NCBI RefSeq assembly: GCF_001766235.1 | Contig: NZ_CP015164.1 | Coordinates: 2,383,001-2,447,000 of the forward strand | DNA: 64,000 nt | Direction of reading: 5' to 3' | Source of the DNA: Acetobacter ascendens | GTDB taxonomy: Bacteria; Pseudomonadota; Alphaproteobacteria; Acetobacterales; Acetobacteraceae | Shown: piece after piece, positions 1-64,000 of the stretch | Numbering within the stretch: position 1 is the stretch's first letter | Layout of the letters: every line of letters starts with the position of its first letter | Position numbers and translations under genes: made by a program | Notes under the pieces: generated by a model | Database searches by the model: none | What the model saw: the letters and a program-made list of their open reading frames with translations, nothing else | What the model was told of the DNA's origin: nothing

Positions 1-261
1 ATCCATGAAGCTGACATTACTGACCGTGCCAGCGTGGAAACTGACCGCGCACTGGAACTGCGTACGCGAGACCGCGCCCGCAAGCTGATTGGCAAAATCA
101 ACCTTGCTTTGCAGCGGGTTGAAAACGGCACATATGGTTACTGTGAAGAAACGGGTGAGCCTATTGGCCTGAAACGGCTGGAAGCACGCCCAATTGCCAC
201 GCTTTCCATTGAAGCGCAGGAACAGCACGAGCGCATGGAAAAAACCCACCGGGACGATTAA
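1..261 (+). CDS. dksA: DksA-family RNA polymerase-binding regulator, C-terminal part (5' end outside window)
   Basis: The reading frame is open from base 1, so only the last 86 residues are visible. The end matches the DksA/TraR C-terminal domain: the conserved stretch YGYCEETGEPIGLKRLEARP is followed by a helix rich in E and Q. DksA binds the RNA polymerase secondary channel and, with ppGpp, adjusts initiation at rRNA and amino-acid promoters. The classical protein has a four-Cys zinc finger. Here only the first Cys remains; the other three positions read T, S and A (CEET and LSIEA). Low-Cys DksA proteins are known from alphaproteobacteria, so this is probably normal for the lineage. A GTG at base 34 is an internal codon, not the start. 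Confidence 0.88.
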   Translation: MHEADITDRASVETDRALELRTRDRARKLIGKINLALQRVENGTYGYCEETGEPIGLKRLEARPIATLSIEAQEQHERMEKTHRDD

Positions 262-290
262 TTTTTTCGTCTTTTTTACCGTATCTGGTC

Positions 291-319
291 TTGCGGCGTT
301 CCGCGCGAACAGCTAGAAC
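291..319 (+). promoter_or_regulatory. Putative sigma-70 promoter of tRNA-Thr(GGT)
   Basis: TTGCGG (291-296) and TAGAAC (314-319) are separated by 17 bases and end 13 bases before the tRNA. Spacing and position suit a housekeeping promoter; the match is by eye only. Confidence 0.45.
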
Positions 320-332
320 GCCCGCAGACTAC

Positions 333-412
<80 letters not shown>

Positions 413-457
413 CCTTGTTTTTCAATGACTTGCAGAATCTGGCAATGTCTGTGACTG

Positions 458-528
458 CTAGCATAACCCTAGCATAGTCACCGAAAACTAAGGATTTTTG
501 GGGTGAATAAGCATAGTCCTAGCTTAGC
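458..528 (+). repeat. Short repeats with core GCATAGTCCTAGC near the left end
   Basis: CTAGCATA (458), CCTAGCATAGTC (468-479) and GCATAGTCCTAGC (511-523) cluster between the attL repeat and the integrase fragment. The 13-bp form recurs exactly at 2431-2443 near the right end. Position and repetition suit arm-type binding sites for an integrase or excisionase; that role is inferred. Confidence 0.5.
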
Positions 529-655
529 TTCCGCACCATATAATGTGTTTCAACAGAAGGGTTCTGCTAACTGGTCGATTCGTTTTTCGATTCCAGGGCA
601 AGGACAAATCCGCAAATCACTAGGCACAAGTGATCGTAAGCTAGCAGAGACACTA
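503..655 (+). pseudogene. Tyrosine-type integrase, N-terminal fragment cut by an IS
   Basis: A GTG at 503 preceded by AAGGA opens a frame whose first 51 codons read like the N-terminal arm-binding region of a phage-type integrase (NVFQQKGSANWSIRFSIPG, then a basic KSLGTSDRKLAE segment). The frame runs into the IS at 656. If that IS is removed with one copy of its TA target, the frame continues from 1488 for 14 codons (EWAFAKNVKKFSPL). It then reaches a TAG formed at the second IS site. The catalytic domain (R, H, R and Y residues) is absent, so the gene is dead. The assignment rests on the style of the fragment and on its place next to a duplicated tRNA end. Confidence 0.62.
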
Positions 656-1485
656 GGCTCAGGACCCATTGATTTGATTGCGGAAATCTGATTCAGCCTC
701 TGTGAGGAGACTGAAGATGAGTGACCTGTATTGGCTGACCGAGGAACAGATGGATCGTCTGCGGCCCTTTTTCCCGAAGAGCCATGGCAAACCTCGCGTT
801 GATGACCGTCGTGTGTTGAGTGGGATCATTTTCGTGAACAGAAATGGTCTGCGCTGGCGTGATGCCCCCCCGGGAATACGGTCCACACAAGACGCTCTAC
901 AACCGCTGGAAGCGCTGGAGTGCTATGGGGATCTTCATCCGCATGATGGTGGGATTGGCTACTGGCAAGGCAGAGCCTCAGACAATCATGATTGATGCGA
1001 CCTATCTCAAGGCCCATCGCACGGCTTCGAGCCTGCGGTTAAAAAAGGGGGCCCAGGCCGTTTGATCGGGCGGACCAAAGGCGGGATGAATACGAAGCTG
1101 CATGCTGTCACTGACCGGAACGGACGTCCGCTCGACTTCTTCATGACAGCAGGTCAGATCAGTGATTATACTGGTGCCGCTGCCCTTCTGGACAGTCTCC
1201 CATCAGCCGAATGGATGCTGGCAGACCGGGGCTACGACGCTGACTGGTTCAGAGAGGCCCTGGAGGAGAAAGGGATCAAACCCTGTATTCCTGGTCGAAA
1301 ATCTCGCGCAAAACCGGTCAAATACGACAAACGGAAATACAAAAGACGCAACCGTATCGAGATCATGTTCGGCAGGCTCAAGGACTGGAGACGGGTCGCA
1401 ACACGCTATGACAGATGCCCGACCGTCTTCTTCTCCGCAGTCTGCCTCGCCGCAACCGTCTTGTTCTGGCTATGAGTCCTGAGCC
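656..1485 (+). mobile_element. IS5-family insertion sequence (IS427/IS1031-like), 830 bp
   Basis: The ends carry inverted repeats: GGCTCAGGACCCAT at the left, and the complement of GGCTCAGGACTCAT at the right (one mismatch). TA is duplicated on both sides (654-655 and 1486-1487), as is usual for this IS group. It contains one transposase in two overlapping frames with an additional frameshift. It interrupts the integrase fragment. Confidence 0.87.
717..1475 (+). pseudogene. IS5-family transposase, frameshifted
   Basis: The protein is a DDE transposase split over three frames. Frame one (from ATG 717) gives MSDLYWLTEEQMDRLRPFF up to WRDAP. It shifts in a run of seven C at about 865-871, where six would keep the frame. 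The next stretch (PREYGPHKTLYNRW to SSLRLKKG) carries the first catalytic Asp in MIDATYLKAH. A second frame change at about 1043 leads to LIGRTKGGMNTKLHAV, the second Asp in LADRGYDADWF and a Glu in NRIEIMFGRLKDW. The second shift sits at AAAAAAG in the phase A-AAA-AAG, a classical -1 slippage site, and is probably programmed. The first looks like a mutation that inactivates this copy. Confidence 0.82.
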
Positions 1486-1531
1486 TAGAATGGGCGTTCG
1501 CAAAAAACGTCAAAAAGTTTTCACCCCTCTA

Positions 1532-2396
1532 CGGCGTGTCGTCAGTTAAGCCCTGAGAGTGGCACGTGAGGGTTGTACTTTGTGTCTGCGTGTGCTGACT
1601 GTTTTCCTGTTTTTTTGGGGAGACAGACAGATGCGGCGCTATAGTTTACGCGATGACCAGTGGGAGCGGATAAAGGATCTTCTTCCTGGTCGAGAAGGCT
1701 ATGTCGGCGGCACTGCGGTGAACAACCGTCTGTTCGTGGAGGCGGTGCTGTATCGCTATCGCGCGGGTATTCCATGGCGCGACCTTCCTGCCCGTTTCGG
1801 TGACTGGAAAAACGTGCACCGGCGTCTGCGCCGCTGGTGTGAAAGCGGCGTCATCGACGCGGATATTTCGTTATCTGGCCGCTGATTACGACAACGAATA
1901 CATGATGATCGACAGCACAATTGTCCGAGCGCATCAGCATAGTGCCGGAGCTCTCAAAAAAGGGGCACGGATCAGGCCATCGGACGATCACGAGGCGGGC
2001 TAACTACAAAGATCCATGCCATCTGCGACGCTCTGGGCAATCCAGTGGAACTCGGCATCACACCGGGACAGGATGCCGATATCACCCAGGCAGAACCACT
2101 TCTGGAAAACATCGAACCGGATGCTTTCCTTGCTGACAAGGCGTATGACGCGGACAGGTTGATCGATCGGCTGATACAGCGCGGGATTACCCCGGTCATC
2201 CCGCCAAAACGCAACAGAACGACACGACGGAAAACCGATTTTTCTCTCTACCGCGAACGGAACCTTGTTGAGAGGTTCTTCAATAAACTCAAGCAGTTTC
2301 GCGCTATCGCAACCCGCTACGATAAACTGAAATCGACCTTCCTCGCAGCCGTGCAGTTCGCCTCAATCATCATCCTGCTTAACTGACGACACGCCG
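1532..2396 (+). mobile_element. Second IS5-family insertion sequence, 865 bp
   Basis: Perfect 20-bp terminal inverted repeats (CGGCGTGTCGTCAGTTAAGC at 1532-1551, complement at 2377-2396) are flanked by TA on both sides (1530-1531 and 2397-2398). It lies 46 bp after the first IS and differs from it in sequence and ends, so this is a separate insertion and not a duplication. Confidence 0.88.
1631..2386 (+). pseudogene. IS5-family transposase of the second IS, frameshifted
   Basis: Translation from ATG 1631 gives MRRYSLRDDQWERIKDLLPG up to RRWCESGVID. A one-base gain near 1859-1862 then throws the frame off. The neighbouring frame continues with RIFRYLAADYDNEYMMIDST, which holds the first catalytic Asp, to HQHSAGALKKG. 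A second change at an A-rich run (about 1949-1955) leads to IGRSRGGLTTKIHAICDALG, the second Asp in LADKAYDADRL and a Glu in RNLVERFFNKLKQF, ending at 2386. The second change may be programmed slippage. The first shift should abolish activity. Confidence 0.82.
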
Positions 2397-2427
2397 TAGC
2401 ACATAACACAAAAAAGCTCTTGAAAAT

Positions 2428-2451
2428 CTAGCATAGTCCTAGCACAGTATG
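2428..2451 (+). repeat. Right-end copy of the GCATAGTCCTAGC repeat
   Basis: CTAGCATAGTCCTAGC at 2428-2443 repeats the left-end motif exactly over 13 bases and lies 55 bases inside the attR repeat. Two such clusters at opposite ends fit integrase arm sites (inference). Confidence 0.5.
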
Positions 2452-2505
2452 CTTTCGTGTTCTGTAAGTTACTGATTAAAATAATGTTTTCTGATTCCGT
2501 TGCTT

Positions 2506-2557
2506 CCTTGGTAAGGGAGAGGTCGACAGTTCAATCCTGTCCAGCAGCACCAGTCTT
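2506..2557 (+). repeat. attR-type direct repeat: tRNA-Thr 3' fragment
   Basis: Exact copy of 361-412. It lacks the acceptor 5' strand and D arm, so it is not a working tRNA gene. It marks the right edge of the integrated element; chromosomal genes resume after it. Confidence 0.9.
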
Positions 2558-2661
2558 TCCTCTACATTTTGTAAGAATCGCTTTTTTGTGCTGCGTTGTG
2601 CAAAACAGAAATGTGGTTGCCACTTTATATGCCCAGGTCTGCCTGCTGTGCTTGAGGCATT

Positions 2662-3753
2662 TTAAATCTGCCTTGCCAGATGCCGGAAGATGGCATCACC
2701 ATTTTCACAAAATTTTTCCTTGCTGAATTTTTCCAACACAAATTGTCTGGCATTCTGACCAACGTCAGAAAGCCTCTCTGGCTGCGCAAGAACTGCTGCC
2801 AATGTATCGGCCAGCATAATTGGGTCTTCTGGTTGCACCTTCCACCCAGTTACGTTTTCTACAATAGACCGATCCATTTCCCCCACATCACTGCCAATTA
2901 CGGGTAAGCCTGCCTGCATAGCCTCATGCATAGCAATGCAGAATCCTTCCCGCCGCGATGGCTGAAGATAAAGATGCTGGTTATGCAAAAAATTCTGGGA
3001 TGAAGACGCAAAGCCTGAAAAACGAATATTCGTCAGCTTTAATTCTTTTGCCACCCGTTCAAGATGGGCACGTTCTTGTCCCTCTCCTGCTATCGTCACT
3101 TCAAACGCTGGCAAGGATGTATAGGCCTGAAGGCGTTGAAAAGCTGTGCATAGAATATCGTATCCCTTGGCCATATGCAGCCGCCCAAGAGAGCCTGCGC
3201 GAATCACCTCTCCCGGCTTCCAAGGCTTTGCAGGCTTAATATCCGGCGAAGCCTGAAAAACCGGCCAAGACATGACTTTATTTGCAGGGAGTTTAAGCCG
3301 TTCGCGCGTAATATCTGCCACGCATTCCGAATCACACACCCACAATTTTGAAAGAGATTTGGCTGCCCGTAAAAGACGAATATTCCCCGGCTTCAAAAAC
3401 GCGTTGTGCTGCCAACTGATAACCGGAACCCTTAAACCGCGCCCAACCTGCTGCCCGATCAGAGTAGAACGGGTTAAGGACGTCCAAATCTGAGTGGGCT
3501 GCCACGCTACCAATTTACGGCGCAGCCATAAGTAGGCCTGAAGGTGATCGCTTTCTCCACCTTCTCTGATATGTATGTCCAACCCTGCTGCTTGAAGCGC
3601 AGGTTCTGCCCGTCTATCCCGCGGGGTCAGCACAAATACGCCAACATCACACCCACGCGCCCGAAAGAAGCCGGTAATGGAAGGCACCATTGCGCCCGTG
3701 CCACCACCTTCTAACGAGTTAATAACATATGCAATTTTTTTAGGGTACAGCAC
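2662..3753 (-). CDS. GT4-type glycosyltransferase
   Basis: The product is a 363-residue GT-B fold enzyme. The N-terminal half opens with IAYVINSLEGGGTGAMVPSI, the usual glycine-rich acceptor-side loop of family GT4. The C-terminal half has GSLGRLHMAKGYDIL, the nucleotide-sugar loop, then SRREGFCIAMHEAMQAGLPV, which contains the E-x7-E motif that holds the donor sugar nucleotide. No signal peptide or membrane segment is seen, so it probably acts on the inner face of the membrane in surface polysaccharide synthesis. It is the first chromosomal gene after the tRNA-Thr element and is transcribed towards it. The substrate cannot be told. Confidence 0.85.
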   Translation of the reverse strand: MLYPKKIAYVINSLEGGGTGAMVPSITGFFRARGCDVGVFVLTPRDRRAEPALQAAGLDIHIREGGESDHLQAYLWLRRKLVAWQPTQIWTSLTRSTLIGQQVGRGLRVPVISWQHNAFLKPGNIRLLRAAKSLSKLWVCDSECVADITRERLKLPANKVMSWPVFQASPDIKPAKPWKPGEVIRAGSLGRLHMAKGYDILCTAFQRLQAYTSLPAFEVTIAGEGQERAHLERVAKELKLTNIRFSGFASSSQNFLHNQHLYLQPSRREGFCIAMHEAMQAGLPVIGSDVGEMDRSIVENVTGWKVQPEDPIMLADTLAAVLAQPERLSDVGQNARQFVLEKFSKEKFCENGDAIFRHLARQI

Positions 3754-3832
3754 GTCATCAGCCCCTGCGCAGAGAAACGATAAAACCCATCTGTTCAGAA
3801 CTGATTAGGTACGCAAAAAAAACCGTTTCCGG

Positions 3833-3873
3833 AAAAAAGGCAGCACCCTTCAAACTTTGAAACATGCTGCCTT
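3833..3873 (-). terminator. Intrinsic terminator after the Gly-rich lipoprotein gene
   Basis: Read on the minus strand, AAGGCAGCA and TGCTGCCTT form a 9-bp stem, followed by a run of T. The loop itself can form a small TTCAAA/TTTGAA stem. It lies directly after the stop of the minus-strand gene ending at 3881. Confidence 0.75.
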
Positions 3874-3880
3874 GGCAAAA

Positions 3881-4231
3881 TTATCGGTGACCACCGCCAC
3901 CATGACCGCCCCCGCCGGGACCACCATGACCACCCGGACCGCCGCCGCCTCCAAGACCACCGCCGGGATGACCGCCACCTCCAGGCCCGCCGGGACCTCC
4001 ACCTGGTGGGCGACCACCTCCGCCACCACCAGGGCCAAAACCCGGCCGTGGGCGCGGGCCTCGGCCACCGCCGCCCCAAACGCCGTAGCCATAATAATCA
4101 TCATATACGGGGCTATACCCTGAATATCCGTAAGGATAGTACAGGCCACCATCGCCATAATAGGGGCCACCGCATGCGCTCAGGCTGCACAACAACCCCA
4201 GAGCAGACAGTTTTAACGCCAGTTTTTTCAC
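3881..4231 (-). CDS. Small Gly/Pro-rich putative lipoprotein
   Basis: The 116-residue product starts MKKLALKLSALGLLCSLSAC, a lipoprotein signal with Cys20 in a lipobox (LSAC). After cleavage come a Tyr/Gly segment (residues 23-50, many Y in YGYSGYSPVYDDYYGYG) and a Gly/Pro/His-rich tail (residues 53-116, GGGGHPGG-type repeats). No domain is recognised. Such low-complexity lipoproteins may anchor in the outer membrane, but no function can be assigned. It follows tyrS on the same strand by 21 bases and has its own terminator. The neighbouring frames are also open because of the GC-rich repeat, but only this frame has a signal sequence. Confidence 0.72.
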   Translation of the reverse strand: MKKLALKLSALGLLCSLSACGGPYYGDGGLYYPYGYSGYSPVYDDYYGYGVWGGGGRGPRPRPGFGPGGGGGGRPPGGGPGGPGGGGHPGGGLGGGGGPGGHGGPGGGGHGGGGHR

Positions 4232-4252
4232 GGTAGCCTCCTTATGGGTTTA

Positions 4253-5521
4253 TCAGGCTGAAACCCCAACCTTCACCAGAACATGGTGTTTTTTGCCAGC
4301 AGAAAGTTTGATGGCTCCATCAACCATATCCTGCTGCGTGATCAGCTTATTTTCATCCTGTATCACATCATTATTCAGGCGCGCCCCGCCACCACGTACC
4401 AAACGTCGGGCCTCTCCATTTGTTTTAACCAACCCTACTTCTGCAAACAGGCGAAAAACCGGAATACCTGCCGCCATATCGGCCTCTGCCACTTCATGCA
4501 CCGGCAAATCTGCTGCAGCTACGCGGCCTTCTTCAAACGTCTGACGGGCGGCTTCTGCCGCAGCCAAAGCTGCACTCCGCCCATGGCACAAGGCTGTTGC
4601 TTCTGTTGCCAGAACTTTCTTGGCTTCATTAATTTCGGCACCCTGCAAGGCTTCCAGACGTGCGCATTCTTCAAGCGGCAACTCAGTAAACAGACGCAGA
4701 AAACGGCCTACATCCGCATCTTCCGTATTCCGCCAGAACTGCCAGTAATCAAACACCGGCAAACGTTTTTCAGAAAGCCACACAGCACCGTTGGCTGTTT
4801 TGCCCATTTTGGCGCCAGATGCCGTTGTAAGCAGCGGTGTGGTAAGCCCCATAACGCTTTTCTGATCCGTACGGCGCACCAGTTCCACGCCAGAAATAAT
4901 GTTGCCCCATTGGTCTGAACCACCAAGCTGCAACACCACATCCATGCGACGATTCAGTTCACGGAAATCGTAGGACTGAAGAATGGAATAGTTGAATTCC
5001 AGAAATGTCAGCCCCTGTTCACGCTCAAGACGATTTTTTACGGAATCAAATGCCAGCATGCGATTGATGGAAAAATGCACGCCCACATCACGCAGCAGAT
5101 CAATATAAGCCAGCTTATCCAGCCAATCTGCATTATTCACAAGCGCGGCTTCTGATGCACCAGAACCAAAGGTAAGAAACTGGCGCAAACAGCCTTCAAT
5201 ACCAGCCAAATTGGTCTGGATGATATCTTCCGTCATCAACCGCCGGGCTTCTTCCCGGAAGGAGGGATCACCAATACGGGCTGTGCCACCACCCACCAGC
5301 GCTATTGGCCGGTGGCCGTGCTTTTGCAACAACCGTAACATCATAATCTGGATAAGGCTTCCCACGTGCAAGCTATCTGCCGTAGGATCAAACCCGATAT
5401 AGGCCGCCACGGATTTTTCTGCCATCAGCGCATCCAGCGCATCGGCATCCGTGCACTGGAAAATAAAGCCGCGTGCAGCGGCTTCCCGCATGAAAGAACT
5501 CTTAAACCCGTTCTCGACCAT
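4253..5521 (-). CDS. tyrS: Tyrosyl-tRNA synthetase
   Basis: This 422-residue class I aminoacyl-tRNA synthetase charges tRNA-Tyr. The HIGH signature appears as HVGS (residues 52-55) after [11 protein letters not shown], and the KMSKS loop as KMGKT (238-242). The tyrosine pocket is represented by [11 protein letters not shown] (198-207). The last ~65 residues form an S4 RNA-binding domain ([20 protein letters not shown]). Length and order match bacterial TyrRS. It is 119 bases downstream of tldD and may be co-transcribed with it. Confidence 0.97.
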
Positions 5522-5640
5522 TTATCCTGTCCCTTCTCTCCGGCCCCTGTCTGCAGGGCAGAACCAGCAGACAGACGCTCTAGCATGAGAGAGCAGAGAA
5601 CAGAAACACTCAGCCCAACAGCATTTGGCTGAAAAAAGCC

Positions 5641-7107
5641 TTACGCCGTACCACCCACTGTCAGGCCGGTCATTTTAAGGGCGGGCTGGCCAACCCCAAC
5701 AGGCACGCCCTGCCCGGCTTTACCGCAGGTGCCAATACCGGGGTCCAGTTCCAGATTACCACCAATCATGGAAACCTGTGTCATAGCCTCTGCCCCGCTT
5801 CCAATCAGGGTGGCACCTTTTACGGGGACCGTTACGCGGCCATTTTCGATCAGATAAGCTTCAGATGCAGCAAAAACGAACTTACCCGAGGTAATATCCA
5901 CCTGTCCTCCGCCAAAGTGCACTGCATACAGGCCGCGCTTTACAGAAGAAATCATTTCCTCCGTAGTAGAAGATCCGGGCTGCATGATGGTGTTGGTCAT
6001 GCGCGGTAAGGGCATATGTGCATAAGACTGGCGACGCCCATTCCCTGTAGGTGTCACACCCATAAGGCGGGCATTCAGCCTATCCTGTAGATACCCCTGC
6101 AAAATACCATCTTCAATCAACACCGTGCGGCCTGTGGGCGTGCCTTCGTCATCAATGGTTAGGCTCCCGCGCCGATCGGGCAGAGATCCATCATCCACCA
6201 CCGTAACGCCGGGGGATGCCACACGCTTGCCAATACGCCCAGCAAATACGGATGTGCCTTTGCGGTTGAAATCACCTTCCAGTCCGTGGCCAACAGCTTC
6301 ATGCAGCAAAATGCCAGGCCAACCAGCACCTAGAACTACCTCCATAGCACCGGCTGGCGCAGGCTGGGCTTCCAGCGCAACCAATGCCTGCCGCAAAGCT
6401 TCGTCCACAGCGCCCTGCCATGTTTCTTCATTCAGCAAGCGGTTGATCTCATACCGCCCGCCTAGCCCGTAACTTCCGCTTTCGCGCTTGCCATCATGTT
6501 CCACCACAACAGATACATTCAGCCGCACCAAGGGGCGTAAATCTGCTGCGCGCGTGCCATCGGCCCGCATGATCTGCACAGCCTGCCATTCCCCCGAAAG
6601 AGAAGCCATAACCTGCACCACGCGGCTATCTTTGCCCCGTGCATAGGCATCTATTTTTGAAAGCAGGCCAGAACGTGTTGCAAAATCGCTATCACCTAGC
6701 GGATTGGCATCTGTGTAAAGCCGCTGGTTGGTCGTCCGCGGCGGTGCAGCCATCTGGCCAGAACGCCCAGCACGCACAGCACTTACGGCATCTACGGCTC
6801 GCAGCAAAGAAGACCGGCTGAGCTCATCCGAATGAGCAAAACCCGTTTCTTCCTCCAATACAGCACGCAAGCCAAACCCGCTGCTGGTATTAAAGGATGC
6901 CGAACGGATAACGCCATCATCCAGAGCAATGCCTTCGCTTTCTCTGTATTCCAGAAAAAGTTCACCATCCTCCATTCCGGCCAATGCCGTTTTTGTCAGC
7001 TTTTCCGCATCATCTTTATGCAGTTGTGCATCAGGACGATGAAAAAACAGCTGGTCCGTAACGGCGAGAGCACCCGGATGCTGAGAGGAAGAAGACATGC
7101 ACGACAA
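5641..7107 (-). CDS. tldD: Metalloprotease TldD
   Basis: The 488-residue protein matches TldD, the subunit that, with TldE/PmbA, forms a zinc protease for unfolded peptides (in E. coli, microcin B17 maturation and CcdA turnover). The metal motif HEAVGH is at residues 269-274, followed by GLEGDFNRKGTSVFAGRIG. The typical C-terminal stretch GTCGKAGQGVPVGVGQPAL is present. No tldE is visible in this window. The ORF opens with MSCMSSSS; Met4 is an alternative start. It lies between the histidine phosphatase gene and tyrS on the same strand. Confidence 0.94.
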   Translation of the reverse strand: MSCMSSSSQHPGALAVTDQLFFHRPDAQLHKDDAEKLTKTALAGMEDGELFLEYRESEGIALDDGVIRSASFNTSSGFGLRAVLEEETGFAHSDELSRSSLLRAVDAVSAVRAGRSGQMAAPPRTTNQRLYTDANPLGDSDFATRSGLLSKIDAYARGKDSRVVQVMASLSGEWQAVQIMRADGTRAADLRPLVRLNVSVVVEHDGKRESGSYGLGGRYEINRLLNEETWQGAVDEALRQALVALEAQPAPAGAMEVVLGAGWPGILLHEAVGHGLEGDFNRKGTSVFAGRIGKRVASPGVTVVDDGSLPDRRGSLTIDDEGTPTGRTVLIEDGILQGYLQDRLNARLMGVTPTGNGRRQSYAHMPLPRMTNTIMQPGSSTTEEMISSVKRGLYAVHFGGGQVDITSGKFVFAASEAYLIENGRVTVPVKGATLIGSGAEAMTQVSMIGGNLELDPGIGTCGKAGQGVPVGVGQPALKMTGLTVGGTA

Positions 7108-7223
7108 CCCTTCAGGAAGAAATGGCCATACCGTAATGGCTCATACACAAAACATAGGAAGTTAAACCGCCACGTAAACCCGGCATGGTAGGCTTTTACG
7201 TAGTAAATTTGGCTAGGCTCGGC

Positions 7224-7955
7224 TTATACGCCGGGCAATTCATTAACAGTTACAACGCGCCAGCCTACATCCAAACGTTCCAGAATGGTCAACGCCAGAT
7301 TCTGCACGGAAAAATGAAGTGCCGTTTCCGCATGAATCCGCAAGGCATGGGCCAAAGCCGCACGCACCACACCGCCATGTGTTACCGCCACAATATCTTG
7401 CTGCGCATATTTTTCTGCCAGCCTGTCCAGCAAACGGCCCACGCGAGCGCAAACATCAATCATGCTTTCACCTTCGGGGGGGCATTCCGTTGCCCCAACA
7501 GCCCAGAATGGATGCGGTGCAAGATTAAGATACTGTGGCAGCTCCTCATAAGGCAGCCCCTGCCATGAGCCCAGATTCTGCTCGATTAAATCTGGCTCCA
7601 CTGTCAGCTTGGCAGGACCATACCCCGCTTCCTGCACAGCTTGTGCTGTGCGTTGTGTGCGGGATAACGGGCTGACAAGCCAATGCGCAGGCTTGGGTAA
7701 GCGTTCTGCCAGTGCCCGATACATGGGACGTTGCGCAATAAGGCTATCCGGGCACAACGGCACATCCATTGCGCCGTACATGCACATGCGGGCATTTTCT
7801 TCCACCAATGCGTGGCGGATCAGCCAAAAGCGCGTAATACCCGGAGCCAATTTGGGGCCATCCAGAAAATGATCCTGAGATGAGGTTAAAACTTTGGGAA
7901 GGTCTCTTATTTCATTCATAGAGTGTGTTGTGCGGCCAGCCAACCGACGACGCAA
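7224..7955 (-). CDS. Histidine phosphatase family protein
   Basis: The 243-residue protein belongs to the phosphoglycerate mutase-like superfamily. The phosphohistidine motif reads LIRHAL (residues 45-50), with Ala in place of the more common Gly after RH. The second catalytic His is in AVTHGGVVRAALAHAL (His193). SPLSRTQRTAQAV (95-107) is the usual RxxxT helix and EQNLGSWQG (125-133) the acid region. The substrate is unknown; such enzymes include alpha-ribazole phosphatases and sugar-phosphate phosphatases. Met13 (base 7919) is a plausible alternative start. It lies 18 bases downstream of the large PLP-fold gene and is likely in one operon with it. Confidence 0.82.
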   Translation of the reverse strand: MRRRLAGRTTHSMNEIRDLPKVLTSSQDHFLDGPKLAPGITRFWLIRHALVEENARMCMYGAMDVPLCPDSLIAQRPMYRALAERLPKPAHWLVSPLSRTQRTAQAVQEAGYGPAKLTVEPDLIEQNLGSWQGLPYEELPQYLNLAPHPFWAVGATECPPEGESMIDVCARVGRLLDRLAEKYAQQDIVAVTHGGVVRAALAHALRIHAETALHFSVQNLALTILERLDVGWRVVTVNELPGV

Positions 7956-7973
7956 GAGCCGAAATAGCCACCC

Positions 7974-10121
7974 CTACAATGCAACAGGAAGCAATGCTTC
8001 TGCCTCAACATCCACCAGGCTTTCTGACTGCGCAGAAGCCACCTTTTCCTCCGCTTTGTGCAAAAATGGCCAATAGCGCAGGATCAGGGAAACCTTTTCC
8101 AGCGCATACTGAACATTTTGTATCTCCTGCTCCAAATACGTTTGATACGCCATGCCTGCAGGCATATCTGACCCAGAAATATGGCGCGCACTAACAGAAA
8201 TTCTTAAAGCACCAGCCATTTGCCCACGCACCCGAGCATAGGGCACAGCAACAGGCTGCCCGAGCTGATAACTTCTGGCCATAATCTGGTGCGCAGTATC
8301 TGGGCAGCCAAACGGCAAATAGCCAGAAATATCCTGCTTTAACCACACATGCAGTTGGCGACATTCCGCAAGATTTAGAACGGGGGTCATGTCACTGTTG
8401 CCCCCACCATGTATCAGGAAAGAAAAAATGGTTTGCTGCTGGTCCCACGCGTTGGGCAGAGCATCCCGTTTTTCCAAAGTATCTGGCAGCAGTTCTATTG
8501 TCTGATCCTGTTCCAGAATATGGCGTATGCCGCCCAGAAACTGCTCCAAACGACCAATTTTTTCTGAAGCAGGCACATCGGAGAAACGTTTAATTTCAGC
8601 ACATGCACCAACCCAGCGCAGCAATAGCCCCAAATTAAACTCATTATTTAAAAAAGCCGTTGCCTTACAGGCTGGCCATTCTGCCTGATTGAAATAAGCC
8701 ACCAACCCCGATGGCAACACAGCATGATCCAGCCGTTGCCGCCATGTTTCTGGCAATAAAAGCGCCCCACAAAACGCCGGGCCTGTATAAAATTTGGAAC
8801 CCGTAACCATTACAGCCCAGTCTTGCTGCAAATAGGCCTTTATACGTTCAGGCATCAGGCGCGCTTGGCAAGCATCCACCACAACATCAATCTGGCCCAG
8901 ATATGTATGGCATAGCGCCTGCACCACCTGCATATCGGGAACAAGCTGGCCTGTTTTGGAGGTATCCAGCAAATAGAGCAGCACGCGTTGCCCGGCCTGT
9001 GTGGCTTTATGAATCTGTTGCTGGCAAATATGGAAAATATTTTGCCGCGAATTCAGCTCCCCGTTTTCGGTGCGCAATGGAGCTGTCACCAACTGCGTAC
9101 TTGCCGGAAACCCAGCTATTTTCTCGCTTTTGCGAACGCGGAATCCCAATGCTGTTGTGTTGGCAAAATGCCGACCCTGTGTGGCCAATGGCACACCGCT
9201 ACCGGTTTCTTCCACCCCAGCCAAAATCACACCCACGGCAGGGTTCACCACCAAAGAAAGAGCTAACGCTGCCAGCACGGAATCTGTGCCTGATGGGGCC
9301 AAAATACAGTTATCGGGTTTCTCAACCCCATAGTATTGCGCCAAAAAGGCCTTGATATCCGCTTCCAGCGCAAGCAACGCCCCCTCTGGGGACTGCACCA
9401 GCATATCCCGCACCAGCTCTAACCGCTGTTGCTCCACAGCATTATACGCATGCAAAGATGGTGATGATGCCGTGGAAGAGGAATACTGGCCGCCTGTTAC
9501 GGAAGGACTATAGGTGCAACCGTAACGATTCTGATGGGTTTGTGGGTTAAGGCCGAGTCTTTCATCCCCACCTTCTGCCATAAGCACATCAGAAGACCCA
9601 AGATAGGGCCAAGCGCGCTGCACCCATTGGCAAAAATCATTATCATTTTCTGTTTGAACGGAAAAAACCTGCTGATCGTTTGCTGACAACAATACTGAGG
9701 AAAGCTGCTGTTGGCATAACTTCTGCAACCATTCCATCTCAGGCAGCCTATCTGCGGCCAGAGCCTCAACCCATACTTCAGGACAGCTCTCTACAGCGCC
9801 GCCAGAAGCTTTCCACCAGCGTGCGGCACTTCGTGCGCAGGCTACCCAAATACAATTTAAATATTTCTTCACATCCTGCGCGGGCAGGCCATTTAGAAGA
9901 AAAGCCATTTCCAGCGCCATGCGCCCATAAAAAGAAGCCGTCTCTTCATTTTCAAGAAACGGTTTGCCAAAAACAGGCGTCCAGACTCCGCTGCGCTGCT
10001 CACAAACAAACGGATTTGATTGCTCTGCTTTTCCAATAACAGGTGAGGAATCAGCCAGAAATGCCAGTTCCGGAACCATATGCACCCATTGCATTGGATC
10101 TGTTTGGCGGGTTCCTGTCAT
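7974..10121 (-). CDS. Large PLP-dependent enzyme of class V aminotransferase-like fold, function unknown
   Basis: The 715-residue protein is not one I recognise as a named family. Residues ~200-520 have the marks of a fold-type I PLP enzyme: a phosphate-binding loop APSGTDS (275-281), an aspartate for the pyridine nitrogen followed by Gln (DACQ, 416-419) and a probable Schiff-base lysine in TGSKFYTGPAFCGALL (Lys443). The C-terminal part has GALRISVSARHISG, like the small domain of such enzymes. An N-terminal ~190-residue region of no recognised type (Trp-rich, with WKASGGAVESCPEVWVEA) precedes it. No membrane segment or signal peptide is evident. A histidine phosphatase gene follows 18 bases later, so the two may act on one small-molecule pathway. 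Reaction and substrate cannot be stated. Confidence 0.6.
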   Translation of the reverse strand: MTGTRQTDPMQWVHMVPELAFLADSSPVIGKAEQSNPFVCEQRSGVWTPVFGKPFLENEETASFYGRMALEMAFLLNGLPAQDVKKYLNCIWVACARSAARWWKASGGAVESCPEVWVEALAADRLPEMEWLQKLCQQQLSSVLLSANDQQVFSVQTENDNDFCQWVQRAWPYLGSSDVLMAEGGDERLGLNPQTHQNRYGCTYSPSVTGGQYSSSTASSPSLHAYNAVEQQRLELVRDMLVQSPEGALLALEADIKAFLAQYYGVEKPDNCILAPSGTDSVLAALALSLVVNPAVGVILAGVEETGSGVPLATQGRHFANTTALGFRVRKSEKIAGFPASTQLVTAPLRTENGELNSRQNIFHICQQQIHKATQAGQRVLLYLLDTSKTGQLVPDMQVVQALCHTYLGQIDVVVDACQARLMPERIKAYLQQDWAVMVTGSKFYTGPAFCGALLLPETWRQRLDHAVLPSGLVAYFNQAEWPACKATAFLNNEFNLGLLLRWVGACAEIKRFSDVPASEKIGRLEQFLGGIRHILEQDQTIELLPDTLEKRDALPNAWDQQQTIFSFLIHGGGNSDMTPVLNLAECRQLHVWLKQDISGYLPFGCPDTAHQIMARSYQLGQPVAVPYARVRGQMAGALRISVSARHISGSDMPAGMAYQTYLEQEIQNVQYALEKVSLILRYWPFLHKAEEKVASAQSESLVDVEAEALLPVAL

Positions 10122-10267
10122 TGAATTAAAAACACCCTCATTTATAGAAGTTCTACCTCAATCAGACCATGTATATTTTTGTCTAACGGGTGAGATATCC
10201 TTCTCTATCCAGATTTGCATAGAAAAAACGTAAGAATGCTGGAGAATTGCTTTCTTCTCCCATATGA

Positions 10268-10285
10268 CTGATAAGCTGTTATCAG
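10268..10285. promoter_or_regulatory. 18-bp palindrome upstream of rfbB
   Basis: CTGATAA-GCTG-TTATCAG is a perfect 7-bp inverted repeat with a 4-base spacer. It lies 37 bases before rfbB in the divergent region facing the PLP-fold gene. It has the form of an operator for a dimeric regulator; no regulator is identified. Confidence 0.4.
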
Positions 10286-10322
10286 GCAATTATATCATTC
10301 TGGTCTTGAAGAACGACATAGC

Positions 10323-11381
10323 ATGCGCATCTTATTAACTGGTGGTTGTGGGTTTATCGGATCTGCCGTTATTCGCCACATCATACACAATACCTCACAT
10401 TCTGTCCTGAATGTTGACTGCATGACCTATGCAGCCTCTCCTGAGACAGTTGAAGACGCCCCAGAGAGCGAACGCTATACGTTCTCACAGACCAACATCA
10501 CAGATACATCTGCGCTGGAAAAGCTGTTCAACAGCTTTAAACCAGACGCAGTTATGCATCTGGCGGCGGAAAGCCATGTTGATCGCTCCATTGATGGACC
10601 GGGTGTCTTTATCCAGACAAATGTGGTGGGCACATACTCCATGCTGGAGGCCGCCCGCAAATACTGGATGAATCTGGAGAAGGAAGCGCAAGAAGCCTTC
10701 CGCTTTCATCACATCTCTACGGATGAAGTTTTTGGTGCCCTCGGCCCCAACGATCCGCCGTTTACCGAAACAACACCGTATGACCCGCGCAGCCCATATT
10801 CTGCCAGCAAAGCCTCTTCCGATCATCTGGTTCGGGCTTGGTATCACACCTTTGGGCTGCCCACCTTTGTCACCAACACGACAAATAACTACGGCATCTG
10901 GCATTTCCCCGAAAAACTGATCCCACTTATCACCATCAATGCCATTGAGAGCAAAGAACTGCCCGTATACGGCAAGGGTGACAATGTGCGTGACTGGTTG
11001 TTTGTGGAAGATCACGCTGAAGCTCTGGTGAAAGCCGTTGAAAAAGGCAAACCGGGCGAAACCTACGCCATTGGTGCACGCCAGCCGCGCACTAATCTGG
11101 AAGTTGTGCAGACAATCTGCCGTATTCTGGATGAGCTTTCCCCAGATTCAGCAGGCCCGCGTGAACGGCTGATCCGTTACGTAACAGATCGCCCCGGCCA
11201 TGATTTCCGTTACGAAATTGATCCCTCCCACGCCGAACAGGCGTTGGACTGGAAAGCCAAACATAATTTTGAAACCGGCATCCGCCGCACTGTCCAGTGG
11301 TATCTGGACAACCGCGCATGGTGGGAAAGCATTCGCGCCCGCCGCTATACTGGCCAGAGACTGGGAACCACTGCTCCATGA
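10323..11381 (+). CDS. rfbB: dTDP-glucose 4,6-dehydratase
   Basis: The 352-residue extended short-chain dehydrogenase catalyses the second step of dTDP-L-rhamnose synthesis. The NAD site is GGCGFIG (residues 7-13). The catalytic STDEVFG (132-138, with T133, D134 and E135) and the YSASK pair (Tyr159, Lys163) are intact. [13 protein letters not shown] is typical of RmlB. It is the first gene of an rfbBACD run and overlaps rfbA by four bases (ATGA). Confidence 0.97.
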
Positions 11382-12289
11382 TTCAGAAACCTGCTACTCC
11401 TACCCCCATGAAGGGCATTCTGCTGGCTGGCGGATCTGGCACGCGGCTGTACCCCATGACACTGGCGGCGAGCAAACAGTTGCTGCCAGTTTATGATAAA
11501 CCAATGGTTTATTATCCGCTTTCCACACTGATGCTGGCAGGTATCAAGGATATCATGATCATCAGCACCCCGCTGGATCTGCCGCAGTTTAAGCGCCTGC
11601 TGGGAGATGGTTCTCAGTTTGGTGTAAACTTTGAATACCGTGTTCAACCTTCACCCGATGGTATTCCGCAGGCCTTCCTGATTGCTGAAGACTGGCTGCA
11701 GGGCGCTCCTTGCGCATTGGCTCTGGGTGATAACCTGATTTTTGCTGATCACCTCAGCGCTTCCTTGCAGAAAGCAGCTGCACGCCCACAAGGCGCTACA
11801 GTTTTTGCTTATCAAGTCCGTGATCCCGAACGTTATGGGGTTGTTTCCTTTGATGAAACAGACCGTGCGCTTGATATTGTAGAAAAGCCAACCAACCCGC
11901 CTTCAAACTGGGCCGTAACAGGCCTGTATTTCTATGATAACCGTGTGCTGGATTTTGCCAAAAAGGTGAAACCTTCCGCACGTGGTGAGCTGGAAATTAC
12001 AGATCTGAACCGTTTTTACCTGGAAGAAGGTAATCTACAGGTTGAGCGTCTGGGCCGTGGTTGTGCTTGGTTGGATGCTGGTATTCCTGACAGCCTGCTG
12101 GAAGCAAGCCAGTTTGTGCACACCATTCAGGCCCGTCAGGGCATGCTAGTCGGCTCCCCTGCAGAAGTGGCCTTCCGTATGGGGTATATTTCTGCCGATC
12201 ATCTTAAAGAACATGCCAAGCGCATGGGTAAAACAGAGCTGGGGCGGGTGTTGTTCAACCTAGCTTCATCTGAAGGTACAGGCCACTAA
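11378..12289 (+). CDS. rfbA: Glucose-1-phosphate thymidylyltransferase
   Basis: This enzyme makes dTDP-glucose from dTTP and glucose-1-phosphate, the entry step to dTDP-rhamnose. The nucleotide loop is [16 protein letters not shown] (residues 13-28), followed by the Lys of [17 protein letters not shown]. Length (303) and the C-terminal helical region fit RmlA. I chose ATG 11378, which overlaps the rfbB stop as ATGA. Met11 (11408) lies directly before the conserved core and is the other option. An upstream in-frame start at 11297 would overlap rfbB too far. Confidence 0.95.
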
Positions 12290-12305
12290 GGCCTGCTTTT
12301 TCTTT
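12279..12305 (+). terminator. Terminator-like hairpin between rfbA and rfbC
   Basis: CAGGCC-actaa-GGCCTG is followed by CTTTTTCTTTTT and overlaps the rfbA stop. The stem is only 6 bp, so it may attenuate rather than end transcription into rfbC and rfbD. Confidence 0.45.
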
Positions 12306-12337
12306 TTCCCCCATAGCAACGCAGGAGTTTCCCGCGC

Positions 12338-12910
12338 ATGAAATCCGAACGCCTTGCCATTCCCGATGTTATTCTGATTACGCCACCACGCTTTGGTGAC
12401 AATCGTGGGTTCTTTTCAGAAACCTACAATATCGAACGCATGCGCGAAGCAGGCATTACGGAACCTTTCGTGCAGGATAACCAGAGCCTTTCCCGCCAGA
12501 AAGGCGTTATTCGCGGCCTGCACTGCCAGCTTGATCCGTTTGCACAGGGCAAGCTGGTGCGCTGCACGCGTGGTGCTATCTGGGATGTGGCTGTAGATGC
12601 CCGCACAGGCTCCCCCACTTATGGGAAATGGGTTGCGGCTGAACTGTCCGAAGAAAATTGGTCTCAGCTCTGGATTCCGCCAGGCTTCCTGCACGGCTTC
12701 TGCACTCTGACTGAAAATGCAGAAGTGCAATACAAATGCACGGCTCTTTACAGCAAAGCATCTGAACGTGCCGTTATCTGGAACAGCGCGGAACTTAACA
12801 TCGATTGGCCCGTTAAGGCCGAGGACGCCGTATTGTCTGAAAAAGACTTGCTGGCCCCAGAATTTTCGGCTGCCAAAGGGTGGTTCCAGTATGCAGGGAA
12901 AGAAGGCTGA
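12338..12910 (+). CDS. rfbC: dTDP-4-dehydrorhamnose 3,5-epimerase
   Basis: The 190-residue cupin-fold protein matches RmlC. The catalytic His is in VIRGLHCQ (His62), and a conserved Tyr lies in QYKCTALYS (near 138). IPPGFLHGFCTL (113-124) is the usual cupin strand. It acts after RfbB on dTDP-4-keto-6-deoxyglucose. rfbD begins two bases after its stop. Confidence 0.96.
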   Translation: MKSERLAIPDVILITPPRFGDNRGFFSETYNIERMREAGITEPFVQDNQSLSRQKGVIRGLHCQLDPFAQGKLVRCTRGAIWDVAVDARTGSPTYGKWVAAELSEENWSQLWIPPGFLHGFCTLTENAEVQYKCTALYSKASERAVIWNSAELNIDWPVKAEDAVLSEKDLLAPEFSAAKGWFQYAGKEG

Positions 12911-12912
12911 GC

Positions 12913-13818
12913 ATGAGCATTCTGTCTGAAACTGGCGGCCCTGTTCTGGTAACTGGCGGAAAAGGCCAGCTTGCTACATCTCTGGTAAATCTTGGCGGAC
13001 CGCGCATCTGTTGTGTTGGCCGTCCGGGTTTTGACTTTGACCGCCCCGAAACACTTAAGGAGACGCTAGAGGCCATCAAACCTGTTGCTGTGGTAAATGC
13101 TGCCGCATGGACAGCCGTTGATCTGGCAGAAAGTGAGCCTGAAGCCGCAGCCCGCGCCAACACAACCGGGCCAGAACTACTGGCACGCCTGTGTGCAGAA
13201 CACGGGATACCTTTTATTCATGTTTCCACAGATTATGTTTTTGCTGGAGACAAGGGTGCACCTTATGTGGAAACAGACCCTGTTTCCCCTCAGACTGTTT
13301 ACGGTAGCACCAAAGCAGAAGGCGAAAGCCGTATTCTGGCGGCTGATCCACGCAGCATTATCCTGCGCACCTCTTGGGTTTATTCAGCGCATGGAAAAAA
13401 CTTTGTGCGCACAATGCTGAATGTTGGTGCCAAAAACGCAGCCCTAAAAGTTGTGGGGGATCAACGTGGCAACCCAACCTGCTCCGATGATCTGGCGCAG
13501 GCTATTCTTTCCATTCTGGCCACTATTGAAAAAACTGGCTGGAAAGACGAATACGCAGGTATTTACCACGCCTGTGGCACTGGTGAGACAACATGGCACG
13601 GTCTGGCCGATGCAGCACTGCAAAAAGCATCTGAATATGGCCAAGCCAAACCCACCATTACAGCCATTCGTACAGAAGATTGGCCAACACCTGCCAAGCG
13701 TCCCGCCGATTCCCGCATGGATAACGGTAAACTCGCACGCGTATTTGGCGTGCAAATGCCGCAATGGCAGGAAAGCGTGAACAAGGTAGTACACCAGATC
13801 TTCACTGCACCTTCCTAA
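12913..13818 (+). CDS. rfbD: dTDP-4-dehydrorhamnose reductase
   Basis: This 301-residue RmlD-type reductase makes dTDP-L-rhamnose, the last step of the pathway. The nucleotide loop is VLVTGGKGQLATSL (residues 11-24). STDYVFAGDKGAPYVETD and VYGSTKAEGE carry the Thr, Tyr and Lys of the short-chain dehydrogenase active site. I took the ATG at 12913, two bases after the rfbC stop, because homology starts there; an upstream in-frame start at 12880 lies inside rfbC. Confidence 0.96.
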   Translation: MSILSETGGPVLVTGGKGQLATSLVNLGGPRICCVGRPGFDFDRPETLKETLEAIKPVAVVNAAAWTAVDLAESEPEAAARANTTGPELLARLCAEHGIPFIHVSTDYVFAGDKGAPYVETDPVSPQTVYGSTKAEGESRILAADPRSIILRTSWVYSAHGKNFVRTMLNVGAKNAALKVVGDQRGNPTCSDDLAQAILSILATIEKTGWKDEYAGIYHACGTGETTWHGLADAALQKASEYGQAKPTITAIRTEDWPTPAKRPADSRMDNGKLARVFGVQMPQWQESVNKVVHQIFTAPS

Positions 13819-13887
13819 CACCTCTCTGGGGGAGCAGGCGGCCCCAGAAGGTTATCTCAATCAATAACCGCCTGACAAAATACAGAA

Positions 13888-14874
13888 GTGAACAGTCAGG
13901 TGCAGACACCAAACGTGCAACACGGGATGGATCTTCCCCAACATCAGGAAACTGTTCCTGTTGCCGTTTTACTTTCTGTTTACAATGGTGCTGCATTTTT
14001 AAATGATCTGCTAACATCTCTTAAACAGCAAACGCATACAAACTGGGTTCTGCTCTGGCGGGATGATGGATCTACAGATGCAAGTATAAAATGCATGCAT
14101 CAGTTTGCGTTGGATGTTGGTATTCAACGTTGCAGGCAAATTACATCATCCCCCGCGCATCTGGGGGTTGTGCTTTCTTACGCTACACTGCTGAAAGATG
14201 TGCCCGCAGGCTTTTTTGTCGCCTTCTGCGATCAGGATGATGTCTGGTTTCCAGATAAACTAGAACGTGGACTTAAAGCGCTTACAGTTACCCAAAAACC
14301 TGCACTTTATTGCTCCCGGCAACGCTTAACAGATACCAAGCTGCGCCCTATCAGCATTTCACCGCAGTTACCGCCAAATCCGTGCTTTCAAATGGCATTA
14401 ACGCAGAATATTGCCACGGGCTGCACCATTATGCTCTCCCCTGCGGCGGTCTCGCTCTTGCAAGCCAATTTTCCACCGCCCAACCATATTTTGCATGATT
14501 GGTGGGCGTATTTGGTTATTACTGGCGCAGACGGCACAGTTATTACGGATAATCGGCCCACACTGTTTTATCGCCAACATGATAACAACGCTGTAGGGGC
14601 ACCTGCCTTATTTACGCAGCGTGCGTTAGCCGCTATCCGGCGCGGGCCGTGGCAGTTTATGTTCATCTTTCGGGATAATCTGGCCTATCTTGGCAAACAA
14701 CCTTATCTTTCAACAAACAACAGGCACTTTGTAGATGCATTACACAGAGTGCTGTCACAATCGGGCCTGATGGGAAGATGGCACAGATGGCGTATGCTGC
14801 AACACTCCCCCAAACTGCGTAGATATACTTGGCCGGAACAAATTATTTTCAGGCTGTGGTTTCTGCTGGGCTAA
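13888..14874 (+). CDS. GT2-type glycosyltransferase
   Basis: The 328-residue protein has a GT-A fold: VAVLLSVYNGAAFLNDLLTS near the N-terminus, LWRDDGSTDAS (residues 56-66) for the nucleotide, and FCDQDDVWFPDKLE (113-126) for the metal and donor. No transmembrane anchor is clear. It follows rfbBACD by 70 bases on the same strand, so a rhamnosyltransferase or other polysaccharide enzyme is the natural guess; the substrate is inferred from context only. Confidence 0.85.
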   Translation: MNSQVQTPNVQHGMDLPQHQETVPVAVLLSVYNGAAFLNDLLTSLKQQTHTNWVLLWRDDGSTDASIKCMHQFALDVGIQRCRQITSSPAHLGVVLSYATLLKDVPAGFFVAFCDQDDVWFPDKLERGLKALTVTQKPALYCSRQRLTDTKLRPISISPQLPPNPCFQMALTQNIATGCTIMLSPAAVSLLQANFPPPNHILHDWWAYLVITGADGTVITDNRPTLFYRQHDNNAVGAPALFTQRALAAIRRGPWQFMFIFRDNLAYLGKQPYLSTNNRHFVDALHRVLSQSGLMGRWHRWRMLQHSPKLRRYTWPEQIIFRLWFLLG

Positions 14875-15108
14875 ATAGTACGTTGTGCTTTTTAGAAGGC
14901 TTTGCTCTTTTCCATCACCTACAACGTGCAAATAAAACATTATGAGCAAGATTATGTGCTCAACACCTACATTTTCTCTGCATATCCCTTAACAAAACCA
15001 CGTTCCAGTGCTTCTGCTATAAAGCTGTTCACGATAGATTACCGCTACTGCTAAAACCGAATCATTCTCATCAATCACCCGCAAACATTTTTCCGGCATG
15101 CTGGAAAT

Positions 15109-17754
15109 GTGTTTCGGCTTCTGGAGTCAGGATCAACACCCTTGGCGCGCATAAGCCCTACGCAATCCGATCAGTATCCCCCATCCTCACACAAAAGCAC
15201 ATTGCGTTTGCGCCTAGAGGAAGGTGGTGGGCTCGCGCTATGCGTTCTGGCCTGCGCTCTATTAGCTGCTCTTGTCAGCTATAATCCCAATGATCCGTCT
15301 TTCAACACGGCAACAGGGCAACCACCTACCAACCTGTTAGGCATAAGCGGGGCCTTTTTTGCCGATACGCTACTGCAAGGCGTGGGGCTGGCAGCCATTT
15401 TGCCCGCATTAATTCTGATTGCATGGGGCTGGCGGTTTATGAGCCATCGGCTACTGGGCCACGAATCATGGCCTGTATTTGGCATGCGTGTTGTTGCTAT
15501 TCTGTGCTTATTACCCGTTTCTGGCGCACTGCTGGCTGCTATTCCTCTGCTCTTTACAGCCTTGCCTGCCATTAACTGGCCAACCCAAGCTGGTATTGGC
15601 GGGGGCATTGGCCATTCCATCGCTCAAACATCTATTGCTGCTGGCATGGCGGCCATTGGCCCGGCCGGTGGCATGGTGCTGTGGCTACTTGGGCTGCTAC
15701 TGGCTTTTCTGCTTATGGCTTTGGCCACAGGCCTACGGCGGGAGGAATGGTTTGCCATCTGGCGGGTAACACTGATGTTGCTCCGCTTGCCGGGCAAACT
15801 TGGGGTGCGCTTTGTGCGTTACTATGCCAGCCGCAAACCTCAGGCAGATACGTATACTTCTACGGAAACGGCTGATCTTTATAAAACCCGGCCTCAGACG
15901 TCCTCACAATCTCTCTTTGCTCATGGTGAACCAGAGGTAGAGGAAGTTACCCACGCAGCACCAACAGCTACACCTTCTGGTACAGCCTTGGTGCTACACA
16001 ATGAAGAAGACAGCAAAAAACCTGCGTCTTCTTCATTGGAACTAACACATCATACGCCTGATCCCGCGCCCGTAGCTACGCCGGCTCCTGTTGTCACTCA
16101 AGCGCCCCCTCCGCCGCCGCCTGCCCCAGAAAAACCGGCCAAATCGGGCATTCTGGGCCGCCTGTTTTCTGGAAGTGCAAATCAGGAAGGTAGCACCGGC
16201 CCTACGGTACGTGCTGGTGCCACTGTACGTAAGGGTGGCTGGGAGCTGCCTTCTCTCAGCCTTCTTAAACCGGCTCCGAGCAATACGCGTACAGGCCCTT
16301 CCCCAGAAGCGCTAAATGCAACAGCACGCCTTCTGGAACAGGTGCTGGCCGATTATGGTGTGCAGGGTAAAATTGTGGGCATGAGCGCAGGCCCCGTTGT
16401 TACCCTCTATGAATTGGAGCCTGCACCGGGCATTCGTTCTGCCCGTATTATTGGCCTTTCAGATGATGTGGCACGCTCTCTTTCTGTGCTGAGTGTGCGT
16501 ATTGCCACTGTGCCCGGCCGCAACGTGATGGGCATTGAAGTGCCCAACCAAACGCGTGAAACGGTTTACCTTTCCGAACTCCTCAATCAGCCCACATGGC
16601 GAGATGATCCGGGCCAGCTTCCTTTGGCTCTGGGTAAAGATATTGCTGGTGAACCGGTATTCAGTGATCTGGCGCGTATGCCGCACTTGCTGGTAGCCGG
16701 CACCACGGGTTCGGGTAAATCCGTTGGTGTTAACGCCATGATTCTTTCGCTGCTTTATCGGCTTTCCCCCGATGAGTGCCGCCTGATCATGATTGATCCT
16801 AAGGTGCTTGAACTCTCCATCTATGATGGCATTCCGCATCTGCTCACACCGGTGGTGACGGAACCACCAAAAGCCGTAAATGCCCTTAAATGGGTTGTGC
16901 GCGAAATGGACCGCCGTTACCGCACCATGGCGCATATGCAGGTGCGTAATATTGCTGGCTATAATGCCCGCGCAGCTGAAGCCCGGGCCGATGGTGAAGT
17001 GGTTGTGCGTCGGGTGCAAACTGGTTTTGACCCCGAAACCGGTAATCCGGTTTTTGAGGAACAATCTGTCACGCTAGACCCCATGCCCTATATCGTCGTG
17101 ATTATTGACGAAATGGCTGACCTGATGATGACGGCAGGGAAAGAAATTGATGCCTGTGTGCAGCGTCTGGCCCAAAAAGCCCGCGCCGCTGGTATTCATG
17201 TTATTATGGCCACGCAGCGTCCTTCTGTGGATGTCATTACCGGCACCATTAAAGCCAACTTTCCCACCCGTATTTCCTTTCAGGTTATCAGCAAGTTTGA
17301 TAGCCGGACCATCTTGGGCGAACAGGGGGCTGAACAGCTTTTGGGCCAAGGTGATATGCTGTTCATGCAAGGGGGCGGCCGCATTACCCGTGTGCACGGC
17401 CCATTTGTGGCTGATAGCGAAGTGGAGCAGGTGGTTAACTTCCTGAAAGAACAGGGAGAACCTGTTTACGATGATGACGTGCTGGCAGAACCTGTGGATG
17501 AAACAGCATCCTCTAATAGTGGTTCCGGCCGTTCTGGAGGCGGTGATAACGGCGAATCAGAAATGTATGATGAAGCCGTTTCTATTGTGACCAGTGAAGG
17601 CAAAGCCTCTACCTCGTTCATTCAGCGTAAGCTTTCCATCGGCTATAACCGCGCCGCCAAACTGATTGAGCAGATGGAAAAAGAAGGCATTATCAGCCGG
17701 GCTGACCATGTTGGCCGCCGCAAGGTATTGGTTGGCGCCAATAGGGAGGATTAA
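15109..17754 (+). CDS. ftsK: DNA translocase FtsK
   Basis: The 881-residue protein pumps DNA at the division septum and helps resolve chromosome dimers. The N-terminal ~220 residues carry four or so hydrophobic segments. A Pro/Ala-rich linker (about 250-370) is shorter than in E. coli. The motor domain holds Walker A GTTGSGKS (531-538) and Walker B IVVIIDEMADLMM. The C-terminal winged-helix gamma domain, which reads KOPS sites, ends the protein (EAVSIVTSEGKASTSFIQRK). The start is GTG at 15109; the true start could be a little downstream because the first ~30 residues are not conserved in style. An SD-like AGGGAGGA at its 3' end serves the next gene. Confidence 0.96.
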   Translation: MFRLLESGSTPLARISPTQSDQYPPSSHKSTLRLRLEEGGGLALCVLACALLAALVSYNPNDPSFNTATGQPPTNLLGISGAFFADTLLQGVGLAAILPALILIAWGWRFMSHRLLGHESWPVFGMRVVAILCLLPVSGALLAAIPLLFTALPAINWPTQAGIGGGIGHSIAQTSIAAGMAAIGPAGGMVLWLLGLLLAFLLMALATGLRREEWFAIWRVTLMLLRLPGKLGVRFVRYYASRKPQADTYTSTETADLYKTRPQTSSQSLFAHGEPEVEEVTHAAPTATPSGTALVLHNEEDSKKPASSSLELTHHTPDPAPVATPAPVVTQAPPPPPPAPEKPAKSGILGRLFSGSANQEGSTGPTVRAGATVRKGGWELPSLSLLKPAPSNTRTGPSPEALNATARLLEQVLADYGVQGKIVGMSAGPVVTLYELEPAPGIRSARIIGLSDDVARSLSVLSVRIATVPGRNVMGIEVPNQTRETVYLSELLNQPTWRDDPGQLPLALGKDIAGEPVFSDLARMPHLLVAGTTGSGKSVGVNAMILSLLYRLSPDECRLIMIDPKVLELSIYDGIPHLLTPVVTEPPKAVNALKWVVREMDRRYRTMAHMQVRNIAGYNARAAEARADGEVVVRRVQTGFDPETGNPVFEEQSVTLDPMPYIVVIIDEMADLMMTAGKEIDACVQRLAQKARAAGIHVIMATQRPSVDVITGTIKANFPTRISFQVISKFDSRTILGEQGAEQLLGQGDMLFMQGGGRITRVHGPFVADSEVEQVVNFLKEQGEPVYDDDVLAEPVDETASSNSGSGRSGGGDNGESEMYDEAVSIVTSEGKASTSFIQRKLSIGYNRAAKLIEQMEKEGIISRADHVGRRKVLVGANRED

Positions 17755-17756
17755 AC

Positions 17757-18428
17757 ATTTCTTTCTCCCTACCCTCTATCCTTTATCAGGATCATCATCT
17801 GGTTATCCTGAACAAGCCTGCTGGTTTGCCTGTTCATGCAGGTCCAGCCGGTGGCCCAAGCGTTGAAGACTGGTTTCCCCTACTTTCTCGCCGCAAAGAT
17901 GGGCCGTGGCTGGCACATAGACTGGATACAGATACATCGGGCTGCTTGGCCATTGCCTTACGCAAGCAGCCTCTTCTAGCTTTGCAACACGCCTTTGCCA
18001 CCAAAACAGCACAGAAAACCTACTGGGCGATTGTACAAACCGGCCCACAGGCAAATGCTGGCCGTATAAACCTACCGCTTGAAAAACAGTCCTCTAAAAC
18101 GGGCTGGCGTATGGTTACATCTCCTTCTGGCGCACCTGCGGCCACAAGATGGAAGGTGCTTGGCCGCAGTAAGGATTTATGCTGGCTGGAGCTTACTCTT
18201 GAAACCGGGCGCACACATCAGGCCCGTGTGCATTGTGCCGCCATGAATTGGCCTATTGTGGGTGACCCTCTTTATGGCACTCCGCACCCTCAAGGATTGC
18301 ACCTTCTAGCCAGAAGTTTGACCCTACCTTTTGCTCTCCCCATTACAGCAATTGCACCACCACGGCCCGGCATGATGCCAGCCTTGCAAGCTTGCGGGTG
18401 GATACCTGACGAGGACACCAAACTTTAA
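17757..18428 (+). CDS. RluA-family pseudouridine synthase, probable AUU start
   Basis: The protein isomerises uridine to pseudouridine in rRNA or tRNA. The catalytic motif is HRLDTDTSG (Asp57 in this numbering), and TGRTHQARVHCA and the GDPLYG motif follow. The conserved region begins with ILYQDHHLVILNKPAGLPVH, but no ATG, GTG or TTG precedes it in frame. The first is TTG 17826, which would cut off the NKPAGL motif. ATT at 17757 lies six bases after the strong AGGGAGGA (17743-17750) and restores the whole domain, giving 223 residues. I therefore take AUU as start. It is coupled to ftsK. Confidence 0.75.
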   Translation: MSFSLPSILYQDHHLVILNKPAGLPVHAGPAGGPSVEDWFPLLSRRKDGPWLAHRLDTDTSGCLAIALRKQPLLALQHAFATKTAQKTYWAIVQTGPQANAGRINLPLEKQSSKTGWRMVTSPSGAPAATRWKVLGRSKDLCWLELTLETGRTHQARVHCAAMNWPIVGDPLYGTPHPQGLHLLARSLTLPFALPITAIAPPRPGMMPALQACGWIPDEDTKL

Positions 18429-18449
18429 TCCTCTCATGAGAGCCGGTGT

Positions 18450-19544
18450 TTATTCCTTCTGCCGCCATGCTTTTACAATTTCCTCATGTAAAAGCTGTCG
18501 TTTCTTGCGAATAACTTCTGCATCAAATTTGCGGGCTTGCTGCTGCCCTGCAACAGACATTCGGTTGCGCCTGTCTGGATCATGCATCAGATCACGCAAG
18601 ATATTTGCCAAAGCAGGAACATCATCCGGGTTAGCATATACCCCGGCATTTCCAACCACTTCTGGCAAACCGCCACGAGGGGAAACAACCACCGATGCCC
18701 CCATACCCATGGCCTCCAATGCCACCATACCAAAAGGTTCTGGCCAACGGCTGGGGATAACAACAATGGCCGCTCGCCCCATAGCTTCCAACACGTTATG
18801 ATGGGGCTGATATCCAACCATTGCCACATGGGCGGCTTGGGCTTGCACACACAACTGCTTTAAAAAAGGCGTTTGCGGAGAATCCGGGCCAAACCTGTCT
18901 GCCCCAATAATTTCAGCATGCCATGCAGGAGCAGAAGGCAAGACCTCAGCACAAGCAGCGACAAAGGAATCCACACCTTTATCGGCTACAACACGACCAG
19001 CAAACAGCAACAAATTCTCGCGCGTTTGAAGGGCTTCAGGCAGAGCTGAAAAATCCAGACAGTTGGGCAGCACATATACATCTGCTGCGGTTCCTGAACT
19101 GTTAAAGCGTTTTTGCACCCATTCAGATACAGCAACCACTGCCACCTTGCGGGCCAGCGTTTCTCGTTCTGCCGCTGTGCGCGCCTTTTTCATGCCGCAT
19201 GGATCATTATGCAGCACCAAAGAAACAGGAAGATTAGGGAAATGCTTGCGCAGCCCCAGCGCAATATCTGGCCGGTTATGAACCTCAACAAGTTCCGGCT
19301 GAAGCTGCCAAATTGTTTTGGCCACCCCAGCTATATATCGGCCTATCCGCCCCAATAGGTACAAAACGGAAGAAACAGGCTGAAAAGCAACACCCTGAAA
19401 ACTTGGAACAGACAAAGGTGACCCTACAACGGTTTCACCTTCTAACGCTGCGCGATGCACCAGTAACGCAATGGCCCCAGCCTGTTGTGGTGCAAATCTT
19501 TCTCGGGGGGGTAAAACTGTTAGAACCCGTAAGGCGCGCGCCAT
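18450..19544 (-). CDS. GT4-type glycosyltransferase
   Basis: The 364-residue GT-B enzyme has the donor-site marks of family GT4: LLFAGRVVADKGVDSFV (about 180-196) and PSRWPEPFGMVALEAMGMGA, with the E-x7-E motif. The N-terminal half contains VEVHNRPDIALGL. It has no signal peptide or membrane segment. It ends 22 bases from the convergent RluA-type gene. It may add sugars to the polysaccharide made by the rhamnose cluster, but no substrate is evident. Confidence 0.84.
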   Translation of the reverse strand: MARALRVLTVLPPRERFAPQQAGAIALLVHRAALEGETVVGSPLSVPSFQGVAFQPVSSVLYLLGRIGRYIAGVAKTIWQLQPELVEVHNRPDIALGLRKHFPNLPVSLVLHNDPCGMKKARTAAERETLARKVAVVAVSEWVQKRFNSSGTAADVYVLPNCLDFSALPEALQTRENLLLFAGRVVADKGVDSFVAACAEVLPSAPAWHAEIIGADRFGPDSPQTPFLKQLCVQAQAAHVAMVGYQPHHNVLEAMGRAAIVVIPSRWPEPFGMVALEAMGMGASVVVSPRGGLPEVVGNAGVYANPDDVPALANILRDLMHDPDRRNRMSVAGQQQARKFDAEVIRKKRQLLHEEIVKAWRQKE

Positions 19545-19600
19545 TTTACCCCTCCGGTATCATACGCTCTGTGATGCACACTGCACAACGTCACACCGTA

Positions 19601-20275
19601 TCAGGGGATGGATTCATACATATCCAGTTGCCACTCTACCGGTTCATCTGCGGCCTCTTTATACCATTCCTGCATCAGCGGATGCTGGCGCACGGCATCC
19701 ATATACGCGCGGGAAACATCAGATAATCCTGTAACACCGTAGGATAGGAACCGGCAGACAATCGGGGCAAACATGGCATCTGCATTCCCAAAAGATGCAC
19801 CAAACAGATATGGACCATCAGCCCCATAACGGGTTCTGGCATCTGTCCAAATCGCATCAATCCGGGCGATATCCTTCAGCACATCTTCCGTTAGTTCTTC
19901 TGCCAGCGGGCGGGCATCTCGCCCCAGATTCATAGGCAGAGCAGAACGCACCCCGCGAAAGCCGGAATGCATTTCTGCTGATATGGAGCGCGCTATCGCA
20001 CGTTCACTCCGTTTGGATGGCCAAAGAGTCGGTTGATATTCTGCGCAGTATTCCGCGATTGAAAGCGAATCCCACACCACAGCGCCTTCATGCTCCAGAT
20101 ACGGCACGCACCCGTTGGGAGACAGCGTTTTAAGCACTGTGGTTTTGCCACCACCAGCCAATGGCACAACGTCTATATCTATGTTCAGTTGTGCCAGCTT
20201 GACCATCAACCAGCCCCGCAAAGACCACGAAGAATACCGCTGTGTACCAATAACAAGCCGACCATCAGCCATCAT
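19601..20275 (-). CDS. Glutathione S-transferase family protein
   Basis: The 224-residue protein has a thioredoxin-like N-terminal domain: GTQRYSSWSLRGWLMVKLA with a Ser-rich active-site loop, NGCVPYLEHEG with the cis-Pro, and WDSLSIAEYCAE, the gamma-glutamyl-binding segment. An all-helical C-terminal domain follows (GPYLFGASFGNADAMFAPIV, the usual N-capping region). It probably binds glutathione; the substrate is unknown. It ends up 21 bases downstream of mnmA on the same strand. Confidence 0.85.
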   Translation of the reverse strand: MMADGRLVIGTQRYSSWSLRGWLMVKLAQLNIDIDVVPLAGGGKTTVLKTLSPNGCVPYLEHEGAVVWDSLSIAEYCAEYQPTLWPSKRSERAIARSISAEMHSGFRGVRSALPMNLGRDARPLAEELTEDVLKDIARIDAIWTDARTRYGADGPYLFGASFGNADAMFAPIVCRFLSYGVTGLSDVSRAYMDAVRQHPLMQEWYKEAADEPVEWQLDMYESIP

Positions 20276-20296
20276 TCGTGCCCTTTACTCAAAAAC

Positions 20297-21379
20297 TTAC
20301 GCTGGAACAGTTTCTTCCATACGGCGGATAAACCCACCACCCAAAATGCGCGTGCCCTGATAGAACACACAGGCCTGCCCCGGTGCGGGCATGGCGGGTT
20401 CTTCTAGATACACCATGGCACCATTTGGCGTAGGCACCACACGGGCGGCCCGAGGCTCTTCACGCGCACGCATTTGCACACGACAAACCAAGCCTTCTGG
20501 TGGCGCATCTACCAACCAGTTCACATCCCGCACAGAAAGCGCTGTGACAAAAGATTTTTCCCGCGGGCCAATAATCACACGCCTGCGGCCCGGTTCTACG
20601 CCAACCACCATTTGGCGTTCGCCATTTAAGCGGGCAGCATTCCCCAGCTTTTTGCTTTGCCCCACGGTAAAACGCATAACGCCTTCGTGCTGGCCTACAA
20701 TCCGCCCCTGCTGATCCACAATTTCACCAGGCCCAGTCATTTCCGGATGCATCTTTTCTACCAGATCCACGTAGGAGCCATCGCTTACAAAGCACAGATC
20801 CTGACTGTCTGGTTTGCCTGCAACCACCAGACCAAAGCGCTCGGCTTCTTTTCTAACGGCGGCCTTATCTGGCATATCGCCTAGCGGAAAACGCAAAAAC
20901 TCAAGCTGATCCCGCGTGGTGGCAAACAGGAACCAGCTCTGATCCCGGTCTTCATCACATGGGCGGTGCAGTTCTGCACCATCTGGCCCTTCCACACGGC
21001 GGACGTAATGGCCTGTTGCCATAGCATCTGCGCCAATTTCACGCGCAAGGCCCAGCAAATCTGTAAACTTCACGCCCTGATTACACGCCACACAGGGCAC
21101 TGGCGTTTCACCCGATGCATAAGCATCTGCAAAACGCTCTATAACGCTATCCTTAAAACGGCGTTCCGCATCAATAACGTAATGCGGAAAGCCCAGAAGG
21201 TCCGCCACTGCGCGGGCATCACGAATATCCTGCCCCGCACAGCACGCACCTTTTTTTGCAGCCCCGCGCGAATCGTAAAGCTGCAAGGTAGCACCCACAA
21301 CTTCATGCCCTTCTTCCAGAAGGCGAGCAGCTACAACAGAGCTATCCACCCCACCAGACATGGCAACAAGTATACGCAT
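20297..21379 (-). CDS. mnmA: tRNA-specific 2-thiouridylase MnmA
   Basis: The 360-residue enzyme puts sulfur on C2 of the wobble uridine of tRNA-Lys, -Glu and -Gln. The ATP pyrophosphatase loop is SGGVDSS (residues 8-14). The nucleophile and persulfide cysteines are present: PCVACNQGVKF (Cys96 and Cys99) and DLCFVSDG (Cys195). The C-terminal beta-barrel ends with PGQACVFYQG. The sulfur comes from a cysteine desulfurase; two are encoded just upstream together with a ferredoxin, so this looks like one sulfur-transfer operon. Confidence 0.97.
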   Translation of the reverse strand: MRILVAMSGGVDSSVVAARLLEEGHEVVGATLQLYDSRGAAKKGACCAGQDIRDARAVADLLGFPHYVIDAERRFKDSVIERFADAYASGETPVPCVACNQGVKFTDLLGLAREIGADAMATGHYVRRVEGPDGAELHRPCDEDRDQSWFLFATTRDQLEFLRFPLGDMPDKAAVRKEAERFGLVVAGKPDSQDLCFVSDGSYVDLVEKMHPEMTGPGEIVDQQGRIVGQHEGVMRFTVGQSKKLGNAARLNGERQMVVGVEPGRRRVIIGPREKSFVTALSVRDVNWLVDAPPEGLVCRVQMRAREEPRAARVVPTPNGAMVYLEEPAMPAPGQACVFYQGTRILGGGFIRRMEETVPA

Positions 21380-21406
21380 GAGCGCTATATCCTTTTAAAA
21401 ACGGCT

Positions 21407-21721
21407 TCAGGCCTTGCTAGGCAGGCGTACAACCAAACCATCCAGCGCATCTGTCATGACAATCTGACAGCCCAAACGAGATGTCTTTTCCAGCCCGAAA
21501 GCTAGATCCAGCATATCTTCTTCATCATCGGTAGGCGCTGGCAGCTTGGGTGCCCAAGTTGGGTCTACAATCACATGGCATGTTGCGCAGGCCAAAGAAC
21601 CCTCACATGCGCCTTCAAGGTCAATGCCATGCTTATGGGCAATTTCCAGCACGGAAAGGCCAACCGGCGCATCCACTTTATGTTCTGTTCCGTCCTGTTC
21701 AACAAATGTCATCTGGGGCAT
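21407..21721 (-). CDS. fdx: 2Fe-2S ferredoxin, adrenodoxin/ISC type
   Basis: The 104-residue protein carries the cluster ligands Cys39, Cys45, Cys48 and Cys85 in [10 protein letters not shown] and RLGC, the spacing of vertebrate-type (adrenodoxin-like) ferredoxins used in iron-sulfur assembly. [15 protein letters not shown] is the acidic patch that contacts redox partners. It lies between the cysteine desulfurase genes and mnmA, all on the minus strand, and likely supplies electrons for sulfur transfer or cluster assembly. Confidence 0.94.
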
Positions 21722-21798
21722 TGGTTTCCATCCTGCCTAAGGCTGTTTCATAGCGGCATGTGGGGTTATGGCGTTCTGTTGGGCTGCAACTTGGTAAC

Positions 21799-22962
21799 TT
21801 ACGTTACACTTCGCACCCGCAAGACAGCCTGCGCCAAATTGTCTGCCGCGCGTTCTGCTTCGGCGGCTGAGGTAAAACGTCCGGGAGACAGACGCAAGCT
21901 TCTTCCCGCTTCTTCCCTACTCAATCCCATTGCTTCCAACACATAAGATGGGGCCAGTTCTGCCGAAGAACAGGCTGATCCCAAAGAAACAGCAAGATCA
22001 GGCATAACAGCCACAACATCCAACGCTGAAACTCCTGCGGGCAAACGCAGATTAAAAATGCCCGGTAAGCGTGATGCCGCGGCTGCGTTAACCTCATACC
22101 CCGGCAACACAGCATTCAGCTTGTTTAGAAAAACACGCTGCAACATGGATAAATGTTCAAAGCCGGTATCCAACTCCTGCTTTGCGATCTGGCAGGCCTC
22201 CCCAAAGGCAGCCACCAGAAAACCGGGTACGGTGCCTGAGCGCACACCACGTTCCTGCCCTCCGCCAGAAAACAGGGGGGCCAAACGCACCCGTGGCCGA
22301 CGCCGCACAAACAATGCCCCAGCACCCTTAGGGCCATACAGCTTGTGGCTTGAAACAGAAGCCAGAGCCAAGCCCCATGCGTGTGCATCCACAGGAATCT
22401 TTCCAGCCGCCTGCGCCAGATCGGAATGTAATAAAGCGCCTGCTTCATTCACTAAAGCGCTTAAACCGGACATGTCTTGCAGCACACCTGTTTCATTATT
22501 GGCCGCCATAATGGAAACAAGAGCTGTGGGCACTTTTAGTGCTTCGTACAACACGGCAGGATCAAGCAAGCCGTTAGCATCCACTGGCAGCACAACAGGT
22601 TCAAACCCCTCCTGCGCCAGATCCTGCACGCTTTCCAAAACACATTTATGCTCTGTTGCTACAGTTATAATGCGCTTACGCGGGCTACCCTGTAGGGCCA
22701 GATGGCGCACAGCCCCTTTAATTGCCAGATTATTGGCTTCCGTGGCACCCGATGTGAAAATAATTTCCTTGCCATCGGCCCCTATAAGGCTGGCAACCTG
22801 GTTACGCGCATGTGCTACTCTGTCTGCTGCACGCATACCCGCTTCGTGCGTTGTGCTGTGCGGATTACCATTTTCATGGTCCAGAACATCTAGCAACACC
22901 GCACGCACACGCGGGTCACACGGTGTAGTGGCTGCATGATCAAAGTAAATGGATAAGGCCAT
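21799..22962 (-). CDS. Cysteine desulfurase (IscS/NifS-like), copy 1
   Basis: The 387-residue PLP enzyme takes sulfur from cysteine as an enzyme-bound persulfide. The active site is complete: His105 in ATEHKC, Asp181 and the following Gln in HSDLAQAAG, the Schiff-base Lys207 in SSHKLYGPKGAG, and the sulfur-carrying Cys331 in SLGSACSS. I start at ATG 22962 (MALSIYFDHAATTP) because the conserved N-terminus begins there; an in-frame start at 22995 would overlap the gene before it by 26 bases. It stands directly after a second desulfurase and before the ferredoxin gene. Confidence 0.93.
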   Translation of the reverse strand: MALSIYFDHAATTPCDPRVRAVLLDVLDHENGNPHSTTHEAGMRAADRVAHARNQVASLIGADGKEIIFTSGATEANNLAIKGAVRHLALQGSPRKRIITVATEHKCVLESVQDLAQEGFEPVVLPVDANGLLDPAVLYEALKVPTALVSIMAANNETGVLQDMSGLSALVNEAGALLHSDLAQAAGKIPVDAHAWGLALASVSSHKLYGPKGAGALFVRRRPRVRLAPLFSGGGQERGVRSGTVPGFLVAAFGEACQIAKQELDTGFEHLSMLQRVFLNKLNAVLPGYEVNAAAASRLPGIFNLRLPAGVSALDVVAVMPDLAVSLGSACSSAELAPSYVLEAMGLSREEAGRSLRLSPGRFTSAAEAERAADNLAQAVLRVRSVT

Positions 22963-22969
22963 GATCGAA

Positions 22970-24127
22970 TTACACCACAGAGTCCACGAGCCCAATAGCC
23001 GTCGGGCTTTGCGCCATACGGGTGTAAGAATCTATAAAATGGGCAATATCTTGCTCTGTCACATTCCACGGCAAGGAAACGCGTAAAGCTTGCCCGGCCA
23101 TATCTCCTGCGCCCATAGCTTCCAGCACGTGTGAAAACGCCACTTTGCCCGAAGAACAGGCCGAGCCAGCCGAAACGCAAATACCGTCCAGATCCAACCG
23201 CATAAGCTGTGCCTGTGCGCGCTTACCGGGCAATGCCAGAGAGACAGTGTTGTTCAGACGCGGCACATCTGCCCCAAACACTTTTGCACCTGCGGCTACT
23301 GCCGCCTGCTCAATACTATTCCGCAGCAGGGCCAGATCTCGCGGTTGTTCCAGCGCTGCGCCCAAGGCTGCGGCCAATCCTGCAATAGCAGGTAGCGAAG
23401 GTGTGCCACCACGACGCCCCTGTTCCTGCCCTCCGCCTTCAAATATTGGCAACAAACGTGCAGGTGCTGGGCCACGCAGCAACAAAGCCCCTGCCCCTTT
23501 TGGCCCACCCATTTTGTGGCCTGAGCACGCAAAGCTATCGATTCCACTATTCTCAACAGAGAGTGGCAAACGTCCGGCTGCCTGCACTGCATCGACGTGT
23601 AAATGCGCCCCATACTTCCGGCACAGCAAAACCACATCATCAAGTGGATGCAGCACGCCTGTTTCATTATTTGCCAGCATCAAGCACACAAAAGCAGGTG
23701 CTTCTTCCTGTGCCAGTGCTTGTTCCAGTTTCTCCAACTGCACCTGGCCATTGGTATCCACATCCAACCATGCCACGTGTGCATCTTCTGGCGCACCTTT
23801 GCGCACGGCATCATGTTCTGTGCGACCGATCAGGAACCGGCGCCCTTGGCCGAGTCCCCTCATCGCCAGCACGTTGGCTTCTGTGCCGCCTGATGTGAAA
23901 ATACAGTTCAGTGGTGCCACATCCAGATAATGTGCAACTGTATTACGGGCTTGTTCCAACAAAGCGCGGGCTTTGCGGCCAGCCCGATGCACGGAAGATG
24001 GGTTTCCTGTTAAATCAGCAGCTTCCAGCAAGGCTTCCCGCGCTTGGGGGCGCAACGGCTCTGTTGCATTGGCGTCCAGATAAACCACATCTGAACTACT
24101 GTTGTTTCTTTCTATTCTGCTTGTCAT
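22970..24127 (-). CDS. Cysteine desulfurase (NifS/IscS-like), copy 2
   Basis: The 385-residue PLP enzyme is a distant paralogue of the gene that follows it. Catalytic residues sit at the same positions: His105 in RTEHDA, Asp179 in HVDAVQAAG, Lys205 in CSGHKMGGPKG and Cys324 in SAGSACSSGK. Both proteins look active. The start is ATG 24127 (MTSRIERNNS), with a GTG at 24154 as the other option. It is the first gene of the group desulfurase-desulfurase-fdx-mnmA. No scaffold (iscU) or regulator (iscR) gene is next to it. Confidence 0.92.
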   Translation of the reverse strand: MTSRIERNNSSSDVVYLDANATEPLRPQAREALLEAADLTGNPSSVHRAGRKARALLEQARNTVAHYLDVAPLNCIFTSGGTEANVLAMRGLGQGRRFLIGRTEHDAVRKGAPEDAHVAWLDVDTNGQVQLEKLEQALAQEEAPAFVCLMLANNETGVLHPLDDVVLLCRKYGAHLHVDAVQAAGRLPLSVENSGIDSFACSGHKMGGPKGAGALLLRGPAPARLLPIFEGGGQEQGRRGGTPSLPAIAGLAAALGAALEQPRDLALLRNSIEQAAVAAGAKVFGADVPRLNNTVSLALPGKRAQAQLMRLDLDGICVSAGSACSSGKVAFSHVLEAMGAGDMAGQALRVSLPWNVTEQDIAHFIDSYTRMAQSPTAIGLVDSVV

Positions 24128-24601
24128 GATGCCCCGAATCAGATCGCCTGCCACACAGACATGCCATACCCAAAAGGGCGAAAAACAGCCATTATAACGA
24201 TTTATGTGGAAATCTTGGCCGCACAGCCGCTATAGAAAGCCGCATGGTCAACACCACGAGGTGCAGCATGCCCCATCACGCTGGGAGAAAAAACTTCCCC
24301 CACGCATTACGATCTCCACGGAATCTTGGTGCATGATTATGCCTGTGTCTTCCCCCAGGTCAACGGCAGAAAACATCTTCTGCTATTTTCTCTACACATC
24401 AGAGACACCATATACCTGAAAGACCTTTCTTTTCCGTTTTCACCCCACAAACGGAAAAGAAAGGTGTGTTGAACATTTAACTGCGCGGCCTCTGCCCCGC
24501 ATGGCCTGATTGGAAACGCGGCATCGTTTTTAACCAAGCCTGTTTACAGAACCCGGAAACGTCATGCCCACGGACGTTTTCCATGATCAAGCGGAACCCG
24601 A
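24128..24601. other. Divergent intergenic region of about 470 bases
   Basis: No convincing gene is seen between the desulfurase (leftward) and the hydrolase (rightward). It should hold promoters for both. It contains a perfect 17-bp hairpin at 24423-24465 and, close to the hydrolase start, a second one: GGAAACGTC pairing with GACGTTTTCC around 24555-24582, with one bulged base. Confidence 0.6.
24423..24465. repeat. Perfect 17-bp inverted repeat (hairpin)
   Basis: ACCTTTCTTTTCCGTTT (24423-24439) and its exact complement (24449-24465) are separated by nine bases. There is no T run after it on either strand, so it is not a normal terminator. It lies 136 bases upstream of the hydrolase gene. Confidence 0.75.
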
Positions 24602-25267
24602 ATGCCAGAGGTTATGTTTGCCGGCCCTGATGGTCGTCTTGAAGGGCGCTATCACCATTCAAACGAGCCCAACGCCCCGCTTGCCCTCGTGCTGCACCCT
24701 CACCCGTTGCACGGCGGCACTATGAACAACCGCATTACCTATGCGCTGTATCGCACGTTCGAAAAGATGGGCTTTTCCGTCATGCGTTACAATTCGCGCG
24801 GGGTTGGCCGTTCTCAGGGGCGGTTTGATGGCGGTATTGGCGAAATTTCAGATGCCGCCGCAGCGTTAGACTGGATGCAGATGGTTAACCCCAATGCCAG
24901 TGGTCTGTGGATTGCCGGTTATTCTTTTGGTGCTTTTGTTGGCATGCAGTTGCTGATGCGCCGCCCGGAAATTACCGGTTGGATCAGCATTGCACCACCT
25001 GCTGCGCATTATGATTTCGGCTTTTTGGCACCATGCCCCTGCGGCGGCCTGATGATTGCTGGCGGCAAGGATGATATGGCCCCAGAGCCTGCCATTCATA
25101 AGCTGGTGGATAAACTGAACACCCAAAAAGGTGTAACGGTTGATTACCGAGTTTTCCCCGAAGCGGATCATATTTTTGCCAAGCAGGTAGATAAGATCAC
25201 CAACGCGGTGGAAGACCACGTAACCAAGGCCATGGCACACCACAACATGCCTTTGGCGGCAGACTAA
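24602..25267 (+). CDS. Alpha/beta hydrolase
   Basis: The 221-residue protein has the alpha/beta-hydrolase fold of the small 'dienelactone hydrolase-like' type: LHPHPLHGGTMNN near the N-terminus, MRYNSRGVGRSQG (residues 61-73), the nucleophile elbow GYSFG (Ser108), an acid in GGKDD and the catalytic His in EADHIF. No signal peptide is seen. The substrate is unknown. The gene stands alone on the plus strand and faces trmJ, with a shared terminator between them. Confidence 0.87.
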   Translation: MPEVMFAGPDGRLEGRYHHSNEPNAPLALVLHPHPLHGGTMNNRITYALYRTFEKMGFSVMRYNSRGVGRSQGRFDGGIGEISDAAAALDWMQMVNPNASGLWIAGYSFGAFVGMQLLMRRPEITGWISIAPPAAHYDFGFLAPCPCGGLMIAGGKDDMAPEPAIHKLVDKLNTQKGVTVDYRVFPEADHIFAKQVDKITNAVEDHVTKAMAHHNMPLAAD

Positions 25268-25279
25268 AAAGCCGCTTTA

Positions 25280-25313
25280 CTGCTGCCAGCCGTTTCTTAT
25301 GGGCTGGCAGCAG
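25280..25313. terminator. Bidirectional terminator between hydrolase and trmJ genes
   Basis: CTGCTGCCAGCC (25280-25291) pairs with its exact complement at 25302-25313, a 12-bp stem with a 10-base loop between two convergent genes. T runs are weak on both sides. Confidence 0.65.
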
Positions 25314-25335
25314 ATGCCATTTCCTTTAAAAAATA

Positions 25336-26106
25336 TCAGTCTTTCCGGCGTGGATGCGCTAGTTCTCGCACTACGCCATGCAGCGTGCGTAGTTCTTGCT
25401 CTGTTACCTCACCACGTGTGAAAAAGTGGCGAAGGTTACGCACCATACCGGGCCGTTTCTGCTCATTCCGCAAAAAACCGCAGTCATCCAGCTCACGCTC
25501 CAGATGTTGCAGAAAATTCTCCAGCTCCCCTTTGGTGGCCACATGCGTCTCATTCGTCATGAGTTCACGCGGGGGTGTCTGATCCTCTGCCATCCACCAT
25601 TCATACGCCATGATCATGACGGCCTGCGCCAGATTAAGCGACATGAAAGCCGGATTGAGCGGATAGCGAATAAGCGCATCTGCCCGCGCCATATCTTCAT
25701 TATCAAGGCCAGCGCGTTCGGGGCCAAACATTAGGCCCACCTTTAACCCGCGCCCTGTTGCCGCGCGTAACTCTGCGGCACCACCTCGGGCTGTTAACAC
25801 AGGTTTGATGATATGCCGTGGCCGGGGGCATGTTGCATAGACATGATGCAAGTCTGCCACCGCATCATCTACGTTCTCGTGCACCGTTGCGGCTTCCAGA
25901 ATCCGGTCTGCCCCGGAAGAGGTACGCCATGCGCGCTCTTGCGGCCATCCATCCCGTGGGCTGACAAGCCGCAGATGGAAAAGACCGCCATTGGCCATGG
26001 CGCGTGCTGTGGTGCCAATATTTTCCGCCATCTGCGGACGCACCAGAATAACAATAAGCGTATTGCCTATTGGTTCCAAAGGCGCACCCCCATCCCGACC
26101 GGTCAT
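25336..26106 (-). CDS. trmJ: tRNA/rRNA 2'-O-methyltransferase of the SpoU (TrmJ-like) family
   Basis: The 256-residue SPOUT enzyme starts with TLIVILVRPQMAENIGTTAR, the conserved Asn and Arg motif 1. It also has GLMFGPERAGLDNEDM (motif 2, the AdoMet knot) and YPLNPAFMSLNLAQAVMIMAYEW (split here: knot motif 3). A C-terminal helical extension is typical of TrmJ, which methylates position 32 in tRNAs. It overlaps the end of cysS by four bases (ATGA), so the two are translated together. Confidence 0.88.
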   Translation of the reverse strand: MTGRDGGAPLEPIGNTLIVILVRPQMAENIGTTARAMANGGLFHLRLVSPRDGWPQERAWRTSSGADRILEAATVHENVDDAVADLHHVYATCPRPRHIIKPVLTARGGAAELRAATGRGLKVGLMFGPERAGLDNEDMARADALIRYPLNPAFMSLNLAQAVMIMAYEWWMAEDQTPPRELMTNETHVATKGELENFLQHLERELDDCGFLRNEQKRPGMVRNLRHFFTRGEVTEQELRTLHGVVRELAHPRRKD

Positions 26107-27473
26107 GCTCGCCTCCAGCTTGTGCCGTCTTTGGCATCTTCCAGCACAATGCCCTGAGCCTGAAGCTGATCACGCAGCGCATCTGCCTTTGCAAAATCCC
26201 GCGCTTTGCGGGCAGCCAGACGTTCGTTAATCAGGGCTTCAATTGCGGCATCTTCATCAGATGCATCACCTTTAAACCACTGCTCTGGGTCTCCCTGCAA
26301 AAGCCCCAGTATTCCTGCCCCCGCTTTAAGGGCTCCTGCGGCCTGCCTGTCTCCTGCAAGTGCCTGCGCGGCAAGAGCGTGCAGTTCTGCAATGGCTTTA
26401 GGTGTGTTCAGATCATCCGCCAGAGCCTGCAAAACGCCCTCCGGCACATCTGTTTCTGGCACAGGCCCCGCAGCGAGCGCGCGGTAGAACCGATCCAGCG
26501 TTTTGCGTGCCTCCTGCAAACCGGCCTGCGTATAATTTAGTGTAGAGCGATAATGCGCCCCCAACAGCAGCAACCGTAGAGCTTCTGCCGGAGCCTGCGC
26601 CAGCACATCCCGAATGGTAAGAAAATTGCCCAAAGACTTGGACATTTTCTCACCCTCAACCAGCAGCATGGCATTATGCACCCAGTAATTGGCAAACTTG
26701 CCATGTGGGAAGCAGCACAGGCTCTGGGCGCGTTCGTTTTCATGATGTGGGAACAACAGGTCTGATCCGCCACCATGAATATCAAAGCTATCTCCCAGAT
26801 ACCGGTGAGACATAGCTGAACATTCAATATGCCAGCCCGGCCGCCCACGGCCCCAAGGGCTATCCCACCCCGGCTGGTCTGCATCCGATGGTTTCCACAG
26901 CACAAAATCGCCCGGTGCTTTTTTGTAAGGGGCAACCTCTACACGTGCGCCGGCTTCAAGCTCTTCCGGGTTTCGGCCTGAAAGTGCGCCATAGGACGGG
27001 AATGAACCAACGGAAAACAGTACATGGCCTTCGGCTTCATACGCGTGACCATTTTTAATGAGCCGCGCGATCATGGCCTGCATTTCACCAATATTATGTG
27101 TGGCCCGTGGCTCTATATCCGGCGGCAGCACATTCATGGATGCCAGATCCTGATGGAACTCTTCCGTTGTACGTTGGGTGAGAGAACCAATATCCTCCCC
27201 ATTCGCGCGGGCTCGTGCGGTAATTTTGTCATCAACATCCGTGATGTTCCGCACAAATGTCACGCGCGGATAAACATGCCGCAGCAAGCGCACCAGCACA
27301 TCTGCCGTAAGCATGGCCCGCAAATTACCAATATGGGCCAAGTCATACACTGTTGGTCCACAGTAATAGACTTTTACGTGTGCCGGATCGATTGGCGTAA
27401 ACGGCACCGTGGCACGACTTTGGCTATCGTGCAGGGATAGAACTGGGTGAGGAGGAAGATGAGAGTGCGGCAT
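26103..27473 (-). CDS. cysS: Cysteinyl-tRNA synthetase
   Basis: The class I synthetase charges tRNA-Cys. HIGN (residues 47-50) and KMSKS (276-280) form the ATP site. The zinc ligands that sort cysteine are Cys38 (YYCGPTVYD), Cys218 (WHIECSAM) and His243 with a nearby acid (FPHHENE). I start at ATG 27473 (MPHSHLPPHP), giving 456 residues. A TTG at 27524 would add 17 residues without conserved character. trmJ is translationally coupled downstream. Confidence 0.96.
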   Translation of the reverse strand: MPHSHLPPHPVLSLHDSQSRATVPFTPIDPAHVKVYYCGPTVYDLAHIGNLRAMLTADVLVRLLRHVYPRVTFVRNITDVDDKITARARANGEDIGSLTQRTTEEFHQDLASMNVLPPDIEPRATHNIGEMQAMIARLIKNGHAYEAEGHVLFSVGSFPSYGALSGRNPEELEAGARVEVAPYKKAPGDFVLWKPSDADQPGWDSPWGRGRPGWHIECSAMSHRYLGDSFDIHGGGSDLLFPHHENERAQSLCCFPHGKFANYWVHNAMLLVEGEKMSKSLGNFLTIRDVLAQAPAEALRLLLLGAHYRSTLNYTQAGLQEARKTLDRFYRALAAGPVPETDVPEGVLQALADDLNTPKAIAELHALAAQALAGDRQAAGALKAGAGILGLLQGDPEQWFKGDASDEDAAIEALINERLAARKARDFAKADALRDQLQAQGIVLEDAKDGTSWRRA

Positions 27474-27554
27474 GCAGCCTAGATGCGCCAGCAGCGGTTT
27501 GGATGCAATATCCTGCTGCCCCAAAAAAACCTTTCATCAACACAAAAACAAGTC

Positions 27555-27584
27555 TTGACGAGTGGGGGTGGTTTCAGCTTAATT
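27555..27584 (+). promoter_or_regulatory. Putative promoter of tRNA-Thr(TGT)
   Basis: TTGACG (27555-27560) and TTAATT (27579-27584) are 18 bases apart and end 25 bases before the tRNA gene. Confidence 0.55.
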
Positions 27585-27609
27585 CTGCCCCTGCGAAATA
27601 CGCATCAGT

Positions 27610-27684
27610 GCCCTTATAGCTCAGTGGTAGAGCAACCGCCTTGTAAGCGGTAGGTCGTGGGTTCAAATCCTACTGGGGGCACCA
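27610..27684 (+). tRNA. tRNA-Thr (anticodon TGT)
   Basis: A full cloverleaf of 75 bases with encoded CCA. The acceptor arms GCCCTTA/TGGGGGC include two G-T pairs. The anticodon stem ACCGC/GCGGT closes the loop CTTGTAA, giving anticodon TGT for ACA (and ACG) codons. It lies alone on the plus strand between minus-strand genes and is followed by CTTTTTCCC, a likely transcript end. Confidence 0.96.
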
Positions 27685-27729
27685 CTTTTTCCCATTAAAA
27701 ATTTGGCGATAAATGGCCGGCAGCCGGTT

Positions 27730-29067
27730 TTACGCAGCCACCCATCCCTCTTGCTTGAGCGCAACGCCAGCCAGATACAAGCTGCCACAAATCAGCACTC
27801 TTGCATGCTGTTGTGGGTTTTGAGCCACTAGCGCATCAAGCGCTTCAACCAGCGTTGGCCCTACCTGAGCCTTTCCGCCAGAAGTCTCCACAATAGCTTC
27901 TACCGGCAATGCCAAATGCTGCTGAGGCTCGCAAATGGCCCACACGCTAGACGCAAAGGGCAGCACCGGATTTAAAAAGCCCGTGGCATCCTTGGTCTGC
28001 TTCATCCCTACCAGCACATGCAGGGGCTGATCTTTCCAGTGTACCAGTTCCTGCGCCAATGCATTGCCTGCACCGGGGTTATGGCCACCATCCAGCCAGA
28101 GTTCCCAGCCTTTAGGTAGATGAGATGCCAATTTACCGTGGAGTTGCTGCATACGCGCAGGCCAATTCACACGGCCAATGCCATGCCATGCCTGTTCCGG
28201 CACATGCAAACCAGAAACACGCAACGCTTCTACGGCAAGACCTACATTTTCAACCTGCCACGCCCCAACCAATGCTGGCTGCGGCAATGCGAGTTCTCCG
28301 GCCTTATCTGTAAACGTCAGCCCAGTCGTGTCCGACTCCGCATCATTCTGCGGATAAATCGACCATTCAGCCCCACGCCGATACAGTGGTGCACCCACCT
28401 TATCAGCCTGTGCTTGCAAAACTTTTATAACCGCTTCTGGCTGATTACCTGTTACGGCCGGCACGCCCGGCTTGAAAATACCGGCTTTTTCTGCGGCAAT
28501 AGCTTCCAGCGTGTCGCCCAGAAACGCCTCGTGATCACGCGAGACGGAGGTGACAATACAGGCCGCAGGCTTACGCAGCACATTGGTGGCATCACACCGG
28601 CCACCCAGCCCTACTTCGATAATAGCCAGATCTGCCGGGTGGCGGGAAAAAAGCAGAAAACCAGCGGCTGTCAGAACTTCAAATACGGTAATGGGCGCAC
28701 CATCATTCACCCGCTCGATTTCTTCAAGCGTGGCAACCAATTCCGATTCGCTAACCAGTTTACCAGCGATCCGAAACCGCTCTGTAACATCCACCAAATG
28801 AGGGGATGTCATGACATGCACGCGCCAGCCAGCGGCCTCACCAATGGCGCGTAGAGTCGCGCATGTGCTGCCCTTCCCGTTTGTGCCTGCAACATGGATA
28901 ACCGGAGGCAGCTTTTCTTCCGGATGCCCCAGCTTTGCCAGCAGCGCTTCCAGCCGCCCCAAGGAAAGATCAATCAGTGCTGGATACAGGTTATTCAGCC
29001 GTTCCAGCACCGCGCCTGTCCGGCCCGTAAATTCTGCTGTCGGGCTAGAAGCTGCTGCTTTTGTCAT
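27730..29067 (-). CDS. folC: Bifunctional folylpolyglutamate synthase / dihydrofolate synthase
   Basis: The 445-residue Mur-ligase-like enzyme joins glutamate to dihydropteroate and folates. The P-loop is GTNGKGST (residues 61-68). SPHLVDVTERFRIAG is the omega-loop/folate region, and LAIIEVGLGGRCDATNV is the magnesium/ATP segment. The C-terminal domain has LDGGHNPGAGNAL. It begins eight bases after accD, an arrangement common in proteobacteria (accD-folC). Confidence 0.95.
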   Translation of the reverse strand: MTKAAASSPTAEFTGRTGAVLERLNNLYPALIDLSLGRLEALLAKLGHPEEKLPPVIHVAGTNGKGSTCATLRAIGEAAGWRVHVMTSPHLVDVTERFRIAGKLVSESELVATLEEIERVNDGAPITVFEVLTAAGFLLFSRHPADLAIIEVGLGGRCDATNVLRKPAACIVTSVSRDHEAFLGDTLEAIAAEKAGIFKPGVPAVTGNQPEAVIKVLQAQADKVGAPLYRRGAEWSIYPQNDAESDTTGLTFTDKAGELALPQPALVGAWQVENVGLAVEALRVSGLHVPEQAWHGIGRVNWPARMQQLHGKLASHLPKGWELWLDGGHNPGAGNALAQELVHWKDQPLHVLVGMKQTKDATGFLNPVLPFASSVWAICEPQQHLALPVEAIVETSGGKAQVGPTLVEALDALVAQNPQQHARVLICGSLYLAGVALKQEGWVAA

Positions 29068-29074
29068 GGAAAGA

Positions 29075-29980
29075 TTACTCTGCAGCGGCGGGAGCCGGTG
29101 CCTGCGGGCGCGGCGGTGGTGCTTTTACATCTGCTGGTGCATGCATCAGCAGCCCGATCACGCGGGCCAATGTTGCGGGCACATCCTTACGCTGTACCAC
29201 CATATCCAACATGCCATGATCCAGCAGGTATTCGGACCGCTGGAAGCCTTCTGGCAGCTTTTCGCGCACCGTATCCTGAATAACGCGCGGGCCAGCAAAA
29301 CCGATCAACGCATTGGGTTCAGCCATCTGCACATCACCCAACATGGCAAAGGAGGCCGTAACCCCACCTGTAGTCGGGTTGGTAAGCACCACAATATAAG
29401 GCAGCCCGGCTTCTTTAAGCATCTCAACAGCTAAAGTAGTACGAGGCATCTGCATCAGACTGATAACGCCTTCCTGCATCCGCGCGCCACCAGAAGCGGT
29501 GAAGATAACCAGAGGAGCTTTTTGGAGAATGGCCAGACGTGCAGCAGCCACAAAGCGTTCACCAAAAGCAGCCCCCATGGTGCCTGCCATGAATTCAAAC
29601 GCCATTACGCCCACGACAGCCTGATGGCCACCAATGGTGCCGTGAGCCACAACCAGCGATTCGTCCAGATGGCTTTTTGCACGCGCATCCTTAAGGCGAT
29701 CTGTATATTTTTTCTGATCACGGAACCCGAGCGGATCAACCGGAGCAGATGGCAGCTCAATACGGGTGAAGTCCCCGTTATCAAACGTCCATTTCAGACG
29801 GTCCATAACTGGTGCACGCATGTGGTGCCCACAATGAGGGCACACATTCAATGCCTTGTGCAGCTCTTTGGTCAGAATCATCTGGCTGCATGAGTCACAG
29901 GTCGTCCACAGATTATCCGGCACATCCCGACGCAGCAGGCCGCGAATTTTGGGACGAACATATTCGGTGATCCAGCTCAT
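29075..29980 (-). CDS. accD: Acetyl-CoA carboxylase carboxyltransferase subunit beta
   Basis: The 301-residue protein pairs with AccA to move the carboxyl group from biotin to acetyl-CoA, making malonyl-CoA. The N-terminal zinc finger uses Cys28, Cys31, Cys47 and Cys50 (CDSC and CPHC). The crotonase-like core has FTASGGARMQEGVISLMQM and TTGGVTASFAMLGD. The start is ATG 29980 (MSWITEYVRPKI); the frame is open upstream but not conserved. It ends with a Pro/Ala tail. Confidence 0.96.
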   Translation of the reverse strand: MSWITEYVRPKIRGLLRRDVPDNLWTTCDSCSQMILTKELHKALNVCPHCGHHMRAPVMDRLKWTFDNGDFTRIELPSAPVDPLGFRDQKKYTDRLKDARAKSHLDESLVVAHGTIGGHQAVVGVMAFEFMAGTMGAAFGERFVAAARLAILQKAPLVIFTASGGARMQEGVISLMQMPRTTLAVEMLKEAGLPYIVVLTNPTTGGVTASFAMLGDVQMAEPNALIGFAGPRVIQDTVREKLPEGFQRSEYLLDHGMLDMVVQRKDVPATLARVIGLLMHAPADVKAPPPRPQAPAPAAAE

Positions 29981-30106
29981 TTTGAACCCTGTGACTGCAC
30001 AATACAAATTGCAGGGACAAATATATGGCCCAGCACGCGTTGCATTACGCTGGCTGAACCTATCTGCCAAGTTTTATGAGAACCTACAGGCCAGATGCCC
30101 CTGCGG

Positions 30107-30147
30107 AAAATAAGCCTGAAGCTTGCGGTTTACCTTAAGCCTCAGGC
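30107..30147 (-). terminator. Intrinsic terminator after trxA
   Basis: On the minus strand GCCTGAGGCTT pairs with AAGCTTCAGGC (one mismatch), followed by TTATTTT. It separates trxA from accD. Confidence 0.6.
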
Positions 30148-30163
30148 CACATTGAAGCTCTGC

Positions 30164-30490
30164 TTACAGAGCGCTTTCAACCCATGCCTTCAACTGGCTT
30201 TTGGGCAGGGCGCCCACTTTTTTATCTACAACTTTACCATCACGCACCAGCATAAGAGTAGGAATGCTGCGCACCTGATACGCATTAGGTGTTTCGGGAT
30301 TATCGTCAATATTCACTTTGGCAACGGTCACCTTACCGGCAAACTCTTTGCCAATTTCTTCCAGTGCTGGACCAATCATCTTGCAGGGGCCGCACCATTC
30401 TGCCCAGAAATCTACCAGCACAAGGCCAGACGCCTTGAGAACATCTTTATCAAAGCTGGAATCGCTGACAGCAAGCGTGTGTTCACTCAT
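30164..30490 (-). CDS. trxA: Thioredoxin 1
   Basis: The 108-residue protein is a standard thioredoxin with the WCGPC site at residues 32-36, the buried Asp in LVDFWAEW, and the cis-Pro in RSIPTLML. It reduces protein disulfides using thioredoxin reductase. The start is ATG 30490 (MSEHTLAVSD); the 14 upstream codons in the open frame are not conserved in style. It follows addA by about 130 bases. Confidence 0.97.
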   Translation of the reverse strand: MSEHTLAVSDSSFDKDVLKASGLVLVDFWAEWCGPCKMIGPALEEIGKEFAGKVTVAKVNIDDNPETPNAYQVRSIPTLMLVRDGKVVDKKVGALPKSQLKAWVESAL

Positions 30491-30617
30491 TTTCTGGTTC
30501 CTTAAACTCTCCGGCACGCGCCTGCATGCCATGAACTGCCTTTACCAATGCAGGGTAACTAGCTGAAACGGCTTTCTACCCAACTCTTCCTAACACTTAA
30601 GGTTGCGCTTGCTGCGG

Positions 30618-33600
30618 TCAAGATACAGCTGCAGGCAAAATGCCGGGGGCGTACTTATCCAGCAATGCATCTGGCAAAACATCCGCACGTGGCATTTCTG
30701 TCCAAACCAAAACACACACCACAGGCCGATCGGGCCATATGCCTTGCAGAAGGGCACGATAAGCCGCCATCTGCCGGAGATATAGAACGGGTGTATCTTG
30801 CACCTTACTGGGTGCATGGCGGCCGGTTTTAAAATCACACACCAGCACTTTGTCTGGCAGTATACGCAAACGGTCAACCTGCCCCACAATAACCTGCCCG
30901 CCTGCCACACCGGCCAAGCGCTGTTCCGCCCGTGCAGCAGGGTCAAACAAATCTACCAGTTCTGGTAGGCTCAAAACCGCAATAACCTGCTGTGCAAGCT
31001 CGGTAGCTTCATGCGATGACAAACCACTTGCTGGTCGTGCCAACCATTGATGCGCCATGGCGGGTTGCTGTTCTACGGGGCAAGCCGGCAAAAACTGCAA
31101 CAAAGAGTGTACCAGATTACCACGCCGAAAAGCTGCCTCACGCGCTTTGGCTGGTGTTACAGCAGCAATATCTAGCGGTGAACGAACAGGTGGTAGCGGC
31201 CCCAGCATGGCATCATCTGGTTTACTTGGGGCCAACGGGCGCGCTAGCGGGCTTTCAGCTTCTGGCAAAGTAGGTTTCCACAACGGAGCCGTTCCCATCC
31301 ATTGCGGCAGCAAGGCTGTGTCCGCGCTCTTCTCAACATCTGAAGTCGGGACAGATTTTTTGGGATTAGCTTCTTCCTGCGGCGTTTCTTCTAGTAGCAA
31401 CATAGAACCAGACCATCCACCTTCCTGAAAGTCTACTTCTGTTGCACCTGCTTTTTCAAAACCAATCCGGCATCTTTCATACCAACTTTCTGCTGGCACA
31501 TTGCGTCCTGGCTTCCAGCCACAAACAACCAGTCGATCCGCTGCACGTGTAAGCGCTACGTAAAGCAGCCGATTATATTCCTCCACCACACGACCACGCA
31601 TCACGTCTTTTAAACCACGCGTTAAGCCAACAGACAAAGCATTACGTGGCACATACAAAGGCACGTCTATATTTTGTTTTTTATCATGCGCCCAAAATAA
31701 CCTATCCTCAAAACGAGGAAGACCAACTGTATCTGGCAAAATTACCAGACGAGCCTGTAACCCTTTAGAACCATGAACTGTCATGATTCTTACAGAATTT
31801 CCGCCAGCTTCAGCTTCTCGCTTCACGGTTTCTTCGGAATGACGCATCCAATGCAGAAAACCCTGCAAAGAAGGCGGATGCTGATCCTGATACCTTATTG
31901 CTGCAGAAAGAAGTTCATCAATTGGCTCTGCTGCTTCTGGCCCCAATCGTGCAAGAAACCGTGCACGAGCCCCACCCGGCCCTAATGCAGCAGAAAGAAA
32001 CTCATACGGTGTTAAATAATCTACCTGCCTGAACAAACCATTCAGAAAATTCCAAGCCAGCTTCCAATCTGGCTGCTCAGCATGACGCTCACGGAGTGCT
32101 GACCATAATAGTTCTCCTTTTTCACGCCCTGTAGCCAAAGCCATCAAGCTATTATCCGACACACCACCTAGCGGAGATGTAAGCACACAAGCTAATGTTA
32201 AATCATCTTGTGGCAACAGGAGTGCTGCACACAAAGAAAGCATATCCTGTACAGCAAGATGCTCGGCCAACCCTGTACGCACAAGCGTAACCACAGGAAT
32301 GTTATGGCCTTTCAACGCACGCACAAGCATCCCCACAAAGGGTGAGCGACGTGGCACAAGAACCAAAACATCACCGGCCGTTAAAGAATTTTTCCCATGA
32401 AAATGTTTTTTGTTTAACTGTCTAGAGATATATCCTGCCACAGCATCTGCCAACTTTTGGCGTGGGCTCTGTCGTGTCGCATTATCTTGGGCTGGCGCCC
32501 ACGGGCTAATATCATCTTCTTCATCTTCAGACTCAACCAATGGCCATAGTTCCACACGCCCACCTTCACCAGGACGCGCGGTAATATGCTCCATGATCTG
32601 CCCGGGTTCTTCGACAACCCCTTTAGCTGCATCAGATTCTGAAAAAACAGCATCAACCAGTTTAAGGATTGGCGCGGTTGATCTAAAAGAAACTGTTAGT
32701 TCAGGTTCACGCCACAATAAATGAGCATCCTGAACACGCGCTTTGAACCTTTGACGCCACTCTCGGAAAGAATCAGGGTCTGCGCCCTGAAATCCATAAA
32801 TGGACTGCTTATAATCCCCTACGGCAAAAATAGTCCTGGGCGGCGCATCTTCACTCCGCCCACCAAGGCCTGCAAAAAATTCTTCTGTAAGATCACCGGC
32901 AATACGCCATTGTTCAGGAGAGGTATCTTGCACCTCATCCAGCAACAAATGGTCTATGCCTCCATCTAACTTATACATTACCCAGGCAGCTCCGGGCTCT
33001 CGCAAAAGCCCTAATGCACGCTGGATAAGATCATCATATTCAATTTGGCCATGCCGTGCTTTTTGCGTTGTATAGAGGCTAGAAACAGCCGCTGCCATTT
33101 TAAGCAATGCACTTCCCATTTCAGCCAGTTTTCGAGCGCGCTGCTGTTCCTCCACCTTGGAAATACGTTCAGCCTCTTTCTGAATATAAATTGAAATATC
33201 AGAATATTTTTCAGAAAGTTTTTTAGAAATCAAGCCAACAGATCGTAGTTTTCCCTCTTTTGTAAGAAAACCATTTCTCCACACAGACCATTGAGCCGCA
33301 CGTTCTGATACAGGCAAGGTAAGCCAATCCAAAAGAGAAAAAGCATTCCTTTTAATTGCCTCGGCCCCCTCCTTAGAAAGAAGCTGAAACCCTTCTCTTA
33401 AATTCTGTTCTTCTGGAAAATTAGAACATGATTTTTCAAGAAATTCAGCAGTGCTTCCATGTAATATATCGGGCGACAACCCTAGTATCTGGCATAATAC
33501 AGTCTCAGCTTTATGGGAGTCTTCCACAACGAGTTTTAACAAAGAAGATGATCTCTCATCTTTTCTCAAAACTCCTAAAATAAAAATAAAATCTCCCAAT

Positions 33601-34193
33601 GAAATCTGACCAGCCAGTGGGGAAATAACACCTTCTTTTTGCTGCCCTAAAATAGCTTCTACACACGCCTGCAAAGCCAAGGAGGCATCTGTTTCTTCCA
33701 TAACCGTAAAGTGCGGGTTCATGGAAGCTTCCAGCGGAAAACGCCGCAACAGAGATTGGCAAAACGCATGGATTGTTCCAATACGCATGCCTCCTGGAAG
33801 ATCAAGAACTTCTGCAAACAATGCCCGTGCACGCCGCCGTGTTTCATCTGTGCACGGAACATACAACCCTGCTAACTCTTTATCTAACTCCTCATCTGGT
33901 AATGTGACCCAACGACCAAGACGCTTTTGCAGACGAATAGACATTTCCGCCGCGGCTGCCTTGGTAAAAGTCAGACACAAAATACGGGCAGGTGAACTTC
34001 CGGGCTGGATAGAACCATCTTCTGCCAAGCGCGGCAACATCAAGCGCAAAAGGCGATCAATAAGCAGTTTGGTTTTACCGCTTCCCGCAGAAGCTGAAAC
34101 AAAAACCGAAGCTGAAGGATCCGATGCCAGAGCCTGCTGCGCATTGGCCTGAGAAATGGCTTTTTGTAAAGCTTTCTGTGCAGATATGCTCAT
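30618..34193 (-). CDS. addA: Double-strand break repair helicase AddA
   Basis: The 1191-residue protein is the helicase-nuclease subunit of AddAB, the RecBCD replacement in alphaproteobacteria. The UvrD-like Walker A is SAGSGKT (35-41), with LLLDEVQDTSPEQW as motif II, AVGDYKQSIYGFQGA as motif III, and VHGSKGLQARLVIL and YNRLLYVALTRAADRL as motifs V-VI. The C-terminal RecB-type nuclease has GQVDRLRI and VCDFKTGRHAP, with the metal-binding Asp and Lys. The middle of the gene (about 33000-33700) is richer in A+T than the rest. It overlaps addB by four bases (ATGA). Confidence 0.95.
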   Translation of the reverse strand: MSISAQKALQKAISQANAQQALASDPSASVFVSASAGSGKTKLLIDRLLRLMLPRLAEDGSIQPGSSPARILCLTFTKAAAAEMSIRLQKRLGRWVTLPDEELDKELAGLYVPCTDETRRRARALFAEVLDLPGGMRIGTIHAFCQSLLRRFPLEASMNPHFTVMEETDASLALQACVEAILGQQKEGVISPLAGQISLGDFIFILGVLRKDERSSSLLKLVVEDSHKAETVLCQILGLSPDILHGSTAEFLEKSCSNFPEEQNLREGFQLLSKEGAEAIKRNAFSLLDWLTLPVSERAAQWSVWRNGFLTKEGKLRSVGLISKKLSEKYSDISIYIQKEAERISKVEEQQRARKLAEMGSALLKMAAAVSSLYTTQKARHGQIEYDDLIQRALGLLREPGAAWVMYKLDGGIDHLLLDEVQDTSPEQWRIAGDLTEEFFAGLGGRSEDAPPRTIFAVGDYKQSIYGFQGADPDSFREWRQRFKARVQDAHLLWREPELTVSFRSTAPILKLVDAVFSESDAAKGVVEEPGQIMEHITARPGEGGRVELWPLVESEDEEDDISPWAPAQDNATRQSPRQKLADAVAGYISRQLNKKHFHGKNSLTAGDVLVLVPRRSPFVGMLVRALKGHNIPVVTLVRTGLAEHLAVQDMLSLCAALLLPQDDLTLACVLTSPLGGVSDNSLMALATGREKGELLWSALRERHAEQPDWKLAWNFLNGLFRQVDYLTPYEFLSAALGPGGARARFLARLGPEAAEPIDELLSAAIRYQDQHPPSLQGFLHWMRHSEETVKREAEAGGNSVRIMTVHGSKGLQARLVILPDTVGLPRFEDRLFWAHDKKQNIDVPLYVPRNALSVGLTRGLKDVMRGRVVEEYNRLLYVALTRAADRLVVCGWKPGRNVPAESWYERCRIGFEKAGATEVDFQEGGWSGSMLLLEETPQEEANPKKSVPTSDVEKSADTALLPQWMGTAPLWKPTLPEAESPLARPLAPSKPDDAMLGPLPPVRSPLDIAAVTPAKAREAAFRRGNLVHSLLQFLPACPVEQQPAMAHQWLARPASGLSSHEATELAQQVIAVLSLPELVDLFDPAARAEQRLAGVAGGQVIVGQVDRLRILPDKVLVCDFKTGRHAPSKVQDTPVLYLRQMAAYRALLQGIWPDRPVVCVLVWTEMPRADVLPDALLDKYAPGILPAAVS

Positions 34194-37100
34194 TCGTCAT
34201 TCTCCTTACGGGCCGAGTTCCACTCGGGCACACGCGCCAGACGTGCATAATCGGCAAATCGTGGTTCTCTACCCGGATGAGGATGAGAAAGATAAGGCTG
34301 ATCTGGTTGATCGTATGCAGCTATCCGCAATAGCAAATTTTCCCAAGTTTGTTCGGCCAGGTCTGTAAGGCTGAGCGCTTCACGGGTCTTCACAACCACC
34401 TCTTCTCCCGGCTCTGCACCTCCAGTTAGACGCCAATAAATAAGATTCGATATTTCTCTTGAATGTTCAGGAACTTCCTTAAAACCACCCCGTATAATCA
34501 TAGCCGCTTCAAGCGGTAGCTGCGGGCTCCAACCCGCCAAAACATCTTTGGCAGATGGTAAGGTGCCTGTTTTATAATCCTGCACAATCACGTGCCCATC
34601 AGTATTTAATTCTATACGATCTGCTCGACCAACAATGTCAAACTTGCCGCCTGGGGCGTCCATAATGCTCACACGGCCACGAATTTCTGTAAGAATAGCG
34701 CGCGGCACACCGTGTTCATTGCGCCGCTTTTCTTCAGCCTGCACTACCCATTGGGCAATACGCGTTAACCTAGGAGCCCACCATGCACGCAGTGCTGGGC
34801 GCAAAACATGCTCCTGTAAACTTGCAGAAAATAAATCACATAATTTCTTTTCTGCATTCTCAGGCCATGCCACACCATAAGCCTTCACCCAACGCTCTAA
34901 TGCTTTATGCACAATCATACCGTAATCGGATGCATCTGCTGCTTCTTCCAATTCAGGCAAAACTTCAATTCGCAAAACGTGTTTTGCGTAAATAGCGTAT
35001 GGATCTCTTATCCAAGTCTCTATTTCTGTCACACTCAAACGACGTGGCCGCAGCGCAACAGGTGGCATGGGCTGCGGCGGTACAACAGGTGTTGCAGGCC
35101 CTAATGGCTGATCTAACTTATTCAACCAAAACAAGGCAGGATGATTAGGAATATGCCCGTTACGTCCTGCCAAAAAAGCATCTAGCCGCGTAAGCCATCT
35201 GGCCGGCACAACTGGCGCTCCCTCTCGTCGCCGTGCGCTGGAAAGAATAACTGTACCTGCGGCAGCCGCACTGGCAAAAAAATCATGCGCTGCCTGCCCG
35301 ACTGCTTGCTCTGGAGATGGCAACCCCATTCTTTGTCGCATAGGGCGGCTCATCCACGGGCCAGCATCCACTACGGGCGGCCAGACACCTTCGGAAAGGC
35401 CGCCTAAGATAACTGTTTCTGCTGTTTGCAGGCGCGATTCAAACAATCCCCAGATGAGAACACGTGGATGTAAAGATTTGGGGTCCCCCCCCCGGCGCAT
35501 AGCAACGCGTTCAGGAGCCAGAACCGCTGTTAGTAAGCCATCTAAAACAACAGGAGGTTGAGGTGGCAAAACGTCTGATGCCAACATTAATTCTGTCAAC
35601 TGGCTGGCAAGCATATTGCCTTCCTCACCACGCCACAAACGTTCTGATGCACTTTCTTCATCAGTGGCGACCAAACGCTCTACTGTGGCAATTAATGCTG
35701 CCAACAAATCTGGCACAGGCGCACAATGCTGCTCTAAACCTTGTGCTGTCTGCATACTTGCTTCTGCAGCATCAAGCTCCCACCCAAGAATTGGCTCCAG
35801 ACAAAATGCCAGACGTTCCATAAAAACAGATAATGCAACCGGACCAAAAGGCCGATCAGCCGTAACGCCCCCTTCTAGCTTGGCTTTTGCTCTTTCATTT
35901 GGGTTTTCTAAAGCATTATCCACCACTTGGCATAAAGCGGCAAAACCAGGTGGAGGTGCTGGACCTCGTAATATAGCACGTTCTAAAAGTCGTGCTGTTG
36001 CACGGCAAACACCTGTTGCAAAACCACATGCAACCAAAGGATGTTTTAAAACACTTAAAAGAGAAACTGGCGAAAACCTACTATCCACCATTTGCGCGAC
36101 AAGGCGCAACAGAACAGCCGCAGGTGTATCCACCAAGGATGAACCTGCACTATCATCCGCCAGCACGCCCCATCGCGCCAGTTCTGTGGCCACACGTGCA
36201 GCCAATACACGATCAGGTGTGACAAGGGCGACACGATGCGCTGGCTTTTCAATAGCCTCACGCATGATCATACTAATTGCAACAGCTTCTTCCTGTTGAT
36301 CTGCTGTATCTAGCCTGTAAACATTTTCTAACTCTGCACCACCCGGATGAGACCAATCATCCAAAGCTTCTGCTGGAAGAAGAATGCGTGAAAGGATAGC
36401 TGCCCGCTCAGCGCCTTTCCCTGCACTTTCCCAAACTTCAACTGTATTTCGTGTGATTTCTAAATTTTTTAGTAAAGCGCTTAACCCAGCCTGAGGATGA
36501 CTATCTGGCAAGGAAAGAAAGGTTTCTTCTGCCATCATCATATCCAAGCCAGGCAATATAACCTTGCCAGCAGGACATTCCAGAACAGCTTGCAACACTT
36601 TTACTGTAGGCTGCATAACATGCGTAAACCCTGCGGCCCATATAGGTGTATTATCACCTTGTTGCGCAAATTTATGCCATAAATCAGCCTGTGCTTCCAG
36701 CAAAGCCACTTGTCTGGCCACAGGGTTCATTACCCCGTTTTCCTTTAGCCATTCAGGCCATGCCTGTGTCACAATTTCTAGAAATCTTAAAATAATTTGC
36801 CAATGTTCTGCAAAATTTTCCTGTACAGCTTCTGGCAATCGCTCTGCTAGATTGACCCCAGACCACTCAGCTTCATCCATTAAATCCGCCAGAGCTTTTG
36901 CCAGAGACCATGCCTGATCTAACGTTGGGCGGGTGCCAAATGCTTTATCTGCCTGCAAAACCAGCCGAGCCAACACAGCCAGCCTTGTCATGCCTGCAAC
37001 AGCAGGAGGCAAGTCCAATGCCAGTTCACTGCCTATACCAGCAGATAATCCTAGTTCTGCTTCATCCAGAGTACCGATAGGTACAATGCGTGGCAGCAAT

Positions 37101-37279
37101 ACGCTCTGCCCATCCATATGGCGCAAAAAGGCTTCTGTTAATGCACGCGCAGCACGCCTGCCGGGCAGTACAATAATACCCTCACCTATGACTTCTACAT
37201 CATGATTTGCGGCTTGAATCCAACGTAAAGCAAGTTGATCAAGAAAAGGAAGATGTGCAGGGATTGTTGTAAGTTTCAT
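34190..37279 (-). CDS. addB: Double-strand break repair protein AddB
   Basis: The 1029-residue partner of AddA scans for Chi-like sites and carries a second nuclease. The N-terminal helicase-like region has only a degenerate nucleotide loop (VLPGRRAARAL). The C-terminal nuclease contains GRADRIELNTDGHVIVQDYK, followed by TG. The four-cysteine iron-sulfur clasp known from Bacillus AddB is absent: the end reads PRFADYARLARVPEW, with no Cys. The start is ATG 37279 (MKLTTIPAHLPF), which overlaps the tsaE stop; upstream codons are not conserved. Confidence 0.92.
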   Translation of the reverse strand: MKLTTIPAHLPFLDQLALRWIQAANHDVEVIGEGIIVLPGRRAARALTEAFLRHMDGQSVLLPRIVPIGTLDEAELGLSAGIGSELALDLPPAVAGMTRLAVLARLVLQADKAFGTRPTLDQAWSLAKALADLMDEAEWSGVNLAERLPEAVQENFAEHWQIILRFLEIVTQAWPEWLKENGVMNPVARQVALLEAQADLWHKFAQQGDNTPIWAAGFTHVMQPTVKVLQAVLECPAGKVILPGLDMMMAEETFLSLPDSHPQAGLSALLKNLEITRNTVEVWESAGKGAERAAILSRILLPAEALDDWSHPGGAELENVYRLDTADQQEEAVAISMIMREAIEKPAHRVALVTPDRVLAARVATELARWGVLADDSAGSSLVDTPAAVLLRLVAQMVDSRFSPVSLLSVLKHPLVACGFATGVCRATARLLERAILRGPAPPPGFAALCQVVDNALENPNERAKAKLEGGVTADRPFGPVALSVFMERLAFCLEPILGWELDAAEASMQTAQGLEQHCAPVPDLLAALIATVERLVATDEESASERLWRGEEGNMLASQLTELMLASDVLPPQPPVVLDGLLTAVLAPERVAMRRGGDPKSLHPRVLIWGLFESRLQTAETVILGGLSEGVWPPVVDAGPWMSRPMRQRMGLPSPEQAVGQAAHDFFASAAAAGTVILSSARRREGAPVVPARWLTRLDAFLAGRNGHIPNHPALFWLNKLDQPLGPATPVVPPQPMPPVALRPRRLSVTEIETWIRDPYAIYAKHVLRIEVLPELEEAADASDYGMIVHKALERWVKAYGVAWPENAEKKLCDLFSASLQEHVLRPALRAWWAPRLTRIAQWVVQAEEKRRNEHGVPRAILTEIRGRVSIMDAPGGKFDIVGRADRIELNTDGHVIVQDYKTGTLPSAKDVLAGWSPQLPLEAAMIIRGGFKEVPEHSREISNLIYWRLTGGAEPGEEVVVKTREALSLTDLAEQTWENLLLRIAAYDQPDQPYLSHPHPGREPRFADYARLARVPEWNSARKENDE

Positions 37280-37761
37280 ATGCCAGCCCCACAGCCAGCC
37301 AGATCCACCTTTTGCAATCTTTCTTCCCATCCTGATAATCTAGCTTGGCGTTGCCCATCAGCCAGAACATGTATTTCAAGATTCAAGGCATCTTCAGGCA
37401 ACAAGTCTTCTAGTTTTTGTGGCCATTCAACAAGCACCACACCTTCTCGTGCTTCATCCCACCCAAGCTCTTCAAGTTCGTCTGGGCCACCCAATCGCCA
37501 TAGGTCAAAATGAGACACAACGCATAAAGGGGATTCGTAAGATTGCACTAAGGTATAGGTAGGGCTTGGCACCTCCAGATTAGGCACTTGGCAAAATGCT
37601 CGCAAAAAAGCACGTGCAAAAAGGCTTTTCCCGGCCCCAAGCGGACCTGAAAGCAAAATAGCATCTCCTGCTTGCGCATATTCTGCCAGCTTTGTGGCCA
37701 GCTTTATTGTCGCACCTTCATTTTGCAGAATTATATCTCTGGCCATCTTAACCTTTTCCAT
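37276..37761 (-). CDS. tsaE: tRNA threonylcarbamoyladenosine synthesis ATPase TsaE
   Basis: The 161-residue P-loop protein works with TsaB and TsaD to make t6A37 in ANN-decoding tRNAs. The Walker A is GPLGAGKS (39-46), followed by VPSPTYTLVQSYE and FDLWRLGGPDELEELGWDE, both family hallmarks. Met6 (37746), with AAAAGG before it, is an alternative start. It is first in the tsaE-addB-addA run, with overlapping ends. Confidence 0.94.
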   Translation of the reverse strand: MEKVKMARDIILQNEGATIKLATKLAEYAQAGDAILLSGPLGAGKSLFARAFLRAFCQVPNLEVPSPTYTLVQSYESPLCVVSHFDLWRLGGPDELEELGWDEAREGVVLVEWPQKLEDLLPEDALNLEIHVLADGQRQARLSGWEERLQKVDLAGCGAGI

Positions 37762-38124
37762 TCATTGCCTAGCCATTTGCCACAAATCACAAAAATGAGA
37801 GGTTTTTTGTTACATTAGCTCCGATATCACAAAGAAGTGTACCACATACTAAACAAACAAATATTTCCTACATCCACTTGTTTTAGAAATATTTTTTTTG
37901 AAATTTCACAAATAAAATCTAACACTTCTTATCTGTTTCTTAATCTTCACTCCTTATTATATTCCTTTCGATATGCATCACATGCATGATTGGTGTGCGC
38001 AAAAGAGAACATCTGAACGAAATATTGTTTGTTTCTTTTTGAAACACGTATAGGTTTAGTTGTAGCAATAAAATGCAACCCAAGGATACATTTTTGATTC
38101 TCTGAACCATAATGAGGTTCCACC
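37762..38124. other. AT-rich divergent intergenic region of about 360 bases
   Basis: No gene is supported here. It is clearly richer in A+T than the surroundings, with runs such as ATTTTTTTT, and contains ATGCATCACATGCAT (37974-37988), a short direct/inverted repeat. It should hold the promoters of tsaE (leftward) and the CtrA-like regulator (rightward). No exact TTAA-N7-TTAA CtrA box was found by eye. Confidence 0.55.
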
Positions 38125-38907
38125 ATGCGTATTTTACTTTTAGAAAATAATTTCACCTCAAGCCGGGCAATATTTTCGGCATTAACAAAAGCCTCTTTTT
38201 CGGTGGATATGGTTCGATGTGATCAGGAAGTTATAGAATTACTTAGAAACTATGATTATGGCCTTGCCATTCTTCACCTGCAACACCCTGATATTGATGG
38301 GTACAACATCCTTAGCACATTACGATCTTTAAAACTCGCTACGCCTGTTATCGTCATCTCTCCAGTCAACAATCCGGAAGTGAAAACACAAGCTTTTGCC
38401 GCAGGCGCAGACGATTATCTGACGGACCCTTTTGATTCGACCGAACTTACAGCGCGCATACAAGCTATTTTACGACGCGCACATGGGTATGCCCACCCTA
38501 TTGCACATATTGGCGACCTTACAGTTAACCTCAATAGTCATGCTGTAACTGTAAAAAATCAGCCTATTCACCTTACCGGGAAAGAATTTTCCATTCTTGA
38601 GCTACTTGTATTGCGTAAAGGCATTGCCCAAACAAAGGAAACCTTTCTCAACCATCTTTATGGAGGAAGGGATGAACCAGATATAAAAATTATAGATGTT
38701 TTTATCTGCAAACTTCGCAAAAAACTTCAGGCTGCTGGTGCGGGAAATCTTATTTCTACCGTATGGGGTAGAGGCTACATTTTGAATGACCCGCAAGCAG
38801 CCAAAGCATGCACATCCATGCCTACTCTTGGTAAACACCTTCAACAATCCCAATCAATGTCTGGCCTACATGTCTCCCACCCACATGCTGCGGAGAGTAG
38901 CGCCTGA
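38125..38907 (+). CDS. CtrA-like response regulator with a degenerate receiver domain
   Basis: The 260-residue protein aligns without gaps to CtrA of alphaproteobacteria over both domains. The C-terminal winged helix is strongly CtrA-like: LTGKEFSILELLVLRKG, FLNHLYGGRDEPDIKIIDVF, then ICKLRKKL and VWGRGYIL. The receiver is not normal. The acidic pair after LLLE is Asn-Asn (8-9), the phosphate-accepting Asp51 is His (LAILHLQHPD) and the Lys of the T-K-P motif is Asp101 (YLTDPF). It therefore cannot be phosphorylated in the usual way. A ~30-residue tail of no known type follows. It stands alone between divergent tsaE and convergent glmM, in AT-rich DNA. I infer a CtrA paralogue that binds DNA independently of phosphorylation; it could also be the only CtrA copy, which the window cannot tell. 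Confidence 0.85.
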   Translation: MRILLLENNFTSSRAIFSALTKASFSVDMVRCDQEVIELLRNYDYGLAILHLQHPDIDGYNILSTLRSLKLATPVIVISPVNNPEVKTQAFAAGADDYLTDPFDSTELTARIQAILRRAHGYAHPIAHIGDLTVNLNSHAVTVKNQPIHLTGKEFSILELLVLRKGIAQTKETFLNHLYGGRDEPDIKIIDVFICKLRKKLQAAGAGNLISTVWGRGYILNDPQAAKACTSMPTLGKHLQQSQSMSGLHVSHPHAAESSA

Positions 38908-39027
38908 ATTACCAAAATAAATTTAAATTATAATAGACTTTTAAATCTGGGAACGCAGAAGGCTTTAAATTCACAATGAAAATTCTAGGAAAAGAGATTT
39001 CAAAAAATCCTTTTCCTACATTTTATT

Positions 39028-40386
39028 TTACGCAGGCACACGCACCTGCTCAAGCACATCGCACATCTGATCAACAACTTCATCAACCAGATTTGCATCT
39101 TCTGCTTCTGCCATCACACGCACCAAAGGTTCTGTACCGCTTTTGCGCAGCACCAAACGCCCTCGGCCTGCTAGTTTGCGCTCTACATCAGCCTGACGGC
39201 TTTTGACTTCATCCATATCAAGCGGACAGGCACCTTTGTATCGAACATTTTTTAGCTTTTGGGGAAACGGCTGAAATAACCGGCAAACTTCACTAGCTGG
39301 ACGACCATCCTGCACCAAAACTGCCAGGATCTGCAAAGCTGCAATCAGCCCATCGCCTGTTGTTGCAAAGTCTGTCAGTACCATATGCCCGGATTGCTCA
39401 CCGCCAATGTTAGCCTGCCGTTCTAGCATGCGCTCGACAACGTAGCGATCACCCACTGCCGTACGTTCTAAGCTTAGGCCCAGATTTTCAAGAAACCGTT
39501 CCAATCCCATATTGGACATAACGGTTGCCACAACGGAATTGCCCATCAAGCGTCCCTCACGCACCCAAGACTGAGCAATAAGAGCGAGAATCTGATCACC
39601 ATCAATCAGGCGGCCAGTTTCATCTGCAATTAACACACGGTCTGCATCACCATCCAGAGCAATGCCCAAATCCGCCTTATGTTTTACAACTGCGGCACAC
39701 AGGGCCTCAGGATGTGTTGAACCACACTTTTCATTAATATTTACGCCGTTAGGCTCACAACCTATCCGGATTACTTCTGCTCCCAGCTCCCACAATGCAG
39801 TTGGGGCAACCCGATAGGCAGAGCCATTGGCACAATCAATCACAATCTTCATGCCATCCAGCCGCAATTTACGCGGGAAAGAAGCTTTAGCACTTTCTAT
39901 ATAACGGCCCGCCGCATCATTCAGTCGGGATGCTCTACCGATATGCTCTGGCTTTGCCAGATATGCGGTAAGATCTTTTTCCATCAAGGCTTCAATTTCG
40001 CTTTCATCGTGATCAGAAAGTTTGAAGCCATCTGGGCCAAACAGCTTGATGCCGTTATCCCCAAAAGGATTGTGAGAGGCGGAAATCATAACACCCAGAT
40101 CTGCCCTGAGAGAACGCGTCAGCATGGCAATTGCAGGCGTTGGCAATGGGCCTACCAACGTGACGTCCATACCAGCAGAAAGAAAACCCGCAACCATGGC
40201 GCTTTCAATCATATACCCAGAAAGCCGCGTGTCTTTTCCTAACAGAACGCTATGCCGATGGTCCCCCCGCTTGAAATGCAACCCGGCAGCCTGCCCCAGT
40301 TTTTGGGCCACTTCCACCGTCATCGGCGCAACGTTAGCAGTGCCACGAATACCGTCTGTTCCGAAAAAACGCTTCATTCTGCTCAT
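39028..40386 (-). CDS. glmM: Phosphoglucosamine mutase
   Basis: The 452-residue enzyme turns glucosamine-6-phosphate into the 1-phosphate for peptidoglycan and LPS precursors. The phosphoserine is Ser104 in [14 protein letters not shown]. The metal loop is DGDADR (245-250), the sugar-binding loop GEQSGHMVL, and the phosphate-binding loop [14 protein letters not shown] is near the end. Met4 ([12 protein letters not shown]) is the other possible start. The gene converges on the CtrA-like regulator and lies downstream of folP on the same strand. Confidence 0.96.
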
Positions 40387-40519
40387 TCCATTCTGTCCGC
40401 CTCAGACAGAAAAAGCCCATCCTGCATAAAGAACGGAACTGCCTTCTTGCGGTTTTCTTTTATTTCCTAAAACGGTTTCAGGCTGGAAGAAACCTTGTTC
40501 AGCCCGGAAACTTACTTTT

Positions 40520-41554
40520 TTAGTTCTGATATATTTCCCGCCATACGTTTACAGCCTGCATCATGCCTTTAACATCATGCACGCGCAAAAGCGGGTTACC
40601 CAAAGCCATAGCAGGAAAAGAGGCCGCCTGCGTTCCGGCATCACGCAAATGTGGCGTGGTTTCACCGGTAAGGTTGCCAATCATCCGCTTGCGGGAAACA
40701 CCAAATACAACCCGGCACCCCAAGTTGACCAGCAGCAGAATATGCCGCAGCAACTCCTTATTCTGCTCAAAGTTTTTTGCAAAACCAAATCCCGGATCGA
40801 CCATAATCCGATGTCGTGCAATGCCACCTTTTACAGCGACCTCAATCCGTTGTGCGAGTTCACGCACCACATCTATGCTCACATCTTCATACACGGCATG
40901 CTGCGCCATAGTTTGTGGTGTGCCACGCATATGCATCAGCACAACACCACAATCTTGCACGGCCAGAAGCGGCAAAGCTACTTTATCATACGCAAGAGCT
41001 GTCACATCATTGATAATATGCGCCCCAGCAGCCAAAGCTTGCTGCATGACATAACTGTTCCGCGTATCTACAGAAATAGCCACATTTGGCAGCTCTGCCT
41101 TTAACGCAATAAGAACCGGGCCAATGCGCTCCCATTCTTCTTCTGGCGTTACCGAGGCTGAACCGGGGCGTGTGCTTTCCCCCCCTATATCCAACACGGT
41201 TGCGCCACTGCGCACCATTTCGTGCGCCTTGACAACTGCCTGATCAATATTTGCCAGTTTACCGCCATCGCTAAAGCTATCTGGCGTGATATTCAGGATA
41301 CCCATAATCTGGGGGCCTACTGGCACTCCAACAGACGGTACAGAACACGTTATCCGCTCTAGCTCCAGCGCCCATTCCTGCGGCACTTTCTGCACAGGCA
41401 TTAGGCCAACTGTTTGATATCCCGTAATCAAACGCACAAACGTAAATGCCACCGGGCCGCCACATAAGGGTAAAGCATCACCCTGCCTGATAGCTGCTTG
41501 CGCTATGTTGCCATAGACAAGCCCCAATGGTTCAATCAGCCGCACATACGTCAT
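40520..41554 (-). CDS. folP: Dihydropteroate synthase
   Basis: The enzyme joins p-aminobenzoate to the pterin pyrophosphate in folate synthesis. MGILNITPDSFSDGG (84-98) and the D-IGGESTRPGS loop are signature segments; the C-terminal FGVSRKRMIG carries the phosphate-binding Ser-Arg. I start at ATG 41554 (MTYVRLIEPLG), giving 344 residues, because the longer open frame (to 41809) runs through the ftsH terminator into ftsH. An 80-residue N-terminal extension before the TIM barrel is longer than in E. coli. Confidence 0.94.
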   Translation of the reverse strand: MTYVRLIEPLGLVYGNIAQAAIRQGDALPLCGGPVAFTFVRLITGYQTVGLMPVQKVPQEWALELERITCSVPSVGVPVGPQIMGILNITPDSFSDGGKLANIDQAVVKAHEMVRSGATVLDIGGESTRPGSASVTPEEEWERIGPVLIALKAELPNVAISVDTRNSYVMQQALAAGAHIINDVTALAYDKVALPLLAVQDCGVVLMHMRGTPQTMAQHAVYEDVSIDVVRELAQRIEVAVKGGIARHRIMVDPGFGFAKNFEQNKELLRHILLLVNLGCRVVFGVSRKRMIGNLTGETTPHLRDAGTQAASFPAMALGNPLLRVHDVKGMMQAVNVWREIYQN

Positions 41555-41571
41555 CTTCTCAGCCCATCCCA

Positions 41572-41605
41572 AACAAAAAAGAGGCGGCATTTCTGCCGCC
41601 TCTTT
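41572..41605 (-). terminator. Intrinsic terminator after ftsH
   Basis: On the minus strand AAAGAGGCGGCA and TGCCGCCTCTTT form a perfect 12-bp stem with a 4-base loop, followed by TTTGTTT. It lies 26 bases after the ftsH stop and rules out folP starts further upstream. Confidence 0.9.
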
Positions 41606-41630
41606 CCACTCTATATCTTTAATTTGAAAG

Positions 41631-43568
<1,938 letters not shown>

Positions 43569-43634
43569 CTTGCCCGTATATCCATACCTAGTGCGAGAAT
43601 GCCGGAAGAGTTTTTATCTGACCGGCTGCCGCAG

Positions 43635-43669
43635 AAAAAAGCAACCTCTCCCTTTATTAAATGGGAGGT
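43635..43669 (-). terminator. Intrinsic terminator after tilS
   Basis: On the minus strand ACCTCCC pairs with GGGAGAGGT (one bulged A), followed by TGCTTTTTT. It separates tilS from ftsH. Confidence 0.7.
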
Positions 43670-43705
43670 CACCTACGTATTCCTAGTCTGCGAACGACAC
43701 ATATT

Positions 43706-45019
43706 TTAAGAATCTTGTGCAATTGCACCATACACGTTGCTGCTGCTAACCGAAACTGTCGGGCGGAAAATGAACTCTGCCCCATGCAAATCCGGCTCAT
43801 TTTCTGCTACCCAGCCCAGATGCGGCACAGCAACGCGTTTGCCCGCACGCCATAATGCAGGCAACACAGCACAAAACTTTGCTTGTTGCCCATTACGGAT
43901 TTTGCGTGCCAGCCCATACCCTGCTCCGGCTATCATCAGCCCCTCTTTTTGAACTGATACGGGAAGGTACAATACAAACCGGTTATCCCATACGGTGCCA
44001 TTTTCCGCTTGCTGCGCAGGAGCCATTGCAGCTTCTTCCCGCATGAGCATCCATTGCTGTTTATGATAGATAAACCGTGTTCCAGCCAACGTGGCTTCTG
44101 TTGCCATATCTTTCAAGCGCACTACAGCAGATTGAGCTGGTGGATATTCAGCCCCGCCTACACTGCGGATAAGAGCCGCAAGCACATCAACATCTGGCAA
44201 TTCTGACCCCAACATAGCCCAACCTTCCGGGCACATCACAGCATGCTGGGCAAGCTGTGCGGCGCGTTCGCGCTCCTTGCACATCCGAAGCTGGCCGGAT
44301 TGCATGCCCAATTTCCAGAAATGCGCACGTTGATCGTTTTCTTGCAGCAGAAAACGCAAACGCAAACGCACACGCTCCGCCCGCTGATCCTGATTGGAAG
44401 GATCATCCACCCATTCAACACACGCTTGTCGTAAGGTATTGCGCAATGCCAGCCGAGAAAACCCGAGCAAGGGGCGAATAAGCCGTATATCCGGCCGCAC
44501 AGTTATCCAACCCATGCCCGCCAGCCCTTCCGGCCCACTGCTGGAATTTTGGCGCATCCAGACTGTTTCAGCCAGATCGTCCGCCTGATGGCCCAACAAA
44601 AGGTCCGTACACCCATATTCCTGACAGGCGGCTATCAGGCGTGCATAGCGGGCCTCTCTGGCTCTGTGCGCCATGGCCGAACCTTTTTTAAGGTCTGTGA
44701 GCACCAGCAACTGCGCCGGAATATTCATTGCCTGCAAACGCGCAATGGTCTGTTGCGCTTCCTGCCCAGATTCTGGGCGCAAGCCATGATCTACCACTAA
44801 AGCCAACAGGTTTTTCCGCCAGAAAGACGCCAGCCACGCAAGGCATAGGCTATCTCCGCCGCCAGAAACAGCCATAGCAATAGGAGGATAATCTGATTGA
44901 TCAGGAAAAAACGGCCCTAACTGGGCCATACATTGCGCAAAACACGCCAGCGAAACGGGCTGATCGGAAAAAACATCACGCCCAAAAAAGACAGGAGCAG
45001 ACACTTTTTCCGATACCAC
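43706..45019 (-). CDS. tilS: tRNA(Ile)-lysidine synthase
   Basis: The 437-residue enzyme changes C34 of tRNA-Ile(CAT) to lysidine so that it reads AUA. The PP-loop is SGGGDS (52-57) after PIAMAV. LLGHQADDLAETVWMR (about 142-157) and the GMGWITVRPDIRLIRPLLGF stretch are family marks. The C-terminal part is less conserved. It lies eight bases after cpoB on the same strand. Confidence 0.94.
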   Translation of the reverse strand: MVSEKVSAPVFFGRDVFSDQPVSLACFAQCMAQLGPFFPDQSDYPPIAMAVSGGGDSLCLAWLASFWRKNLLALVVDHGLRPESGQEAQQTIARLQAMNIPAQLLVLTDLKKGSAMAHRAREARYARLIAACQEYGCTDLLLGHQADDLAETVWMRQNSSSGPEGLAGMGWITVRPDIRLIRPLLGFSRLALRNTLRQACVEWVDDPSNQDQRAERVRLRLRFLLQENDQRAHFWKLGMQSGQLRMCKERERAAQLAQHAVMCPEGWAMLGSELPDVDVLAALIRSVGGAEYPPAQSAVVRLKDMATEATLAGTRFIYHKQQWMLMREEAAMAPAQQAENGTVWDNRFVLYLPVSVQKEGLMIAGAGYGLARKIRNGQQAKFCAVLPALWRAGKRVAVPHLGWVAENEPDLHGAEFIFRPTVSVSSSNVYGAIAQDS

Positions 45020-45027
45020 GCTAACCG

Positions 45028-45768
45028 TTATTCGCAGTTGCCTCGTTTGGCGTATACTTCTGCTGCATGTGCAACACGGGTGGAAGGTGTGGGGAATTCT
45101 GCTTTCAGCTTGGAAAGCGCTTCACATGATGCCTTTTTATCCCCCAATGCCAGCAGGGAAGCAGAAACACCCAGCAACGCATCTGGTGCACGCCCACTTT
45201 TAGGAGCCTGACGGTAAGCATCATAATACGCTACAGCAGACTGACGATACTGCTTTTGGCCCGCCAAAGACTGCGCCAGCAGAAACTGTGCATCTACCTT
45301 AAAAGCACCTTTGGCGTTCTTAAGCGCTGATTCGGCATCAGACTGCGCTTCTGCATAATCTTTCTTCTGCAAAGCAGCTTTCCCGCTAGCGAGCATCCCA
45401 TCTGGTGTTGTGGGCTTTGCTGCATCCTTGGGCGTTGTATCTGTTGAAGCAGCGGCAGCCGTGGAAGCGCCTGCTGCACCAGCATTTGCCTGAGCCGCAA
45501 ACTGGTTATCTGCTATCTGTTTGGAAAGAGCTGCGGTTTTTTGCTGCAGTTCATTGGTTAGCTGATCAATTTCACCGCGCATATCACGCTGCTGCTGCTC
45601 CAACGTGCTCACACGGTCCAGCAACTGGGCAATGAGATCATTCGTGCCTGAATTTGCAGTATCCCGCGCCCATGCAACTGGCACGCACACACTGCTTATT
45701 GCGGTTGCCATTGCCAACGCCACAAGCCCTGTGCGGACATGCCGCGATGCTTTGAAGCAGACTTTCAT
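45028..45768 (-). CDS. cpoB: Tol-Pal system protein CpoB (YbgF)
   Basis: The 246-residue periplasmic protein links Tol-Pal with peptidoglycan synthesis during division. A signal peptide (to about residue 34, VCVPVAWA) is followed by a coiled coil (LLDRVSTLEQQQRDMRGEID), an Ala/Thr-rich linker and a C-terminal TPR domain (ASGKAALQKKDYAEAQSDAE and on). I start at ATG 45768 (MKVCFKASRH), just before the signal peptide; the open frame has eight more codons. It is in the usual place after pal. Confidence 0.92.
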   Translation of the reverse strand: MKVCFKASRHVRTGLVALAMATAISSVCVPVAWARDTANSGTNDLIAQLLDRVSTLEQQQRDMRGEIDQLTNELQQKTAALSKQIADNQFAAQANAGAAGASTAAAASTDTTPKDAAKPTTPDGMLASGKAALQKKDYAEAQSDAESALKNAKGAFKVDAQFLLAQSLAGQKQYRQSAVAYYDAYRQAPKSGRAPDALLGVSASLLALGDKKASCEALSKLKAEFPTPSTRVAHAAEVYAKRGNCE

Positions 45769-45841
45769 CAGGTTCTTACCCTTCCACAACATATAGGCAC
45801 AAACATCATACCACTTTTTCTGTAAGACAAGTGCTTACAAT

Positions 45842-45874
45842 ACAAAACAGGCCGGGCTTTAACACCCGGCCTGT
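45842..45874 (-). terminator. Intrinsic terminator after pal
   Basis: On the minus strand ACAGGCCGGG and CCCGGCCTGT form a 10-bp perfect stem, followed by TTTTGTATTGT. It lies between pal and cpoB. Confidence 0.85.
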
Positions 45875-45909
45875 ATTTGCTCTGTCAGCTTTCAGAAAAA
45901 TCTGAAATC

Positions 45910-46392
45910 TTATTTAACAGAGGTAATGGCATTACGGTTCTGAGCCCATGCATCTTCATCATCACCCAGAGCGGTCGGACGATCTTTACCGTAGGAGATG
46001 GTAGAAATGCGGGAAGAAGCTACGCCCTTGGCTACCAGGTAATCACGCGCTGCATTGGCGCGGCGCTGGCCCAGAGCAATGTTGTATTCTTCGGTGCCGC
46101 GGTCATCGCAGTTACCTGCAACTTCAACGTTAACCTGCGGATATTTTGCCAGCCAGTCAGCCTGCTTCTGCAGGGTATCTTTGGCATCATCACGCAGGCC
46201 GCTTTTGTTCAGGTCGTAGAAAACGCGGTCACCCACGTTTGCAACCAGATCAGCTTCACTGCCGGGAACGGGGCCGCTAATGGTCGGCTGCGTGGTAGCA
46301 GCACTGTTAGAGGCACCAGTGTTTGCATTATCGTGGGCGCAGGCTGACAGCAGGGCAACCATACCAAGCGCGGCAACTACTTTTAGTCTCAT
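45910..46392 (-). CDS. pal: Peptidoglycan-associated lipoprotein Pal
   Basis: The 160-residue outer-membrane lipoprotein ties the outer membrane to peptidoglycan and binds TolB. The lipobox is LLSAC, with Cys18. The OmpA-like domain has VNVEVAGNCDDRGTEEYNIA and QRRANAARDYLVAKGV, including the Asp and Arg that hold meso-diaminopimelate. A terminator precedes it and another follows, so it has its own transcript. Confidence 0.96.
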   Translation of the reverse strand: MRLKVVAALGMVALLSACAHDNANTGASNSAATTQPTISGPVPGSEADLVANVGDRVFYDLNKSGLRDDAKDTLQKQADWLAKYPQVNVEVAGNCDDRGTEEYNIALGQRRANAARDYLVAKGVASSRISTISYGKDRPTALGDDEDAWAQNRNAITSVK

Positions 46393-46715
46393 GTGTCGGA
46401 TCCTGAGAATTGGTTCCTTGCGGAACTATTCGGGAGAAAAGAGTTCTAACCTTGTATCCCCGCGTCTTCTTCTGCTCCTCTCCGAACCCTTCGAAGAGCC
46501 GACGAATTTTGGAGACCAACTTGCCCTAAGCCATAGCTTATTCTGTGGGTCAAGTTGCATCTCTCTATCTCATACCTGCCATACACTTAGTGAGACGAAA
46601 AAGACACAGTTCTGCTTATTGCCTGTATCTGCCTTTATTGCGGCCAAATTATGAACAGCAAAAACCCTGCATCACATTTTTGTGATACAGGGTTTTGTTC
46701 ACAAACAGCCAATTT
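46393..46715. other. Intergenic region between tolB and pal, about 320 bases
   Basis: Apart from the tolB terminator at its right side, no gene is supported. On the minus strand TTGACC (complement of 46548-46553) could be a -35 box for pal, which would give a leader of about 130 bases. The leader is purine-rich (GGAGAGGAGCAGAAGAAGA). Confidence 0.5.
46660..46696 (-). terminator. Intrinsic terminator after tolB
   Basis: AAAACCCTGCATCACA pairs with TGTGATACAGGGTTTT around a 4-base loop (15 of 16 pairs). On the minus strand it ends in TTTTT, just after the tolB stop. Confidence 0.85.
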
Positions 46716-48080
46716 TTAGCCGTTTAAAGGAGACCATGCTGGGTCTGACGCAGCTTCTGGAGTAGGCAGAACGCGGTCATTAAAGCCCGTAATATCCACC
46801 ATTCCGATGGTGGAGCTAAAGCCCGCACCACCAGCCCCTGCACGGCTCTGGCGGCAATATGCCAACACGCGGCCATTGGGGCAGAAGCTTGGGCTTTCTA
46901 CCGTAAAGCCCTGTGTCATGATTCGCTCACCAGTGCCATCCGGTGCCATAACACCAAGCGAGAACATACCTTCGGCAATACGTGTAAACGCAATCAGATC
47001 CCCACGCGGAGACCACACTGGAGACCCATACGTGCCCTGACCGTAAGAAATACGGCGCGCACCACCACCGGAAGCCGGCATGATGTAAATCTGCGGGCTG
47101 CCACCACGATCCGAGTTGAAGACAATCTGTGATCCATCCGGGCTGAAGCACGGGCTGGTATCAATAGCACCAGAAGACGTGATCTGACGGCGAGAACCAG
47201 ATGCCAGATCTACAATATATAGATCAGACCCACCATTACGGGTGACTGACAGCACAACAGAACGCCCATCTGGTGAGAAACGCGGCGCGAAGGAAATACC
47301 TTCAAACTCACCCAGAATCTGCTGGCGGCCGCTGGTCAAATCAAACAGATAAACCCGTGGGCGGTTGTTGGCGTAGGACATAAAGGCAATCTGATCCTTC
47401 ACTGGGCTGAAACGCGGTGTCAGCGTCAGCCACTTGCCAGTTGTCAGCATCCGAGCATTTGCACCGTCCTGATCCATAACGGCCAAACGTGTGCGCTGAT
47501 GGCCACGCGGGCCAGAGCGGGAAATAAAGGCAATACGGGTATCAAAATACCCTTTTTCGCCCAACATCCGCTGGTAAATAACATCGCCCACAATATGGGC
47601 AATTCGGCGCCAGTTTGCCGCAGACGTTGTATAGGCTGTGCCCTGAATCTGCTGATGGCTCAGCACATCCCACAGGCGCATTTCTACCCGCACAGAAGAC
47701 CCGCCGCCAGAAACAGAACCTGTTACCTGCGCATGTGCGCCCATGCTTTTGGAGGTTGCAAAATCTGGCGTACCAGATGTTGTGCTACCCGGCATAACCT
47801 TGAACAGGCCTGTATTGTTCAGGTCATTCGTCAGCACTTCGGCAATTTTCTCGCCCAAGCCACCACCAAAATTGGGAATGATGATGGGAATAGGCGCCGT
47901 GCGGGCCTGATCAACCGTAATTTCAGCTTCTGGAGCGCTGGCAGCCGCAAATGCTCCAACAGGCATGGCCATAATACCGCCAGCAGCCACACTGGCCCCC
48001 AGCAGGCTACGCCGACGCAGCGCGCCAGCCAGCACATCGGCTTCCTGATCGGAAATAAGGGGGCGGGTACTCATCACCAT
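46716..48080 (-). CDS. tolB: Tol-Pal system beta-propeller protein TolB
   Basis: The 454-residue periplasmic protein connects the TolA/TolQ/TolR motor with Pal. The N-terminal alpha/beta domain is followed by repeated propeller blades with FSPDGRSVVLSVTRNGGSDL-type WD-like motifs (about 230-430). The export signal contains LRRRSLLGASVAAGG (residues 21-35), then a cleavage-like AFAAA. That resembles a twin-arginine (Tat) signal rather than the Sec signal of E. coli TolB. Met3 is another possible start. tolA lies 23 bases upstream. Confidence 0.94.
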   Translation of the reverse strand: MVMSTRPLISDQEADVLAGALRRRSLLGASVAAGGIMAMPVGAFAAASAPEAEITVDQARTAPIPIIIPNFGGGLGEKIAEVLTNDLNNTGLFKVMPGSTTSGTPDFATSKSMGAHAQVTGSVSGGGSSVRVEMRLWDVLSHQQIQGTAYTTSAANWRRIAHIVGDVIYQRMLGEKGYFDTRIAFISRSGPRGHQRTRLAVMDQDGANARMLTTGKWLTLTPRFSPVKDQIAFMSYANNRPRVYLFDLTSGRQQILGEFEGISFAPRFSPDGRSVVLSVTRNGGSDLYIVDLASGSRRQITSSGAIDTSPCFSPDGSQIVFNSDRGGSPQIYIMPASGGGARRISYGQGTYGSPVWSPRGDLIAFTRIAEGMFSLGVMAPDGTGERIMTQGFTVESPSFCPNGRVLAYCRQSRAGAGGAGFSSTIGMVDITGFNDRVLPTPEAASDPAWSPLNG

Positions 48081-48103
48081 GTGTTTTTCTCCCTAAGGCC
48101 TGC

Positions 48104-49111
48104 TTAAGGCCTGAATACAAACTTCAGTTGCCGTGGCTGCCCCAGCAATTCCTTGGGGATTGGCAGCTTGGCACATGTTGGACTTAGAACAGCGGCCCGG
48201 GCTCTTTCAGCCAGCGCACGATACGAAGAATCCGCATTCATGCGGGCCTGTGTTTCTGGCGCAAACTGCACAATGCGGGCTTCACCCGTTCCATCTACCG
48301 TAACCACCAAATGCGCCACAAAGCTGGCATAATCCTTGGCGGCAGTATCTTCTGTGTAGCAGCGCCTTACCGCAGCCCCGATAGCTTTTTGCTGGCCAGC
48401 ACTCAGGCTGCCCGTAATGTTACTGCCCACAGGTGAACCACCCCCTTTGGGCGAACCACCAGCAACCGGATTGGCACGTGCCTTGGGCGCATGCGTCTGC
48501 TTTTGATCCGACCGGAACGTATCCAGCGTTTCCAGCAAGGAATGAGACTCTGCCTGACTCTTCTGCGCCTTGTTCGGCTGCGTGATATGAGACGGGATTG
48601 CCGCATCCGGCAACGTATCCGTTGGCTGCGTAATGGGTGAAGGTGGGGCCACACTATTCGTCGGCTGCACCGGAGAAGGTGGAGACGGCGGCGTTTTCAC
48701 AACCTCAGGAGACGGCTCTTCCGCCTTGGGGGGCAAAGGCACATCTGGCAGCTTTTCAGATTCCGGCACAGGCGGCGGCGGAACAGGCTGTGGCGGCGGA
48801 GGTGGCGGCGGGGCCTCCTCATTCGGCACATCCTTCGGAGGCTCTGGCGTAGGCGGAGCCTCCTTTTCTTCCGGGGCTGGGGGCTTAGGTTCAGCCGCAG
48901 CCTTTTCTGCCTTAGCGGCAGGGCCACCTTCTTGTGCGTCCGACTGCTCGAACTGCATTTCAATCGTAGGCTGTGGGGGCTCTTCCGGCGGCTTGGGCGG
49001 CGGAAGAGTAATCAGCAGTGCCAGCAAAAGCGCGACATGCGCGCCCCCTGACAGATAAAGCGATCGCCGGAGTATAATCTGATCAGACCGGCGTGGCCTT
49101 GCCATGGGCAT
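48104..49111 (-). CDS. tolA: Cell envelope protein TolA (TonB-like)
   Basis: The 335-residue inner-membrane protein spans the periplasm. One transmembrane helix (about 22-38, VALLLALLITLP) is followed by a very Pro/Glu-rich rod (40-180) and a C-terminal domain (QQKAIGAAVRRCYTEDTAAK, then VVTVDGTGEARIVQFAPE) that contacts TolB or Pal. The rod is Pro-rich rather than Ala/Lys-helical as in E. coli. Gene order tolQ-tolR-tolA-tolB fixes the assignment. Confidence 0.92.
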   Translation of the reverse strand: MPMARPRRSDQIILRRSLYLSGGAHVALLLALLITLPPPKPPEEPPQPTIEMQFEQSDAQEGGPAAKAEKAAAEPKPPAPEEKEAPPTPEPPKDVPNEEAPPPPPPPQPVPPPPVPESEKLPDVPLPPKAEEPSPEVVKTPPSPPSPVQPTNSVAPPSPITQPTDTLPDAAIPSHITQPNKAQKSQAESHSLLETLDTFRSDQKQTHAPKARANPVAGGSPKGGGSPVGSNITGSLSAGQQKAIGAAVRRCYTEDTAAKDYASFVAHLVVTVDGTGEARIVQFAPETQARMNADSSYRALAERARAAVLSPTCAKLPIPKELLGQPRQLKFVFRP

Positions 49112-49142
49112 TGTTCGTACCTCTCCACCCTATCCGGATGGC

Positions 49143-49574
49143 TTAATGCCCACTGCTGGCAGGTTGCTGCGCCAGCAGAGCCACATGCGTAAAGCCGCCT
49201 TCCGTAATCTGCCCCATAACCTGCATGACCTGCCCGTAATCAATATGGGCATCCCCACGTACAAAAATACGGTGGGAAGGATCATTGTTGGAAGCAGCCT
49301 TCAGCTGGGCCACAAGTTGATCTGCTGTAACGGGGTTATCCCCCAAATACAGCGTGCCATCAGACTTGATGGAAACGGTAATAGGCTTGCTGTCTGAATT
49401 AACCGGGCGCGCATCTGTTTTGGGCAGATCAACATTTACACCGCTGGTCATCATTGGAGATGTCACCATAAAGATGATCAGCAGCACCAACATCACGTCC
49501 ACCATGGGAGTGACATTAATTTCGGCCATCGGACGCCTGCGGCGGCGTCCGCTTCCTCCCGACGGCATTGCCAT
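49143..49574 (-). CDS. tolR: TolR, ExbD-family motor subunit
   Basis: The 143-residue protein has one transmembrane helix with the proton-path Asp (PMVDVMLVLLIIFMV, Asp26), then a periplasmic domain. A basic RRRRR stretch before the helix marks the cytoplasmic side. It works with TolQ as the proton-driven motor of Tol-Pal. It lies three bases after tolQ. Confidence 0.96.
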   Translation of the reverse strand: MAMPSGGSGRRRRRPMAEINVTPMVDVMLVLLIIFMVTSPMMTSGVNVDLPKTDARPVNSDSKPITVSIKSDGTLYLGDNPVTADQLVAQLKAASNNDPSHRIFVRGDAHIDYGQVMQVMGQITEGGFTHVALLAQQPASSGH

Positions 49575-49577
49575 ATC

Positions 49578-50318
49578 TCAGGTCCTCTCTTCGGACTGGC
49601 GAGAAAGAATGGCAGCAAACTCGGTGCCAAAGCCTTCCAGACGATCCTGAAAAAGATCCATGCTGTTGCTGATGACGTTATACGCCACATAAGCCGGAAT
49701 AGCCGTTAACAGGCCAATAGCCGTTGCAAACAGGGCTTCGGAAATACCGGGGGCTACAACGCTCAGGTTGGTGTTGTGTTCAGCAGCAATGGAGCTGAAG
49801 GAGTGCATGATACCCCACACCGTGCCAAACAGGCCGACAAACGGTGCAACAGGTGCAACGGTAGCCAGAAAAATCACCCAGCGGCGCAGGCGGTCCATTT
49901 CACGCGTGATAGTAATGCCAATAGCGCGGTCAACACGTTCCTTAACGCCGCCACGCACCAGATCAACACCGGGAATACGGGCGGAACGCCGCCATTCCCC
50001 CATGGCCGCACCAAATACGGCAGACATTGGGTTGGTTGGCTTGGCGCCATCACTTTCATACAGATCATCAAGGCTGCCACCAGACCAGAAGCGATCTTCA
50101 AACCCTGTGGCTTCACGATTGATGCGACGCAACGTGACAAACTTGTCTAAAATAATTGCCCATACCATTACGCTGCAAACAAGCAGCCCAAGCATGACAA
50201 TTTTGACAACAAGCGAGGCGTGCATGAACAACGCCCATACTGACAAATCTCCCGCCGCACTTACGCCGAGATTTGCCGCATCAACCGCACGATCCAATAA
50301 TACCTCCTGCCTCTGCAC
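49578..50318 (-). CDS. tolQ: TolQ, ExbB/MotA-family motor subunit
   Basis: The 246-residue protein has three membrane segments (about 36-58, 140-160 and 180-200). The conserved loop has ITREMDRLRRWVIFLATVAP, followed by PFVGLFGTVWGIMHSF, the family signature. It forms the proton channel with TolR. The start ATG 50318 gives a ~30-residue N-terminal stretch before the first helix. Confidence 0.96.
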   Translation of the reverse strand: MQRQEVLLDRAVDAANLGVSAAGDLSVWALFMHASLVVKIVMLGLLVCSVMVWAIILDKFVTLRRINREATGFEDRFWSGGSLDDLYESDGAKPTNPMSAVFGAAMGEWRRSARIPGVDLVRGGVKERVDRAIGITITREMDRLRRWVIFLATVAPVAPFVGLFGTVWGIMHSFSSIAAEHNTNLSVVAPGISEALFATAIGLLTAIPAYVAYNVISNSMDLFQDRLEGFGTEFAAILSRQSEERT

Positions 50319-50416
50319 CCCTTACGGGCGATCTGTCTCCGACTCGGTCGAGACACATGCTTTGCCCGACGCTTCTGCTTCTTACTTGGTTCCTCAAAAA
50401 AGCAGAAGAGGCGCTT

Positions 50417-50830
50417 TCATCCCTTCGGTGCCAATTTCTGCAACAAATCACGCCATAACGGCGGAAATCGGGCAGGACGCCCATCTGATACCTTCACACA
50501 GGCCAGACCAACTTCAACCTGAGCGCATATATCCTCACCGCGCGTGCAAAGCTGATCCAACCGGCAACTGGCCGCTCTCAGGTCAATCAAGCGGGTGGTA
50601 ACTGTTACAATATCATCCAGTTTCAGGGGCATTTTGTAGGCAAGGCGGGCATCACGCACCACAAAAACGAGCCCATATTCTTCCTGCAAACTGGATGCTG
50701 GCATACCCAAGCTCCGAATCGCCTCGGTGCGCGCACGTTCTGCAAAAGCAAGATATCGTGCATGGTAAACAATACCGCCCGCATCTGTATCTTCGTAATA
50801 GATTCTAAAATCTATGGAGTGGGTGGTCAT
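50417..50830 (-). CDS. ybgC: Tol-Pal-associated acyl-CoA thioesterase YbgC
   Basis: The 137-residue hot-dog-fold enzyme has the catalytic Asp16 in [19 protein letters not shown] and the family pattern [14 protein letters not shown]. It hydrolyses acyl-CoA thioesters and is usually the first gene of the tol cluster, as here. It overlaps the ruvB stop by four bases, so ruvB and the tol genes may be co-transcribed. Confidence 0.94.
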
Positions 50831-51903
50831 TCTTCCCCCTCATCCTCGCCTGCAAGAAAATCCATCTGCTGGTTGCCCCCGGTAGCCGAAGCCGGCGGAG
50901 TAAGCCCCAGATGCCGCCAACCGCGTTCACCAAGAACACGACCGCGAGTGGTACGCAGAACCAGACCTTCCTGGATTAGGTAAGGTTCAATGACATCTTC
51001 CAATGTATCGCGCGATTCAGCCAGAGCTGCCGCCAGCGTTTCCACCCCAACCGGGCCACCATGATGATATTCGGCAATCCGGCGTAGGTAACGCCTATCC
51101 ATGGCATCCAACCCAAGCGCATCGACCTCTAGCCGCTTGAGGGCTGCATCTGCCACTTCTGTTTCTACCGGCACACCAGCAGGCACAGTTACAGACGCAA
51201 AATCCCGCACCCGGCGCAACAGCCGCCCGGCAATACGTGGTGTGCCGCGTGAGCGACGGGCAATTTCCATTGCACCACCTAAGGTGAGAGCAAAATCCAG
51301 TTTTTCTGCACCTCGGGCTACAATTTTACACAGTTCTTCGGGTGTATAAAAAACCAGCCTAAGGGGAATCCCAAATCTGTCCCGCAATGGCGTGGCCAAA
51401 AGCCCTGCCCGCGTTGTAGCTGCCACAAGCGTAAAGGGCGGCAAATCAATACGGACAGACCGTGCAGCAGGACCTTCCCCAATAATCAGATCAAGTTGGA
51501 AATCTTCCATCGCAGGATAGAGAATTTCCTCAATGGCGGGCTGAAGGCGGTGAATTTCATCAATAAACAGCACATCACGAGGCTGTAAATTGGTAAGAAT
51601 TGCTGCCAGATCACCCGCGCGCTGGATAACAGGGCCAGACGTGGCCCGAAAACCCACCCCTAGTTCGCGCGCAACAATCTGGGCCAAGGTTGTTTTACCC
51701 AACCCCGGCGGCCCATGCAGCAGAACATGATCTAAGGCATCACCACGTTGTTTGGCTGCCTTGATAAAGATAGAAAGGTTTTCCCGGCTAGCCTTCTGGC
51801 CCGTAAAATCATGCAGAGTTTGCGGACGAAGTGTGGATTCGCCAACATCTTCTTCCCGCCGAGCCGCATCAATTTCCCGGTCAGGCGTAAACTCCGCACT
51901 CAT
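50827..51903 (-). CDS. ruvB: Holliday junction helicase subunit RuvB
   Basis: The 358-residue AAA+ motor moves Holliday junctions with RuvA. Walker A is GPPGLGKT (64-71), Walker [11 protein letters not shown], sensor [20 protein letters not shown], and the C-terminal winged helix has RTTRGRVLG. It overlaps ruvA by four bases. Confidence 0.97.
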
Positions 51904-52508
51904 CGGGCAAGGTCTTTCAGGCTATCACGAATCACCAGATCCAGTGTGGCAGCCGCCCCATGTGCATCCATTACTTTCCGGACCACAGGAGCTGCTTCTG
52001 CCCGGCGGAAACCCAAGCCAGCCAACGCCATAAGCGCATCTGCTTCTATACTGCCAGCAGGGGTTGCCATAGCCGGAATGGTAATACCGCCACCACCACC
52101 GGGCATTTTGCCGGCTTTATCACGCAGTTCTGTCAGAATCCGTTCTGCCAGCCTACCGCCTACACCCGGCGCACGTGTAAGACTGGCTTTATCTGATGTC
52201 ATCAGCGCAGCTACCAACTCCCCTGGAGAAAGGGTGGAGAGAATACCAAGAGCAACCTTTGCCCCTACCCCCTGCACGCTTGTTAACAGCCGGAACCACT
52301 CACGCTCTGCACTTTCCATAAAACCGTACAGAAGAATGGCATCTTCGCGCACAACGGTTTCTACCATAATCCGTGCTTTTTCTGGTGGGTTCGGTAAGGC
52401 TGCCAAAGTGCGTGTAGAAGCCGCAACAAGATAGCCCACACCATTTACGTCTATAACGCAGCTTCCCAGATCAACTTGAATGACCAATCCGCATAAAAAC
52501 GCAATCAT
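51900..52508 (-). CDS. ruvA: Holliday junction DNA-binding protein RuvA
   Basis: The 202-residue protein holds the four-way junction as a tetramer. An OB-fold starts [20 protein letters not shown]. The helix-hairpin-helix regions include [14 protein letters not shown] and [16 protein letters not shown]. The C-terminal domain that contacts RuvB follows a Gly-rich linker. The start is ATG 52508, overlapping the ruvC stop; the frame is open further upstream inside ruvC. Confidence 0.97.
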
Positions 52509-53011
52509 GCCATTCTTACCCCGGCTGCAATATGGCGTGCACTGGCACGATGATGCGCGTGGCAAATAGCAACCGCCAGCGCATCCGACGCATCTGCACG
52601 GATAATTTCTGCTCCGGGCAAAAGCCGCCGCACCATCATTTCCACCTGTTTTTTATCTGCTGATCCGGTGCCAACAACCGATTTTTTAACAGAAAGCGCG
52701 CCGTATTCCGCCACACTTACTCCAGCCAATGCAGGCACAAGCAACGCCACGCCGCGCGCATAACCCAGCTTAAGAGTGGCCGAACCATTACGGTTTACGT
52801 AAGTTTCTTCAACGGCAGATTCTTGTGGTGCCAACCTGTCTATCAGCATCAGCAGGTTATCATGCAGCACCTTTAAGCGGTCTGGCACGCTATCAGCGCT
52901 ATTGGTTGCAATAACGCCATTTTCAACATGCCGGAGCCGATTGCCCTCGACATCAATCACGCCCCATCCTGTAAATCGCAGGCCGGGATCAATGCCGAGC
53001 AGACGTACCAT
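52505..53011 (-). CDS. ruvC: Holliday junction endonuclease RuvC
   Basis: The 168-residue resolvase cuts Holliday junctions symmetrically. The four acidic residues are Asp8 (LLGIDPG), Glu68/69 (AVEETYV), Asp140 and Asp143 (RADASDALAVA). Order yebC-ruvC-ruvA-ruvB is the common one. Confidence 0.97.
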   Translation of the reverse strand: MVRLLGIDPGLRFTGWGVIDVEGNRLRHVENGVIATNSADSVPDRLKVLHDNLLMLIDRLAPQESAVEETYVNRNGSATLKLGYARGVALLVPALAGVSVAEYGALSVKKSVVGTGSADKKQVEMMVRRLLPGAEIIRADASDALAVAICHAHHRASARHIAAGVRMA

Positions 53012-53017
53012 TATAAT

Positions 53018-53767
53018 TTATGCCGAAAGTTTTTCGGCCAGATCATCCGGCAGGTCAAAATTGGCGTACACATTTTGCACGTCATCGTGGTCTTCAAGCG
53101 TATCAAGCAGCTTGAACAGGCTGCGAGCTTTGTCTTCATCCAGCGTTACGGTGTTTTCGGGGCGCCAGTCCAGCTTGGCACTTTCCGGCTCACCAAAGCG
53201 CGCTTCCAGCGCATCTTTCACGGCAAAGAAGGATTCCACTTCACATGTCACTTCATGCGCCGTTTCTGTAGAGACAACATTTTCCGCACCAGCTTCAATA
53301 GCCGCTTCCAGCATTTCATCTTCAGAAGCAACAGAAGCAGGGTATGTCATCACACCCAACCGGCGGAACATGAAAGAAACGGAGTTTGTTTCCCCCATAG
53401 AGCCCCCGTGCTTAGAAAATGCCGCACGCACATCAGATGCTGTACGATTGCGGTTATCGGTTAGCCCTTCAACAATAACGGCCACACCGGCAGGGCCATA
53501 GCCCTCGTACCGCACTTCCACATAGTCATCACTACCCGCAGCACCAGATGCCTTTTTAATGGCACGTTCAATAGTGTCTTTGGGCATGTTCACTTCACGC
53601 GCAGCAGAAATGGCTGCACGCAAACGTGGGTTAGCTGCCGGATCAGGCAAGCCTGAACGCGTGGCCACCGTAAGTTCACGAATAACCTTACCGAACTGCT
53701 TGGAGCGTTTTGCATCCTGCGCACCTTTCCGGTGCATAATGTTCTTAAACTGGGAATGACCAGCCAT
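53018..53767 (-). CDS. yebC: YebC/PmpR-family protein (TACO1 family)
   Basis: The 249-residue protein starts [20 protein letters not shown], the family signature, and has the three-domain length of YebC. Members were described as transcription regulators and, more recently, as factors that help ribosomes through polyproline stretches. It lies six bases before ruvC. Confidence 0.95.
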
Positions 53768-53806
53768 CTTCCTTACCTTGTCGTCTGCAACAGTGCCGGG
53801 CAGGCT

Positions 53807-56533
53807 TTAAACAAGCCGCCCATGACAATGCTTGTATTTCTGGCCCGAGCCACATGGGCAGGGCGCGTTACGAGGTGTTTCACCCCAGCTTGAAGGATCA
53901 TCCGGCATAATAGCGCTGCCACCAATAGGCGTGGCCATTTCCGGCGATGCACCAGGTGAAAGGCCCGGCCCCGGTTCCGAGGCGTATCCCTGCACTTCTG
54001 GATCAGCATGGATTTCTGCCGTATCAGCAAACGGATCAGCCGCCGCTGGCGGAGGTGTCACTTCCACCCGCGCCATCAGCCCCACCACACGCTGGCGCAT
54101 TTCTTCCAGCATGAATGTAAATAGCTGGAAGGCTTCGTGCTTATATTCGTTTAGTGGATCTTTCTGGCCATAAGCACGTAGCCCAATACCTTGCCGCAAC
54201 TGATCCAATGCATGCAGATGCTCTTTCCACACCGCATCATATGTTGTTAGCAGGATCTGCTTTTCAATAAAGCGCATCAAATCTGGGCCGATATTGGCGG
54301 CTCGGGCTGCCTGCGCCTGTGTGGCAGCCTGACTGATCCGGTCAGCTACAGCCTCGGCGTCCATACCGTCTTCCTTGGCCCAAGCTGCTATTGGCAGGTC
54401 CAAGCCAAAGGTTTTCTGCACATCTTCCGTAAGGCCAGCCACATCCCACTGTTCTGCAAAGGATTTTTCCGGAATACGACGTGCCACCATTGCATCAATG
54501 ACATCTTCCTGCGCTTCCGTCACAATGGAAGATACATCTTCAGTCGCCATGAACTCACGGCGCTGGGCATACACTTCCTTGCGCTGATCATTCATCACGT
54601 CATCATATTTGAGCGTGTTTTTGCGCATATCGAAGTTGCGTGCTTCGACTTTTCTCTGCGCCCGCTCCAGCGCCTTGCTCAACCACGGATGAACAATGGC
54701 CTCGCCTTGCTTCATACCCATTTTCTGGAACATTCCGCTCATGCGGTCTGAACCAAAAATACGCATCAGGTCATCTTGAAGCGAGATAAAGAACTTGGAA
54801 TTGCCGGGGTCACCCTGACGCCCGGCACGACCACGCAACTGGTTATCAATCCGGCGGCTTTCATGCCGTTCCGTGCCCACAACATACAAGCCACCTGCTT
54901 GCTGTACAATGTCATGATCCCGTGCAACGCGGTCACGAATTTCCTTCTCAGCCACATCACGCTCTGGAGAGTCTTCCATATCCCCCAAAGTCTGGGAGAT
55001 CAGCATTTCCACATGGCCGCCGAGCTTAATATCCGTGCCTCGACCAGCCATGTTGGTGGCAATGGTAATGGCACCCGGTGCACCCGCCTGCGCCACAATT
55101 TTCGCTTCCATTTCATGGAAACGAGCATTCAGCACATTATGCGGAATAGCTTCACGCTTCAGTAGGTCTGAAAGCGCTTCACTTTTTTCAATGGACGTGG
55201 TGCCAACCAGAATCGGCTGGCCACGTTCGTGCACATCCCGGATGAGTTTGACAACAGCAGCAAACTTTTCCTGCTCTGTCAGATAAATTTCGTCGTCTTC
55301 ATCCTTACGGGCAACCGGACGGTTGGTAGGAATGGCTACCACATCCAGATTGTAAATTTCTGCAAACTCATCCGCCTCTGTCATGGCGGTGCCGGTCATG
55401 CCGGAAAGCTTGGGATAAAGGCGGAAATAGTTCTGGAAGGTAATGGAGGCCAGCGTCTGGTTTTCCTGCTGAACTTCCACGTGCTCTTTGGCTTCCAGCG
55501 CCTGATGCAGGCCATCGGAATACCGGCGGCCTTCCATCATACGTCCGGTGAATTCGTCAATAATCACCACTTTGCCATCACGCACGATGTAATCCACATC
55601 GCGCGAGAACAATGTATGCGCACGCAAAGATTGCTGAACATGATGCACCACAGCCACATGCTGCAGATCGTAAAGCCCACCTTCATCCAGCACACCGGCC
55701 TGACGCAGCAGGTTTTCCACATGATCTGAGCCGGAATCGGTCAAGATGACGGTGCAGAATTTTTCATCTTTTTCAAAAGTCGTCGGATCCTGCACAAGCT
55801 GGGCAACCACGGCATCCACTGCGCGATATAGATTTGAACTATCTTCTGCGGGCCCGGAAATGATCAACGGAGTCCGGGCTTCGTCAATCAGGATCGAATC
55901 CACTTCGTCCACAATCGCGTGGTAGAAGGGGCGCTGCACCATTTCGCCCAACTGGTACTTCATATTATCGCGCAGATAATCGAAGCCGAATTCGTTGTTC
56001 GTGCCGTACGTAATATCAGACGCATAAGCCTGACGGCGCGCATCATCAGGCATATTGGGCACGATCACGCCCGTTGTCAGACCCAGAAAGCTGTAAAGCC
56101 GCCCCATCTCTGCTGCGTCACGCGCTGCAAGATAATCGTTCACAGTGACAACATGCACACCCTTGCCTGCCAACGCGCTGAGATACACAGCCAGCGTGGC
56201 CACCAGGGTTTTACCTTCCCCGGTGCGCATTTCTGCAATTCGGCCAGAATGAAGCACCATGCCGCCAATCAGCTGCACGTCAAAATGCCGCATCCCCAAC
56301 ACCCTGCGTGAGGCCTCACGACACACAGCAAAGGCTTCGGGCAGCAGATCATCCAGACTTTCGCCTTTGGCGATCCGGTCTCGGAATTCCTGCGTTTTGC
56401 CAGAAAGGGCGGTATCATCCAGCGCCTGTACCTGTGGTTCAAGCGCGTTGATCTCCGGCACCCGGCGTTGAAATATCTTAAGCGTCCGGTCGTTGGCGGT
56501 GCCGAACAGGGCGCGGACAAAGCGTGAAAGCAT
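53807..56533 (-). CDS. secA: Protein translocase ATPase SecA
   Basis: The 908-residue motor pushes unfolded proteins through SecYEG. Walker A is [12 protein letters not shown]. The preprotein cross-linking domain follows, and the second helicase domain has [17 protein letters not shown] and [17 protein letters not shown]. The C-terminal zinc tail [17 protein letters not shown], used for SecB binding, is intact. The start is ATG 56533 ([11 protein letters not shown]), two codons inside the open frame. It is divergent from the PpiC-type gene. Confidence 0.97.
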
Positions 56534-56735
56534 GAACACCTTTCCGGAACAATGCGGCCCCTTACCCCTGCACTACCCCAAATGGTAATGCAGCAAGGGA
56601 CACTGGCATGGCTGGCTTGCCGTGCAAAATAGGACCGGGGCGGGTTGCGGTCAACCAACCGTACCGGTGGAAGCAGGATTGAAACAGGGGTTGCCGGGTG
56701 GAAAGCCCTCCTTCATACAGGATAAATAGGTTTTA

Positions 56736-57680
56736 ATGGCTTTAAAGGTTTTAATACACATGCGGCTTATTCCCCACGCGTTTGGACTGGCAGCAGCAGC
56801 TCTTTTTGCTACCACCACCCTTTGCACGCCCTCCTTTGCAGCAGACCCGGCTCCCGCAACTGCGGCCGCTCCTGCAAAGCCGGCAGACCCCAACGCTGTG
56901 GTAGCCACCGTGAATGGTGAAAAAATCACGCTGTCTGATGTGCAGACTGCCATGATCTTTCTGCCACCGCAGATGCGTCAACTGCCCCCGAACCTTATTT
57001 TCCCTATGCTGGTCAATCAATTAGCAGATCAGAAAGCCATTCTGATTACAGCACAGAAAGAAGGCTTGGACAAAAAGCCCGAAACCCAACAGATGATGGT
57101 CAACGCTTCCAACATTGCATTGCAGAATGCATGGTTGTCTGAGCAGGTTATGCCACATCTGAATGATGATGCCGTTAAGCAGTATTATGATCAGAATTAC
57201 GCAGGCAAGCCAGCTGAAAAAGAAGTGCATGCCCGCCACATTCTGGTAAAAACCGAAGCTGAAGCCAATGATGTTATCAAAAAACTGAAGGCTGGCGCAG
57301 ATTTTGGTAAACTGGCCGCTGAAGTTTCCACCGACAAGGGCAGTGCCCAGCAGAACGGTGGTGACCTAGGCTGGTTCAAGAAAACAGACATGATCCCGGC
57401 CTTCTCCGATGCAGCCTTCGCCATGAAAAAGGGGGAAATCAGCAGCACTCCGGTGAAAAGCCAGTATGGCTACCATGTCATTCAGGTACTGGACACACGC
57501 ACAGACCCGGTTCCCACACTGGACGCCGTGCGGGACAAAATCCGCCAGGCCCTTATCCAGAAATACGTGCGTGAAGCCGTGGATAAAGCCACCAACCAGG
57601 TCAAGATCGTGCGTTTTGACCCGAACACTGGCAAGCCATTGGCTGATGCGCCCGCACCTGCTGCCGCACCTAAGAAATAA
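56736..57680 (+). CDS. Periplasmic peptidyl-prolyl cis-trans isomerase, PpiC/parvulin type
   Basis: The 314-residue protein has a signal peptide (HAFGLAAAALFATTTLC to SFAAD), an N-terminal chaperone-like helical region and a parvulin domain (about 160-255: VHARHILVKTEAEANDVI, LGWFKKTDMIPAFSDAAFAM and YGYHVIQVLDTR). A Pro/Ala tail ends it. It probably folds outer-membrane or periplasmic proteins, like PrsA or SurA. Met9 (56760) is an alternative start. A strong terminator follows. Confidence 0.92.
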   Translation: MALKVLIHMRLIPHAFGLAAAALFATTTLCTPSFAADPAPATAAAPAKPADPNAVVATVNGEKITLSDVQTAMIFLPPQMRQLPPNLIFPMLVNQLADQKAILITAQKEGLDKKPETQQMMVNASNIALQNAWLSEQVMPHLNDDAVKQYYDQNYAGKPAEKEVHARHILVKTEAEANDVIKKLKAGADFGKLAAEVSTDKGSAQQNGGDLGWFKKTDMIPAFSDAAFAMKKGEISSTPVKSQYGYHVIQVLDTRTDPVPTLDAVRDKIRQALIQKYVREAVDKATNQVKIVRFDPNTGKPLADAPAPAAAPKK

Positions 57681-57694
57681 GACCATTAAACCGC

Positions 57695-57726
57695 AAACCT
57701 CGCCCTTTATTTAGGGCGAGGTTTTT
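57695..57726 (+). terminator. Intrinsic terminator after the PpiC-type gene
   Basis: AAACCTCGCCCT and AGGGCGAGGTTT form a perfect 12-bp stem with a 6-base loop, ending in TTTTT. It lies between the PpiC-type gene and argJ. Confidence 0.92.
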
Positions 57727-57755
57727 GCACAGATACCCCTTAAGGATACCGCCAG

Positions 57756-59003
57756 ATGGCGCAGACAATCCCCGTTTCCCCCCTGGCCCTGCCAATGCCG
57801 GAACTTGGTGTTGTGCGTGGGATTCGCCTTGGCGCTATTGCAGCTGGTATTCGCTACAAGGGGCGCACAGATCTGGTTCTGGCTGAAATGGCCCCCGGCA
57901 CCACCGTTGCGGGCGTATTTACCAAATCCAAATGCCCCGGTGCACCTGTAGATTGGTGCCGTGCCATTCTGCCCAAGGGTGAAGCCCGCGCACTGGTTGT
58001 AAACGCCGGGAACGCCAACGTATTTACCGGTCAAGCCGGACGCAAAACATGCGAAGCCACAGCAGAGGCCGCTGCCAAGCTAGCAGACTGTTCTGCCGAG
58101 AATGTTTATTTGGCTTCTACCGGCGTTATTGGGGAAATTCTGCCTGCTGAACGCATTACCTCTGCGCTTCCGGCACTGCATACCGCCCTTTCGGAAAACG
58201 GGTGGGAAGATGCCGCACGCGGGATCATGACCACGGATACCTTCCCCAAAGTTGCCGTGCGCAAAGCCACTATCAAAGGCACGGAAGTTATTATTCAAGG
58301 TATTGCCAAAGGCAGTGGCATGATTGCGCCAGACATGGCCACCATGCTTGCTTTTGTGGCAACGGATGCAAAGCTGCCGGCCTCCGTGCTGCAAACCCTG
58401 TTAAGCGCAGGTATTCAGAAAACATTCAATTGCATTACGGTGGACTCGGATACCTCAACCTCCGACATGGTGCTTCTGTTTGCAACCGGAGCAGCGCAGA
58501 ATCCCGATATTGTCACCACTACAGATGTTCTGACAGACCCAGAACTGGCTGATTTCCGCACCGCGTTGAACGTCGTTCTACATGATCTCGCCCTACTGGT
58601 TATTCGGGATGGTGAGGGCATTACCAAGCTGATGAGCATTAAGGTGAGCGGAGCTGTATCCGATCAATCTGCATGGCGCGTTGCCATGGCTATTGGTAAT
58701 TCCCCACTGGTAAAAACCGCCGTGGCGGGGGAAGATGCCAATTGGGGCCGCGTTGTTATGGCCGTTGGCAAATGTGGGGAACCTGCAGACCGCGATACGC
58801 TTTCTGTTTCTATTGGTGGTGTCTGCATAGCCCGCAACGGCACCGTTGTAGATGGGTATGATGAAACCCCCGTGGTGGCACATATGAAGGGGCAGGAAAT
58901 CGACATTGCTGTTGATCTCGGCCTTGGCACAGGCATCGCTCAAGCTTGGAGCTGTGATCTGACCCACGGCTACATTGATATCAATGGGTCTTACCGCAGC
59001 TAA
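57756..59003 (+). CDS. argJ: Bifunctional glutamate N-acetyltransferase / ornithine acetyltransferase ArgJ
   Basis: The 415-residue enzyme recycles the acetyl group from N-acetylornithine to glutamate in arginine synthesis. It self-cleaves before the catalytic threonine; here the site is GSGMIAPDMATMLAF, with Ala195/Thr196. NAGNANVFTGQAG and TSTSDMVLLFATGAA are family segments. Whether it also accepts acetyl-CoA cannot be told from sequence. The gene stands between a terminator and the RDD protein gene. Confidence 0.96.
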   Translation: MAQTIPVSPLALPMPELGVVRGIRLGAIAAGIRYKGRTDLVLAEMAPGTTVAGVFTKSKCPGAPVDWCRAILPKGEARALVVNAGNANVFTGQAGRKTCEATAEAAAKLADCSAENVYLASTGVIGEILPAERITSALPALHTALSENGWEDAARGIMTTDTFPKVAVRKATIKGTEVIIQGIAKGSGMIAPDMATMLAFVATDAKLPASVLQTLLSAGIQKTFNCITVDSDTSTSDMVLLFATGAAQNPDIVTTTDVLTDPELADFRTALNVVLHDLALLVIRDGEGITKLMSIKVSGAVSDQSAWRVAMAIGNSPLVKTAVAGEDANWGRVVMAVGKCGEPADRDTLSVSIGGVCIARNGTVVDGYDETPVVAHMKGQEIDIAVDLGLGTGIAQAWSCDLTHGYIDINGSYRS

Positions 59004-59063
59004 CCGCCACCATCTGCCCTCTGTTTATTTACTTATCTTATCTTTCCTGCGGAGCAGGTTCTT

Positions 59064-59693
59064 ATGTCCAATTCGGCACCACCCCCTGGCTGGGGGGCAC
59101 CTTCTGGCGATTTTTATGGAATGCAGCCCGGCACTCCCGCTCCTGTATGGATTTACGCCGGTTTCTGGTGGCGGGTATGGGCCTTTCTGATTGATGGCAT
59201 TATTCTTGGAGCCATAGAAACCGTTCTGGGGTTTTTTGTTGCGCCCAATGTCTCCGTGGATTGGCAGGAACTGCCTATTGATGGTTCTGGGCAAAGCATG
59301 AACGTGGTGGATGTTGCCTCCTTCGTGCAGCCTGAAAACATCTCTGTTCTTATCCCGCACATTCACACAGGGCCGTGGCCTCTCGCCAGCCTACTGCTCG
59401 CCCTTATTCCGGCAATCTATTACGTGTTGTTTGAGGCCTCTTCCCTCCGTGGCACACCCGGTAAACGGGTATGCAGGTTGGAAGTGGTAACACTTGCTGG
59501 AGGGCAGATTAGTTTGGCACAGGCCATTCTGCGCTTTGTCATCAAGGCCTTTATCTCTTTTCCGCTGCTGTATATCGGCGTCATCATGGTTGCGTTTACA
59601 CGGCGCAAGCAGGGGCTTCATGATCTTATAGCTGGCACATTGGTTATACGGGCAGAAACACAGCAAGTTGCGCCCTTCCAACCACATCGCTAA
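59064..59693 (+). CDS. RDD-family membrane protein
   Basis: The 209-residue protein has an RDD domain: a first helix with VWAFLIDGIILGAIETVLGF carrying the Asp of the motif, a second helix LASLLLALIPAIYYVLFEAS, the GTPGKRVCRLEVV segment and a third helix. The N-terminus is Pro/Gly-rich (SNSAPPPGWGAPSG). RDD proteins are membrane proteins of mostly unknown, possibly transport, role. An SD-like GGAG lies upstream of ATG 59064. Confidence 0.88.
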   Translation: MSNSAPPPGWGAPSGDFYGMQPGTPAPVWIYAGFWWRVWAFLIDGIILGAIETVLGFFVAPNVSVDWQELPIDGSGQSMNVVDVASFVQPENISVLIPHIHTGPWPLASLLLALIPAIYYVLFEASSLRGTPGKRVCRLEVVTLAGGQISLAQAILRFVIKAFISFPLLYIGVIMVAFTRRKQGLHDLIAGTLVIRAETQQVAPFQPHR

Positions 59694-59839
59694 CGCGCCC
59701 GTTCCTTTCTGAACAACTGCTATCAACACGCATCATCTTGATGCCGCCCAATTTGCCTCCTACCCTAGAGGCAGATTGGGCGTGGCTGTTGCATGCCCTC
59801 GTATATTTTTACCCGTTCAGCAAAGGATGCAGCGCCCCC

Positions 59840-62371
59840 ATGGCGGCCAATAGTCCGGATCAGAGTCTATCCTTTTCACCCTCTCCGCCTCAGTCGCCTT
59901 CTTGGGCTGCATGGCTTTGTCGTCTTTTTTGTCTGTTTGCGTTGGGGCTGGGCTTTCTTTTCCCTGTTACGCATGCTCAGGCAGATACGGCAGCAACGGT
60001 TCCTCAAACCAATGGTTTGACACAACAGGACGCACAGCAATTGCTGAACGTTCTGAATAATCCACAAAAGCGGGAAGAGTTTTCCAAGACCCTTTCCCTT
60101 ATGGCCAAGGGTTTGCCCGCCGCACAACCAGCAGCACCTAAAGCAACGCCAGCGCCTGCTGCTGCCAAACCACAGGCAGATAACGCAGTTATAGACAGCG
60201 ATGTTCATTCAGAATTGGATACGCTGCAAAGCTCAATTCATGGCTATCTGAACAACTTCACCAGCCTTTTCAAAGACTTGAGTGTTGTTGGCCCATGGTT
60301 TAAAAACGAAATTCGCAATCCGGCTTCTCGGCAGACCCTGATTGATGCGTTTAGCCGTGCCTTGCTGATTATTGGCCTCGCCCTAGTTCTGGAGCGCGCC
60401 ACCAGCATTGCAATGCGCAAACCGCTGAACTCTGTAACGCAGCATGCAAAAAACCGGGAAAAACGGCTGGAAGCTTCTGCCGAATCTGTCGCCGCAGCCG
60501 ATAGCAGTGATGCCGCAGCGGCAAATGATGCAGATACCACCCAAACGCGTGAAAACGACCAACGGCGCGGCACCGAAGTACTCCATTATTTAGTACGCGT
60601 GCCGTATAATGTGCTGCATTTTCTTATCAAGCTGCTACCGGTTGCGGTATGCTTGCTTGTTGGCTATTTGGGCGCAGAATTTCTAACGACTACAGCGCAA
60701 GCCCACACTGTTGCTCTCACCCTTATTAATGCTTACGCCATTGCACGTGGGCTTTATCTAGTTGTTGAAACAACACTGGCACCACGCTCCTACGCTATCC
60801 GCCTTATTCCTGCATCGGATGAAACAGCCCGCTTGCTAACACGCTGGTGGAATGTGCTGGTGGCTGCCCCGTCCATTGTGATCTGCCTTTCCACTTTGGG
60901 AAGTGAGTTCGATCTCAGCCCACGCGGTGTAGATGCCATGCAGCGCGCTGTGGTGCTGATCCAGCATTTGATTATTGCAGCCTTTATCTGGCATCTCCGC
61001 CACATTGTGGCGCGGGCACTGCAACCCTCCCCCAACATGCGTAAAAATGCCCTGTGGGCTTTTGCTGGCACGCTAGCCCATGTGTGGTGGGTGCCTGTGA
61101 TGTTTCTGGACATGGCACTATGGTTTGTCTGGGCCGCGCATCTTAAGGGCGGCTATCAGTGGATTCTGCGTGGAACACTGCTTACCTTCCTGTGCTTAGT
61201 GCTTTCCCGCGTTATTGCCTTGTTAGCATATGGTTTGCAGGACAGACTGTTCCGTATCAGCCCTACGTTGGAAGCCAGTTATCCGGGCATGCAAAAACGT
61301 GCGGATTTCTATTATCCGTTCGTGCGCCGGATTATCACAATTGCAATTATTTTTATTACCATTGTTTGCCTTGCCCAAAGCTGGAGCATTCCCAGCTTCC
61401 GCTTCTTCTTTGATTCAGCCCTTGGTGGCCGCCTGATTGGCGCTGCTATCTGTCTGCTTATCGGCATGACAGTTGCCGCTGTGGCGTGGGAAGTGGTGAA
61501 CGGTCTGCTGGAAAAACAGATTACCCGTTACACCTCCAGCGCACAGTCTGCGCGCGCGGCACGGCTGCGCACAGTGCTGCCTATTATCCGCACTGTCTTA
61601 CTGGCGGTTATTATTATCTTTGTGGCGGTTACCACGCTCTCCCAAATTGGTATTAACGTCACGCCCTTGCTAACCGGTGCCGGTATTTTGGGTGTTGGTC
61701 TTTCCTTTGGTTCTCAGAGCTTGGTTAAAGACATTATCACCGGCTTCTTCATGTTGGCGGAAGACGCCATTCAGGTAGGAGATTGGGTAACCACCGGAGG
61801 GATTGCCGGTATTGTGGAGCATCTTTCCATCCGTACATTGCGCGTGCGCTCTGTGGATGGTGACCTACACATTATTCCCTTCTCGTCCGTAACCTCCATT
61901 GCCAATACGGCACGTGGGTTTAACCAGGTTATTGTGCATCAGACGGTAGATCTGACCGAAAGCAGCGAACGCGTTGCCAAGATCATGCAAGACACCGTTC
62001 AGGAAATGCGCAAGGAAGATGCTTACAAGAACATCATCCTGTCCGATTATGTTGATCTGGGTGTTGATAGTTCGGACGGAAACGGTGCTGTGCTGGTAGG
62101 CTCCATCAAAACTGCACCTATGATGAAGTGGAAAGTACAGCGTGAATTCTACCGCCGCATTGCAAACCGCATGGCGGCTCAGGGTGTGAAATTCTATACA
62201 CCAACATCTTACTCCACCACACCGCCCGGCACGCCTGTCCATTTGGCAATGGACACAATGCCGCCGGAACTGCTTGAAAAAATCAACCAGCGTGCAGCTC
62301 AGGTGCAGAAAGAAGCTACTCCCCCTGCCCCAGAAGCACCGCCTGCAGCAAAAGAACCACCACATGCCTGA
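59840..62371 (+). CDS. Large MscS-family mechanosensitive channel
   Basis: The protein (843 residues from ATG 59840) opens with a signal-like segment (LCRLFCLFALGLGFLFPVTH to AQADT), then a periplasmic Ala/Gln-rich region. A set of about ten membrane helices follows. The MscS pore helix reads TPLLTGAGILGVGLSFGSQS, then LVKDIITGFFML, and the beta domain has AEDAIQVGDWVTTGGIAGIV. It should release solutes on sudden drops in outside osmolarity, like YbiO or MscK. An in-frame start at 59738 (TTG) or 59741 lacks a ribosome site. The stop overlaps the start of the dioxygenase gene by eight bases. Confidence 0.9.
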   Translation: MAANSPDQSLSFSPSPPQSPSWAAWLCRLFCLFALGLGFLFPVTHAQADTAATVPQTNGLTQQDAQQLLNVLNNPQKREEFSKTLSLMAKGLPAAQPAAPKATPAPAAAKPQADNAVIDSDVHSELDTLQSSIHGYLNNFTSLFKDLSVVGPWFKNEIRNPASRQTLIDAFSRALLIIGLALVLERATSIAMRKPLNSVTQHAKNREKRLEASAESVAAADSSDAAAANDADTTQTRENDQRRGTEVLHYLVRVPYNVLHFLIKLLPVAVCLLVGYLGAEFLTTTAQAHTVALTLINAYAIARGLYLVVETTLAPRSYAIRLIPASDETARLLTRWWNVLVAAPSIVICLSTLGSEFDLSPRGVDAMQRAVVLIQHLIIAAFIWHLRHIVARALQPSPNMRKNALWAFAGTLAHVWWVPVMFLDMALWFVWAAHLKGGYQWILRGTLLTFLCLVLSRVIALLAYGLQDRLFRISPTLEASYPGMQKRADFYYPFVRRIITIAIIFITIVCLAQSWSIPSFRFFFDSALGGRLIGAAICLLIGMTVAAVAWEVVNGLLEKQITRYTSSAQSARAARLRTVLPIIRTVLLAVIIIFVAVTTLSQIGINVTPLLTGAGILGVGLSFGSQSLVKDIITGFFMLAEDAIQVGDWVTTGGIAGIVEHLSIRTLRVRSVDGDLHIIPFSSVTSIANTARGFNQVIVHQTVDLTESSERVAKIMQDTVQEMRKEDAYKNIILSDYVDLGVDSSDGNGAVLVGSIKTAPMMKWKVQREFYRRIANRMAAQGVKFYTPTSYSTTPPGTPVHLAMDTMPPELLEKINQRAAQVQKEATPPAPEAPPAAKEPPHA

Positions 62372-63116
62372 AACCGGGTTAGACCTTTCAGGGGGTGCAA
62401 TATCCCTTGATTGTATTGAAAAACCGCTGGCGCAGGAGGGCTTTGCCTTCCTGCAAGCGGCAAGCATGGACCCTATCCTGCAAGGTTTTGGGTTAGCTGA
62501 TTGGGATCAGTTTGCCGCAAGCTGGAATGATCTGGGATGTGACCGGTATATGGCGGATGGCGGCCGGTATCGCCGCCGCCGCTATGCCACGTTCTCTCTT
62601 TCTGATCAGGAAATCCTGCGCAAACCACATCAGCCCCATTACCAAAGCCGAGATTACAATACGTTGAATGGGGGTATTGAACGGTGGTTTCAGCCTGTGC
62701 TGCCAGAAATTGGCAGAAATCCGGCTTTAATATCCATTCTAAAGCTTATGCATCGGTTGGCGGTGGATATGACTCCTGCCAAACAACGCCCTTCGGCATG
62801 GCATGCAGAAATTCATCAGTTCCGCATTGAAGCCAGCAAAGATGCCGCCGGGCAGCCAACCCCAGAAGGCTTGCATAGAGATGGGGTAGATTGGGTATGT
62901 GTTGTGATGATTCGCAGAGAAAATATTGCGCGCGGAGAAACATCCATTCACGATCTTAACCGCCAACGCGTGGGCGGTTTTACGCTAACCAACCCACTGG
63001 ATACTGCTTTTGTAAACGATAGCCGCGTGTATCATGGGGTAACGCCTGTACAGGCTGTAAACCCCGCCTTACCCGCTTATCGTGATGTATTGGTTGTGAC
63101 ACTTCGCCACGAGTGA
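62364..63116 (+). CDS. 2OG-Fe(II) dioxygenase family protein
   Basis: The 250-residue protein resembles the 2OG-Fe dioxygenase family of free amino-acid hydroxylases (Pfam 2OG-Fe_Oxy_2, where the Bacillus L-isoleucine hydroxylase belongs). The iron-binding facial triad is visible: His171 and Asp173 in LHRDGVDWV and His224 in VYHGVTPV; Arg240 may hold 2-oxoglutarate. Residues 60-100 contain YRRRRYATFSL and the QSRDYNTLNGG stretch typical of this family. I start at ATG 62364, which overlaps the channel gene's stop. The substrate is unknown; a role in osmolyte or amino-acid modification would fit the neighbour but is a guess. Confidence 0.84.
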   Translation: MPETGLDLSGGAISLDCIEKPLAQEGFAFLQAASMDPILQGFGLADWDQFAASWNDLGCDRYMADGGRYRRRRYATFSLSDQEILRKPHQPHYQSRDYNTLNGGIERWFQPVLPEIGRNPALISILKLMHRLAVDMTPAKQRPSAWHAEIHQFRIEASKDAAGQPTPEGLHRDGVDWVCVVMIRRENIARGETSIHDLNRQRVGGFTLTNPLDTAFVNDSRVYHGVTPVQAVNPALPAYRDVLVVTLRHE

Positions 63117-63119
63117 AAT

Positions 63120-63147
63120 AAAAAGGCCGGTTTATCCGGTCTTTTTT
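63120..63147 (+). terminator. Intrinsic terminator after the dioxygenase gene
   Basis: AAAAAGGCCGG pairs with CCGGTCTTTTT (one G-T pair) around a 5-base loop and ends in T. Its right arm overlaps the stop codon of the small minus-strand gene. Confidence 0.82.
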
Positions 63148-63310
63148 AATAGCCTGCGTAATAAATAGCATGCAGGCCTAATGCCAGACAGGCAAATACA
63201 AAAAACATGGCGCCGGCCATCTGGCAGCATTCTTTAAAAGAAATGGTATCATAAGCAGAAACTGCAGAAGCAGAAGAAACCACACTGTTTTGCTGTTCTG
63301 CTTCACTCAT
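63146..63310 (-). CDS. 54-residue single-span membrane protein
   Basis: A short minus-strand frame opens at ATG 63310 and codes for MSEAEQQNSVVSS, a Ser/Ala-rich stretch, then ISFKECCQMAGAMFFVFACL and ALGLHAIYYAGY. The hydrophobic segment (about residues 31-50) is one membrane helix, preceded by a Cys pair. Length and plan recall small subunits or assembly parts of membrane complexes (for example bacterial aa3 oxidase subunit IV), but I do not recognise a family. It is convergent with the dioxygenase gene. Support is the sensible membrane topology and the lack of another gene here. Confidence 0.5.
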   Translation of the reverse strand: MSEAEQQNSVVSSASAVSAYDTISFKECCQMAGAMFFVFACLALGLHAIYYAGY

Positions 63311-63476
63311 ACTTGTGCCCTTTTCATTTTATGCAATGCTGGTTTGTTTGTAGCACTTATCTGGCTACGATTGTCCCTTTCGTCAAGAGCAGTGAGATTG
63401 CCCCATGTCCTAAAATGGGTGGACGCCACCCCTACCGGGGGTTCACATAAGAAGAATTTCATTTGGAGTTTCAGAC

Positions 63477-63893
63477 TTGAAACAGATTGCTTCGGCACTG
63501 CTTGCCACCAGCCTCCTTGTCTCCCCCGTGTTTGCCCAAACCCCGGATAAGCCTACCGCAACAGAAAAAACTGCGCCGTCCCAGCCTTATTCCATTGCAA
63601 GTTTTATGGGTAAATGGGCTGTCACAATGGTTATGGAACCCATTACCATTATGGGTAACCGCGCTGTTGGCCCCGCAGCACGTTTATTGGTTGTTGTACC
63701 TGACAACATCAGCAAAGTTGTAAAGCAAAACCACTTTGCCCTGGCACGTAAATCCAACGAAGTATGGGAAGGACAGCAAGAAGACGTAACCGCTACGCTA
63801 ACACGTCTTTCAGAAAATACTGCTCAATTGGTTCTGCTTAAAAAAGACGGGCATAAAATGGAAGTTCCTCTTTACCGCGATGACGGTGAATAA
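63477..63893 (+). CDS. Small secreted protein of unknown function
   Basis: A TTG start at 63477, with TTTGGAG nine bases before it, gives 138 residues. A signal peptide (MKQIASALLATSLLVSPVFA) precedes a mature part with no Cys that contains SIASFMGKWAVTMVMEP and VTATLTRLSENTAQLVLLKK. The second half looks beta-rich. I know no family for it. A terminator follows, so it is a single-gene unit. Confidence 0.7.
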   Translation: MKQIASALLATSLLVSPVFAQTPDKPTATEKTAPSQPYSIASFMGKWAVTMVMEPITIMGNRAVGPAARLLVVVPDNISKVVKQNHFALARKSNEVWEGQQEDVTATLTRLSENTAQLVLLKKDGHKMEVPLYRDDGE

Positions 63894-63907
63894 CTGAAAT
63901 TCCACAC

Positions 63908-63945
63908 CTTTCCCCGCCCGAAATAAATGGGCGAGGAAAGATTTT
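63908..63945 (+). terminator. Intrinsic terminator after the small secreted protein gene
   Basis: CTTTCCCCGCCC pairs with GGGCGAGGAAAG (one mismatch) around a 9-base loop, followed by ATTTT. Confidence 0.78.
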
Positions 63946-63956
63946 ATCGGCCTGCA

Positions 63957-64000
63957 TTACTTTTCTTCTGCAGGCTTCCAGTTTTTCAGGAATTCCTGCA
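63957..64000 (-). CDS. 3' end of an unidentified minus-strand gene
   Basis: Read on the minus strand from the window end, the frame gives QEFLKNWKPAEEK and a TAA at 63957-63959. The Lys/Glu-rich end is typical of a protein C-terminus, and the site faces the terminator of the gene before it. Fourteen codons are too few for identification. Confidence 0.35.
   Translation of the reverse strand, partial: QEFLKNWKPAEEK

Follow-up and report, generated by a model that had tools for sequence, protein, structure and literature searches.

A CtrA orthologue without its phosphorylation site is shared across a clade of Acetobacter and probably acts independently of phosphate

The window, the whole 64-kb stretch of Acetobacter ascendens DNA that was analysed, carries a ctrA orthologue with an unbroken frame of 260 codons (Table 1). 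Pfam places a receiver at residues 3–113 and a Trans_reg_C domain at residues 146–220 of the product. Against NCBIfam the protein scored best with the CtrA model NF045991 (292.9 bits, under the cut-off of 350 of a model that, going by its name, was made for Rhodobacterales), followed by PmrA at 143.3 bits. The near-invariant recognition helix agrees with the claim of a first-pass annotation of the window, made from the letters alone, that the DNA-binding half is close to CtrA. In the genome (3.0 Mb, 100% complete) the closest other regulator is only 32% identical to the protein, so the window gene is the genome's only CtrA. A second ctrA with Asp51 was looked for there and none was found, and the competing CtrA that the annotation had envisaged was rejected on the same identity value. 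Among the 35 genus loci scored, glmM adjoins ctrA in 34 and tsaE in 24; glmM was seen at none of the ChpT-bearing family loci, where the flanks are short (about 0.5–1.5 kb). Judged by sequence and gene order, the window gene is a true CtrA, single, syntenic and grouping with the other CtrAs of the family. An Rfam scan of the window returned two tRNAs only.

Table 1. Features at the ctrA locus (positions of the window)
Feature	Coordinates	Strand	Basis
tsaE, upstream neighbour, synteny marker	37276..37761	-	
Conserved upstream/leader region of ctrA	38020..38124	+	
GATTC (GANTC, CcrM-type site), 29 nt 5' of the start codon, in 5/5 His51 relatives	38096..38100	+	
ctrA orthologue, 260 aa plus stop	38125..38907	+	ORF call, CtrA model match, sole CtrA of genome
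Receiver (residues 1-118) with fold retained but pocket altered	38125..38478	+	Pfam, AF2 model, alignment
Codon 8: Asn (AAT); Asp in 54/54 ChpT-bearing relatives	38146..38148	+	
Codon 51: His (CAC); Asp in 54/54 ChpT-bearing relatives	38275..38277	+	
alpha4-beta5-alpha5, residues 84-118; charges D96, D97, E107, R111, R117, R118 in 16/16 pocket-decayed CtrAs	38374..38478	+	
Codon 101: Asp (GAC); Lys in 54/54 ChpT-bearing relatives	38425..38427	+	
DNA-binding winged helix, residues 126-222, recognition helix near-invariant	38500..38790	+	Pfam, alignment
C-terminal tail, 38 aa, mostly low model confidence, without terminal Ala-Ala	38791..38904	+	
glmM, downstream neighbour, synteny marker	39028..40386	-	

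The GC content is 43% in the ctrA gene and 31% in the 300 nt upstream; most of the window's 1-kb blocks have about 52%. AT-rich DNA had been held to set the gene apart; the richness is there, but all five His51 orthologues share it (41–43% GC), so that low GC is a trait of the lineage. Horizontal transfer, considered because of this composition, was rejected given the shared composition and the synteny.

The pocket of the window's CtrA reads E7-N8-H51-S79-D101, compared with the reference pocket E7-D8-D51-S79-K101 in all 54 family CtrAs from ChpT-bearing genomes. The annotation had correctly read Asp51 as replaced by His and the conserved Lys by Asp. It had also given the acidic pair as Asn-Asn; asparagines do stand at residues 8 and 9, but the pair is Glu7-Asp8, as the invariance of both in the ChpT-bearing relatives indicates, so that Glu7 is kept, only Asp8 has changed and Asn9 lies outside the pair. 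We take Glu7-Asp8 of CtrA to be the acidic pair of CheY and PhoB. The five nearest orthologues all share Asn8 and His51 and have an acidic residue at 101; the changes therefore go beyond chance or error, and a strain-specific error was rejected. The AlphaFold2 model (19 sequences) has a mean pLDDT of 78 and a pTM of 0.49, with residues 227–260 below 50. Its receiver matched the solved CtrA receiver 4qpj_C, from a phosphotransferase complex, with 42% identity and a TM of 0.91 by target length (Foldseek), in keeping with the annotation's view that fold-forming residues remain. As modelled, the receiver has its fold without the phospho-acceptor Asp and is in that sense that of an atypical response regulator. 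The phosphorylatable pocket that a CckA-ChpT-driven CtrA requires is, on the alignment, absent from the window's protein.

Loss of Asp51 extends well beyond this strain. In 36 genus CtrAs (from 34 of the 37 genus genomes and two further ones), residue 51 is Glu in 13, Thr in 7, Asp in 6, His in 5, Ser in 4 (one a partial gene) and Asn in 1. Thus 30 of the 36 are without Asp51, which contradicts a change unique to the strain, but six do keep it; likewise, the pocket conserved in the nearest orthologues gives way to other residues at 51 elsewhere in the genus. Three genus genomes (G012, G016 and G020) had no CtrA at E 1e-40. Family-wide, in 130 rows (a non-random sample, roughly one genome for each genus together with those members of the window's genus that were found, excluding the partial Ser51 locus L046), residue 51 is Asp in 74, Glu in 36, Thr in 7, His in 5, Ser in 3, Ala in 2, Asn in 1 and a gap in 2, Glu being the commonest replacement. 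The two gapped rows, L275 and L278, are ctrA relatives with the receiver and the DNA-binding half in different frames, possibly through assembly errors. All 16 class outgroup loci from other families that were read, out of 20 CtrA loci found, have Asp51. The 80 named loci have Asp in 74, Glu in 4 (A. cibinongensis, A. musti, Gluconacetobacter tumulicola and Novacetimonas maltaceti), Asn in 1 (A. garciniae) and Ser in 1 (A. papayae), so that named carriers of a residue other than Asp include Acetobacter, Gluconacetobacter and Novacetimonas. Going by names, the genus is Acetobacter: at every column compared, the CtrAs of genomes G001 and G015 match those of A. cibinongensis and A. musti.

The rest of the pocket varies as well. 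Asp8 is lost in 22 of the 36 Glu51 proteins. In the window's branch, Asp51 and Lys101 are both lost in 16 of 16, residue 101 having become Glu in 9, Asp in 4 and otherwise Ala, His or Gln; Thr or Asn at 51 is paired with Glu101 in the sister species of the His51 clade. Three relatives with genomes of 2.0–2.5 Mb (L269, L273 and L276) have badly eroded receivers, with Ala51 and HNH or with Glu51 and an altered acidic pair. Five of the six genus CtrAs that retain Asp51 form one clade and have the whole pocket intact (L024, L025, L028, L029 and L064), and ChpT was found in none of the six genomes, G090 among them. Retention of Asp51 where ChpT is undetected implies that something still favours the pocket there, or that another donor feeds Asp51.

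A ChpT match (PF10090) over the cut-off was present in 81 of the 140 genomes of the family and 18 of the 24 of the class, but in none of the 37 of the genus, the window's included. Four family rows (G268, G335, G428 and G439) had no ChpT test, leaving 126, or 124 without L275 and L278. Every CtrA accompanied by ChpT (54 of 54) has Asp51; the 70 without ChpT have Glu in 33, Asp in 20, Thr in 7, His in 4, Ser in 3, Ala in 2 and Asn in 1. The Fisher value of 1.5e-18 is not to be taken at face value because the association amounts to about one event: 0.9 of 6 independent pairs on supported branches differ in ChpT, and the pairs are too few for the independent-pairs test of Asp51 loss against ChpT loss to reach 0.05. 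On the tree, the association appears to be mostly of a single origin.

For CckA, the query P0002 (nearest NCBIfam model CckA, 651.7 bits, under the cut-off of 1000) matched at 1e-25 in 35 of the 37 genus genomes, no genome's best match exceeding 39% identity or improving on 5e-64; in the class it matched at 1e-100 or better in 17 of 23 genomes, the query's own left out. Family-level matches grade into general hybrid kinases. In the window's genome, where kinases were enumerated by HisKA only, HisKA was over its cut-off in 11 proteins and below it in one. The conserved stretch of P0002, read by eye, was in none of these kinases; the nearest, ambiguously, was the hybrid kinase L187, with 305.7 bits for CckA versus 290.6 for the next family, both far below cut-off. 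The P0002 search and the kinase reading thus found no clear CckA in the window's genome or the genus, both ChpT and CckA being hard to recognise by sequence.

GcrA (PF07750) is present in every one of the 37 genus genomes and in 12 of the 24 from the class. SciP (PF06627) was found in 0 of 37 genus genomes and in 9 of 24 class genomes; since 15 of the 24 also lack it, its absence is perhaps older and need not be tied to the change in CtrA. FliM is present in 25 of the 37 genus genomes, and no FliM match was found in the window's genome or in 9 other CtrA-bearing genus genomes, so the role of CtrA cannot be motility alone. As FliM is also present in G012, which is without CtrA, motility as the reason for retaining CtrA was unsupported.

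The losses of Asp51 were followed on a tree of 89 CtrAs, made by a quick method with the pocket columns removed; 32 of its 82 inner branches are open. The genus falls in a group of 71 rows (SH-aLRT 98) together with many ChpT-less genera and with the named Gluconacetobacter and Novacetimonas. This group, here called the acetic acid bacteria from the names of its members, includes Asp51 rows, and the Glu51 row L236 falls outside it. The bases of two large branches were reconstructed as Glu51 (0.999 and 0.995) and that of the window's branch (17 rows with His, Thr, Ser or Asn) as neither Asp nor Glu (0.994), and for the joint ancestor of the window's branch and its Asp51 sister clade Asp is likelier (0.61). 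At the root of the group Asp stands at 0.49 and Glu at 0.51, so an order in which Glu came first is unsupported. In one of the two Glu51 branches residue 51 changes twice, and in the other once. The share of receiver sites that change oftener than residue 51 in the window's branch is only 14%, and for residue 101 it is only 8%, as if constraint on the pocket had been relaxed.

Constraint is evident elsewhere in the protein. Conservation of 90% or more among the ChpT-bearing relatives defines 56 sites in the DNA-binding half and, outside the pocket, 48 in the receiver; the 16 pocket-decayed CtrAs retain 89.5% of the former and 66.4% of the latter. The corresponding values for the five Asp51 Acetobacter CtrAs are much the same (89.6% and 68.3%), so the wider drift of the receiver is independent of the loss of Asp51. 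Helix alpha1, presumably the ChpT contact, has drifted to 34% identity with the ChpT-bearing consensus, compared with 64% within that group. A95, D96, D97, E107, R111, A114, R117 and R118, which we take to be dimer-face positions of OmpR and PhoB, are each present in 16 of 16 pocket-decayed CtrAs, and K87 in 15. By a simple counting estimate, in which several pairs have dS above 1 and pairs share branches, dN/dS over residues 1–222 is 0.005–0.124 in 23 pairs (0.067–0.113 in six His51 pairs), and for the receiver 0–0.170 in the 23 pairs. These low ratios indicate that CtrA is under purifying selection in the window's lineage and, with the retained DNA-binding half and dimer-face charges, that it is no pseudogene, an option rejected also because the frame is open. 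The annotation's wording, selection for the changes, thus fits only in part: the DNA-binding half and the dimer face are constrained, but the pocket looks released.

Upstream of ctrA, 390 columns aligned from five His51 species, including 36 nt of coding sequence, have a mean column identity of 84%. GANTC is depleted in window positions 1–64000, with 101 sites against 159 expected and at least 101 in all 100 shuffles, as if a CcrM-type methylase had shaped the window's sequence. Two dyad-like elements at 38029–38091 (TGTTT...AAACAC and ACAACC.TAAGGTGT) recur, some of them varied, in 12 aligned ctrA promoters of the genus. GAACC-N7-GGTTC, at 38104–38120, overlaps the ribosome site of ctrA in five of five His51 species; a hairpin over that site was rejected, folding being no better than in shuffles (z of -0.23 and 0.06 for the window, -0.61 and -1.29 for two relatives). 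TTAA-N7-TTAA has no occurrence in the 64-kb window and is hence absent from the promoter of the window's ctrA; TTAACCAT occurs once in the window against 2.1 expected. Of 130 ctrA genes, 12 have the 7-base TTAA spacing within their 300 nt upstream, against about 2.2 expected under single-base shuffling; the next commonest TTAA spacing is found in 6. This excess may be a weak sign of ctrA autoregulation in the family and is none for the window.

A tail of about 30 residues had been thought distinctive. It is present, with 38 residues after residue 222; the median is 35.5 in its branch (16 rows) and 23 in the 54 ChpT-bearing relatives. A terminal Ala-Ala is found in 35 of 54 CtrAs with ChpT and 13 of 36 with Glu51, in 0 of 16 of the pocket-decayed branch and in 0 of 6 Asp51 Acetobacter CtrAs. 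An Ala-Ala C-terminus is linked to ClpXP, and its loss is a hint that CtrA turnover may have changed as well.

Lacking the acceptor Asp and any donor that could be detected, the window's CtrA probably does not act as a phospho-switch; as its dimer face and recognition helix are intact, it most likely binds CtrA-type sites constitutively, with its amount as the signal. We think it probable that the CckA-ChpT relay feeding CtrA disappeared, or grew unrecognisable, in the lineage, and that the sole CtrA was retained under strong constraint as a phosphate-independent regulator, its receiver ceasing to be a switch worked by phosphate and becoming a permanent dimerisation module. In many lineages Glu at 51 would mimic phosphorylated Asp, and in the window's Acetobacter branch the pocket would be wholly lost (His, Thr, Ser or Asn at 51, no Lys101). 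The alpha4-beta5-alpha5 dimer would bind CtrA-type sites without phosphate, and output would follow the amount of CtrA made and its rate of removal, synthesis perhaps being timed, as a conjecture, through GcrA and the promoter GANTC site or its methylation. DNA binding and regulation without phosphorylation, and how the amount of CtrA is set, are what we infer here; the annotation's proposal of a phosphorylation-independent regulator gains support from the pocket loss, the undetected ChpT and the kept DNA-binding half. A fuller history can be offered only tentatively: once the relay was gone, a phosphomimetic Glu51 may have become fixed in large branches while control shifted from phosphorylation to CtrA amount (GcrA, GANTC methylation), and in Acetobacter the Asp51-Lys101 pair may then have become a reversed His51-Asp101 pair that would hold the receiver fixed in the state that dimerises.

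The receiver could instead be vestigial, a passive stabiliser with no regulated or dimer role beside a DNA-binding half that alone matters. The frequent changes at 51 and 101 in the window's branch, the lowered conservation of the receiver and the eroded receivers in the 2.0–2.5 Mb relatives would all suit such a reading, but receiver dN/dS is well below 1 in every pair, the D-D motif and alpha5 charges are invariant and the model has the full receiver fold, so that we regard it as unlikely. A receiver that still senses, through phosphorylation elsewhere or through a small molecule, a protein or redox, as some atypical response regulators do, would be in line with full-length Foldseek matches that include HP1043 (2hqr), RitR (5u8k and 5u8m, the latter titled as of a redox-sensor family), CosR and GlnR, and with the retention in the pocket-decayed branch of Ser79 (15 of 16) and an aromatic residue at 98 (16 of 16). 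His51 nevertheless differs from the Thr, Ser and Asn of the nearest sister clades, which speaks against one shared new ligand site at 51, and we give such sensing a low probability. Neutral decay towards loss would find its parallel in the three CtrA-less genus genomes and in Granulibacter, which has no ctrA according to the accessible part of PMC2877005, but it is very improbable in view of the low dN/dS in all 23 pairs, the conserved promoter and the near-invariant recognition helix.

Like the Caulobacter-type CtrA, the window's protein has orthologous receiver and DNA-binding halves and a near-identical recognition helix; it differs in having neither Asp51, Asp8, Lys101 nor the terminal Ala-Ala, with ChpT undetected and no clear CckA. 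HP1043, CosR, GlnR and RitR are orphan Asp-less OmpR-family regulators that have lost the phosphorylation site and belong to different families and phyla from CtrA. The window's CtrA shares with them the lost phosphorylation site, the orphan state, a kept receiver fold and the DNA-binding class; unlike in those cases, the parent here is CtrA, and Asp51, Glu51 and decayed forms stand side by side in relatives. The D51E allele is a CtrA phosphomimetic in Caulobacter, as stated in a portion of PMC12186491. Glu51 is its natural counterpart in 36 of 130 family rows, but natural Glu51 proteins have often lost Asp8 too, and the window's protein has His51. In Rhodobacter, overexpression of the non-phosphorylatable D51A CtrA raised gene transfer 2-fold, going by an excerpt of PMC6363796. 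A passage of PMC12733265 mentions Caulobacter ClpP and CtrA, and the main text of PMC13214618 does not contain 'CtrA'.

Published work already covers the loss of the relay in part. In the accessible part of PMC2877005, the relay is missing to differing degrees in Rhodospirillales, no chpT orthologue was found in CtrA-bearing organisms with a 'degenerate' relay, and cckA is stated to be present; this last point differs from our reading, and best-hit calling of general hybrid kinases may be the cause. The same portion describes GcrA and methylation as timing ctrA expression in Caulobacter, and phosphorylation as the single indispensable layer of CtrA control there. Similarly, an available section of PMC8116508 gives chpT, cckA and divL in 27–36% of Rhodospirillales genomes, versus 72–82% for ctrA, gcrA and ccrM. 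The terms 'D51', 'aspartate' and 'receiver' were not found in the main text of PMC2877005. Titles and abstracts found in the open-licence literature on CtrA, acetic acid bacteria and atypical regulators gave no description of Asp51 loss in CtrA, and no paper on CtrA targets in acetic acid bacteria was found; as far as our searches show, loss of the acceptor residue is not in print within that literature.

That this CtrA without a phosphorylation site is real and clade-wide is well supported by the comparisons above, its activity being predicted from what is conserved. Acetic acid bacteria would thus offer a large natural group with a CtrA that seemingly lacks the phosphorylation layer, which may allow tests of what is indispensable in the circuit. 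They may also provide a graded series for the dismantling of a two-component switch, from Asp51 with ChpT through Asp51 without it, Glu51, and Thr, Ser, Asn or His at 51, to no CtrA at all.
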